Assembly (NCBI RefSeq): GCF_029867415.1
Contig: NW_026706165.1
Span: 62,001-126,000, forward strand
Source of the DNA: Vicia villosa
Lineage: Eukaryota; Streptophyta; Magnoliopsida; Fabales; Fabaceae
Length of the DNA: 64,000 nucleotides
Direction of reading: 5' to 3'
Part shown: in pieces, positions 1 to 64,000 of the stretch
How the letters are laid out: the number at the start of each line of letters is the position of its first letter
Position numbering within the stretch: the stretch's first letter is position 1
Made by a program: the position numbers and the translations under genes
The notes under the pieces: model-generated
Databases searched by the model: none
Told to the model about the DNA's origin: nothing
The model's input: the letters and a program-made list of their open reading frames with translations, nothing else

Positions 1-110
1 CAATATTTGAACATTGTGTACTAAGGAAACAATGCAAATACATAATGCAAGTAATGATTTTGTAGTTGGGACAAGCTTGATAAACAAATTAATTTGTAGC
101 TTATAACAAT
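1..110 (+). repeat. Copy of SCPL-gene downstream flank
   Basis: The first ~100 bases match, with few differences, the segment at 23692-23790 that lies just after the stop codon of the SCPL pseudogene (shared words include gaacattgtgtactaagga and gtagttgggacaagcttg). The simplest reading is that a second SCPL copy ends just left of this window and that the two genes are tandem duplicates. The coding part of that copy is not visible here. Confidence 0.6.
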
Positions 111-1730
111 TTCAATAATAAAAAATAAAGTATAATTAAATTTTCTTTTGTTTAAGATATAAGTTGTTTTTATAAGATATCTTCAATTAAGAGTTTATTA
201 AAACAAGTTGAAAATAGTTAATGAACATATCATATAATGTGTTCCAGTAAAAAAAATACAAGTGTGTATGGTATTTCTACAAGGGTATGTGATACTCAAT
301 TGCCTTAGTAGGTTTATAATAGTTAGATCTGGTTCATGAAGACGAGAGGCCGAGTATGGTGGTTTTTGTGGTGGTATGAGAGGGTCATCTCACACGAGGT
401 GAGAGGATATGTACATAAGTGTTGTGTTTATGGTGTAATTGTGTTATGTATATATGTTATAATATTCCCCTTCTCCCGTTAGGTGAGAATTATTTAAAGG
501 GACTCTAGGTCCTAGGGTTTATTAAACCCTCAGAAGCAATAATCGCTTCCCCTTGACTAGGGGAAACTGATGGTTATCTACTTTCTAAAGAGTCTTGCTG
601 TGACTCCTTTTATAAGATTAATGGGAGTGTAAAGGTATTATGAACATCATTTGTTTATTTAAGCTTGACCTAATATTTTATAATTTGGATATTACATTTA
701 TCCCATCGCACCTTACTAATATAGAAAATGCACCTTGAATTAGGCAAAACCTACATTATTCGATACTAGTCTTGATGAGTGCTAAAATTTAGAAAACATA
801 AACTTAATATTCATTTTGAGAGAATTTTTAATAAGTTTGATCTCACCGGCTTATTTATCATATGAATAGTCTCTCACATGCATCATCATACATAAACAAA
901 ATGAAACAATTATGGTCACTAGCGCAATTGTTCTCTCAAGTCAATGAGAAAATCTAAGTTAAATCTAATAACAGCCTATGCTTCTCCAAGCTAGACCCCC
1001 ATGGTTGTCCTCCTTTGATCTTGTTTTCTTATTTTCTTCATTATATCACATTGAAGAATACTTGTTTTACATACGAGAGAGTAAGATGAGAAAATAAGTT
1101 ACATAAAGAGAATATAGAGAAAGGCACAACATGATGGTCATATTTAAAGTCTCAAAATAAAATAAAAGAGGACTAAGGCCATAAAAACTATCTACAAAAA
1201 AAAATAATTAAAAAATAATAATGATTAAATTGTATTAATCAAATAGATTAGATTTTTTCGACAATTAATTACATCATTCAGAAGTACTAACTTCGTGGTG
1301 TGTATTCTGATGATATATGCTACTGACTTTTGACTTTGATGTGGTTAATACTAACTGGTCGGTACTAACTATTATGTATGTTGCTTTATGTGTACAAATA
1401 TTTTGAAGCATCTGACCTAGTATCTTTGTGTGTTGATCTCCTTGTGTGTTAGTAGTATCTTCTAACTTCTGGTTGTGACTACTAATGTGTGCATGTATAA
1501 CTGACTGATCACGAGTGATTGCATGTCTTGACTGATTTGTGAGCATCATTATGTGACTGTGTAGCAACCTATTGATTTTTGAATACCGACTTCTGCTGCT
1601 GCTAATGTGTTATTTTTCTTATGTTATTTCTCATGTTTGATCTAATTATGTGTGGTCTGCTTAATGGTCAGCATAGGATGCACACCTTGTATGTCTTTGA
1701 CAGTGTTGTTTTGCCAAAAAAATTCAAAGG
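111..1730. other. Gene-free AT-rich stretch
   Basis: No coding region is supported. The part from about 1270 to 1720 leads into a purine-rich tract and an LTR-like segment, so it is probably the untranslated 3' interior of a decayed LTR retrotransposon. The 97-codon open frame on the minus strand here has no recognisable motif. Confidence 0.4.
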
Positions 1731-2560
1731 GGGGATATATGTTCCTTTTGGGTAGGCTGCATTATTCAAAACAATATGGTATGTTCAAGTTGTTTTTGTG
1801 AAGAAATAACACATGTGGAAACAGATGTCCCAGCATGTGTGCAACATCTGGCCCTTATCAGCAAGCCAATGTTGTAGTTATTCTACGCATTACTCTCGGG
1901 TTGTTTCAATCAGATTTGTTGCTGGTTTGTTGCTATCTTTTAGCAATGCATTTATGTAGATTTGTTTGATTAAATTGGACGTGATAAAATCAATTTAAAT
2001 ATAGGTTTAAATTTGATTCAAATCAATCCTTTTGGAGGATATTTAAAAAACAAAAAATCTTAACAGAATATCCTACAATTCTGGACATGATCAAATGCCC
2101 ATTGGAAAAGCCTAGAATCAACATTTCTATTTAAGGAGACTTTAACCTAACATTTGAAGTGTGCAAGTATTGAAGATTACTTGTATTAGGGTTTATCTTT
2201 TGAGTCTTTGTTTGTGATATTTTGTGCACCACTTCAGCATTTTCATTCATTTCTTAAAGCATAGAGTTTGGTTTTTTTAGTTGAATTGTAATTTAACATT
2301 CTTTAAGTTGTTTATTGAAGTTGGTCACTAGAGTTAGTGATTGAGAGAAATAAATAGGGGTTCTTATATTTAGGGGAAGTCCGAAATAGAAATTCATTAG
2401 GTAATATTAGTAATAGGTTGTGCAAGGTGTGTCCATGTAAGACTAAGTGTACTAATAATACTAAAAGTGAATTTGTTTTCTTGGGTTGGATGTCCCTCAG
2501 ATGTAGGTGTGGTTTATACTAAACTGTGTTAACAATTATTGTGTTATTTATTTCATTCCT
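1715..2560 (+). mobile_element. Probable Ty1/copia polypurine tract and LTR remnant
   Basis: A purine tract (aaattcaaaggggggata, about 1718-1736) is followed by a segment starting near TGTTCC. About 750 bp later comes a run ending in gtttatactaaactgtgtt, the style of wording found at the end of many plant copia LTRs. I infer the 3' end of an old copia element on the plus strand. Borders are approximate, and no matching 5' LTR or target duplication was found. Confidence 0.4.
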
Positions 2561-4254
2561 TTTCCATCATTTTATATAAGTTAAATAGTCGTAACTTGGT
2601 CGTACACATTGTCTCAAACATCGTGTCCAACATATGTTCCCAAGAACAGAATTTTGCTAATTCTCTTTTATGCACTAGGAGGTGTTGGAACGGTGAAACC
2701 ACTCAAAACTTACTTTTTTATAGTGTTAAGTTTGGCATGGAGTGGTACAATCTTGAGAATTGGTTGAACAATATCTGCAAGCTATTTGGATGACTTGCGT
2801 GTTTGTATTATGACAAGAACGCAACAATCATCTTTTTTGGTCTTAAAAAATCATTAATATTTTGTATTATTGATGTGTAAATATTTAGAATTGGTGGTCG
2901 ATTAAATCATGCTACAAAAAATTACAGATTTGACTTTAATTAGATGTGGGTTAATTCACTTTGTTGTCTTGGGTGTTCAATCATGAGAAATGGTTAGTTT
3001 TGGATTATTAGCCCTTGTGGCTTTCTTTTAGTTATATTTTGACATTTTTTGCTTTTTTAATGGCGAAAAAATTCAATCATAGAAGGAGTTTGAGCTCTTT
3101 GAAGACACTCTTAGAAACCATTTACAAGGAAAAATATTATATTCTTTCATCTCTTTCATAATTGTTGACGAACCAAAACAACAGCTTATCATTACAAATA
3201 GACCAAATGGTCCAAACCACAATATTACCAAATCATTCCAAAATCTCAACTACTCTTAAACTTAGATCCTAAAGATATAAGACACTAAAGAATAATCATA
3301 TTCTCCCTAGGAAGAACCACACCTAAAAACCCAACCACATAAAAATCCAATACAACGTTGCGGAAGCTAAGCTACATGTAATAAAGATATGACATGTAAA
3401 CTCGAGAAAATCAATACATAACTTACAGGAAAAATCATATGGGCTAACAATAAATTTACGCTTGAATAGATTCTCTATAGATAGTAATTAATCCCATAGG
3501 AGTTTCCAAGAGAAGACGACAACCTTAGAAGGAAGCCAACTAACCTAAATACAAGGTTGCAATATGAGATATCCCTACTACAGATAATGTTGTTTGACGA
3601 TGCAATATTTTTCTAATTCTCTTTTATGCGTTAAGACGTGTCAAAACGGTGAAAAAGTTATCTTGGATGAGTTATGCCCGAGTTTTATGACAAGAATGCA
3701 ACAATTATCTTTTTTTTTTCACAAGTAATCATCAATAGTTTGTATAATATCAATGTTGTAAAAATTTAGATTTGGTGGTCGATTAAATTAAGGTACAAAA
3801 GTTTACAAATTTGAATTGAATTAGTAGGGGAATAATTCACTTTGTTGTTTTGGGTGTTCAATCATGAGAGAATGCTTGTTTTTGGTTTGTTAGCCCTTGT
3901 GGCTTTCTTTTTTGTTATGTTTTGACATTTTTCGATATTTTTTTGGCAAAAAAATACTCGGTCATATAAGGAGTTTAAGTTCTTTGAAGACCCTCTTAGA
4001 AACCACTTATAAGGAATAAAAATACTCTTTTCTTCAATCTCTTTCACATTTGTTGATGAACCAAAGCAATAGCTTATCATTATGAACCCGCCAAATGGTC
4101 CAAACCACAACATTGCCAAATCAATGCAAAATCTCACCAACTCTTAAACTTAGATACTAAAGATATAAAACACTAAAAAATAATCATATGCTCCCTTGGA
4201 AGCACGATACCTAAAAACACAATCACATAAAAATCCAATACCATATTATGGAAG

Positions 4255-6263
<2,009 letters not shown>

Positions 6264-7570
6264 AAGCTAAGCTATACGTAATGAAAAAATGGGATGTAGA
6301 CTAGAGACAATCCACACAAAACATACAAGAAATATCATATGGGACAATAATAACCTTACGCATGAATAACTTATCTGTAGAGAGGAATCAATTCAATAGT
6401 AGTTTCCAAAAGAAAATTACCACCTAAGAAGGAATCCAACTAATCCAAATACGAGGGTGTGATGGTATATCCCTACTAAATATAATTTTTTTTAAATTCA
6501 ATATCTATTCTAATTCTCTTTATGCATTGAGAGGTGTGAAAACGGACAAACCTCTTAACACTTACTTTTTGATTGGGTTAAGATTGGAATTGAGTGGTAC
6601 AATCATGAGAATTGGTTGAACATTTCTAGTTCTCTTCCTAATATCATTTTAGAGCTCTCTTTTGTGGAATCAAGGGTACTTGTTAATATTTGCCTTCAAT
6701 TTGGATGACTTGTTCCCTTGATTTATGACAAGAACGCAACAATAATTTGTTTTGATCTTAAAGAATCATTAATAGTATGTTTTATCAAAGTTGTAGACAA
6801 TTCGATTTGGTGATCGATTAAATAAAGTTAAAAAGTTTACAAATTTGTTGTCATTGGTGTTCAATCATGAGAAATTGCTAGTTTTGGTTTGTTAGTCTTT
6901 GTGGATTTCTTTTTATATATGTTTTTACATTTTTTTCTATTTTAATGGCAAAATAATTAATTAGAGAAGGAGTATGAGTTCTTTGAAGACCCTCTTAGAA
7001 ACTAATTACAAGGAAAAAATACTCTTCTCTTCTATTTATTTTATATTTGTTGACGAACCAATACATTATCTTATCATTATGAATCAGTTCAATGATCCAA
7101 ACCACAATATTACCATATCAATGCAAAATTTCACCTATTCTTAACCTTCGATCTTAAAAATATAAAATAGTAAAAAGGAATCATGGGCTTGCTAGGAAGC
7201 ACCACACCTAAAAACTCAACCACTTAAAATCATATACTACCATATAGTGGAAGCTAAGCTATTGGTAATAACTAAATAAAATGCAAACTCGAGACAATCC
7301 CCCATAACATACAAGAAAGACCATTTGGACCAACAATAACCTTGTGCTTTAGTAGATTCTTTGTAGAGAGGAAGCCAATAAAAGAGCACAACCTTAAAAG
7401 GAAGCCAACTAATCCAAATACGAGAATGCGATGGGATATCCCTACTAAAGATAATTTAAATTGACATGCAATATCCATTCTAATTCTCTTTTATGCGTTC
7501 GGAGATATGAGAACAATAAAACTCACAACATTTTTTTATTGTGTTTAGATTGGAATTGAGTGGTACAATC

Positions 7571-9924
7571 TTATACCTTCTCTATGCACTCATATACTTT
7601 CTTAGAGATATCTGGCACAAAATTTTCTATGCACTCATATACCTTCTTAGAAACTTCTGGTGAAATTCTTTTTTACCTCCAAATTTCGGAGATACATCTC
7701 CGAACGCACCAAATTTTTAATTTTTAATATTTTCGGAGATGCTTATCCAAAATAACCCAATTTATTGTGTTGGAATTTTTCGGATATGCATATCTGAAAT
7801 AACTCAATATTTATTAAAAATTAAAATTAAGGTAAATCAATATAATTAATTGTATTAATCAAAATATATAATCAAATATATATCATTATAATCAAGATAT
7901 AATAATAATATCAACCTATTAAGTATTTAAATCAACACATTTTTATCATATAAAATTAATTAAAGAAAAAAGTTAATATAAATTAAAAATTATAGTGTTA
8001 ATAGGAGGATACTTTTAACATGATAATTTAATTAATTATAATGCATAATATTGTAGTCATTTAAAAAATTGTTACTTTTATAATTTAAAAGAATTTATGA
8101 CAAATAAATTGTTACAAAATTAAAATTTTATTTAATCTCTTTATTCTTTATTTATAAAGATTTGTATGGAAGTTATTATTTTTTAATAATAACTCACTTT
8201 AATTATATTATAACTATATGATAAATAAATATCTTTTTAAAATAAAATAAAAAGAAATTTAGGATATTGGTTAATTCGGAGATGCATATCCGAATTAATC
8301 AATATTCAAAAAAATTCAATTTTTTTGAGTTTTTTTGAATATGAATATCCGAAAAAATCTCGGACATTTTAAATCTAACGTTTAAATAAAAAATATTAAA
8401 TTTTTATTATTTTATTTTTTTACAAATGTAAACTATTAATAATATTTCTCACTTTAAGTTTTTTTACATTTGTAAAAAATTAAAATAATAAAAATTTACA
8501 TTTGTAAAAAATTAAAATAATAAAAATTAATTTCTCAATCAATTCACCTTACTACAATCAAATGCTATCAAGTGTCAAGTTTTAATTCAATATTGGTTCA
8601 ATTTTCACTTTTTCCTCCACTTCTCGCTCTTTCACTCACCATCTCATTCTTCTTTTTCTTTTCATTTTATTATTTTATCAATATTACCTAATTATTTTAT
8701 CTTCTGCTAATTATTTTTGATATATTAAAATGTTAAATTATAGGATATGATTATCATATTAAATATTTATTGGTGTAAAATAAACCAGCTGTGACGTGTA
8801 ATTCACGTCGCAACATATTTATAATATATAAAAATAAAAAGTAACGTTAATCAAGGGGGAGAGTCAGAAAATTTATAAAAAAAACGTTGTGACGTATAAA
8901 ATACATTGCAACTTAAAAAAAAAATTGAAAAACAATTGGCGTCAGATATGCACATGGAGGGAAGTTTGAATTTTTCAAAATTCAGTTTTGACGTGTAAAT
9001 CACGTCGCAACTCAAAATTACAAAAACCCAAAAACCCAAAAACTTCAATGCCAGAGTTGACTGACAAGGAACACGTGGGCTTTGATGGATTGTTTGTTGC
9101 GACGTGACATGTAATTTTGTTTTTACGATAAATTTAATTTATTTATTTATTTAAAAATATTTATTTATTTATTTTTAAATTGTAGTAAATTAGTAATTTA
9201 TTTTAGGAGATTGGATAATATTTAATAGTCATACACACAATTAACTTTTCATCTAATAGATCACTATTAAAAAATATCTATTCTATTTTAATTATTAATT
9301 TTCATTATTTAAAATACAAAATTTTTATTTTAAAATATCAAAAAATTTCTTTGAGAACCACTATCAACAAAATACCTATTTTATTTTAATTAACAATTAT
9401 TTTGATAATTTTTATTATTAAAAACAAGTTTATTCTAGTTTCTTTTTTTACACTTTTTCTCGTGTTTATATGTGCACTTTTTTCTTACAGCCTAACACAC
9501 TCTTAATTAGTTGACTCACTTAGTGCATATAATTTATTGATAGGAAAAGATTGTCAAATATTTTAATATGAAAAATATTATTGTAATTTATAATTAAAAA
9601 ATTAGATAATTGTCAAAAGTATGAATTTCATTAACCCTGAATTCTTATTAAATTTTGTTTAACTTATTATAAGAGGAGACGTAAGAAAAACAATAACAGT
9701 ATGAAGAAAGTATGACCAAAAATTGACCTCTGGATGGTGCCAAATTTAATTAATTTGTCTAATTATAACCACACACAAAAAAATTAATTGTCTAGCAAAT
9801 CACTACGTTGCATGCTATTACAATATGAACCACTCAACCTTAATCCAACAAACAGTTGCTGCAACAACATAGTTAACATATTCTCAACATCTGTCTAGTT
9901 GGAAAATAATTGAAGCTTGCAAAG
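7571..9924. repeat. AT-rich intergenic DNA with two families of near-palindromic motifs
   Basis: Two repeated motifs stand out. Between 7686 and 8362 a word close to ttcggagatgcatatccgaa recurs about five times with varying decay. Between 8789 and 9120 a word close to gacgtgtaattcacgtcgcaac recurs about four times. Both are internally palindromic and resemble subterminal repeats of DNA transposons, but no clean terminal repeats were found. From 9121 to 9924 there is nothing but AT-rich sequence that presumably includes the promoter of the following SCPL locus. Confidence 0.5.
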
Positions 9925-10465
9925 ATGAACATGTTGATTTTTTCATGTCATAGTTTTCATATTCTCTTTGCTCTTTGTGTGCTTTTCATGTTAACTCACA
10001 TGAAAGCAGCTTCTTCTAGCTCAAAGATTGAATACCTTCCTGGTTTTGAAGGACCACTTCCTTTTGAACTTGAAACTGGGTAATCAATCTTAACCCTTCC
10101 ATTCTCTATTTTAATAGTATATATTATTTTCCTAAATTTTCTATTGCATTTGATAGGTACATAGGGTTAGGGGAAAGTGATGATGACATGCAAGTGTTCT
10201 ACTATTTTGTTAAATCAGAGAATAATCCTCAAAAAGATCCTCTTATGCTTTGGTTAAGTGGTGGTCCTGGTTGTTCTTCTTTTTCTGGTCTTGTCAATCA
10301 AATAGGTAATTTTTAAAGTATCAAAATTTAATTTTTGTTTCAAGTGTTTGTTAATGCATAAATGGATGTCTATATCAAGAACATGTGACTTAGTCAGTTA
10401 TACCTATGATGACTTGATAAGTTTGTTACTAATCCTTTTACTAACAAATCTATTTTTTATAACTA

Positions 10466-10705
10466 CTCCCTCCGTCCCACAATAAGTGATTTAGCACAAC
10501 ATTTCACACGGATTAAAAAAAAGTTATAAAAGTAAGAAAGAGAATATTATTTTTACAATAGTACCCTTATTATGTATTGAAAATGATTAAATTTATATTA
10601 ATTAGAGGGTAGAATTGAAAAAAGTATATTGGAAATTGAAATGAGTCATTCATTTTAGGACATGATTTTATTTTAAATGGGTCACTCATTATGGGACTGA
10701 GGGAG
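10466..10705. mobile_element. Stowaway-type MITE, 240 bp
   Basis: Begins CTCCCTCCGTCCCACAATAA and ends in its inverted counterpart TTATGGGACTGAGGGAG, flanked by TA on each side (10464-10465, 10706-10707). Termini and TA duplication are the Stowaway/Tc1-mariner hallmark. It lies in SCPL intron 2. Confidence 0.85.
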
Positions 10706-11084
10706 TACTCAGCACTTATTATTAAGAAAATTTTCTCTTCAATTTATTTTTTAATAAAATTAATTTTATTAAATCAATTAACTCAAAATTGATTTTCCTC
10801 ACCACATAACCAAAAGATTTGCATTAAAAGTAAAATATATAACTTTAAGCGCTTTTGAAAGAATTGAGAAATTATATGCATGAAAATGATTCAAATACTA
10901 AAGTCACTTCAACGTAAAGAAAGGGAGTCGTGGTTCCCTAAAGTAATTTAAGCGTTTTTTATTTATTTATTTATGACCTACTATCTCGGTTTATCTAGCA
11001 ATCGAATGGAAAAATTTTGATCAACTTTCCTTCGATTCCCTCTATTATGTTGAAAATTGAGGGGGGAAACGTGAGTTTGTTTAT

Positions 11085-11530
11085 TTATAAACTCTCTCAT
11101 CGCCAAATTCACCGGTGCTATGTTAGCTATTGAGTTCGCCCATGAGAAGGGTTGGAGAAAGATCTGGCTTGAAACTAATTCTTTAATGGTGGTGCGTGCT
11201 TTCTATCCTCCTTTCGAGGTGCCTTGGCAACTCCGTACAAGATGGATCAATTGTGTGAATATTACAAAAAGTATGTCTTTTGTGGCTTCTCATATTTATC
11301 GAGAAGGTAACAGTTATGCAGATTCTCTGGCGAATATAGGTCTAACGATTAGCGATTACACTAATTATAGTAGCATTCCTAGTTTTTTGCGGACAGATTT
11401 TGTAAAGAATAGGCTTGGTTTGCCTTTCTTTAGGTTTATGTCTCATTGAGAGGGTTTTGGTTTTTGTCCCCCCTCTTTTCTGTATCAGCTTTTTTGGTTT
11501 AATCTTAATCATATTCAAAAAAAAAACTCA
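11085..11530 (+). mobile_element. 3' end of a LINE with RNase H-like domain
   Basis: The frame at 11120-11449 reads as the C-terminal RNase H-like region of plant L1-type ORF2 (blocks IEFAHEKGWRKIWLETNS, VPWQLRTRW, SHIYREGNSYADSLAN). It is followed by a short non-coding tail and an A-rich run at about 11517-11527. The element is strongly 5'-truncated and not a gene of the host. It sits directly against the CACTA element that follows. Confidence 0.75.
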
Positions 11531-13723
11531 AACTACTACATAAAAGATATTTCACCATAATTAAAAAAGGATACCATCACGCTTGACCAACCGTGGTGAG
11601 GTAGGGGTGGTTGTAAATGTGATGTTTTTCACCACGGTCGTATGACTGTAATTATAAAATAGGTAGCACGCTACCCATTATAACAGTTACATTAAACAAC
11701 CGTTGTGAAATTTTTAACGCTTAACATTTAACAGCAATTGTGCTTTACAACTGTTGTGATATATACACCTGAGTTTATTATAAATTATGCAGAATGCTTA
11801 TATCACCAATGCTCACTAAACATATAACTTTTCAATCTTATCTAAAAATTAATAATATTACAAATTAAATTATATTAGAAGAACAAGTTATACTAATCAA
11901 TGTTATACAAAATCATTTTAGTCCATTATACGCATTTCACTCTATAAATGCTAAATTTTGATTCAATGCTCGTGGTTCTTCAACCTTCCCTTCATTAACC
12001 TCTAGTTTATTTTGCAAAATAATATTTTCTTTGCAAACAGAATTAGAGCTGAAGGAAGGGGCGGTTGAAGAACTAGAAGCATTAAACCAAGTTCTAACTG
12101 TTAAAGAGCGAAATGCGGATAATGGGCTAAAAAAATCTTGTATAACATTGATAAGTGTAATTTGTTTTCTAATATAACTTAATATCTCATATTATTATTT
12201 TCTAATTCAATTCAAAAACTTATATATTCGGTAAAGAGTTGGAAAAACACCCAAACCATGTACAATGCAATAAGTCACCTTCTAAACAAACCTTAACAAT
12301 AACATACATCAACAACAATCCTTAAACAACATACAATATACAACAAACAACTTTTATTAACAATAACAAAATCACCAACAACATACTATAAACAACATAC
12401 AACATACAACATACAACTTTTATTACTAACAACAAACAACTTTTATCAACAACAATAATAACATATTAACTCAAAATGTTTCACGAACGTACTTGTCTCA
12501 AAATGGCATCCACAATAATAGGAGGATAAAACTGAAGTGGGAGTTGCAAACTTGTGTTAAATTTGAATGGATGTCATTATAGGTCTTTCTTACAAGTTTG
12601 CAACTTTCACTTTAGCGTCATCCTCCTTATATTTTTTCTTCATCGCAACAAAAACCATTTATGAACCATACCCATAGTTTAGAATTTCTAGAGTTAATTT
12701 TTTTCATTTACCTTCCCTTACCTACAAGTCAAAATCTTGTAGTATGACATTGTAAATATAATAGATGCAAAAAGTTCATTTCTATAATATATACACTACT
12801 ATAATCCATAAACCAATATAAAATTCACTCATCTTAATTTATATATGTCATATTATCCTACAAATAGCATAAAAGAAGCTATTGAAAGACAAACTATGAT
12901 ACATAAATAACATAGTTAACTTCTTAGGTTATACATTCACTCATATTAAGTTAACTTCTAAAGCTATTATACTCATCTTAAGTTCACTTCATAGGTCATA
13001 TTATCCTACAAACAAAATGAAAGAAGTTATATTATACATGTCAATAAAAATTTACTTCTTAGGTATTACATTCACTCATCTTAAGTTAAACAGATTTGGA
13101 AACATAAACTATTGAACCATGAAAGAAGATATGTTATATATTATGAAGACTAACCTATAACATAACCATTTCCTAATATTTGATGGAGTTAGATCATATT
13201 TCGTAAGCTTTGATGCAACAAAGATAACCATTCAAAAAAAGACGAGTTCGCTGCATGAGTTTGGTGTTTCCATTTTGCATGTTTGTAAAGAAAGATTATC
13301 GAAATATTAATGGAGATTAGAATATATGGGAGAGACGAGTGAGAGAGATGTTGGGTTTTGTTTTGAGAGAGACGAATGTTATGTATTGAAGTGAGATAAC
13401 TTCGCTTATATTTACATGTAGTACCTTTCACTACGGTTGATAATAAGAACCGTGATGAAATGTTAGCACATTACACCACAGTTGATAACATGAATTGTGA
13501 TAATATATAAAGACAAACCCTTTTTGAAAAATAGAAAATTGTTGGTACTAAGATTCGAACCCTTACACTCTAGGATATTTTACCACGGTTGTTAACATTG
13601 ACCGTGGTGAAATATTTTTTAATAAATAGAAGGAAAAAAAAGAGCCCAAAAAGGATTTATTACCACAGTTAAAGTAATGACTATAGTAATATGGTGTTAT
13701 AAAAGATATATTTTGTAGTAGTG
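11531..13723. mobile_element. Non-autonomous CACTA element in SCPL intron 2
   Basis: Left end AACTACTACATAAAAGATAT and right end ATATATTTTGTAGTAGTG are inverted, with the first C of CACTA mutated to A on the left. The 3-bp duplication TCA is at 11528-11530 and 13724-13726. Repeats of an accgtggtgaaa/ttcaccacggt type in both orientations fill the subterminal zones. No transposase frame is visible; the short open frames inside carry no motifs. Confidence 0.8.
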
Positions 13724-14024
13724 TCATTAATTCACATGAAATATTAGTGATTCGCATGAAACTCACACCAGCCTATGTATTAGGATGGAAATACCACAAC
13801 TTAATTTTAAAGGAGAGAGCAGAGTCTTGAAAATACATTGATAATAAAAGCATTTCATAAGGTAGAATTAATTTTCTGAGATGGATTGCGGAGCAGAGAA
13901 TTGTCTCAAAATTGGTTTCTTAATGTAACTGCTCTCGTAATTTGTAAAATTATTTTCTATAATGGATGTTTGTTAAAATTGATTGATGTTATAGTTATAA
14001 AATTATGGATGTAACTTAATAATG

Positions 14025-14419
14025 TTTGTTGTTACGTTTTTGTTATTGTTGTTGTTGTTGTTGTTGTTAGAAATATTAAGGCTCAACAACAACATTTCAT
14101 GCTTTCTTAAGAACGTTAAACCTTTTTTTTACAAACATGTATTGAAGAAATTAATTTTACAAGAGAAGATCGATGAACCAACCGTGATCAAAAAAATTCT
14201 CTACTCTTGCAATCCATCTTGGAGAATGGTTTTATAATATTGATTTCACTTTGGTGGAAAACCAACCAAAAGGAAAAGTTAGTTATTTCATCTCAGTGGA
14301 AAAATGAACCAATAGGAAAAGTGAGAAATTTTTATTACGTCCTTCGTTACCTCGTCCAAACCAACCGAAATGTAAGCTTAGTTTGAACCGAGGTAAAAAA
14401 AACATATTTCATAGTAGTG
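14025..14419. mobile_element. Fragment of a CACTA end
   Basis: A (gtt)n run, an 'aatccatctt' block and an aaccgaggta subterminal word, closing in catagtagtg, resemble the right interior and end of the element at 4255-6263. No left terminus was found, so this is a partial copy. Confidence 0.45.
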
Positions 14420-15763
14420 TTTTCATATGTAGTATATTTACTTTTGGTTAAGATTACTCTAATGCTAATTATTAGCTAGCTAAATTTTTTTAAGCTACAA
14501 TTAGAATTTGTCTTCACTCAAACTTGTATCTAAGATAATAAAAATATATTTTACTTGTTTTTTTGTGTTATTTTCAAATTTTTGTGTTTTTTATATTTTA
14601 AGTTTATTTCCAATTTTTATTATATATGTAATTATAAAATCATGTATATTGGATATTTAAAAAATTAATAGGACTTACCTATACCTTAAAAACTTTTGAT
14701 TTTGCATCATAACTAATCAAATAAGAGACAATACTTTGTAATCTTGAAGTTAAATATTATGATCAATTTGAGAATGGATTCTCTCCTATTTATTTCCCTT
14801 CAACTCTTATCCTACTATCCTACTCTAAATCCAATAGTTGTTAAGAAATAAAAGAATAATGACCTAGAAGAGAAGTAGGTATATAATATAATTTAAAGGT
14901 TAGAATTATGGCTAAACAATGGGCAGTAGAGAAAAGTTGCAGAGGATCCATATCCCATCAATTTTTTACTTTAGCTATTTTTTAGTGTTGGGTTTAGCTT
15001 ATCATTAGAATTGACCATGTTGAAAGTAATAGGTCCAATTGCATTTGAAAAAAAGGAGTACCATGGGAGCATTCCTAGTCTGATCTTGAGGCCACAATCA
15101 TGGACAAAGGTGTAGAGAGTGCTGAAATCTAAACATCCATTCTTTTTGAGTTTTTTATCATAATTTCATTATTGGAAAGTGATTTCCTAGCAGTAATGAT
15201 AATGTTTTTTGGTCAGATATCCAACATTATGTTTGCTGATTTGCCATTTGGAACTGGTTTCTCATATGCAAAAAATGTCACTTCTCTTCGAAGCGATCGG
15301 AAGTTGGTTCACCATGTACATCAATTTATTAGAAAGGTATCTTCATTATGCTGACTAGCATGTAGATGGACACATCACGGTTCAAGACCGTTAGTATATA
15401 TGTATAAATCATCATGTTATTATTACTATATTTATTATCATATTTTTATATTTCTCTTTGATTAGTGGGTACTTTAGGACAATCACCTCTTACGTATCAC
15501 TCTAAATATAATTTATTGGAGGAGATTCGTATGCTGGCATTCATGTTCCTGTCGTTGTTCAAGAAATTTTAAATGACTCAATTTTTAAGATTAAGCAGTC
15601 ATCTAATTAATTGAAAAAATATATTTACAATAACGATGATATCGAAATAGTTTCATAATTTTTATAGTTAGTCCTCCTAACAATAAATATGATACATTAT
15701 TTGCATCAATTTCTTTGATTAACAGGAAATGAAAAAGCTCTCCAACGATTGATAAATCTCAAG

Positions 15764-15769
15764 GTTTTT

Positions 15770-15854
<85 letters not shown>
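15764..15854. repeat. (TA)n microsatellite in an SCPL intron
   Basis: About 80 bp of uninterrupted TA dinucleotides directly after exon 6 of the SCPL pseudogene. Confidence 0.97.
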
Positions 15855-15856
<2 letters not shown>

Positions 15857-18579
15857 TTCAATTACCGATGAAAATTATAATCAAGAGAGAAAAATTTTAA
15901 AACTCGACACCTTCATTACTTTTCAACTTTAACACTTGTTATATGTGTTATTAAAGTTAAACCAATCTTAAATTTTTAGGGATATCTGCTAGGAAACCCT
16001 TTTACAACAGGTAAAGAAAAAAATGATGAAATTCCATATGCTCATGGAATGGGGCTCATTTCTAATGAACTATATGAGGTATTATTACTAATCATTTTAA
16101 ATAAAGTTGCATTGAATTTTCAGTTTAATTACAATAATGATGTGTTTATATGGCCGAACAACATATAGTTCATTAGAAATAAAACTATATGTGGTTAGCC
16201 GCAACAAAACTTGATTTGAGTTCAACTTTTAAACTCAAAAAAAATTATTTTATTTTTGTATGGAAAAAAAGACTGCATTATTAAAGTTATTTAGACCTCT
16301 AAATATATTTGGCTGACACTTTTTTTAATTTCAATTTAAATATTGGTGTTATGCTTAACGGTGGTTTACGGTTATTTGTTGGCGCAATCCTTACAACAAA
16401 ATTGTAAAGGAGAGTACATTGATGTAAATTCCAAAAATGTATTATGTTTAAGAGATCTCAAATCTTTTGATAAGGTAAGTAAACTATCTCAATTTTATGT
16501 ATACCCCTTATAGAGATGATATTAAGTTTTGAAGTAGCTTTTTCTCTTCCCTTTTTTATCAATCTTTTTAATTATCTAACTTTCAATTTGATAACTTTGT
16601 CTCATTTAAATTTGTTTGATATATTATTAAACAATTATTTTTATCTGTAGTATCTTTTAGGAATTAAAAAAACCCATATTTTAGATCGCTATTGTGAAGA
16701 TGAGCAGCATCTATGGAAGAGATCTTTAACTCAAGAGTCTAAAAAATCTCTTAGTTATCATCTCATAGTGCCCGTGCCTGACTTAAGTTTCCAAGTAATT
16801 TTCTTATTTCATAAATTATATAAATTTATTTCAAAAAAATTTCCATAATGCTTCAAGTTTTATATCTCGGTCGCTTTCTTTGTTTTTATAGATTTATAAA
16901 TTTTATCTCAACGAAAAATGGGATAATGAAGAGTGTGTTCGCAAAGCACTGCACATTCGAGAGGTTTGGCATGATAAACTAAAAAACTCATTATATCTAA
17001 TTATCTTTAAAGTTACAAAGAGATATTTCTAAATTTAAGTTATATCCATCGAAGAATTCTTATTAACTAATGGTTGTTATCAATAACATATTAATGGACA
17101 TAGTTTTGAGTTTTGTAGGGTACTATAGAAAAATGGAAATGTTGTTATCGGAATGATTTTGAGTTTGATATTCCAAACAGTGTTGTATTTCATGTAAATC
17201 TAAGAAAAAAGGATTCTGCTCTTTGATATATAGGTAAAGATTTTAACTTTGTGATGTAGTGATTATTTATTTTAAATCATATGAAGTAATTAATCTTCAT
17301 AAGTTTATAGGAAAATAAATGGTTGATTGTGATTTTTTATGAATGTGTCAATTACATCATTCATTGATTTTTTTATTGTGCTAAATAAATATTAGATTTT
17401 TTGCGCCATTAAAACCATCTAGTTTCTTATGGAAATTGATGTATTATTTGCAGTGGGGATCATGATTTAGTTGTTCCTTTCTTTTCTACACAAGCATGGA
17501 TAAAAGCTAAACTACTCTATTGTGGATGATTGGAGGTCATGGCTAATTAAAGATCAAGTAGCAGGGTAAGCATTAAACTTTAATATGAATATGATATCAT
17601 CAAATTTCTATTACTATTTACAAACTATTAGGGATCTTGGAGACATAATGAAAAATAAAGTCTAAAACATGAAAATGAGAGAAAGTTAGTTATATTAAAA
17701 TATGTGTAGAAGAATGGGCTAATTAATTCACTTGTAATAAATTCTAACTAATAAAATTGAATCATTATCCTTGATACAAAAAATGAGATTTGTATGATCT
17801 TACCATATGCTACATTTGTCTTTAAATATATGATTCTCAGGAATAAATTGTTGAAATTAAAAATAGTTGGTTGTGATATGAAATTTTTGTTGACAATTGA
17901 TATTATTTTTATAAGCTTAACCTTTAAAAAATAGAGTTAGTTAGTCTTTATAATTTATATTATAATATTTATTATAGATTCTAGAAGAATATGTAAAATA
18001 ATTAGGAGTATGCTAGTAATAAATAAGTAATGCAGTTGAAAATTTAAAGAGATTCTTATTAAAAATGGATAAAGAAAAAATCAAGACGATTTTTAGAAAT
18101 GAAGGTGCGTAGTATAATTTATGAAAGAATGAGAGTTTTTTTTATTGACACAGAATGAGAGTTATTTGAATCGGATATATGTGATATTCTTATCTTCTAC
18201 AAATTATGATGGATTAGTAAATCTCAATCTTTTAGTGGAATTACAAATTGGTCAATTAAATTAATAACATCCATCAAAATAACCTTTATTTTTTGAATAT
18301 AATCAAATATATTTTCAAATGTGTAAAATGTTATTCAAAATAACCTTTTTATTACCTTATTTAGTTTGGGGCTATAATGTGACATGTTAAATTACACCTT
18401 AATCCAACATCAATTTTTGTTCCCTAGAGATTAATTTTTTTATGAAATTCTTGACACTTCAGAGATAAATATCTAGGTAATGGCAAGTGTACAAAGACTA
18501 ACTATTGGAAAGTTAGGCCTAAAAGACATTAAGTTTTTAGACAAAATAGTTTATAGTTGGATGACATTGATGTGAGATC

Positions 18580-21500
18580 TGTTAGTACTAGTGTATGCAA
18601 GTGAAAGAGAGAAGAGATTGTAGTATTGAAATGTATATTCAATTTCTTACATGTTAAGTATTGAAATATATGTATACTTATTTGCAATACAAGTAACCAC
18701 TAAAATATTTGGTAATTGGATTATATTACAAGATACCCCCGTATAACCTAATTATGTTAATCACGGTCTTAACAGTCGATTTATACAACACCTAACTTTT
18801 TTCTTAAAGCCAAAAAAATTCAAATTCCAGTCCCTTAGTGAGAATGTTTGTAACTTGTGATTCACTTGAGCAATGTCTTACTTCATATTCACCTTGGTTT
18901 ACCTTCTCCCTCAAGAAATGGCACCTTGCTTTAATGTGTTTACTTCTGCTATGTAGAAATGGGTTTCTTGCAAGGTTAATAGCCGAATTGTTGTCAATAT
19001 GTAGCACCACTGGTCTCCTAACATGGACATGCACTTCATCGAGCACGTACTTTATCTAGATGGCTTGACAAACAACCTAAGATCCTACTATGTACTATGC
19101 TCCACGTAAAGACACTAACACCACATGTTTCTTCATTGAACACCATGAAATTGAAGCACCCAACACCTGAAAGAAATATTCAGTTGTGCTTCTTCTATCC
19201 TTATTGTCTCCATACTAATCTGCATCAGAATAGCAGTTGATCATGGCCTCTTTGCCTTCACATGATTGGGGAAACATGATTTCACAATTGAGTTATCCTT
19301 TTAAATATTTTAGGATCCTCTTTGCAGCCTTCATTCATGACACTCTAGGATCATCCATGTACCTGCTTACGAGTCCCACTGAGAAGCCTATATCAGGTCT
19401 GATATTGCACACATACCTCAAGAATCTTACTATTTGCTTGAACAACGTGGCAACAACCTTGTCCTCATCTTCATGTTTTTCAAGTTTCAAATTTGGTTCA
19501 ATAGGCGAAGATGCACGATATGAGTCAAGCATTCTGAATCACTTGAGGATTTTTTTAAATACTTCCTTTAATGTAGAACCATACCATTTGCATTCCTTTG
19601 GAACTATATACCTAGGAAATAGGAAAAATTTCTAAAGTCTGACATTTTGAATTACATCTTCATCAACTCCTTGAATTTCATCAAGTTTTCAGTGTTACTT
19701 CTAGTTACAAGCATGTCATTAACATATAGGTAAATGATGGTTATGTATTGTGACATGTCCTCCACATAAACACCATACTCAGGTTTTCACTTAATAAATC
19801 CCAATTCCACCAAGTATGAGTAAATTTTCTTGTTCCATACTTTAGGTGTCTACTTGAGGCCATAAAGGGATTTGTGCAATTTGTATACTTTTCTTCCTTC
19901 GCCTTATATCATAGAACCATGTCGTTGAGTGGCATATACAACTTCATCTAGTGGTCCATTAAAAAATGTTGACCAGTCCTGCTTACATGCTAAGGAAACC
20001 GCTAGTCTGACAGTTTCCAGCCTTGTAACTAGGGCATAAACTTTGGAGTAGTCAAGTCATTTTCTTAGGAGAACTCTTTTTGCTACCAATTTTGTTGTAT
20101 GCCTTACAATTGGATCATCAGGATTGTGCTTCACCTTGAACATCCAATTTATCTCAATAGCTTTGGTGTTTGCTGGAAACTTGACTAGTTCACATGTATT
20201 ATTTCTTTCTATCGATTACAGTTCTTCAATCATGTCTTCTTTACATTGTATATTCTTTAGAGCCTCATTATAGTTGATGGGCTCAGCATTTGTAATCAAA
20301 GCAAAATGAATAAATTATTCATCTATTGTAACTTCATCATCACCAACTACTTCACAACCCTGAATTCTTGTTAGAGTAATTATGGTTCTTTGAGGCCTTT
20401 GTTATGTGGCTGCTACATCTTGTTGGAATACTTCATTTCTATGCTCATGGTCTTCTATTTCCAAAACTAGAATTTCAGTAAAATAAGGTTCATCTTGCTC
20501 ACTACTATCTTCATAAAATCTATTACTCATCATTAGCTTGCTGGTTCTATCATTTGATTCCCAATACCGTGTAGAGCTCTCATCAACCTCAATGTCGCTC
20601 ACCAGAATATTGCTAGTGATTGAATTGAATAATTTGTAAGCTCCAGTCTTGTGATAACCTACCAGAATCATAGGTTCACTCTTATCATCAATTTTTATTC
20701 TCCTATCATCAGGAACATGTCTGTAACAGATGGAACCAAAAACTTTTATATAACTCACAGACGGTTTCTTGCAACTTCACACTTCTTCAGGGACCTTGTT
20801 CTTTAGTCTTTTGGTAGGGAATCTATTTAATACATAAGCAGCAACGGTGACTGCTTCACCCCATAGAAATTTTGGTAAGTTCTTTTGTTTCAAAATGCAT
20901 TTGGACATACCCAATATACTTCTATTACTTCTCCCAGCTGTTCCATTGTGTTAAGGGGTGTAGGGAGTAGTTTCTTTATGATTAACTAAATGTTCCACAT
21001 AAAATTCCTTAAACAGCTTGGATGTATATTCACCACCTCCATTTGTTCTTAGAACCTTAATCATCTTTTCACTTTGAGTTTCAACCATTATTTTAAATCT
21101 TTTAAAGATTACAAATACTTCATCTTTATGTCTAATCATGTAGACCCCTATTTTTCTACTGTTCTCAACAACAAATGATACAAATTATTTGTTGCTTCCA
21201 ATAGTAATATTCTCAAAAGGACCACATACATCTAAATTATAGTATTCAAGATGACCCCATTGGCATATGAGATATGAATAACTTTCTAGATTGCTTCCCT
21301 ACCTAGCAACCCTCACAAATTTTGTTAGGCATGACAAGACTTGGTATACCAGTTACCATGTCATGACTAATGAGTTGATTGAGTAGCCTAAAGATTAAAT
21401 GGCCAAACCTTAAGTGCCATAGCCAACTCTTCTTGTGCTCTACAATTTCATTCACACATTGAACCTCAGTTGAATTGATAATGGTCTTAAATGTTCAATT

Positions 21501-23122
21501 TTTGGATAGGGGAGATTTCAATACCAACCTATTGTAAAAATCAAACAACTCAAAATCTCCATTCTTCATGTCCACTGAGAAGCCTTTTTCAGCCATTTAT
21601 CCAACACTCAATAGGTTGTATTTCATCATAGGCACATAAAACACATCCTTGATTATGGCTTGTGCTTCATTGCTTCTTCGAATAACCATGTTGCCTTCTC
21701 CTTTTGCTTATAATAAGCTACTATGAGAAAGCCTAATCTTTATTTTCTTAGTGTCATTAAAGTATGGTAGCCAAGTTCCATGACCAGTCATGTGGTTTGA
21801 GCAACATGTATCCAAAAACCAAGTTTTGGAATCCACATGTTCATCTGAGACTACAGCCATAAGCACCATGGTGTCAGAGTCATTTGAATCTTCTAGTGAA
21901 ACATTTTCTCCTTCATCATGCTTTTCCTTTGTATCTCCCTTGCCATTCTTGTATCGGAAGTTCTTGGCCACGTGTCCCCACTTTTCTTAGATATAGCATT
22001 GCACGTTTTTCTTTTCTAGTTTGTCTTTGTGATGTGAGGCTCCTCTTTTGGAGGATTCACAAGCCATATAATCAACCTTTTTCTTTTAAAAATGCAACCA
22101 ATAAATCCTTTTCACCTAAGTATTGTCTCCTTTCCCCTTAAACTTGTTGGAACCTCCATGCTTGTTTCTTGTTTGGGCTTGCAATCCATGTATCGAGTCT
22201 CGAACATCCTTTCTCTCGATTATCCTTAATTCATGAGCCTTCAATGAACCAACAAAAACTGTCAACTTTAGTGTGTCAAGATTGTTGGATTCTTGAATAG
22301 CCACGGTAACACGATCAGAGAGAGGTCAACATTCACATTAACTTCTCAACTATCATCTTATCAATCAAATTTTCGCCACATCCTTTCATGAGGTGAACAA
22401 GATTTTGCATCTTGAATACATAGCTCGCCGTCTTCTCGTCTTCTCCCATCTGTAGTAAGTAGTAACTCGTATTTGCTTCTCAATGCTATCAATTTTACAC
22501 CTTTCACTTTCTCACTACTTTCATAATATTTGACAAGGATATCTCACGCTTCCTTTGCAGATTCAGCATGAGAAATACGATCAAAATTTGCACTGTCCAC
22601 TGCATATTGAATACAGAACGCAACCTTTCGATTTTTCTTCTTCAAATCCTTATAAAATGTCCTTTGAGCCTCAGTTTCATTGAAAGAGGGATCAAGGAAA
22701 CCATTTGTAACCACTTCAATGGTTTATCGAAAACAAACTAAGGACTTCATCGGCTTATGCCACCCGTTCCAATTTTTGCCATCTAGAATTGGAAGAGAGT
22801 TGGGAATACCATTGCTACCATTCATCTTTGCAGCAAATGCCACTCACAATCCCTAGAAACACGACCACCAACGTGTAAATCATGAATGATTCAAGAAAAA
22901 CGAATCTAAAGGCTCTAGATACCAATTTGTTAGTGATAGCGCACTTTGTTGAGAATGAATTAGAGGATATTCAAGTGAAAGAAAGAAGAGATTGTAGTAT
23001 TGAAATATATGTTTAATTACTTACATGTTAAGTAACACCTTACATGTATATATACTAGTATGTATACTTACTTACATTACAAGTAACAAGTAAAACACCT
23101 AGTAATTAGATTTATTAGAACA
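18580..23122 (-). mobile_element. Degenerate Ty1/copia retrotransposon in SCPL intron 12
   Basis: Two related LTRs bound the element: 18580-18730 (3' LTR) and 22928-23122 (5' LTR, about 44 bp longer because of indels), both TG...CA. Inside the 5' LTR is a primer-binding site for initiator tRNA-Met, read on the minus strand as TTGGTATCTAGAGCC. Inside the 3' LTR is a purine tract (ACGGGGGTATCT). The flanks AGATC (18575-18579) and AGTTC (23123-23127) look like a 5-bp target duplication with one later change. The order gag, protease, integrase, reverse transcriptase, RNase H is the copia order. Confidence 0.9.
18804..22825 (-). pseudogene. Copia gag-pol remnant
   Basis: Reading on the minus strand from an ATG at 22825, gag-like sequence starts MNGSNGIPNSLPILDGKN. 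It is followed by protease (WFLDTCCSNHMTG, where the usual DSG is DTC), integrase (GGGEYTSKLFKEF, TTPYTP), the post-integrase block (KVFGSICYRHVPDDRR) and a strongly eroded reverse transcriptase. The end is RNase H (LRYVCNIRPDIGFSVGLVSR, VVLHIDNNSAINLARNP, SKHIKARCHFLRE). Many stops and frameshifts separate the blocks, so no functional polyprotein can be made. Confidence 0.88.
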
Positions 23123-23691
23123 AGTTCAATGTGGAGGGACGTTGATAAAAATTAATAATATTTTAATTGAAAAATATTTTTTAAAAGTGTATTAGTCAAT
23201 TAAAAAAAATTAGAGCCTATTTGATTTAGGCTTACAACTTCGAAGATTAATTAGTGTATTGACTCTCAAATCTTGAACTGTATTCTTCCATTTTGTTTGA
23301 TTTCCTACCAAAAACATCTTAACACAATTTGTATTCTAATTTAAATTAAAAAAATGTATTTCATGCAGATACACGAGGACTTATTCTAATCAAATGACAT
23401 TTGCAACAATAAAGGTAAGAATTACTAACTAAATCACAAATACTTTTTTGTTCTTTTAAGGAAAACATTCCATTTATCGAAATGTTTAAATATCTTTGAG
23501 TAGAGTACACAAATTTGTTAAATTGATTTTTATTTTATTAATTACAAGGCTCGGGACATACAGGACCTGAATACACTCCTGAGCAAGGTTTTCTCATGTT
23601 TTCTAAATGGATATCTAATACACCTTTGTAATCCACGCTTAAGATGGCTATGTTCATTTGTTAATGATTTCATTTTATATAAAAAATTGCA

Positions 23692-23910
23692 ATACTTGAA
23701 CATTGTGTACTAAGGAAGCAATGCAAATATGTAATGCAAGTAATGATTTTGTAGTTGGGACAAGCTTGATAAACAAATTAATTTTTAGGTGATAACATGA
23801 GAAGACCTTTAACCTGCATTACAAATGAATGTTTAAAGGTTAAAGGTTAAAGGTTTTCTCATGTTTTCTAAATGGATATCTAATACACCTTTGTAATGCA
23901 CACTTTATTA
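23692..23910 (+). repeat. Duplicated SCPL 3' end
   Basis: 23692-23790 matches the start of the window. 23849-23895 then repeats the last coding bases of the SCPL gene (ggttttctcatgttttctaa through the stop codon), already present at 23588-23632. The second copy has no upstream exon and is preceded by a short triplication of taaaggt. It looks like a local duplication or the scar of unequal exchange between tandem SCPL genes. Confidence 0.7.
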
Positions 23911-24101
23911 GATATTTGTTTAAATTGCACATAATTGATTTTGTTAGCTATTTTTCTGTTGGAAAGAAACATGTTCATTGTAATATGAGCAACAAATTTT
24001 TTCCTCGGCGTTTAAACGATTGACAATAAAATAATTTCTAACTATAAGTTAAGTCATGATTGTGCTTCACACTCAATATTAAAACTTCAAACATTTGTAA
24101 T

Positions 24102-24330
24102 GAAGTACTCGTATATACAGAAATAGTGTATACGTATTGAGTTGAATGAATATCCACATTTCTTCGATCTAGTGAAGTATTCGTATATACATAAATAATA
24201 TCTACGTATTGAATTGAATGAATATCCACATTTCTTCGATCTAGTTCATCGTAATTTATCATCTCTATTTATTTCTTTTTCTCCAATCTAGTTCATCGTA
24301 ATTTATCATTTCTATTTGTTTCTTTGTATA
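24102..24330. repeat. Two short tandem duplications
   Basis: A ~71-bp unit beginning gaagtactcgtatatac is repeated once (24102 and 24173). A 47-bp unit beginning ctagttcatcgtaatttatc is repeated immediately after (24241 and 24288). No gene or element border is evident. The open frame across them is a by-product. Confidence 0.7.
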
Positions 24331-26150
24331 CGTCGCTTCCTTTACAACCTTACACAATAATCTTTTTTCCTATTCAACAAAAAGCATTGGATCTCAATGG
24401 TTGTATTCCGTTAAAACAGCTTAAATGATAGTTGTATAAAAACATTCAATTGTAAGAATGCAGGTTTAAACCAACAACATCTCATTTATTCAACCTTTAA
24501 TATGTAAAGTTTCAATCACTGAGCTACTAAATAAATAAAAACATTCATTTATAATTAACTAATTGAAAAACACTTGCAACATGACTATACATACTTAAAT
24601 TCAACTTCCTGATAAATTTTTGTTGTCTATCTCTATCCCTAATGCAAATGAATAAATTGAACCTCAAATCAATAAATTTAGATTGCGATCAAATACTTTA
24701 GTCTCGTCCCGCCCCACCCTACCTCGTCCTTACAATAGAGTCAATTTTTAAATAAAAATAATCTTTTTCTATAAATCCAAAATATACCTGATCGTACCTG
24801 ATCAGACTGGATCATCAATGGCCTTCAACAGTTGCTTCGATGTCGAAGTGAGAAGAGAGAGCAGTCGGAGTGCAAGTACAAGGTAAGAGTGAGAATGAAT
24901 GAAGTTCCCTAACCCTCTAGTGAAAGAGGTTATTTATAACACCCAGCGCTGGCCAAGATCTCCATATTGGATTGGATGCTCGTGCCAAAAATGGAGAATG
25001 TCGGAAATCGGCCGGGTAACCGGTCTGGTTCAATAGTTGGATCGGGAATGTCATTGAACCGGTCAAACCTGGTGTAAACCGCTAAAACCGAAAAGTCGTT
25101 GGTTTTTGTGAACCGGTGGTTTAAATGCATTTTTTTAATTTTTTTTATTTTAAAAAATTAAAATAATGTCATTTTGACTATTTTAATAAAAAATTAAAAT
25201 AAAAATAAATAAATAAATAAATAAAAATGGTCGTAGATGCGGTTGATTTTGTTACAGATGATTTTGATATCGAAAAAGGAGATCCCAACATTAAAACAAT
25301 TGTTCTTTTATTGAAATTAAATTTAGTAGACAATGAAATTATTTTGTTATAAATTATTCAATTAAATTATGTTGCGATTAAACTTTTGTTTATATTTTAT
25401 AATTATGTACTATTTGATTGTGTGATACCTATGTGTAAAATTTGAATTTAAATGATGAACTTGTGAATTATTTTATAATATGATGTTTTCAAAAAATTTA
25501 AGTACTAGTTATATTTTGTAGGGACTAAATCATCCGGTTCGACATATTTTATATCTATATAATTTTGTTATAACGACTGGTCTATTCAACCGAGTTATCC
25601 GATTTAACCCGGTTTAGTCATGCAGCTCAACCAGTGACCCAGTGGTTCGACCAATAAACGAGTGACCCAATACCCTCACCGGTTTGATGTCCGATCCGGT
25701 TTTTAAAACACTGGTCTCCATCCTTGGTCAATCGCTCTGAAATTTCAGGGAAGACGCGGGCGGTCTTTCGGGGAAGCAGTCTACTCAGAAATAAGGATGA
25801 AGGAACCCTACAAAGAGGAGGGCCCTAGAAAGGACAAGCAGACAAGCAGACGGGGTGCTGACCCTGAAGGCAGTCCTGCTCGGACTACAGAACTGCCCGA
25901 GGAGGTATTTGTGGACTTGCCAAGGTTAGTTGAGTGTGACTCCAAGCCTTTATCTACCTTATAGTCATATACTCGTAAAATATCCTCAATCCTAACAAAC
26001 CTCAAGATTAGTCTAGTAACATGTATAATTTAGCACTAATATCATTTTTTTTATCTTGCTACGAAAAAGGATTAGTCCAGTAACATGATATATTAAAATA
26101 AAAAGATAAAGGTAACATTACAAAACATATATGCTTAATCTGGTAAAGCA
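24331..26150. other. Intergenic DNA with an accggtt-rich repeat
   Basis: No gene is supported. From about 25000 to 25715 the sequence is rich in accggtt/aaccggt words concentrated at both ends, the right one closing in ccggtttttaaaacactggt. This is the look of a non-autonomous DNA transposon, but I could not fix termini or a target duplication. The rest is plain AT-rich sequence. Confidence 0.4.
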
Positions 26151-26201
26151 TTTCCTTCTCTACTTAAATTTAACTTAATTGTTAGTCTCTGCAGCTTAAG
26201 G

Positions 26202-29200
26202 TCATGGCCCTAAAAGCAAAGGAGCCTCTTTCTTTTCATTGTTGGAATCCTTCTTGGAATTAGGGTTCCCAGCAGAGGCTCTAAGAGGAGGCTCAAAGTG
26301 TTTGCTAGCAACATCAGGAGGAGGTACATCTTCTCCTGGAAGCACAAGAAGACCTTTCTCTCGGAGTGCAGACGGTTCGTCAAAGCATGTACTCCAAAGA
26401 GAGTCTACAAGTAGTCTTTCCTCCCTGACTGCTTCGAGATCCTCGGACGACATTAAACTGATGCCATTTATTCGTTCTTGAAGAAGTTGCTTCATTTTCT
26501 CGTTATCTTCTTCTGAAGAGATATCTGAGCCATCTTTTGAATCGCGGGCAAGTTCAAGAAGGCCTCGGAGGGAAGACTCGCGAACATCTACGTCTTCACT
26601 AGTGGCAGCAAGGTGCATCATTATACGAGGGAACCCTAGCTCCTTCACAATGTTGCAGTCTGAACTGTTCTCTTGCAATAAGTAATGGATCAAGTTGAGA
26701 GCCTTCCTGAAAAGATTGTAAAACTACAAATAAGTTCTCCCCCAATATATTAAACCATTTATATAAACACTTATCATATAAGTGCTTATGTATGAACCAT
26801 ATATTAAAAGACAAAATAAGGCAAATTATATTCATGTAAGTTAAAAATATCGACTATAATGAAAAACTTATCAGGAAGAAAACCTTAGTTACCTTTGAAA
26901 TCTAACATTTTCAGAGTTCAGCGCATCTCTCAAGCCTGCATAACCATTTGCTAGACGAAATGCAGTGACGCCGGGCTTGTTGTGTCGAATTAGTGCTGTC
27001 AAATTCACCAAAGTTGAAATAAGTTAATATCATCCCAACTTGAAAAACCAAAATATCATTAAAAAATAAAATAGTACATACAAGATATTGCGCCCAGTGC
27101 TTTAGCTCGAGAATTCACATCAGTATCTGAACTGAAATTTGACACAAGAGGTTCAAAGCCATTAGCTTCCATAACAAGTTGCTGACTTCGAGGATTATTT
27201 TGGACTATTGTGGTCACAACATCAGCTGCCTTGGCTCGAATATTGGCATGAGAGTTCTTGAGGTAACTAAGAAGAGGAACCAGGCCACCAATTGAATGGA
27301 GATCTAGAAGAAAACACAAATCCATTAACCAACCAATTATCGACAGACACAGACACCAAGTCTGACACATAAAAAAATTGTACAGAATCAAGTTCAGAGC
27401 CATTCCAAATACTAACCATTGGCCATATCAATCGATTCAACATGATCTTGCAACTCATCCAACATAGCTGTAGAAAAATTCATGTCAAAAAACTACCCTG
27501 AGTTAGTATAGGATTCAATAAAAAAATACCCATTTAAATAAAATGCACTTTATTTTCTGTTAGTTTGGCATTTCGGTTATATTAGATACTGTACCTTCAA
27601 TATCTTCAGGGGTAACCCCTTGGTTTTCCAATTCTTGCTCAGGAGTCTTCATTACAAGTGTGATCTCTTTCATACGTTTTACGACATCAACAGTTTGTGC
27701 TTGCATCGCTTCCATAAACCACTTCCGATCCTCTTCACTACAGAATCATACCAAAAAAAATATGAAAGTTAGGTGCCGCAAATAGAAAGGTAGAAGAGTC
27801 AATACCAAACCATATAAAAGCCAATACAAGAACAACACAACACCCATACAAAAGGATCAAAAATCTGAAAGTCCTAAACATTTAAGAGGGTGAATGCATC
27901 ATCTAAGGAAATTAATACTAAAACCTTTCACATGATATTCTAGACATCCCCGGGACAAAAGCTTTACATCCTCAAAAAAGGATCTACCAAGTACTTCAAG
28001 ATTAGAAAAAATCACACGATTCCTCCTATTTCAAATTGACCAAAGGGTTGCCATCCAAATAATATACAACTTTTTGCATAAACTCTATCACACGAGCAAA
28101 CCCGCAAATTGAAGAGCATGTTGTAACACCTTATCTGATAAAGCGTGAGAAATCTTCCTAACTTATTTACAACATCAGGAACCACTTTTCCTTTACAATA
28201 ATCAATAAGGGTTTAAGTTTAGGAGCTGTTAAAAACACTCTAAAACCCTCTATTACTCCTTTTTTGGAAGGTTCTCCCAATTGAAGGATTTTGACAATGG
28301 AACAATGGAAGAGCTAATCACCTCTCCTTATTTATCTCAACAGACCTTCAAGAATAATTCCCTATTCTACCATCAAACATCCCGCTCTTAATCAGTAAGT
28401 GTGTGTTTAGTAGCAAAGTATACTACCACCACCTCACGTTTAACCTCTTTCTACCATGATTTTTAAAAGCTACAAAAGCAAGCTTCTGCTAAACGCTCCG
28501 TAACACCATGGTTTTTGTCAAAAGCCAAACATAGGCTTAGTTAGGTTTGAATATTCATAAAGTTTCTCTTCTACAAACATTCTCTCCAAACTCCATAACA
28601 GACTAAACTACATATGATACACATTTATAGTAACAGCAATCACAAAAATATAACTATTACACTTCTAAACTCTGCAGACCGTTTTCTATACATATGACAT
28701 ATCCAAGCATATCTCGCCATGTATACATTTTAGGAACAATATATCAAAGTAGCATTATTAAGTAATTAGATTAATCCACACATGAAAAATTATTTTACAT
28801 TGTCTGTGGATAGAAATTAAGCCCTCAAAAAATCAAACCCTATCCCTAATTCATATTATTCAACACCAATCACTTTCTCAAACAAATTCCAACATACATA
28901 TATAGGGTTTTACAACAAAAACCACAAAAACAAAAACTTTTGATACAAGCTAGCTACAAAATCACAATACCCTAACAAAATCATACTAAACCAAAAACCC
29001 CAAAATAAAAAATTGATTTTGAATATAGCTAATACTTTTTCTGCTAACAAACTACTTAAAAGAAGAAGAAAAAATAGATTTTTCTATCATCCTGAATCAT
29101 TATCAAAACCTAACTAAATTTAACAAAATTAGGGTAAAGGAAAAAAACCCAATATTGAATCAGATTATACCTTAACTCACGATTTGGACGAGTTCCATCA

Positions 29201-29256
29201 GAGTTTGCGATACTCCATTTGAGCAATCCATCCCAATTAGGTCCTTCTTTAGCCAT
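26202..29256 (-). CDS. FES1A: Hsp70 nucleotide exchange factor, Fes1/HspBP1 family
   Basis: Six exons (29171-29256, 27595-27737, 27417-27467, 27082-27303, 26893-26995, 26202-26706) join in frame to 369 codons plus stop, all with GT/AG borders. The N-terminus MAKEGPNWDGLLKWSIANSD and the following Fes1 helical segment precede armadillo-type repeats (GGLVPLLSYLKNSHANIRAK, NPRSQQLVMEANGFEPLV, ALNLIHYLLQENSSDCNIV, ELGFPRIMMHLAA). The tail is charged and Pro-rich. Length and order match Arabidopsis Fes1A (about 360 residues), a cytosolic factor that releases ADP from Hsp70 and supports acquired thermotolerance. Intron 1 is 1.4 kb. No lesion is seen. The closest paralogue (Fes1A versus Fes1B/C) is my judgement; the family is secure. 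Confidence 0.93.
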
Positions 29257-29387
29257 TATACGAATTCAACAAAATCAAAAACAAAAGAGAGAAACACAAC
29301 ACAGTGCACAAAATAGGGTTTTTGTGAATCAATGACAAAAGTTTGAAATATTGAAACAAAAATTTTGAGAATTTGTAGAGTGAGATT

Positions 29388-29445
29388 CAGGTATATATTT
29401 AGGTTTTGAATGATTCGAGAAGCGTCTCAAACATTCGAGAATTGA
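29388..29445 (-). promoter_or_regulatory. Fes1 core promoter with heat-shock-element-like sites
   Basis: On the minus strand a TATA-like taaatatatac (29391-29401) lies about 140 bases before the ATG. Directly upstream are two TTCnnGAA pairs (29414-29421 and 29434-29441), the alternating core bound by heat shock factors. The first is followed by a partial third module. Heat induction is known for the Arabidopsis orthologue, so this fits, but binding is inferred. Confidence 0.55.
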
Positions 29446-29586
29446 GAGAGTGGGAACAGAAAAAACAGAAATTGAAGAGTCAAAACCGTCTTTAGGTTGG
29501 TTCGGGTTGTGAGAATGGAGGCCCAGACTCGTTGTATAGGAACTCTTCTCGGCTTCTTGATATTTGCACTTCAAATATTTATTCAT

Positions 29587-32539
29587 GCACCCCCCCCCCC
29601 CACCCCTTCTTTTTAATTCATAAAAAAAAATATAAATAATAAATAGAGATTTTCAATACAAAATAGTTTTCCATTGTCATTCAAAAAAATTTTAACATTT
29701 AGTTATATCATATGAATATTTTAAAAATAAAAATGTGACTTGCCTTAGAATTTTAACATTTAGTTATATCATATGAATATTCTGTTATCAACGGAGTTAT
29801 ATTTAAGAATTTACAAATAGTCCTATATTTAAATAGTCTTATGTATGAGGAAGGAGTAAGGACAGAAGAAAAAGATTAGATATGTACCTCTAATTTTCCT
29901 ACCTTTAACTTTTCTCCATAAACCCTTTTCCAAAGAAAGCATTATAGAAGACACAAAATTAAATTTTTAGATCACATATTCTATTGAACACATTCTTCTC
30001 ATATTTCTATCTCATATTCTTAATTTTTGAAGTTGTAAGATATGGTCAAAAGACTAACTTTAAGGTCAATTGTTATGTAAGAATATGGTAATTGAATGGT
30101 CTAGAAGAGATAGGGAGTTGAATAGACCATTTCCCTAAAATCATTTTTAAAAATATTTTCTTTGAAAATTAGATTTCTACAAATGAATGTGCATATTACA
30201 TACGGAAGTGGGAGATAGCGGAGGGTTTTATAAAAGTCATGATTGGATGAATATCACATTTAATTAGGATAATTAGAAATTACAACAATGGAGAATAATG
30301 AAGTTGTATTATCAAGCAATTTAATAATTATCATGTTCAATTTTTACACACAACTTAAAATGAATTAGGTTAATTGATTGATTAATCTACTAACAAGAGT
30401 TTAAACACTCATAATCACATGAAATAAGATTCAAATAAGTAAATTCACCACAGACTTATACTTATAAATAGATAAAGTCTATTAGCATAGATCATGCAAA
30501 GGCGATAAAGAACCTAAACATGCCAATTATACACAAGTGTAAAAGATATAGGGATAAAGAGATTTGTACACTAGATTTATATTAGTTCAACGTGTTTGTT
30601 CTCGCTTTGCGCTTAGTCTAGTCATTAGTGGCGAGACATTGAAAATTTGTAGGTACTTCTACTATTTTGCGAATTAATATACATAATTTTGGTACAACGG
30701 TAATCTAGACAACAGTAAATACCTCAAATACAATTAACAATTAATTTAATACATGTCTAAATCTGGATATCCCTTCTGTTGTAGCAAAATACTCAAATTT
30801 GTTGAAATTACATTATCTTAACTTGATCTTGATCCAAATACATTCATAGACCCAAAGTTTTTCTCCAAGCTTTCGTTCTGTAGACACTTTTACTCGACTC
30901 TATTGGTTCTTTGTCTGAGCCCTTGTTCTACCCAAAGATTTTGGAAACTCTCAATTTTGTTTTGCAATTACCTTCTTTTTATACTATTGAAGTATTCAAT
31001 GGAGTACAAAATAATATTTTCTTGTTGAAATTCAATCTCCACACACCATAATCACAATATCTTTTCTTGTATGAATGAGAAACGGTTTGAATACCTGAGA
31101 AATAAAGTGTTTTCTTCTTTAAATAGGAGAAGCGATTGGCAATTGAACGTATGTGGTGAGGTGTGGGTTATGGTTAGCGTCAAATTAATTTGGATGATTA
31201 GCAAGGCACACGCACAGGGATTTCCAAGGCGTCAAATTAATTTGGATGGTTAGCAAGGCACACACGTGGAGATTTCCAAGCCATCACTTAATGTTATGTT
31301 GTTTCATTAATAGACCTTTTTCCTTAGGTCTTGTGAACATCCCAGAGCAGTTTCCCCTTGAGCCCTTGTTTTCGCTATATCAAACAAGGGTTTATGACAC
31401 ATACTGTTAATCGGCCATGAAATATATGGACATGAAAGCCTTTAATGGGATGTCTTTGTTATTTGGAATAGGTGCATTTCTCGTTAGATGTAATATTTCA
31501 CTATGATCGACTAACACATCTATGTATGCTAGTTAATGATGTTATTCCCTCTTCCTTAGAGCACTCAAGTGTTTTTGAACATTTTTTTACAAAATATCAT
31601 TCGTGGATGGTGCGTAGTGGATCATAGGATCCTTTATGGACGAATATGGTATAAAGGTCTTTTGAAGCATAATTATTACCTTTTTGCTGCCAACGACCTT
31701 CAAAAAGAGTTTTTTCTGCTTCGTATGTCTTTATTGTCTGAGAGCACTCTTATTTCAGCATTTGATCAAGTATATACAACCTTGTTTATTGGTTTAAGGC
31801 ATGTATGTTTGATTGTGTCATCTTCTTTGTGAAAAAGTTTAATGTTTTTCTTTTTTCTTTTGCTCCCTTTTTCTATGATTTCCAGAACAGTGAATGTTTA
31901 TTCTCTTACCTTCTTCCCAGGGAAATTTCTTCTATTGTTGGCATTTTTATCCAAGAGTGACAGTGTTTGAGCTTGTTTGCTTGCAATATTTTATTTGTAT
32001 TTGTTTTTTTTCACAACATTTTTAATCATGGAGATTGTGTCAACCTCGACCAGGAGGAGGTATGGATATCTCAAGTGAGTGGATGGACCAAGACCTACTT
32101 GAAACTATATTGTATTTCTCCTACAAGGGTGTTTTGGTTCATACTTTGATTTATGTAAGTCCTTCATTTGATTGGGGAGTGTTCACCCCTAACTAAGATA
32201 ACAGGGTTTTCAACCAATACAACGAGTGTTCCATCCCCTTTAATGAATGCTTATTTCATAGGTTGTCGCCTTCCTTTAAATAAGTTTTGTGAAGTCAAGA
32301 GTCTCCATCCATTTAGTTTTAATGAAGACAAATGTAAATTCAAATGATCATGGCAAAATAATGATAAAAGTCTCAAGCTCTCAACATAGTATCAAGTGTT
32401 CAAGTTATGCTCATCACATTTTTAAGACTAATTTGGATGTCTTTGATTGATCTTCTTATTTGAGGTACAATTAAGCAATATTATGTTTATACTTTTAGTG
32501 CTCAAAATTATTAACATACTCACTTGCATGCATTACAAA
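29587..32539. other. Intergenic mosaic, no gene
   Basis: A poly(C) run (29588-29606) is followed by AT-rich DNA. A 35-bp block (aacatttagttatatcatat) is duplicated near 29696 and 29756. Around 30550-30800 there is LTR-like wording (gatttgtacactagatttat). At 31178-31282 a ~52-bp unit (gcgtcaaattaatttggatg) is tandemly duplicated. The open frames at 31071, 31569 and 31967 show no domain and are probably retroelement debris. Confidence 0.45.
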
Positions 32540-33532
32540 ATTCCATTGTGTTAGCCACTGGGTTGTGCACTGTGTCAAACTAGTTTTTCACATTTTAGTT
32601 GGCGTAACCGGTTACACAGTTTATGGTAACTGGTTACACTCACGTAACCTGTTTTTTCATTGCTTCTGAAATTCAATTTTAAAGGGACGTAACCTGTTAC
32701 ACCTTTTCTCGTAACCGGTTACGGACACGGTTTTTTTCAAATTTTTTAGGAAACAATTCAGCGTAATCGGTTACACTATTTCCTGTAACTGATTACCACT
32801 AAAGCAATGGTAGTGTTTCACTTTGAATCTAAACCAAACGGATTTATTTTTGCATCCCTCAATTTTGGCACTCTTTCATTGATTCATACACTTTATGAGG
32901 GGTGTTAAGATGTTATAAATGCTCTCATTTTCAGATTTCAAATCTCACCTCTTTCATTGCAATTTAACATCATTTTTTCTCACAAATTTTTATACAAGTG
33001 TTATGATACTTAAATTTTCATAGAGATTTTTCTGCATATTATTTCATATCAATTTAGAAAAATGTATCCTTCATTCATAAACACTTGGGCACTATTATAT
33101 CATTATAAATTGCTTGTTTGAAAGAGAATATCAATCCTAGTGATTGATATATATTCATCAACTTTCTTTTTTTAAATATTTTTTAGATTTGGTTATAATA
33201 CCTTGCTGTCCAGGATTGTTGGAAGTAAGAGAATTGAGTTCGAGAGGATTGTTCTTATTTTAATTTGTTTGATTACAAGAGGATTGTTCTTGTTGGTTGT
33301 GTTAGTCTTGTACAAGTCTTAACAATAGTAAAATCTCTTTCATGTTGAAAGGGACTGGAGTACTCTCGGATTGTGAGAAGAACCATGATACATCTTTGTG
33401 TTCTTTATTTTTCCGCACTCAATTCTTTCATAGCATCACCATAAACCAGAAAAATAATTACCCTCATCACTAAAACCAGAAAAAATTTAAAGTACCTCAT
33501 TCACCCCCTCTTAGGCGCGATCTGAACTTACA
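32540..33532 (+). mobile_element. Probable 5' LTR of a Ty1/copia element
   Basis: The right edge is defined by ...gaacttaca followed at once by a TTGGCATCAGAACGGG primer-binding-like site, a variant of the initiator tRNA-Met PBS, and 48 bp later by the gag ATG. The left edge is a guess. The segment contains several gtaaccggttac palindromes at 32601-32798. Confidence 0.5.
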
Positions 33533-33579
33533 ATTGGCATCAGAACGGGTTATAGTTCAGATGTTTCTAAAGATCCGGA

Positions 33580-34370
33580 ATGGCTTCCGCAAATACAAAT
33601 CTGGTTTTCAAAGATGGTGGTAGTAATAACAAGCCTCCATTGTTTTGTGGTAAATACTTTGACTTTGGAAAATACGCATGAAGATGCATTTAGAATCTAT
33701 AGGAATAGAAGTTTGGAAAGCAATTGTAGAGGGTCATTTCGTTCCTACTAGTGTTGTTAATGGCGTCGACACTACCAAGCCCGAAAGTTCATGGGATGAA
33801 GATGATGAGACAAAAATCCTTTATGACAAGAAAGCAATAAATCTTTTTCAAAGAGCTCTTAGCATGGATGAATTCTTTTGTATTTCAACATGCATGATGA
33901 CAAAGGAAATATAGAATACATTGAAAGAAACTCATGAAGGAAACGTTGAATTTAAAATATCTAGATTGAACATGTTGAGTCAAGAATACGAGTTATTCAT
34001 AATGCAGCCCGGAGAATCAATCCTCGACTTGCAAAAAAGATTTGTGCATATGAAAAATTATTTAAAAGCTCTTGGTAAGACTCTTACTAATGATGAACTT
34101 AATCTTAAAGTGTTTAGATCTTTAACCAGGGAATGGCAACCAAAAGTAACGGCGATATTCGAAAAGAAAAGCCTATCCATAATTACTTATGCAACTTTAT
34201 TTGAAAAACTTCTAGAATATGAGAGAGAACTTGAAAGACTATAAAAGCATGAAAACCAAGAAAAGAAATCCAAAGGCATTGCTTTAAAAGTTGACTCAAA
34301 AGATGTTGAAAAAGAAGTTAATCCGGTAGAAGACGAGAAATTCATGATTCTTGTAAAAATGTTAGGTAAT
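33580..34370 (+). pseudogene. Copia gag remnant
   Basis: From ATG 33580 the frame reads MASANTNLVFKDGGSNNKPP, then continues in broken pieces with the copia gag (UBN2-type) pattern: ESIGIEVWKAIVEG, DKKAINLFQRALSMDEF, SRLNMLSQEYELFIMQPGES, FRSLTREWQPKVTAI. There are at least two stops and one frame change. The fragment ends where unrelated repeat sequence begins (about 34370). Confidence 0.8.
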
Positions 34371-34389
34371 TTTTTTGGTAATAATATTA

Positions 34390-35215
34390 ATTGAAATTAT
34401 GGTATCATATATGTGATGTCGAATGAGATGTCACGACACGATATCTGAGTTATGAACACGAATAATAACAGCGACAATAAACGTGCAAAAAGTAAATAAC
34501 ACCGCGATATGTTTACCCAGTTCGGAACAATCCTTCCTACTCTAGGGGATACCAAGCCATGATGAAATCAATATCCGATAGCATCAATTCGAAGTTAAAC
34601 AGTCCTAGTTTACCCTTCTCACTTAATCACTACCCTTCCTATGACTTCTACCTAAGACTCACCTAGGTATGAAGCCCTCCTCAAATTCCTTCCAATCACA
34701 ATCCCTGTGATAAAATATAAAAACCAAAGAAAAATACCAGAAGATACTCTTCCAGAACAAACTACTCCTTGATGCTTAAAAGCTTACGGGGATGCAAATA
34801 CTCTCCTTGTTTAAAAGCTTCAGAGATCAAAACAACATTCAACACCTAAAGGTTTGTGAATGTACACATATGGAACACATAGAAAAATAAGGATTTCTTA
34901 ACCCTAAAACAAATAATATCAGTTCCACACCTAAACTAGGTTATAGCCCTTTTATTTATAGATATGTCTTTTTCTGGGTTGGGCTTCAAATGCAGCAGTG
35001 AGGTTGCCGAAATTCTGCTACTTGTTCTCCAAGAAATTAGGTCTTTAATCCAATCTTTCCTATAATGTCTCCAATAATAGACAGCATATAAATCTTCTGA
35101 TTGAATCCATCTTGGTAAAAATATCAGCTAATTGATTTCTTCGAATATTCTGAGCTAAAACAAAGATTCTTGTAGCAAATAAAGCTGCCTGATCCTCTTT
35201 TGAGGTCATTTTTTG
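34390..35215 (-). mobile_element. 3' end of a second copia element, reversed
   Basis: On the minus strand, from about 35208, a frame reads SKEDQAALFATRIFVLAQNI followed by NQLADIFTKMDSIRR, the extreme C-terminus of copia pol. The remainder down to 34430 resembles a copia LTR, containing tttacccagttcggaacaat. It lies inside or beside the plus-strand copia fragment, so it is probably a nested insertion. Confidence 0.6.
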
Positions 35216-36655
35216 TACACATGTTATTTACCTTATATATTTTGTGAATAAATTTTAAAATCCCAAAAATCTTATTTATTTGACCAACTTTTAATTAAAT
35301 TAAAATCAATACTTTTATGACTTTTAAAAGACCTTTAAATCAAATATTTTAAAAATGATTTCTTCACCAAATATTTTGATCAAGCTTGTGTGATTCTTTT
35401 AGGGTTCAACTTAGCTTCCTTTGAAGTTCATACCATGATCCCTTAGTTGTCTACCTAGGATTTATTCAACTTTTAAAATGTTTAGGCTTAGTGCACATAA
35501 AACCCTAAATTCAAGATTCTTTGATCTTTCCCTTGATTTCAATGCAATATCATGTTGACGTTAACTTGTTGCCATGATCTCTCCTTGTTCACTTGTATAC
35601 ACATGATGGTTGATTTACATCATTATACTATATAATTTGGTTATGCTTTTATCTTTTTGTGTGTGTGTGTGTGTGAATATATATCATTGTTGAACTAACC
35701 CCACATACATGAGTTATTCATCCATCATCACATCATACTCATACATACATGATATGATCTTGAGGTATGTCATCCCTTTTATTCATAACCTTTTATATTT
35801 GAGTTTATTTACATTGATATCTTAACTCACTTTTGTTTGTATTCATGATACACATAACATGTCTCACACACCACTTGAGATGCTTACCTTATATGTTTGC
35901 TTAAGATGTTTGATTCCTCATTGTTGCTTAAAAATCCAAAGGAATGAGAATGATATTGACTAAAAATGTCAAGGTACTCACTCTCTTTTCATCATCTTTT
36001 ACTTTATGCTTTGTATTGTTAAAGCTTAGCATTTCCTCTCTATTTTAAAAATGGTTTTATATTGTTAAAGTTCAACCTCTTTTAAATCAACCTTGGTTTT
36101 GTATTGTTAAAGCTCAACCACCACTCTTTTAAATCACTTTTGCCTTGTATTATTAAAGCTTGACACCTTTTAAAACTTGTTCAGTATTGTTAAAGCTTAA
36201 CATTTTAAAAATCCATTGACAATTGTTAATGCTCAAGACCCAAAAAGATTTTTGCCACTATGGCTATTTTATTTTCCTTTTAAGAGGAACTACAAATGCT
36301 CTGACTTCCCTATTGCACAAAAGGGGTATGTAGGCATAAAATACGATGTCTTGCCGAGCATAACAAAATTCTTTTCTCACCATCCCACTCCTTTTTTTTC
36401 ACAAAACAACAATTATAACAATAACAACAATAATATATATTTCAAAGAGGTTCCTGTAGAGTACTACAGATGTGAGGGGTGCTAATATATTCCCTTTGCA
36501 TAACCAACCCCCGAACCTAAGATCTTTGTTTATTTTATTAGTTTTTATTTAAAAACTTCTTTGGGTTTTACTTTGTTGTTTTCTCATTTCCTTTGGAAAC
36601 AATAAAACGGGGGGGTAACTTTCACTAATATATGAGCTGGGTCAATCCAATAGCC
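35216..36655 (+). mobile_element. Ogre-like Ty3/gypsy LTR fragment
   Basis: Repeated words tattgttaaagctcaac lead to ggaactacaaatgctctgac, ggggtatgtaggcataaaat and cgatgtcttgccgagc, then ataaccaacccccgaacct. To my knowledge this ordered wording is typical of legume Ogre-type LTRs. A (gt)n run is at about 35658-35674. No internal coding region accompanies it, so it is a solo or truncated LTR. Confidence 0.5.
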
Positions 36656-36659
36656 TCAG

Positions 36660-37020
36660 TCTCAATTTTTCACCGCTACAATATAAGCAAATTTCCAAAT
36701 TTAGTGCTTAAGACCAAAGAGTATCGCATTTAATTGGACAACAATAAAGGAAAAATTCTTGGCATTGGCAAAGTTGGAACACCACCTTTCACATCCATTG
36801 AAGATGTACTTTATGTTGAATGACTAAAGCATAATCTTCTAAGCATAAGCCAACTTTAAAACAAATGCTTAAAAATCAAATTCACTAAAGATGGATGTTT
36901 GATTGAAGATGAAGCCACCCATGAGATAAAACTCAAAGGTAAAAGAATTAACAACATTTTTATGATATGTTTAGATGATTTATCTTTGAAAAAATGTCTC
37001 ATGGTGAACAACAATGGATC
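36660..37020 (+). pseudogene. Copia protease/gag-pol junction fragment
   Basis: A broken frame reads GKILGIGKVGTPPFTSIEDV, then LKHNLLSISQL, DGCLIEDEATHEIKLKGKRI and NNIFMICLDDLS, the segment after the copia protease. It has the same orientation as the gag remnant at 33580-34370. The two may be parts of one element split by later insertions (34390-36655). Confidence 0.65.
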
Positions 37021-37433
37021 ATGGCTTATAAAATGTCTCATGGTTTAAATAATAAAGTTCAGTCTTTCCTAGCATGTAATATTTATATTATATTATATTC
37101 TGGTGTAACCGTAACTCTTAATAGTTTTGCTCATTCTATTGAGATACTGAGCCAAAGGGTCATTTTTCTTCTCTATGATTCTTTATGTTCACTATTGTTA
37201 ACATTAATTACATAAAAGTAGTTATACAATCTAGGTTGAAGCTTGTAATGGACAATTTTTGAGTTAAAAAAATATGATAAATAAGCTGAGTTGAATTCTA
37301 GATAAAGGTTGACAAACCTTTCTCTCAAAATCATCTCATTAGATAAAATGAGAATCATCAATTTAATATAAAGAGACTTAATAACATCAAAATTTTAAAT
37401 AAATATTGACGTAAAAGAAGGTACTCCTTCCGT

Positions 37434-37703
37434 TTTTTATTATAAGTCGTTTTGAAAAAAAATTGTATTTAAATATAAGTCGCTTTACAATTCCAATGAA
37501 TAATTAATGTTACTTTTCCTATTATATCCTTAAATATTTATTATTTTCTCTCCTTTCAATTATATAAATTTATTTTCCATATGTCATTAATGAAGGATAA
37601 TTTTGTAAAAACCTTCATAATTTCTCATTTTCATACAACAATTATTATTTTTCTTAAACTGTGTGAAAAGTCTAAAACGACTTATAATAAAAAACGGAGG
37701 GAG
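37434..37703. mobile_element. Stowaway-type MITE, 270 bp
   Basis: Begins CTCCTTCCGTTTTTTATTAT and ends in the inverted ATAATAAAAAACGGAGGGAG, flanked by TA duplications (37432-37433, 37704-37705). The inner words aagtcgtttt / aaaacgactt extend the inverted repeat. Confidence 0.9.
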
Positions 37704-37705
37704 TA

Positions 37706-38132
37706 TCAAATATGTATAAATACTAACATAAATGAGAAACTTATAGATCATCTAAGTCTGTGGTTGGATTGATGGTGAACAAAATTGATTATGACAGAAT
37801 TAAGTTTGGTAGAATTGATTTTAACACAATTTAGTTTAATAGAATGGAGTTGTGTTTGGATTCATTATGTAAAAGTGGATTAAACAACAAATTTCAATAA
37901 AAAAATCACCTTTAAACTTAGAGGCTACAAATTATAACTTCAAATAGAATTAATTTTTAAGGCCATAATCAATTTTTTTTTCAGAATTACCAAACACCTC
38001 AAAATCACTCCTAAATCACTTTTATATTTCTAGAATTGCTTTTGACAATTTCAAAAATCAATTCAAACCTGCTATAAATGTCTTATCAATACTGCATTTA
38101 AATCTATACTTTGGAGGAGTAATTCAATTAAA
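37706..38132. other. AT-rich spacer
   Basis: No gene. Contains repeated agaattgatttta-like words that could be an old MITE, without clear ends. Confidence 0.3.
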
Positions 38133-39398
38133 TTGTATGATTTTAAGAACATCTAAAATTTAGAGCTTTGAGTTTGAGTTCTTGAATACAAAGAATACAT
38201 GCCATTTAGACAAATTTATGAATAATAAAAATAAAACATCATGTTTAATTTTATTCAACACAATAATCATATCACTTTGTAGGGGTGGCAAAACGGGCCG
38301 CCCGCCCCGCCCGCCGCTCGCCCCGACTTATGCCTGCCAAAAAACAAGCGGGGCGGGCATGTCCGCCAAGTAAAATGGGCATAAAAATCATTCCGCCCTG
38401 CCAAGATGGCAGGTTGGCGGGCGGCGGACTTACCCGCCTATTCTTATTTATATATTTTTTTAATAGATTAATAGTCTTTTTTTACCTTTTAATTAAACTT
38501 TTCACTTATTTTTTAAAACATTTTTTTATAAAAGCGACTTTTTAACAAATTTACTTAAAAAAATATTACATGTATTTATAAATAAATGTATAAAATAAAC
38601 CATCAAGAATTACAATTACTAGAATTAACTAAAAAAATAGTGAATTTTGGAGGAGGGGCGGACTTTGGCGGGCGACGGGCTTTGACGGGGCAGGTATGGC
38701 GGGCTTTGGCGGGGCGGGCTTTGTATGATTTTAGGAACATCTAAAATTTAGAGCTTTGAGTTCTTGAATACAAAGAATACATGCCATTTAGACAAATTTA
38801 TGAATAATAAAAATAAAACATCATGTTTATTTTATTCAACACAATAATCATATCACTTTGTAGGGGTAGCAAAACGGGCCGCCCGCCCCGCCCGCAGCTC
38901 ACCCCGCCTTATGCCCGCCAAAAAACGAGCGGGGCGGACATGCCGGCCAAGTAAAATGGGCATAAAAATCATGTCCGCCCCGCCAAGATGGCGGGTTGGC
39001 GGGCGGCGGGCTTACCCGCCTATTTTTATTTATATATTTTTTAATAGATTAATAGTCTTTTTTTACCTTTTAATTAAACTTTTCACTTATTTTTTAAAAC
39101 AATTTTTTATAAAAGCAACTTTTTAACAAATTTACTTAAAAAAATATTACATGTATTTATAAATAAATGTATAAAATAAACCATCAAGAATTACAATTAC
39201 TAGAATTAACTAAAAAAATAGTGAGTTTTGGAGGAGGGGCGGACTTTGGCGGGCGGCGGGCTTTGACGGGGCAGGTATGGCGGGCGGCGGGCTTTGGCGA
39301 GCGGCGAGTCTAAAATCCCAACCCAACACGCCATTTTTTGGCGGGTGCGCGGACTGGCCCGGCGGGCCACGGCCCGTTTTGCCACCCCTATCACTTTG
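38133..39398. mobile_element. hAT-type MITE with partial tandem duplication
   Basis: The complete copy is 38871-39390. It begins TAGGGGTAGCAAAACGGGCC, ends GGCCCGTTTTGCCACCCCTA, and is flanked by the 8-bp duplication TCACTTTG (38863-38870 and 39391-39398). A second left part (38280 to about 38723) precedes it together with the same ~145 bp of left flank, giving a ~591-bp tandem duplication (38133 and 38724 start alike: ttgtatgatttta). The interior is G+C-rich at the ends (gggcggcggg words). The short open frames here are by-products. Confidence 0.85.
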
Positions 39399-39728
39399 AG
39401 CGCAAGGCTTTAAATTTTTAGCATTGAATTGAAAGCTATTATTATATAAATCACGCCTATAAAATTTCACATCAATCAAAAATTATTTGATATATTAAAG
39501 TGAATTATCAAAATTATCAGTTTTCATGAACTTTTGTCAGACGTTAGTTTCTATGCATCTCGTTGACATGTCAAATAATTTCCGATTGATGTTAAATTTT
39601 ATAGACGTGATCTATTTGTTAATATATATCTATCAATTCAATAGTAAATTTTGTTATACGAATATGCGGTAAAGAATTATCAAAAATGTCATGTTACTAT
39701 GTTTGACATTTTGATGTCATTTAATTTG

Positions 39729-39732
<4 letters not shown>

Positions 39733-39781
<49 letters not shown>
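39733..39781. repeat. (TA)n microsatellite
   Basis: About 48 bp of TA repeat just before the SINE tail. It gives Tyr-Ile frames without coding value. Confidence 0.95.
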
Positions 39782-39785
<4 letters not shown>

Positions 39786-39795
39786 GAGGGTTATA

Positions 39796-39954
39796 TTTTT
39801 TTTTTTTTTTTGGTTTATAACCACCGGTTTAGTCCGGTTCGGGGGAACAGCTCTGGCATCAAGTGGGTCAAGCCCCCTCCCGATCGCAGTTGCGGGGGAT
39901 CGAACCGTGGTTCTCCCTACCAAGTCCAGCGCCAATCACCACTAGACCCACTTG
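39796..39954 (-). mobile_element. tRNA-derived SINE
   Basis: On the minus strand the element starts near AAGTGGGTCTAGTGGTG. It has an RNA polymerase III A box (TAGTGGTGATTGG, 39932-39944) and a B box (GGTTCGATCCC, 39896-39906) at tRNA-like spacing, a ~100-bp unrelated body, and a 3' A-run (T-run 39796-39811 on the plus strand). This is the standard structure of a plant SINE; no full tRNA fold is present. I did not identify the named family or a target duplication. Confidence 0.75.
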
Positions 39955-40215
39955 TTTTTATGAAGGTCTATTTTAGCAAGCTTTAACTACAAAATGGTTA
40001 AATGCACCTTAAGGTGCATGTTGCTAAAATAGACCTTCATAAAAATAAGTGGGTGTATTATAGCAAACCCCACAGGGGTTTGCTATAATACACCCACTTA
40101 TTTTTATGAAGGTGTGTTTTAGTAAGTTTTAACTAAAAAATACTTAAATACACCCTAAGGTGCATGTTGCTAAAATAGACCTTTATAAAAATAAGTGGGT
40201 CTATTGTAGCAAAAC

Positions 40216-40216
<1 letters not shown>
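39955..40216. repeat. Foldback element with perfect 38-bp palindrome
   Basis: A block gtttttatgaaggtctattt...ttgctaaaatagaccttcat occurs repeatedly in both orientations. At the centre, 40034-40071 and 40075-40112 are perfect inverted repeats (ccttcataaaaataagtggg.../...cccacttatttttatgaagg) separated by 3 bp. It borders the SINE on one side and a (TA)n array on the other. Superfamily undetermined. Confidence 0.8.

Positions 40217-40303
<87 letters not shown>
40217..40303. repeat. (TA)n microsatellite
   Basis: About 85 bp of TA dinucleotides adjoining the foldback element. Confidence 0.96.
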
Positions 40304-41276
40304 CATTGTAAAACTTAATATATATGATGACATATCTAATACTATACATTCGTATAAAAAATTCATCATTAGATCGAAAAATATTACCATAAAGATCACG
40401 TCCATAAAATTCAACATCAATTAAAAATTATTTGATATATTAAAAAGGTGAACTAAAATTAACCGTTATGAAAAAAATTTGTATATTAATTTTTATGCAT
40501 CTCATTAAATAATTTCCAAATAATGTTAAAGTTTATATTCATAAAATCTATAATCTATATAATAGTAGCTTTCAGTTTTATTATAAATATATATTGCGTG
40601 TAGGAAATTTAGCTTTAAGAGTAGAAGTTCATTGTTGTTCATATAATAACATGTCAGATCATAATTTCATAAAACCTACTTCATATTTGGAATTTTTTTT
40701 TTGAATAACAAGTTTTTTAAAAAAAATTTCAGAAATAACCAACTTTTCAAAAAAATTCCCCAAATGTCACTTTTTTACTACCTGCACCACGTTGTCGCCA
40801 GGGGGGGTGGCGACAACACTAAGCCCAGAACGTCATCGCCAGTGGGCCTGGCGCCTACATGCAAATTTTAGATGTTGTCGCCACCCCCCTGGCGACAACA
40901 CCCCCCCATATTTTTTTTTTCTTTTTTTTTGTTATTTTTTTTCTTTAACATATTTCCCTCTAAATTTTTTATATTATATTTTTCAAATATTCTTTCAACA
41001 TTCAACATGATTTTTTTATGTAAATTTTTTTTTCATGGTATTATATTTTCGGTAATTTTTTACTTTCAACATTAATGTTTTCGGTAATATTTTCTCTTTA
41101 TTGTTTGTAAATATTATTGGTTCCAAATATTTTTTCCATGGTAATATTTTCTTTCAATATGTATCATGAATTCATTATTTTTTTGGTAATTTTTTTTGTG
41201 TTGTAACCCATAAAATTTATAAAAAAAAGTTCATTTCATTGAAAAAGTAAATTACAAATATCATCGAAACTAAAAA

Positions 41277-43682
41277 CTATGTTGTGGAGCTAGATCCACG
41301 ATTGGGACATTTGGTCCTATTATGTCCGACCTCACGACATATACTACACTTCCTCTGCATTTTTTCAGTTACGTCCATCTCGGTTATAATACGCCTGCTG
41401 TTTGGTCGACCGCTTTTATTCCGACGCATTAAATCGTTATGCCAAACTGTTTCCCCCTCGTACACAGGCCAATATGCCTCCATTGCTACCACCGGAAAGT
41501 AATTGTCGTATACGTTGAGCAACGTTGATACTTTATAAATTTCTGATACCAAAGATAATGCATCAAAGTGAGTATGTGAACATGCTGCAAGGACATGGGA
41601 GCAAGGCATGCGATATGCTTGAAATTGGCCACAGTCGCACCAACGACCTGGGATATTGACGCGATACTCTTGTCGTGGAAGCCCCTGGTTATGGTCAATT
41701 GTTTCTTTGACACTGAAGGTGTGGCCATGACGGTCGAACTCGGTCACTCGATGAGTGTTACCCTTGGCAGATTCCTGTTGTATATATTTCATGCAGACAT
41801 CGCTATATACCTGTTGTGTTTGTAACACTGAATTCCACCTCTTACCTCGTGTGGCGAGCAAAGTTGCCATCCGAAAATACGTAGCACTAACAATGGCAGT
41901 TACAGGTAGGCTTCGTATGCCTTTGAAAACCCCGTTCATTGATTCCACAAGATTTGTAGTCATGTGGCCCCACCTAGCCCCATCGTCGTATGACCTAGTC
42001 CATCTTGCTCTATCAATGCTGTCAATCCACCTCCCTGCATCTGGATTTGTCAACGCTATTTCTCGGCGGTAGTATTGAAATCCAGGTTGGTTTAAGGCAT
42101 ACCCCGCGTTCACCAAGTGGTTCTTCAAAAATTTATCCTTGATCTCTCTCATAAAATTCTGTGCTATATGCCTAATACAGTAGACATGCTTAGAGGGAGG
42201 GTTGTGCCAACCATTTGCCGGATTGTTGTATGCGCTGTCAATAGAAGCGTGCCTGTCAGAAATCAAACAAAGATTAGGTTGTGGAGCGACTCTAGCTCGG
42301 AGATTCTTCAGAAAGAAACCCCAAGCAGCAGTTGTTTCTCCTTCTACCAAAGCAAAGGCTATTGGAAAAATGTTGCTATTTCCATCCTGCGCGACCGCCA
42401 TCAACAAAGTTCCCTTGTATTTCCAATACAGCCACGTTCCATCAATTTGAATAATCGGCTTGCAAAAACCAAAACCGACGATGCATGGTCGAAACGCCCA
42501 GAATAGTCTATGGAAGATTCCATTACCTTCGAGAGGGGTTCCGTCCTGGGACTGTGCCGGCAGTGTCTCCAATATACTAACAGTCCCAAGTGAATACAAT
42601 TGCAGTGCAGCCAGGTAGCGAGGAAGTTGTTGGTACGATTCCTCCCAGTTGCCGTAGACTTTTTCAATTGCTTTCTGTTTCGCCAACCAAGCCTTTCTGT
42701 ACGAAGGTCTGTATTTGAACACAGAAACGCAATGAGAAATAATTGTCTTCACCTTCAGGGATGGGTCAGTTTCGACCAGAGGAATGATGGTATGACATAT
42801 CATGTCATGACTGAGTTTTCGATGATCTTGCGCCATGTTAGTGGTGACGCAGGTGTGGGCTTGAGATATCGAACGTATCACCCACGCGTTAAACTTCTTT
42901 CTGAATGATGCCTTCAGCATGTATCCACACTCCGGGTTTTTGCATGCAATACTGACTCTCTCTGGATTTGATCGATCGGCTTTAAAATCAACACAATTTG
43001 CTAAGTGCCAATTTTTTATAGCCAACAGACAATCATCCTTCGAACGAAACGTGTCACCCTCTTTTAACTCCTCGCTTGACCTCATATATGGATTGTAGAA
43101 CATATCGGACGATGGCTCGTCCTCTCCTAAATTAAGCGTTGTGAAATGTGCCGGAGGTGAATATGCATGTGTATCTGGTACTGGATCCGGTACTGGAACT
43201 TCTTCGTCACCTTCATCTTCGGATTCACGATTCACCAACTCATCAACAACATCTTCTATATCAGTTTCTTTGTCAATGACATGTTCGGGTTGTTGTTCGT
43301 CATCAACAACAGGATCAATAACTTGTGACTGAATATTTTGCGAAGGAGCATTTTGTTCAACCACTATGTACAGTTCCAGATAATCATAACCAAAATACTC
43401 ATGGGTGAGGAACATGTTTTGGACCTCTAAGTCAGTTGTTATCTGTGATTGACAAAACATGACTGAGTTGTTAGGTTGAAGAAGGGGTTGTCGGTAAAAT
43501 ATCTGAGACACTGGTTCTCTTATTTTGGATTTGATTTTCCTTTTTAGATAGGAGAAATCTGATTGTCTATTTAGAGCAAAACGTGTTGAGTTTGTGTTTC
43601 TAAATAGAAAACCGTTTGTGTCGCAGTGGTATGTCTCACCATTCATATGAACACGAACCTTGTACTGCGAGGTGGATGCCAT
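41277..43682 (-). CDS. MULE (mudrA-type) transposase, 801 aa
   Basis: One uninterrupted exon, ATG at 43682, TATA-like tatatagg about 110 bases upstream. Residues 1-110 form an N-terminal domain; 110-200 is an acidic linker. About 205-280 is the Mutator DNA-binding region (GDTFRSKDDCLLAIKNWH). 405-600 is the catalytic core with a plausible DDE triad D414 (IDGTW), D476 (ISDRH) and E580 (NLVESMN) plus the CIRHIAQN motif. A SWIM zinc finger is at C682/C684/C694/H696 and a CCHC knuckle at C779/C782/H787/C792. It cuts and joins the element ends in the nucleus. All key residues are present and length is normal, so it looks functional. Plus-strand open frames over this region are shadows. Confidence 0.95.
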   Translation of the reverse strand: MASTSQYKVRVHMNGETYHCDTNGFLFRNTNSTRFALNRQSDFSYLKRKIKSKIREPVSQIFYRQPLLQPNNSVMFCQSQITTDLEVQNMFLTHEYFGYDYLELYIVVEQNAPSQNIQSQVIDPVVDDEQQPEHVIDKETDIEDVVDELVNRESEDEGDEEVPVPDPVPDTHAYSPPAHFTTLNLGEDEPSSDMFYNPYMRSSEELKEGDTFRSKDDCLLAIKNWHLANCVDFKADRSNPERVSIACKNPECGYMLKASFRKKFNAWVIRSISQAHTCVTTNMAQDHRKLSHDMICHTIIPLVETDPSLKVKTIISHCVSVFKYRPSYRKAWLAKQKAIEKVYGNWEESYQQLPRYLAALQLYSLGTVSILETLPAQSQDGTPLEGNGIFHRLFWAFRPCIVGFGFCKPIIQIDGTWLYWKYKGTLLMAVAQDGNSNIFPIAFALVEGETTAAWGFFLKNLRARVAPQPNLCLISDRHASIDSAYNNPANGWHNPPSKHVYCIRHIAQNFMREIKDKFLKNHLVNAGYALNQPGFQYYRREIALTNPDAGRWIDSIDRARWTRSYDDGARWGHMTTNLVESMNGVFKGIRSLPVTAIVSATYFRMATLLATRGKRWNSVLQTQQVYSDVCMKYIQQESAKGNTHRVTEFDRHGHTFSVKETIDHNQGLPRQEYRVNIPGRWCDCGQFQAYRMPCSHVLAACSHTHFDALSLVSEIYKVSTLLNVYDNYFPVVAMEAYWPVYEGETVWHNDLMRRNKSGRPNSRRIITEMDVTEKMQRKCSICREVGHNRTKCPNRGSSSTT

Positions 43683-44259
43683 AATTTTGATATGTGTTTG
43701 TGAAAGAAGAAATGTGAGAATTGTGTTGTAAAAGGAAGAAATGTTTGGGAGAATTGTGTTGGTTGTAAAAAATAGTATGTGAAGTAGTTCCTATATATCA
43801 TGCACCACCTCTTACACAAGGGTAATGCATGCAAGAAATGAAGCAATAATTCTGCACAAGATAGTAACTTTGACAAGACTAATGCATGCCACAAAAGAAT
43901 CTCGTCCCCACCTCTTACACAAAGGTAATGCATGCAAGAAATGAAGCAATAATTCTGCACAAGATTGTAACTTTGACAAGACTATTGCATGCCACAAAAG
44001 ATAGGGTTGCATGCATGAAGATAGGGGGGATCGTTGCAGGAATCTATCAGGAATCGCTTCAGGAATCATTACAGGCGCATGCTAGGGTACAGGAACTCGT
44101 TTCGGACGCATGCGAAGGACAGAAAACAGATGGGGACCATGTGGGGCCCTAATTTTTATTCTTCAAAATTATTGTTTATGTTTTTCCCTTGTATATGAAA
44201 CCCTAATTGTCCCTCTATAAATTAGGGTTTCCTGTGTGCATCAGTACACACACGAAAAA
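43683..44259. promoter_or_regulatory. Divergent promoter region with ~104-bp tandem repeats
   Basis: Between the leftward transposase and the first rightward gene, a unit starting cctcttacacaa and containing taatgcatgcaagaaatgaa and ctaatgcatgccacaaaag occurs twice (about 43807 and 43911). Related units lie at 45437-45626. TATA-like boxes face both ways (tatatagg near 43792-43799 on minus, tataaatt 44216-44223 on plus). The repeated gcatgc words are candidate protein-binding sites. Confidence 0.55.
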
Positions 44260-44628
44260 ATGAGATCTCGAATACGGCCAGATAGCACGCACCAGACTAC
44301 TGAGCCTCCACCACCTGTAAGGCGTTTGGACTATCAACCTCCCCTTGTTCGAAGGAACGGATACGTTATTTTCTCTGTCGTCAAACCTCCCATGCAGGTA
44401 ATGTTTTGGAACATTCAATCCATGGACCAGCTTAAGAGAACCCTTCTCAGGTTTTTGGAGGGAGAGTGGAGTCCAGGCGAACAAATCAGATCTATCAAGA
44501 GACTTAGAACAAGGGGAGGTGTTTTTCTTGAAAGACAGCGTTGGTGGGAGACGATGGAGGACGACATTCAATGCACTCGAATGATGGAGGACAGAGAAGA
44601 CATTGTCCTAACCGTTGTAATATCCTAG
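44260..44628 (+). CDS. MULE-encoded small protein, 122 aa, transposase N-domain-like
   Basis: ATG 44260 follows a TATA box (44216-44223). The first 30 residues are Pro/Arg-rich (TEPPPPVRRLDYQPPLVRR). The rest has alternating hydrophobic segments GYVIFSVVKPP, MQVMFWN, MDQLKRTLLRFLEGEW, IRSIKRLRTRGG, WWETMEDDIQCTRMM and DIVLTVVIS. It matches the neighbouring 107-aa protein in layout: W96/D102/M108 here align with W72/D78/M84 there. More weakly it matches the N-terminal domain of the transposase. No catalytic motif or membrane segment is seen. It may be a DNA- or protein-binding accessory factor of the element; this is inference. It could also be a non-functional leftover, but the frame is open and promoter-equipped. 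Confidence 0.6.
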   Translation: MRSRIRPDSTHQTTEPPPPVRRLDYQPPLVRRNGYVIFSVVKPPMQVMFWNIQSMDQLKRTLLRFLEGEWSPGEQIRSIKRLRTRGGVFLERQRWWETMEDDIQCTRMMEDREDIVLTVVIS

Positions 44629-44857
44629 ATGTTGCAGTTTCTTTATCATTTCAGCTACTTCTGTACCGTCCAATTAAATGCTCTGAGCATATATTAATGA
44701 AATGTTTTTCTAACATTACAAAGTTTCCAATTAGTATTTAAGTTATTAATAATTATCAAAATTACTTTCCTCTGTATTTCACCCACTATAAATAAAGGTG
44801 TGTGTGTGTGGAGTTGAAGTACCAACTCTTTCTTCATTCTTACTACAAACACTAAAA
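44629..44857. promoter_or_regulatory. Spacer and TATA box of the 107-aa gene
   Basis: Contains TATAAATA at 44787-44794 after ttcacccac and a short (gt)n run, 64 bases before the ATG at 44858. Presumably it also holds the 3' end of the 122-aa gene. The gcatgc repeat module of the other two promoters is absent. Confidence 0.5.
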
Positions 44858-45181
44858 ATGAACTCAGTTTGGGTTGTCGTCTTTTTTGAGGAAGGTAGTC
44901 ACATGCGTGTCTGCCTTAACCCCCATTGGAATTTCCAGAGAATTGTTAGAGCCATCAACACTGGGTTTCGTCAACTAGATGGTCCGACCAGAAAAGTTAA
45001 ACAGATAGATTACCGTTGTCCATACATTACGTTGACGGATAATAATCCAGAAGGCACCTACATGTATTATTGGGACCGTGTGAAAGACGATGTGGACGTG
45101 GATCTAATGTTTTGGACACACAGTGGAGAGGTTAACCGAGGCGTTGAAAATCCACTTGTTTTTGCAGTGATACTCGAGTAG
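44858..45181 (+). CDS. MULE-encoded small protein, 107 aa, stand-alone transposase N-domain homologue
   Basis: I chose ATG 44858 because it is the first ATG after the TATA box at 44787-44794 and starts a conserved-looking MNSVWVVVFFEEG. Three blocks match the transposase N-terminus with identical spacing inside each block. F26/I29/R31/I33/R38 align with F43/L46/R48/I50/R55. V47/Q49/I50/Y52/R53/P55 align with V58/Q60/I61/Y63/R64/P66. D78/V81/M84/F85/T87/H88 align with D84/V87/M90/F91/T93/H94. Both end in a hydrophobic strand and VxxE. The protein thus looks like the transposase N-terminal domain without the rest. Its role is unknown: possibly a partner, regulator or competitor of the transposase. 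The frame is intact. Confidence 0.7.
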   Translation: MNSVWVVVFFEEGSHMRVCLNPHWNFQRIVRAINTGFRQLDGPTRKVKQIDYRCPYITLTDNNPEGTYMYYWDRVKDDVDVDLMFWTHSGEVNRGVENPLVFAVILE

Positions 45182-46064
45182 TTTAGGTTAAGTGTTGTTG
45201 TGTTTGTTGCAATGATCGAGCGTGTACTACAAGTTGTTATGTGTTATTTTCTTAGATGTTTTAGTTTCTGTGTTGGTTATTGTCAATGTACCTTTTTAAT
45301 TAGTGAATGAATTAATGTTTTCCATAATATATATATATGCGCTAGTTTAATATAAAATCCTCAAAATCTATTATAATTATATGTTTTAAATGAATTAAAA
45401 ATTATGATAAATCACTGCACGCAATAATTTAACATAAACATGACAAGACGAGACTAATGCATGTCACAAAAGATTCTCGTCCCCACCTCTTACACAAGGC
45501 TAATGCATGCAAGAAATGAAGCAAAAATTCTGCACAAGATTCAAATATGTCATGACTAATGCATGTCACAAAAGATTCTCGACCCCACCTCTTACACAAG
45601 GCTAATGCACAAGAAATGAAGCAATAAGTATATGTGTTAAATGAATTAAAATAAAAATAAAAACATCTAAATAAAAAATAAAAGTTATGATAAATCGGTG
45701 CATGCAATGGTATAACATAATTTAGCATGACAAGAATGCATGCCTCTATAGCAATCTAGTCCCCCCACCACAGACATGACAAGACAAGACACTGCAGGGA
45801 ATCTCGTCCCCACCACAGATATGACGAGACAAGACACTGCAGGGAATCTCGTCCCCACCACAGACATGACGAGACAAGACACTGCAGGGAATCTCGTCCC
45901 CACCACGGACATGACGAGACAAGACACTGCAGGGAATCTCGTAATAACCTATGCATTTTGGCTATAAATATGTTCCCAAACTTGTTCATTTTCTTCATCA
46001 CCTCTTATACTTTCATCAGAGCAACTTATCATCAGAGCAACTTTGTGTTTCATCATCAACAAAC
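45182..46064. promoter_or_regulatory. Upstream region of the plant-mobile-domain gene, with tandem repeats
   Basis: Holds two to three copies of the gcatgc module (45437-45626), then four copies of a 45-bp unit (agatatgacgagacaagaca..., about 45771-45945), then TATAAATA (45963-45970) about 100 bases before the ATG. A small duplication (atcagagcaactt) lies in the leader at about 46015-46042. Because 45 is divisible by three the unit reads open on both strands; it is not a gene. Confidence 0.6.
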
Positions 46065-48483
46065 ATGTCTCTCCTAACTATGGGTCAAGAGCATCGAGGA
46101 ACCATTGCAAACATTGCTGATTTTGTAAGTTTGAGTAAACACTTAATTTTTTTTCACCTTAAATTTACTAATTTCAAATACTTATGGGTAATGTTTTTTT
46201 TATAGGATATCACGAGATTTAGGACCCGTGCTGGACCGATGAATGCTCCTGACCCTTTGATTGAGGACTACGTCAAACGTGCGGGATTTGGTGAGGTAAT
46301 GAACTTAACAGAAAGCAAAGTTGATATGAAGTTTATATTAGCATTGTGTGAGCGTTGGAGGCCTGAGACCCATACTTTTCACCTTCCAATGGGTGAATGT
46401 ACCGTCACTCTAGAGGACGTGTACATGTTATTGGGTCTCAAAACAAATGGAAAGGCAATGTATGGAAATGTCCAACAACCAAACGCTCTATGCGTCGAAT
46501 TGTTGGGTGTGGATTTAATAGAGGGTGAGGGGCGACAAAGGGGTAGGGGACAAGGTATAAAGCTTGCTGGCCTTCAACTAGCTTATGATAACCTTAAATT
46601 GAATGAGTTTTCTGACGAAGAAAGTATCCTACAGAAAACTAGGATGTATATTATGTTATTGTTTGGTAAGTTTTTATTTCCCGAAGGCACGGGAAATAGT
46701 GTTAATTTTATGTACTTGTGTTTACTTGGGGACATTGATGCAATAAAGACATATAGTTGGGGTTCAGCTGTGTTAGCATACCTCTATAGTTCCTTGTGCA
46801 AATGTGCAAAAAAGAATAGTTGTACATTTAGTGGATGTGCATTCTTGCTACAAGCATGGGCATGGTGGAGAATGCCGGTATTGGCCCCTGCAAATCCACA
46901 CAGTTTCGCCTTCCCTTACGCTTCAAGGTAACTTTTGGATCTTATTTTAATTACTGCTTTTTATTCTATTATTATTTGTAACTATATTGATTTATATCTT
47001 TTAATGTGTTTAGGTTCAATGCAATCGGAATGGATTACACCAATACGCCTTTATCCAAAATCATTTTCTACCGCCAAGTATTAGATCGACTTGGACCCCA
47101 AGATGTAAGACCACTAAAAATTTCCATTTTCTAAATATATTTATAAAATTTACTATCTTCTATATTTTGAAATTAATATTATTTGCTTTGCAGTTTATTT
47201 GGAGACCTTACTTGGAATTGGATCACGTACCCGACCTTGACGAGGCGGCTATTTGGACAACAAAATCACCCATCATACGGTTCACCACTGTGGAGATGCA
47301 CCAAAGTGACCGTGTGAAGCTCCAATTCGGCATGCATCAAGGTATCCCTAACCCACCTGAACCTGACTGTTTGGGACGTTGGCATCTGGCGAAGGTTAGC
47401 GAACAGTGGTACGTAGAAAATTACAAGACGTTTGCTATAGATCAGCGTAAAATATGGGCTCGTCGTTCCAAATATGTTCTAGAATTTCCTGTGGCGCCGC
47501 AAGAAATGAAGCCAACTGTTGAATATGTCAACTGGTACAGATCGGTCACAAATCCTGAAATGATTGTGTCTGCCCCTTTCTATTTAGCTGACCCGCGAGC
47601 ACAGCCTCCATATTTTGGAGGACAACAACAACCACCGCCAAATTACCACCACCAACAACAACAACCACCACCACCAAATTACCAACAACAACAACAACCA
47701 CCGCCAAATTACCAACAACAGCATTACCCACGGCAACACCAACAACAACAACAAAGTTACCACCAACAACCAATCCAACCACAAACACCTTTTTACCAAC
47801 AACATTCCCAACAATACCAACAGTTTTTTTCATCCCAACCTCAACCACAAAATCAAGAATTCCATGTAGGGAGCTCTTCCAGATCACATTTCCAAGAATT
47901 CCATGCGGGGAGCTCTTCAAGATCACCACCAATAACCCCCGACATGGGCATAGAAGAAGAATACGTGCAATACACCACATTCGACCAACCAACGCCACAG
48001 TACACCAACCAACCATTTGACCTCAACACACCACCACAACCATTGTATTTTAACCAAACCGGATCCACCACCAACTTCCAAAAATTCCAGGCCGCACCCA
48101 CTAGGAGAAATTTCAACCCGCCTAGACAAAGCTTTGACAGCGCCGCGGGCACCCGCCTATCCTATGGAGGGAATTCTTCTAGAGGTCAAGGACGGCCCAC
48201 AGAGTTTGAAGACCAAAACTTCATTGAGGGGCCGTCGACTCAAGCACAAGACGAACCAAATAGAGGGGGGCGTCGTCGCAGGAATAGGGGGCACTACCAA
48301 CTCGTGACCCGTCTACACGACCTATTAGACAACCTGAATGTGGATCGTACCATGGTCCACGTGGCGCTCAATAGGAATTATGTTTGTATCGTTAATGTAT
48401 TTTGTAATGTTTTTAATTTTAATGTATTTGTATCGTTAATGTATTTTGTAATGTTTTTAATTTTAATGTATTTGTATCGTTAA
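46065..48483 (+). CDS. Plant mobile domain (PMD, MAIN-like) protein carried by the MULE, 720 aa
   Basis: Four exons (46065-46124, 46206-46927, 47014-47104, 47194-48483) join in frame with GT/AG borders. The PMD spans about residues 20-430, with signature CERWRPETHTFHLPMGE, VTLEDVYMLLGL, FIWRPYL and QFGMHQGIP. Residues ~428-600 are Gln/Pro/Asn-rich low complexity, followed by an Arg/Gly-rich patch (NRGGRRRRNRG). PMD proteins include Arabidopsis MAIN/MAIL1, nuclear factors for transposon silencing and meristem integrity; other PMD genes are transposon-borne. The last ~40 residues come from a 44-bp tandem repeat and look degenerate, so the original stop may have been lost. Function within the element is unknown. 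Confidence 0.88.
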
Positions 48484-49213
48484 TGTATCGTTATTGTATT
48501 TTAATATATAATTATTTTTAACGAATGTCCAACTTTCAAAATAATGAATCCACCACCAACTTCCAAAAATAATTTTAAAAAGATAGATAAAAAAAACAAC
48601 ATAAAAAAATTATTGAAAAATTGTAGTTAAAAAAAATACTGTAAAAAATTATATAATAAAAGATTGTTAAAGAAAAAAAAGAAAAAAAATATAGGGGGGG
48701 TGTTGTCGCCAGGGGGGTGGCGACAACACCTAATTTTAAAACGTAGGCGCCAGGCCCACTGGCGAGTATGCATTGGGTTGAGTGTTGTCGCCATCCCCCC
48801 TGGCGACAACGTGGTGTATTTAGTAAAAAAGTGACATTTTGGTAATTTTTTTGAAAACTTGGTTATTTTTGAAATTTTTTTAAAAAAACTTGTTATTCAA
48901 AAAAAAAATCTCATATTTGACATAATTTTAATCCACATTCTTCAACAAGAGGACAAACTTTATTTTAAAAAATGGTGACTAACCACCTAATCTCAACACA
49001 ACTAATCTAAAATAATTTCTTAGCTACATTTCTATTTGCTCGATAAACTACTTAGCATTGTATGAAAAAATAACAATTACCAGATAAATCCTTTTAAAAC
49101 ATATGAAGTTATAAATCATAAACTTAAAAAGTGGTATTGCCACTAAGAATCTATGAGATCGAAAGAGGAACTTTTTGTTTAAAGAAATTTGGCTCTGCTA
49201 GGGTTCAGGGAAT

Positions 49214-51134
49214 ATGACATCAGCATCTCCGGTGGCCAGTCCGGCACCGTTTTCACTTCCTGCGTCAGGGAGGGGGGAGGAAACAAACCGCCTGATAATG
49301 GAGGAGGAGGGAGTAGTATTAGGCGCAGTAGTGAGTCTCAGAAGGTGGGGATAGAGGGAGTCTCTTACAGAAATGTTGTCACGGGAGAGATTGGCGATGA
49401 TGGAGGAGTTAGTGATGGAGGAGGACTGAAGGAGATGGGGCAAGAGGAGCATGAAGATCTCTTTGTGGACACTGAAGGGATCACTGTGAAAGAAGGGAAG
49501 AGAGGAGGATATGATTGTCCTTTGATAATCTTATCCAAATATGAAGAAACGAGAATTCAGAGGCCATGGAGAAGAGGTGTGATTGTTAAGCTCTTGGGGA
49601 GGAGGATTGGGTTTAAGGCTTTGGAGAATAGATTGAAGAAAATGTGGGTGAGGAAAGGGATCATTCGCATTATTGATCTTGGATATGATTATTACTTAGT
49701 TTGCTTCACTCATGATGATGATAAAAACGCAGCGATGATGGATGGACCTTGGTTCATCTATGATCACTATCTTACGGTTAAAGAATGGACTCCAGACTTC
49801 CATCCTGAAAATGATTCAATAGTGAACGTTGCAGTGTGGATAAGAATTTCAGGACTTCCGGTGGAATACTATGACCCAAAGATCTTACAGGTTATAGGGA
49901 ATTTGGTGGGACGAACCATTAAGGTAGACAAGAACACCCTGCAAGGAGAACGTGGCAAATATGCACGAATTTGTGTAGAAGTTGATATCTCAAAACCTCT
50001 TCTTGCAATGTTTGAATTGAAGAACAAGAGCTATAGAGTTGAGTTTGAAAGATTGCATTTGCTGTGCATAACCTGTGGGAAGTTCGGACACTATAAGGAG
50101 GGATGCCCTCAAAAGATGAATCTAGTGAACAATGCTGTGACATCAAATGACCAAGGAGGTATAGTAGATGGGGAGAAGAAGGGGAAGACTAATGTAGCTG
50201 AAGGATTAGGAGCTGGAGATGGCCCTTGGCAGGTGGTCCAGAAACAAAGGCGTCCAAAAAAATCACCGGAGGTTAGAAAAAAACCGACGCCGGCGGGATC
50301 ATGGTTGGCCAAAGCTGGGTCTAGGTTTCACGCGCTTGGTGGTGACGGTGGTGAAACTAGTTTTACCAATAAGGAAACTATTAATGAGGATACAATGGAT
50401 TTGGAAAATGGAGATATGAATAAAGAGGGGGACACGAGTATTAATGTGGAAAATACTATGGAGCAGCAATTTAATACAGCAATGATTGATGATATTGTCA
50501 ATCAAGAAACAATTAATGCCCAGGTGATTTATGTGGATATTAATGTGATAAAGAGTAATGGCAGACAGGAGGAGACAGCTGGCAACGGAGGAGGAACTAT
50601 AGTGGGAATGCATGGAAATAAAGGAAATAATGGTGGGAAAAAAGGGAGTAAGAAAGAGAAGAAAAAAAGTGGAAGAATAGGGAATAAGCTGGCTACACGT
50701 GTAACACTTGGGTTTAAAGAAAAAGCTGAGGGCCCCAGGAAGCGTAATATTGATACCGTGTATGGAAAAAAATTCACTTGGAATCGCATAGCGGGAATCA
50801 CGTGCATATAACCAATAGAAAAGATAATTTAATAGTGCATGAGGAGGGCAAGAATAATACTCAGATGAATTTGCATGAGGAGCACTGTTTGAGACATAGG
50901 GAGGATAGAAAAAGTACGCATGACGAAACCAATGGAGATCATAATAATGAGGCAATCAAAGAGCATGGAGGACATAATGTTAGACCGCCGGATGACATTA
51001 TTGAAGTTGGGGGAGTAGCTAGTATGGGGTCTCCTATCCTGGAAAGAATCAATTCAGCCCAGGAAGTAGAAGATGGCCAAATAGCTGGGCAGGATGTGGA
51101 GGAGGAAGTAGTTCAGGAAACTCTTGAACTATAG
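49214..51134 (+). pseudogene. LINE ORF1 (DUF4283, CCHC zinc knuckle), frameshifted
   Basis: The main frame (49189-50811) contains a DUF4283-like region (GVIVKLLGRRIGFKALENRL, DGPWFIYDHYLTVKEW, IRISGLPVEYYD) and a knuckle CITCGKFGHYKEGC, the nucleic-acid-binding part of plant L1 ORF1 proteins. The likely ATG at 49214 (MTSASPVASPAPFSLP) is in another frame that stops early. The C-terminal tail also jumps frame near 50780 and continues to 51134. So at least two frameshifts have broken it. Confidence 0.85.
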
Positions 51135-51171
51135 TAGGCCTATCTGGTGTGCATTACTTTCTTTTGTGTTA

Positions 51172-54100
51172 ATGATGATTAAAAACACTAAAATAATTTG
51201 GTGGAATTGTAGAGGAGCTGCGAGTAAGCCTGAGATTTACGTATTCATGGAGACTAGGTGTGATCCATTAAAGTTACAAAAGCCCCTGAAGAAATTAGGT
51301 TTCAACCAATTTTTCTCAGTCACTAATGATGGATTTGCGGGTGGAATTTTAGTTGCTTGCAGAGATGAGAATATGAAAGTCTTGTGGTGTGCCCAGGATG
51401 AACAATGGATCCACTTAACAGTGAGGACTGAAGATGGTAGGGATTGGTGCCTGACTTCGGTTTATGCTAGTCCAGCAGAACAGAAAAGAAGAGTGTTATG
51501 GGATTCTATGCGCTCTTTGGCCCAAAGCAATAACCTCCCTTGGATAGTGGCGGGAGATTTCAATGACATTGCTTATGCAAATGAGAAAAAAGGTGGAACT
51601 GTGGCTTCTAATAAGAGATGTACCACGTTTAGAGATAACATGGAGGCTTGTAAGCTGTATGACCTGGGAGCGAGTGGTCCCAAATTTACATGGCGTGGGG
51701 GACTGTATCATGGTGGTCAGCGAATTTATGAGAGGTTGGACAGAGTTATTGGTAATGATGATTGGAAATTATTATTTCCTGACAGTTTTGTGAAGGTTCT
51801 CCCTAGGGTCAACTTTTCAGATCATCATCCTGTTATGCTGAGCTTAAATAGAGAAGGCAAAGATATCAGGAAACGACAATTCAAATTTGAGAGTGCATGG
51901 CTAATGGAAAAGAACTATGTAGATAGAGTGCGTGGAATCTGGAAAGATGGTGAGGCAATTTTGGAAAACCTGAATAGAATTAAAAGCGATGCTACTGATT
52001 GGAAGAATTATAACGTCCATCATGTCCAGAAAACTAAGAAGAGGATTTTGGCTAGGCTGAAAGGTATTCAAGAGAGCATCCATCTTCTCCAGGACACTCG
52101 TGACCTTATCCGGATTGAGAAGAGGCTGCAACAGGATCTTCATAATATCCTAAAACAAGAGGAACTAATGTGGTTCCAACGGTCGAGATCTAAGTGGCTA
52201 ACTGATGGTGATCGGAATACTAGATATTATCACCTCAAAACTATGAACCGGAGAAGGAAAAACAATATTATGATGCTTCAGGATAATGAAGGTAGGTGGG
52301 TTGAAAAGGAAGAAGAGCTAAAGGTGCTAGTTACTGATTACTATAAGGAGCTTTTCAAAATAGGAAGTCTTTGTGGCAATTGGTTTCAATCCAAATACAC
52401 GTATCCATCTCTTATTGAAGATGAGTTAAAGAAGCTTGAAGATATGGTTACTGATACTGAGATTAAGCAAGTTGTTTATGCCATGCAGCCTTGGAAGGCA
52501 CCGGGACCGGACGGATTCCCGGCAGGATTTTACCAAAAATCCTGGAACATTGTTGGGAAGAATGTCTGTGACTTTGTGAAAAAGGTGTGGGAGAAGCCCG
52601 ATACCATTGCTCAAGTGAACCAAACAAACATTTGCTTGATTCCTAAGATTGAGAAACTGGTGTTAGTTTCACAATTTCGTCCAATCTCGCTGTGTAATAA
52701 TTTGTACAAGGTTGTCAGTAAGATTATTGTGAGTAGACTAAAGAAGCACATGGACACTCTCATCTCCCCTTACCAAACAGGTTTTGTTCCAGGCAGAATC
52801 ATTCATGAAAACATTATAATTGCTAGAGAGGCTATGCACTCAATGGAGAGGATGAAAGGAAAAAGAGGATACTTTGCTATAAAGGTAGACCTATCTAAAG
52901 CATATGACAAGCTAAGATGGGAGTTTATCTGGCATATGATGCAAGAAGCTAAGATTCCTGGAAAGCTTTGTAATATTATCATGCATGCCATTACGAGTGT
53001 CTAGACTAACGTGAATTGGCATGGTGCTCAAAATGAATTCTTTCGTCCTCAGAGGGGGATTCGTCAAGGGGATCCTTTGTCCCCATACCTTTTTGTTTTA
53101 TGTATGGACAAGCTGTCGCATCTCATTGAAGAGGAAGTTGAAGCTGGGAGATGGAAAAGTCTAAAGCTTGGCAAGCAAGGAATGAAGATATCGCACTTAA
53201 TGTTTGCAGACGACCTTCTTCTATTTGGTGAGGCAACAGAGCGACAAATTCAGTGTGTCATGCAAACCTTAAACACGTTTTGCAATATGTCGGGGCAAGA
53301 AGTTAGTGAAGCCAAAACAAACATCCTATTCTCGAAGAATGTTTCGCGAAGTGTGCAACAGAAGATTGTTATGGCCTCTAATTTTAGGCATACAAGATCC
53401 TTTGGTAAGTACCTAGGAGTCCCATTGCATGGTAAGAAATTAAAAGCAAAAGATTTTCAATACATTCTAGACCAAATAGCGGGTAAGCTTCTTAGCTGGA
53501 AGAGAGATAATTTATCACTTGCCGGTAGAATCACTCTGGCTAAAAGTGTCATGTAAGCTGTCCCTTTATATCCAATGATGACAAATAGACTTCCTAGAAG
53601 TTGCATTGATGATATTCAAAAATTACAAAGACAGTTTGTATGGGGTGATAGCGAGGATAAAAGGAGAGTTCACGCTGTTGCATGGGATGTGGTAACTACT
53701 TCAAAGAACCATGGAGGTGTGGGCCTGAGGAAGCTAGATACGATTAATGATGTCTGCATGATGAAATTGGGATGGAAACTGTTTACCAATGCTAAAGATT
53801 TGTGGTGTCAAGTTTTACGTAAGAAGTACAACATGTTAGATGATCATGACTGGTCCAAAGTTAAAGCTACTGATTCTAGTCTGTGGAAAGATATTACACG
53901 TACGTTTCCACTTTTGCAAAACTTGGGCAGGTGGATTGTTGGTGATGGAAAACAGATTAGGGCGTGGGAAGACAATTGGTTGGGCAAGGAGTTTTGTTTA
54001 AATAATGATGAGGATGTCCTTATTCCCGAGAACCTTCGAGGAGCCAAAGTGTGTGATCTAGTTAATGATAGAGGAGAATGGAACTTTCCTATCTTGTGTG

Positions 54101-55248
54101 ACTGGCTACCGCAGCGGTGGATTGATAGGATTCGGTCGTGTGTTCCTCCGGGAACGACCAATTTTACTGACCAATTTTGTCTTGCAGGTACCACTGAAGA
54201 CTCATTTTCTTTTAAAGCTATGTATCTTGAGCTGGAGGAAGATACCGAACAAGTGGAAGATAGGGACTGGAAAACGGTATGGAAAGCTGCCATACCTGAA
54301 CGGTGCCGCTCATTTCTTTGGCTGCTGAAGCACGATAGACTGCTAACGAACTTCAGTAAACATAAAAAAGGACTGGGCAATGCAGCGTGTCTTCTTTGTG
54401 GAAACGCTTGTGAGACAACGATGCATGCGTTGCGTGACTGTCCAGAGTGCAATAAGATCTGGAAACAAATGGTGCCAAGTGATATTATGGTGCAATTTTT
54501 CACGCTTGATCTGCAGGACTGGATTCATTTGAATTTAAATTACCGTAGTTCCGTGACTAAGGGGTGGACAGAAGTTTGGAGTATTGCTTGTCATATGTTA
54601 TGGCAGTGGCGAAACTCGGAAGAACACGATGATGGTTTTGAGAGACCATTCAACCTCATATGCCATATCATGCAAAGAAAGAAGAACTATGATGACGCTA
54701 TCATGCATAACAAACACCATCAGGAAGGAGAGAACACAAGTGGGCTCATGGGATGGAAACCGCCTATTTGCGGTATGTGGAAGCTGAACACTGATGGAGC
54801 GTGTAAGGCAAATAATGAAGCTAGTTGCAGTGGGATTATTAGAGATCATAATGGGGATTGGAGGGGGAGTTTTTCAAAATATTTGGGGGTCTGTTCGGCT
54901 CTTCAGGCTGAATTTTGGGGAGTAGCTGAAGGTTTGCGACTCACGTTATCCTTGGGCCTCAGCAAGGTGGAAATTAATAGTGACTCCAAAATAGTGGTGC
55001 AAGCAATAGAGGAATGGGCCACTGGCGATTTAGATTGCATCCCGCTTTTACGTCAGATCCAAGATCTAGTTACAATGCATGAGGTGGTGATTATTTCATA
55101 TGCTCATAGATCTACTAATATGTGTGCGGGCGCGCTAGCTAACAAAGCTTGTTTAGAGAAAAGTGATTCTATTCACCATATAGTTCCGGAGCTGCTCCGC
55201 CCTCTAATGGCAGCAGACTCGTTAGGAATTGGTAGTTTTTTTCTTTGA
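51172..55248 (+). pseudogene. LINE ORF2 (endonuclease, reverse transcriptase, RNase H) with two stops
   Basis: In one reading frame from ATG 51172 come an apurinic-type endonuclease (WWNCRGA, VAGDFNDI, NFSDHHPVML), the reverse transcriptase (KAPGPDGFPAGFYQ, ISLCNNLYKVVSKI, RGIRQGDPLSPYLF, FADDLLLFG), a zf-RVT zinc-binding region and a C-terminal RNase H (NTDGACKANNEA, INSDSKIVVQA). Two stops interrupt it: TAG 53002-53004 and TAA 53554-53556. The early endonuclease is short between WWNCRGAASKP and the next strand, so an internal deletion of some 15-20 residues is likely. Not functional. Confidence 0.93.
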
Positions 55249-55316
55249 TTATGTGTAGTTGTGTTTTCTTTTGGGCTTAGGCCCTCCATACTATCAAAAA
55301 AAAAGTGGTATTGCCA

Positions 55317-55986
55317 AACAAAGCCTATTTTTTTTCTTACAATGGATGAAGTATTCATACATAACAATTTCTGATACTCTCAACTACTAAAGTGAAATTT
55401 CACTACAATTAAAAGCATGGACCCAAAAGTGATTTCTGAGTGGTGCCACCACTCTGCCACATTTAACCCACATTTGTCCTATAGAATCACTCCATCACTA
55501 CAACATTGGACCACTAAATCCTAAGCAATAAAGTTGCTACAATTTAATGTCATTATTAGCTGTCACTATTGACATCAGTAGACATTGACTCAACCAAATT
55601 AGAATTTCACAAAAATAAACACCATGTGCTTTTTAGCTTAAAAAAGGAAAGTCTTGATAAATCAACAACCAACAACATAAATATTCTTCCAACCCATGAG
55701 AATATTCAATTCAATGCTAACTCAAAAATTTCCATATCAACAAATTTATTAAAAGTAAAAAAAAAAAAAAAAAACTATTTTGGTTTTTTTTTCCTACCAT
55801 GATTAATGCCTTGTGTTTTTTCTACAAATTAAGTTGTAAAATTAGCTAGTGTTTCACATCTAAATAATAACAACATGAAAAACTTACCTAGCTAAAAAAT
55901 GAAACTAACTTCAACAATAACATCAACGGTTTGGTGCTGAGAAACAAAGAAAAAGGTGAAAAGGACGAGAAAATAATGTCGATATT
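55317..55986. other. Spacer between LINE and ARF gene
   Basis: AT-rich, with one A-run (55758-55774). It presumably includes the 3' untranslated region of the ARF gene. No gene seen. Confidence 0.5.
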
Positions 55987-58900
55987 TCATCGTTCGGTTG
56001 TGTCTGAGCTTATTACGGTCCCTTCTTCGATCGAAGAAGAGACTGGTAATTTGCTTCCGGATTTCATCTTCTTCACATCTTGGCTTGAACAAATGAAGAT
56101 TCTTTTTACCATGTTACAGAATTCACTGCGAGATGATATGATTGATACCGATTAGCATGACTAAAACTAAATTCGAGATAACTCTAAGGATTAAGGATAT
56201 ATATACTCACGGCCATGGATCGTCTCCGACAAGCATCATGTCTCCTTCGTCATCGGTGAAGACGATTTCCCACTTGTTTCTATGTTGAAGCTGTCCCTTT
56301 ATGTCGAACAACTCTTCTAATTCGCTGATAAGTTGATCATACCCGTTCAACATTGCTAAATCCACCGCTCGACCAACTGCAACACCCTGCATTTGAACCT
56401 TTTCGAAGGTTTTGAACAATAATGGAAAACTTATTTATATTAGAAACTTTTCTTATCAACGTATCTGGTCTATATATTGTCCAAATACATTAGTTATTCA
56501 ATGTATCTAAAAAGCAAATCTTTTCTTATAAATAGGACCAGAGCGAGTATTATATAAATATGTATTCTATGTTCAATACCTTGGTGCGACTTCTACTACA
56601 AATTTGCTTGCTCTGAGTCTCCTTCGCCGATACTTGTTGCGATTCTTGCTTCTGCTCCGTATAAGCCTTTGAGATGTCGGACTTACGGCCGGTATCGGTG
56701 CTGGACATGGTGCTGGAACTAACTTCCACGGTTGCTCCGGTTACATTTACTGCATGTGAAGATGTTTTACCTACAGCAGCTGAGTTTTTTGAATGATCAA
56801 TAAGTTCTACTCCAAACAATCGACAACCCGTAGCTGTCTCGACTTTGTTGTCTTTATCAACTTGATCAAGCACATGATCAGCGTTCGGTATAGATGATTG
56901 AGACTGCGAAACAGGCCAGGTTGGGAGAGTCTTGCTATCATCGGTTGTGTCGTGATGCAAATGAGAAGGACAGGTGGAACGTGGAGACGATAGCCAACTT
57001 CCTTCTGTATGATTCCTCAATAAAGCGTTGTTGTTGTTGCTATTTTTAGTATTCATCATATCGGTTTGCTTATGATGCCACATACTAGTATTATTATCGT
57101 CTTTTTTGCTTTCGGCTAAAACGCTACGATGTGTCTTATCAGTTTGTGCCATCCTAGCATCCCAGAAAATAGACGCGGCTGATGTTGTGTCTAGTTCGAA
57201 AGTAACACATCGAACGTTAAAACTAATAACTAAATCAATGTATAAAATCGGAAAAGTTAGTATGAATAATTCCTCACCAACGTCAGGAGTTTCATTGGTT
57301 GGTCGAGGCCGCTTCGTCTTTGGAGCTGTAGGTTGAACGGTCGGTGTCGAAGCTGAAGAAACAAATGGTTCTATGTCCCATGGTGAAACCCTATCGGGTC
57401 TTGGAATAGCCGCAGGTTCATCCCATTGAACCTACAGATTCAAATTTAGATATATTACCGAAAACACTTTGTACTAAATAGCGTATCACAGAACAATATC
57501 AACTTGTTTGAGTTTCACTACACTAAAGCGTTAAAGCCGCTATTTGGCAACACCGAGAAGTTCAAGAGGACAATACCTTGAGCGATCGCCATTTTGAGTT
57601 TGCCCAATGGGGAGAGATATCTTCTACTCCAACTATGGTACCAGAGAATCTGATCAAGCATACATTACGAAATTAGGATAGCTACAAATAAGGTCATACG
57701 ATAAACTACTTCGATAAATTTCACTACCTTTTGTCGGACTCGGCAGAATCGTCACTCTCAAACCTCATCTTGAACCGCATGCCGACGGCAAACTTATTAT
57801 TGATGCCTGACAAGTACTTGTTCACGCTTACGATGAACTGGCTCGTCCTACGAAAAGAAAAGCTCGTGTCAACAATCATTGACTAATGATTTTTTTTTTC
57901 AGTAACGCATTTCTAAGTCAAATTTTTACCTCGGCTTATAATATACAACGAAAAGAGTCTGAGTTGCAACGGCATGGGAGGCAGTTGCAAGAACTCCTAA
58001 ATGCATGCTTTGGCTAGAAATCACGGAAGATGGCATACTACTTGACTGACGAGCAAGACGCCTCACTCCAACGCGTAATTCCCCGTTTTCCCCTCTACAC
58101 GTAAAATCTTCATTATAGCAATGTTCGAATAGAAAAACAGAAGATTTATGAAGCGTGTGAATGAAACAAAGAAAGCAACGAATGGTTACCTCAAAAACAC
58201 GAAGGTATCTCCGGCGACTAATCGTTTCGAAGTCACAAATGTACTCCATCCAGTTGTGAGAAGGTGTCTGCGCGGCTGACCTGATAAAATAAAGAGAAAT
58301 ACGATTCAAAGGAAAAAGATTAATACTTGCTGGTTTGACTTATTTGAGTTTATCTACTGGCATAACCACATGTAAGACTGTTCATGTAAGTTTGTTCAAG
58401 GGAGTTTATGAAAACAACTTATGACATGTCTTTAATAAGCTGTTTTAAGCTTATTTCCATAAACTCTCTAAGATAGCTTATGAAAACTACTTGCCTTTAT
58501 TTCATCATTAGAGGTGGAAATAGCTTATACATATACACTTACATAATAAGTGCTTAAGCTATAAGCGCTTAATTAAAGCTTTTTACCTCTAAATATATGC
58601 TTAAAACGCCATTCATAACCATGAAGATCCTTGGCAACCAATTCTTGAGTTGGTGTTGGTTGAGACATGTCCTAAACAACAATTCCAAACATAGATTTTT
58701 CAAAGATTAGCAACAACCAAGTACAATCAGAGAGACGACACTGATAAAAACCAAACCGATAGTATTAGTACCAAAGGAGGAAGACATTCCGTTGCATGTT
58801 TTCTCAGAACAGAGAAGCCACCGTGGGTGCTAGTATCCGAAGCGGTTAAGATCTTGCAGAACGAGTGAATTTTCGGCCTCGGAGGTTCATCGGCACACGG

Positions 58901-59907
58901 ATCAGGGATTGTAGGCTCGTCTTGCTAATACATTAGTTCCATTAGAATCTAAACAATTGGAGAAAAGAATCTTTGGTTGACCATACAAAATACAGAAAAT
59001 CAAAAAGGGGAAAATCTCCTTACATTAGATTCCGGCACCAAAGTTATCTGCGCGTAAACTTCATCGGTTTCTTGTTCAGCCTAAAAAACATAGCAAATTC
59101 CAAAATAAGCTTAAGATTCCTTTTTTAGCATCAACCAAACAAAAAACTTACTACTTTCCTTTCTTTCACATAATCAAAATAGAAAATTACCAGTAAATGG
59201 ATATTCACGATGCGACAAAGGATCTTTGTAGGAAGTTTCAACAAAGGACTCCTCTGATTCAGTTCCTGATTCGTCGAAGCCTCTAACTACATCATCAAAC
59301 AAGCAATTCTATTTTTAGAAAACACAAATTTCAAATAAAAAAATAAACCAAGCAAAAATAAGCTCCACCACCGAGCAACTCAAAAGCTTTTCTCGTCTAA
59401 TTAACCATAACTGCGATCAAATCAGTTGTATTCAACCGCAACTCAAAACCTTTTCTTGTCTAATTAACCATAATTGCGATCGAATCAGTTGTATTCGACC
59501 GCAACTGTCCACAATATATCAATAATCGCGACGAGATTACTAAAATTAAGCCCAATTCAGCTAAATTCAATTGTGATTCTCCATAATAAAAAAATCGCGA
59601 CGAAACCGATTAAAATTTTTTCATATAAAACCACAACGGGAATTGAAAAACTCACTTGTTCCATGTGTCCTTGAGGAAAATAGAAAACCCTTTGACCAAC
59701 ACAAGGAACATCCACCAATTGTCCAGCAATTGTCTTCCATAGTTCTTCATCTGAACAGCCACTCACTGTCTCACCATAAAAAACACAAAAAAAAAAAAAA
59801 AAAACAATTACCTCAAAAAAACAAAAACATGAGATTCTTAAAAAAAAAAAAAAAAACATTCGATTCTTACCTTCAGCCGAAACATTTGACCCATGATTCA
59901 ACATCAT
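55987..59907 (-). CDS. ARF: Auxin response factor, class B repressor type, 692 aa
   Basis: Fourteen exons join in frame: 59871-59907, 59656-59765, 59191-59286, 59024-59080, 58772-58924, 58587-58671, 58190-58280, 57930-58094, 57728-57847, 57577-57649, 57278-57431, 56580-57190, 56211-56398, 55987-56125. Residues ~122-225 are the B3 DNA-binding domain ([19 protein letters not shown]), which binds TGTCTC-type auxin response elements; ~250-345 the ancillary ARF domain; ~380-584 a Ser-rich, not Gln-rich, middle region with RLFGV at ~504-508, a motif known in repressor ARFs. 585-670 is the PB1 domain ([32 protein letters not shown]) for ARF/Aux-IAA pairing. Length and the CRLFGVEL block point to the ARF1/9/11/18 group. 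All splice sites are canonical; no lesion. Confidence 0.95.
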
Positions 59908-60068
59908 AATCAACCCAAGTCAACAACAAAATCAAAAAGACAAAAACAGAAACACGTTCTAAGAACCAATTAAAATCCTCTTTGTTTCAACAACAACAAA
60001 AGAGAATATCAAGAATAATAACGAGATCTTGTTGTTTTTTTGACAGAAACTGAGAATTAGAATCAGAA

Positions 60069-60089
60069 TCAAGAGAAGAATAAGAACAT
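60069..60089 (-). promoter_or_regulatory. Upstream ORF of six codons in the ARF leader
   Basis: The only ATG in the ~380 bases before the ARF start (as read on the minus strand) opens ATGTTCTTATTCTTCTCTTGA, 162 bases before the main ATG. Short uORFs controlling translation are documented for several plant ARF mRNAs. Here the transcription start is unknown, so inclusion in the mRNA is inferred. Confidence 0.45.
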
Positions 60090-60299
60090 GAATGGTTTTG
60101 TTTTGTTGTAACGTGAAAAAACCAGCACGAGTAGAAGTAGTAGCTAGCGAGAAGAAGCAATAATGAAAATTGGTGAAAACGGTTACAGAGAGAAAAACAG
60201 TAACAGGAGCGGTTTTGATGAATCAACGAACGAGGTTTTGGTTTGTTGTTGTGAGAGGGTGGGAGATGAAACGGCGTTAGTTGTTTGGTTGAAATGAGT

Positions 60300-61440
60300 T
60301 CAATCAGACATAAACCACTCTCTGATTTTGTTTAATTTATTTATATATGGTCCAATTTTGTTGCCTCCCTTCTTTCTTTGTTTTATTTTTTTATTATTTT
60401 TATTTATTTATGATTTAATTTTTCTATTTAATACTTAGTACTTTAGTAACGACTCAAGAGTATTTGAATGAAATGATGATAAAAGATCTCTTTTAGTTTA
60501 ATTAGAGGTTATGAGTTCGATTCTATTCCTAGACATACAGTAAATTGAATATGCGATTTTACAATCGAATATTTTTATACAGCTAACAACTGAGTTGAGT
60601 TATCGTGATTATTTGATTATTATATTGTCAAGTTGTGGTGTATTGTGTGATGTGTCTTTTTTTTATTGTCTTTTCCAATCAGACACAAGAAACAAGTCTT
60701 ATTCTAGTGAGTATTTTTTGAATGGATCCATGCTTAGTGGGTTTATGGTGAATCCATTGAAATGACTTGGTATTGGAGGGTATTTTTTGTTAGAATTTGT
60801 TATTTCTCTCAAAAATGTTTTTAATTTTTTTTCACTTTAAAGTCTTTCTGAAATATGAGGGAGAATTTTACAAATATTTGACTTTATATTTTGTGGCTTA
60901 GAATTTATAAATTTCATATTCCCTTTTTAATTTATTTGGTAATATCGATTATTTTTATTAATTTATAAATTAATTCAAATAAGTTAAAAATTTAAAATTT
61001 TTGGATGTAAGGCATTTCTTTTTCTAAAAAATTGCAATGTAAATAAATTTTTCATTTTATGGTATAATAAAGATTAGGCAATTTTTGTCGCTCTCTATTT
61101 TTTTTTTTAGTTTTGATCAAGTGAATTGCCATGTCATTAATATATTACTTTAAATCAGAAGGGGGACTAAAATCTAAAAAAAATATGAAAGTTAGGGACC
61201 AAAAATACGTATTTTAAAATAGAGAGATCAAAATTAAAAATAAATAAATAAAAATGGGAGGATCAAAATTACAATTAAACCTAAAGACTATATAGAAATA
61301 GTGGATAAATATGCAACAAACTATGTCGATATCCTTTTATGGATGACAAAAAAAACACTGCTTTTGGTACTAGAAAATTAAAAGTGTCAAATGCAAATTG
61401 TATGAAAATATGTTGATTGTCAGAACACATTTTCTCATGT
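60300..61440. other. AT-rich intergenic DNA
   Basis: No gene, element end or conserved motif recognised. Confidence 0.4.
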
Positions 61441-61990
61441 TTGGTCACTTTACTTGAAGCGGCTTTGAGAGTTGTTTCTCACAGTAAAACCTCCAGTCCT
61501 CAACCTCACTGGTGGAGAAACATCAATCAAGTTTACACATGCATGTTTGTCTTCTACCTACATGTATACCAAAGTATCTGATGGCCTAAGTATCGATCAA
61601 TTCTCTAGTGGATCAATCAAAAAATTCATAAGCACTTATTTCTTCACATATTCCTTGATACACTTAAATATATCAAATAAGATATACCTATCAAATTCAT
61701 GTTGGTATTTGAATTCTGCAAATTTCTTATAATGGATGATATGTTCCTAAAATGTATCCAAGCACACCTTGCGACAAGTAGGGCAAACATCATCAATATG
61801 AAATAAGAGAATCATAAGCCGGTATTTAAGAATGGTATGATACTCTACCGGTGACATATATTGGCATAAAGCATCAATAGGGATATCAAGGAGAAAATCT
61901 TGAACATGTGGTGCTTGCAAACAATCAAAAGTTGTTTATTGTCTTGTTGTCGTATCAAAATTTACATCCATGTTTTGAACACTTAAAAAA
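61440..61990 (-). pseudogene. Degenerate repeat-family ORF (Cys-rich, LINE-like C-terminus)
   Basis: On the minus strand broken frames read DVCPTCRKVCLDTF, HIIHYKKFAEFKYQHEFDR, MNFLIDPL, STLRPSDTLVYM and KHACVNLIDVSPPV. From memory this order recurs in many legume genomes, often under the label 'auxilin-like' or as a reverse-transcriptase tail. Several stops and frame changes are present. It is a repeat remnant, not a host gene. Confidence 0.5.
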
Positions 61991-62116
61991 AACACTCACC
62001 AAAACATGTTGTGCTTTAGGAGGGACATTGACCTTGTTAGTAAAATCACACCATTAAGATCATCTGAAGTTCTGCAAAATCAAGGTTCATAATATATAAC
62101 TCGTTGTCTCTTAATA

Positions 62117-62653
62117 CTACCTTTGTCCCTAAATGTAAGACTCCATAGAGTAAATTGCAGTAATTAAGAAAGTTTATTAGAGTAATAAATTTATTGACTA
62201 TTTTGTATAATTTTACAAGTTTATTCTCAGGAGAGATAAATAGTTAATGTGTATGTAATTGTATTTAGGGTTTTTCTAACCTATGCAACCTTGCATAGGA
62301 TAAGAGACAATTAATACACCACTTTTTAAATATAAATTACCATATTTATATTTATTTATGTTCATCCATTAATTGGGTAGGAGAGAGAAAATATAAAAGA
62401 TTACTTTTCAACAGAAAAATAATTAATATGATAATTTATATGGAAAAAAATAGTTTATTAATTGCCCTTATCCTATGCAATGTTGCATAGGTTAGAAAAA
62501 CCCTTGTATTTACTACAGATTGCAGAAAAATATGTAATATAATTAGAGATATGTTTGAAAAAAAACAATTAATGCATTTTGAAAGTTGAAGAGGGTCTTA
62601 TAAAAATGGACAAAAAAAATTCAAGAGAGTCTTATAATTAGGGACAGAGGTAG
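62117..62653. mobile_element. Stowaway-like element hosting a second MITE
   Basis: Starts CTACCTTTGTCCCTAAATGT and ends in the inverted TTAGGGACAGAGGTAG, with TA on both sides (62115-62116, 62654-62655). Subtracting the inner MITE (62268-62503) and one duplicate leaves about 290 bp, a normal Stowaway length. Confidence 0.8.
62268..62503. mobile_element. Mutator-type MITE, 236 bp, with perfect 9-bp duplication
   Basis: 37-bp inverted ends (GGGTTTTTCTAACCTATGCA ... and its complement, two mismatches at most) are flanked by TTGTATTTA on both sides (62259-62267, 62504-62512). Nine-base duplications point to Mutator-type transposition. Each terminal repeat itself contains the small palindrome cctatgcaa/ttgcatagg. 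Confidence 0.88.
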
Positions 62654-62655
62654 TA

Positions 62656-62910
62656 TATGATATTGTAACACCCAAGACTGTGCTCTTGAAGCCATAAACG
62701 TGTTTGAGACAACCTTTATTATCAAGTACAAATTCAATCCCCCAACTCTAATAGGTAAAGTAACCACCCTCCATTAAAGATCCCCAAAGAAAGGACATAC
62801 ATCAACCACGATGTCTTCAACCGTCCATCGTAACTCTTTATCAAATCAAATAGTTTCTTTCTCCATATGATTAGGTTGGCATGTATTAAGGTAAAAAAAT
62901 TGGTGATACC
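62656..62910. other. Short spacer
   Basis: No gene recognised; ends in the left target duplication of the hAT element. Confidence 0.4.
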
Positions 62911-63807
62911 TAAGGGTGCTCGCGGTGCGGTTTGGGCGGTTTTGACGAAAAAAATCATCCGAACCGCAAGAGAAAAAATCGTGCGGTTTGGTTTGGTTCG
63001 GTTGGCTTTTAAAAAAAATCCGAACCAAACCAAACCAAACTAATGCGGTTTGGTTCGGTTCGGTTGGTTCGGTTTTTTATAAAAAAATTATTGAACCACA
63101 CATATACATATAAATGACAACATAACTTTGTATTTAGACATTCATACACTATCAAATAACAGCAAAACTCGTCATATTTTGACAACAACTTTCTATTTAA
63201 TTTGTAAAAATTAAATTAGACAAAAGTGAAATAATAAACATAAAATAATAGTATAAAACAATATAAACATGATTAGAATGAAACAAAAAAATAAAAGAGA
63301 CGAGAGATTAGGGGAGATGAAAAAGAAAAAACAAAAAAGTTGAGATATTAGAGAAGATGTGCCATAAAAACGAAACTGAAATAAAAAATATTTGCATAAA
63401 AATGAGAAGGTGAAAAAGAAAGAATATAAGAGAGTAGGGATTATAGAAAAAGAGGGAAGATGTATGTGGCAAAGAAGGCGCGATAATGCTATTAGAGATT
63501 TGAGAAGATCGGGACTAAAATCGTGTGTGTAAGGATGAGAAAATTGTTCCTAATCATAAGGTTAAGGTATTATATATTTAAGTTTGGGTTGGATGTGAGT
63601 TAAGTAAAAGTTAGGTTGTAACATAATGCGGTTTGATTCGGTTTGGTTCGGTTTACAAAATACAAACCGCAAACCGAACCGAACCATGCGGTTTTGTTAA
63701 AAGATTACCCAAACTAATCCGAACCAAATGCGGTTTTTTGCGGTTTCGGTTTGGTTTGGTTTGGTTTGCAGTTTTCTATTGGGTTGGTTTGGTTTTGATC
63801 ACCCCTA
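62911..63807. mobile_element. hAT-type non-autonomous element, 897 bp
   Basis: Starts TAAGGGTGCTCGCGGTGCGG and ends GATCACCCCTA. It is flanked by the 8-bp duplication GTGATACC (62903-62910, 63808-63815). Both end regions are packed with cggtttggttcggtt words; the middle is AT-rich without a transposase frame. The open frames on either strand inside the tggtttggtt runs are by-products. Confidence 0.85.
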
Positions 63808-64000
63808 GTGATACCCATGCAAAATTGAAGTAGAAGAAGCTAACTCTAAGGATCTCTTATTTGTGGCAAAAGATGCATCGACTAAATCGCCCTAGTCGCT
63901 CTCTTCTTGGACAACCCATCGATAAAAGCTTTCATCTCGACTAACAGCTCCTCCAAACAACCTCATCATCAACATCTATCTCCCAATATTTGAAAGAAAT
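63808..64000. other. Right edge of window
   Basis: Nothing recognised beyond the target duplication of the preceding element. Confidence 0.4.

Follow-up and report, generated by a model that had tools for sequence, protein, structure and literature searches.

Organization of a MULE with two small accessory genes

The window analysed here is a 64,000-nucleotide stretch of the Vicia villosa genome, and it contains a MULE in which two small genes, p122 and p107, lie as a cassette between a transposase gene and a plant mobile domain (PMD) gene (Table 1). The element has the transposase domain, long terminal inverted repeats (TIRs) and 9-bp target-site duplication (TSD) of the MULE superfamily. 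The two TIR arms (40692-40929 and 48673-48909, inverted) are 89% identical over 238 bp, and ungapped arms extend to 305 nt at 80% identity. A second Pfam match of the transposase is to SWIM (PF04434, E 5.2e-6). The second part of the PMD gene aligns with positions 275-347 of the PF10536 profile under the Pfam cutoff (E 9.8e-5, 22.1 bits), and the gene has a weak match to DUF1985, also under cutoff (E 0.014). TATAAAT boxes lie ~40 bp 5' of the p122 ATG and ~65 bp 5' of the p107 ATG, and both open reading frames are located where an earlier sequence-only reading had placed them.

Table 1. Features of the MULE, in positions of the window.
Feature	Position	Strand	Remarks
MULE element	40690-48910		order: transposase (-), p122 (+), p107 (+), PMD gene (+)
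Target-site duplication TCATATTTG, 9 bp	left 40681..40689, right 48911..48919		copies perfectly identical
Left terminal inverted repeat	40690..40929
Right terminal inverted repeat	48673..48910
MULE transposase, 801 aa	41277..43682	-	PF10551 E 1.5e-16 (above cutoff)
Transposase N-domain, residues 1-110	43353..43682	-	p107-related; alignment covers columns 31-95
Noncoding tandem repeats, period 103	43805..44001	+	TRF; between transposase and cassette
p122-p107 cassette, apparently imported	44003..45247	+	junctions: left ~43999-44003, right ~45243-45248
TATAAAT box of p122	44216..44222	+	kept in 34/35 aligned cassettes
p122, 122-aa accessory protein	44260..44628	+	PB1-like relation only suggestive
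TATAAAT box of p107	44787..44793	+	kept in 35/35 aligned cassettes
p107, 107-aa stand-alone protein	44858..45181	+	PB1-like model
Apparent relic of replaced native gene	45248..45400	+	stop codon 45253-45255, then 3' flank
45-bp tandem repeat, 4 copies	45763..45942	+	TRF; 5' of PMD gene
PMD gene, N-terminal domain part	46239..46931	+	PF10536 E 3e-48
PMD gene, C-terminal domain part and low-complexity tail	47296..48483	+

Mutually related repeats of ~100 bp with CATGCA motifs flank the cassette on both sides (43805-44001 and 45441-45609). Repeats related to the period-103 array are found in L046 and L047, two copies of a sister subfamily described below; because related arrays both flank the cassette and occur in sister-subfamily copies, the cassette seems to be set inside an older repeat array. 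Adjoining the MULE, at 49435-53004, are open reading frames that by eye resemble those of a plant LINE (zinc-knuckle protein, endonuclease and reverse transcriptase), and a tandem duplication of ~580 bp (38133-39285, pieces 93-99% identical) lies close to long TA microsatellites at 39.7 and 40.2 kb.

Relationship of p107 to the transposase N-domain

The sequence-only reading proposed that the element carries two stand-alone copies of the transposase N-domain. This stands for p107, which has a profile match and is constrained (see below), but not for p122, which matches the N-domain no better than shuffled profiles do. The three ordered blocks shared by p107 and transposase residues 43-94 are present as described (FSYLKRKIKSKIR/FQRIVRAINTGFR, VSQIFYRQP/VKQIDYRCP and DLEVQNMFLTH/DVDVDLMFWTH). 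In an hhalign profile comparison, nine p107-family sequences matched four transposase N-domains with a score of 54.2 (Prob 96, E 2.4e-9), and none of 200 column shuffles reached this score, the best being 18.8. A second comparison, with eight and six sequences respectively, gave 54.15 against a shuffle maximum of 17.9, again with 0 of 200 shuffles reaching the real score. P0002 and P0010 were left out of both runs, and P0001 also of the second; P0010 was likewise left out of the p107-family alignment. A tblastn search of one locus of a further family (family C, below) with the p107 relative P0004 matched the transposase N-domain (E 7.9e-6). These computations identify p107 as a stand-alone protein homologous to the N-domain of the MULE transposase.

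PB1 is a protein-protein interaction domain; type I PB1 domains have an acidic OPCA motif and type II a basic lysine of strand 1, and PB1 domains pair head-to-tail. The structure model of p107 predicts a b-b-a-b-b-a-b ubiquitin-like fold, nearest to PB1, with modest Foldseek TM-scores against PB1 chains (about 0.52) and ubiquitin and SUMO rows close behind. By eye, the conserved D61, D73, D78 and D80 of p107 resemble a diverged OPCA motif. Ten p107-family members gave no Pfam match at E 10, the PB1 profile included, which lowers the claim that p107 belongs to the PB1 family but not the claim about its fold. Compared by sequence with solved structures, p107 had only two rows, both at chance level (E 1.3 and 1.6), and the Pfam matches of other N-domain and p122 relatives are weak and all under cutoff. 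The suggestion that the small proteins might bind the transposon ends is unsupported, since the p107 model is PB1-like and the sole DNA-binding-domain match of the transposase (DBD_Tnp_Mut, residues 207-263, E 0.0085, 16.2 bits with a cutoff of 25) lies outside the shared domain.

The common layout of p122 and p107, with a W-x5-D-x5-M pattern, can be seen by eye, but shuffle tests make homology only suggestive: the profile score of p122 against p107 was reached by 15 of 200 shuffles, or by 3 of 200 with more sequences. Against the transposase N-domain, 42 of 200 shuffles were as good or better, and 159 of 200 in a second run with P0011 left out of the p122 set. We rejected p122 as a second N-domain copy, as the profile is unsupportive and the only hint is a weak structure model. 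Foldseek rows for this low-confidence model, mostly DNA polymerase eta, were also set aside (E 0.33 or worse). Pfam reports no domain in p122, and its identification as a PB1 protein is only suggestive. A p122 relative at 53% identity, P0014, represents 18 member sequences from two sources, and thus p122 relatives exist beyond the copies studied here.

Constraint on the cassette genes

The V. villosa assembly (2,034,964,285 bases in 1888 contigs) was searched for further copies. No stop was present in 141 of the best 150 of 585 p107 matches and in 146 of the best 150 of 2244 p122 matches, counts that are biased to intact copies because only the best 150 candidates were scored. Other searches used the N-domain (best 150 of 1338) and P0004 (best 150 of 590).

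For p107, pooled pN/pS is 0.051 within family A (28 loci), to which the element in the window belongs, 0.105 within a second family, B (8 loci), and 0.050 between the two. The corresponding values for p122 are 0.426, 0.197 and 0.253; the transposase gives 0.406 within A and 0.221 within B, and the PMD gene 0.613 and 0.198. Duplicate loci (one place fetched twice) were left out of these counts. Between A and B the transposase is saturated with synonymous change, and the ratio for that comparison is therefore left unquoted. An earlier between-family count with six B loci gave 0.038 for p107 and 0.270 for p122. Constraint is strongest for p107 among the four genes measured, and the computation shows p107 to be under purifying selection. 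Between the window and the family B locus L031, p107 has 16 synonymous changes at 67 sites and one nonsynonymous change at 254 (Fisher p 3.9e-11). Decay of these frames in other copies would have spoken against the proposed N-domain relationship; for p107, other copies are constrained and not decayed. The frame is also kept in four full-length relatives, P0003-P0006, at 51-64% identity. The p122 homologue of the sister subfamily (p122b) has a pN/pS of 0.76, from four copies with few changes.

Near-identical cassettes in distinct MULE families

Near-identical cassettes are present in distinct MULE families. Six of the first 40 loci belong to family B (L031, L032, L036, L037, L038 and L040). Their p107 is 95-99% and their p122 87-92% identical to those of the window, but most pieces of the transposase are at 58-69%, and the first part of the PMD is at 57-59%. 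Cassette DNA is 88-93% identical between A and B, and the transposase genes ~69%. From the window to the six B copies, dS is 0.015-0.31 for p107 and 0.08-0.31 for p122, and saturated for the transposase; transposase dN between A and B is 0.50 in the N-domain and 0.27 overall, with p107 scarcely changed. The element ends of A and B differ, with the exception of a 44-bp stretch (window 40911-40954, 84% identical to L031), and the flanks of the window cassette have no match in 8 family B loci at E 1e-3. The cassette is inverted relative to transposase and PMD between the two families, being oriented toward the PMD gene in family A and toward the transposase gene in the B loci examined. The 9-bp TSDs of three B elements examined are ACAAAATTA, AAAAATAGT and TTAGGATCT.

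A midpoint-rooted tree of 35 cassettes (28 A and 7 B; L030, a partial cassette match, and duplicate loci were left out) places all 28 A cassettes and the B copy L040 in one group with branch support 1.000, and L036 and the remaining B copies fall outside it. At diagnostic sites L040 has the A state in 36 of 36, and inside the group it joins three A copies with weak support (0.751). As L040 is weakly placed, it may be near the donor, or may be a later recipient of an A cassette. We also considered L036 as a mosaic, but its 22 A-like and 14 B-like sites are intermingled, and a basal lineage fits equally.

Family B loci show some further features. L036 and L038 have tandem arrays of family B's own between p107 and the transposase (3540-4440 and 3573-3805, respectively), which recall the VANC target arrays of VANDALs. 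A suspected further class, with identical 91% p122 matches, proved to be family B (L045). L030 (C7:23401254) is rearranged and has no p122; its p107 follows directly on middle parts of the transposase and is itself followed by the PMD tail.

Apparent replacement of a resident gene in family A

Among the best 150 of 1338 matches to the family A N-domain, 102 lie within 5 kb of a listed p122 or p107 that runs on the opposite strand, and none lies that close to one on the same strand; 101 of the 128 best-scoring matches are linked to a cassette in this way, compared with 1 of the 22 lowest. We fetched eight (L046-L053) of the 21 lower-scoring copies without a listed cassette, and refer to these as subfamily A'. 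In all eight, the stretch from transposase to PMD yielded no p107. Five of them, the fetched copies being the only ones counted, have an open p122 homologue, p122b, that is 55-59% identical to p122, and in the other three this stretch has neither gene.

Relative to L047, the window is native to about position 44001 and again from about 45248, with B-type DNA between. Window positions 45245-45377 are 81% identical to L047, in an alignment that spans both sides of the p122b stop codon of L047; the bases up to and including the stop codon at 45253-45255 look like the very end of the old p122b gene, with its 3' flank surviving after it. On these alignments, a two-gene B-type cassette seems to have taken the place of a single p122-type gene native to family A. 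We take family A to be the recipient mainly because of the sister subfamily and the relic; it is possible that the donor was an unsampled third family.

A different pattern is seen among the better-matching A copies for which no cassette is listed, 27 in number. All four of those fetched (L054-L057) have internal deletions that cut into p122 and take out p107. Given these copies and the eight of subfamily A', p107 seems not to be needed in cis. In the database protein P0010, the 5' leader and first ~35 residues of p107 are joined to the PMD tail, a fusion that an internal deletion of such an element would give.

p107 in a third family

The search with P0004 brought up a third family, C, represented by L058 and L060, whose p107 copies are at 88% identity. 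The transposase pieces of this family share 28-62% identity with their A and B counterparts, with saturated synonymous sites. Here p107 is convergent with the transposase gene and sits past its 3' end, and no p122 was found within the 5.7 kb fetched. The p107 frames of the two family C copies are open at a dS of 0.83-0.90 from the window. In L059, a relative of family B with a transposase at 76-80%, p107 is at 83% and p122 is broken. Between family C and L059, p107 has a dS of only 0.15-0.25, and they share a block of 657-727 bp at 83-84% identity. The pattern resembles that of another exchange, one in which p107 was passed on without p122.

Possible roles of the cassette

The explanation that we prefer overall, giving it about an even chance, is that p107 is a portable adaptor and that the family in the window is a cassette-swap chimera. 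The PB1 surface of p107 would dock on the PB1-like transposase N-domain, on p122 or a host PB1 protein, or on more than one of these, and this docking would tune transposase assembly or expression. p107 would be portable because its interface is generic and not tailored to one transposase, and the family A element would be a chimera in which a native p122-type gene was exchanged for the cassette of another family. Strong divergence of the N-domain between A and B (dN 0.50), with p107 barely changed and near-identical across the families, favours a generic adaptor or a common partner and makes a private one-to-one partnership less likely, as does the finding of no p107 between transposase and PMD in 8 of 8 A' copies. 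More broadly, the MULEs of one genome may share a pool of accessory genes, in which a PB1 adaptor gene, akin to the transposase N-domain, moves with its promoter between families that differ in their ends and have divergent transposases, and can replace a resident gene; we would put the chances of this a little short of even.

A near-constant p107 alongside diverging transposase N-domains, and common to several families, would also be expected if the cassette acts on the host, with p107 and/or p122 disrupting a host silencing or PB1-signalling partner in a VANC-like manner and the target being common to the families. Noncoding tandem repeats near the genes, as in the VANC target arrays of VANDALs (PMC5735166), are consistent with this. 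We nonetheless regard it as unlikely, if far from negligible, because p107 is homologous to the transposase N-domain, the likelier-looking partner, and the PMD gene with its weak DUF1985 match is the better VANC-like candidate. The same homology to a single transposase domain, in a stand-alone copy with its own TATA box, could instead describe a dominant-negative brake that caps the N-domain and restricts assembly, in keeping with an earlier titration idea; this is improbable, in that it does not obviously explain the strict retention of p107 or its uptake by other families, and copies without p107 exist.

Two further readings concern the cassette as a unit. Many A copies are nearly identical, some have the cassette deleted, and the sister p122b is little constrained (pN/pS 0.76, 4 copies), all of which would fit a functionless passenger spread by recent amplification. 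For p107 this reading is disfavoured and very improbable, given a pN/pS of about 0.05 between A and B, open frames in two family C copies at the dS noted above, and the retained frames of P0003-P0006. A working unit formed by a p107-p122 heterodimer of acidic and basic partners would account for the opposite net charges (-3 for p107 and +4 for p122) and for the linkage of the genes; among the best 150 of 585 p107 matches, a p122 is listed within 3 kb on the same strand for 94 and on the opposite strand for none. This too is quite improbable, as p122b occurs without p107 in the transposase-PMD stretch of 5 of 8 A' copies and family C p107 occurs without p122 in the 5.7 kb fetched. Each gene is found without the other, and so neither seems dependent on its partner.

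The role of the extra genes of MULEs (mudrB, ORF2 and ORFR) is an open question, and one such gene now has a predicted fold, a counterpart domain within the transposase and a measured constraint above that of the transposase, with which partner tests become direct. The exchange can be traced at near base resolution against an import-free sister subfamily, providing a case of module swapping between DNA transposons, and with so many copies in a cover-crop legume, tests of expression and methylation are feasible. If MULEs do share such a pool of accessory genes, plant DNA transposons would evolve through the exchange of modules, and MULE transposition would have PB1 docking as a layer of control.

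Comparison with known systems

Titles and abstract openings of the open-licence literature yielded no stand-alone PB1 gene and no accessory-gene exchange between MULE families, which is weak evidence for novelty. Extra MULE genes are known, including mudrB, mutB, vanB and vanC (PMC6446971); the legume MULE AutoMuTAnT has one ORF (PMC4486113), and a gene-capture review mentions Ulp1 in MULEs (PMC13317346). Antisense PMD genes occur in many MULE groups, with group 42 given as 'unknown ORF and PMD (antisens)', and the PMD gene of our element is similarly antisense to the transposase; the part of that table covered here lists no PB1 gene (PMC6446971).

A PB1 domain is associated with a MULE-type transposase in the domesticated MUSTANG-B transposases, where it is a 5' exon of the gene (PMC3435246), whereas the PB1-like gene here is separate and within the element. 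Abermu MULEs of barley and other plants have an ORF2 of unknown function and a reverse ORF, ORFR. Like Abermu (8,176 bp, three ORFs), the element in the window is a MULE with extra ORFs and a 9-bp TSD; ORF2 and ORFR are set apart from p107 by description, as the account available does not describe them as PB1 or as transposase-domain copies (PMC9168764).

VANC binds motifs located in tandem repeats (PMC5735166). Like VANDALs with VANC and VANB, our element is a multi-gene MULE with noncoding tandem repeats, and VANC, an anti-silencing protein that removes methylation, has a DUF1985 domain, which only the PMD gene matches here, and weakly. Unlike VANDALs, for which the available part of the same paper describes no PB1 gene (PMC5735166), it has a PB1 cassette in addition to the PMD gene.

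The function of mudrB is unknown, yet it is required for insertion (PMC6446971, PMC9168764). Compared by description only, p107 is unlike mudrB in being homologous to part of the transposase. It is like mudrB of maize MuDR in being a second gene of an autonomous MULE that is transcribed against the transposase gene, and p107 of family C, with its convergent position past the transposase 3' end, can be compared with mudrB in the same way.
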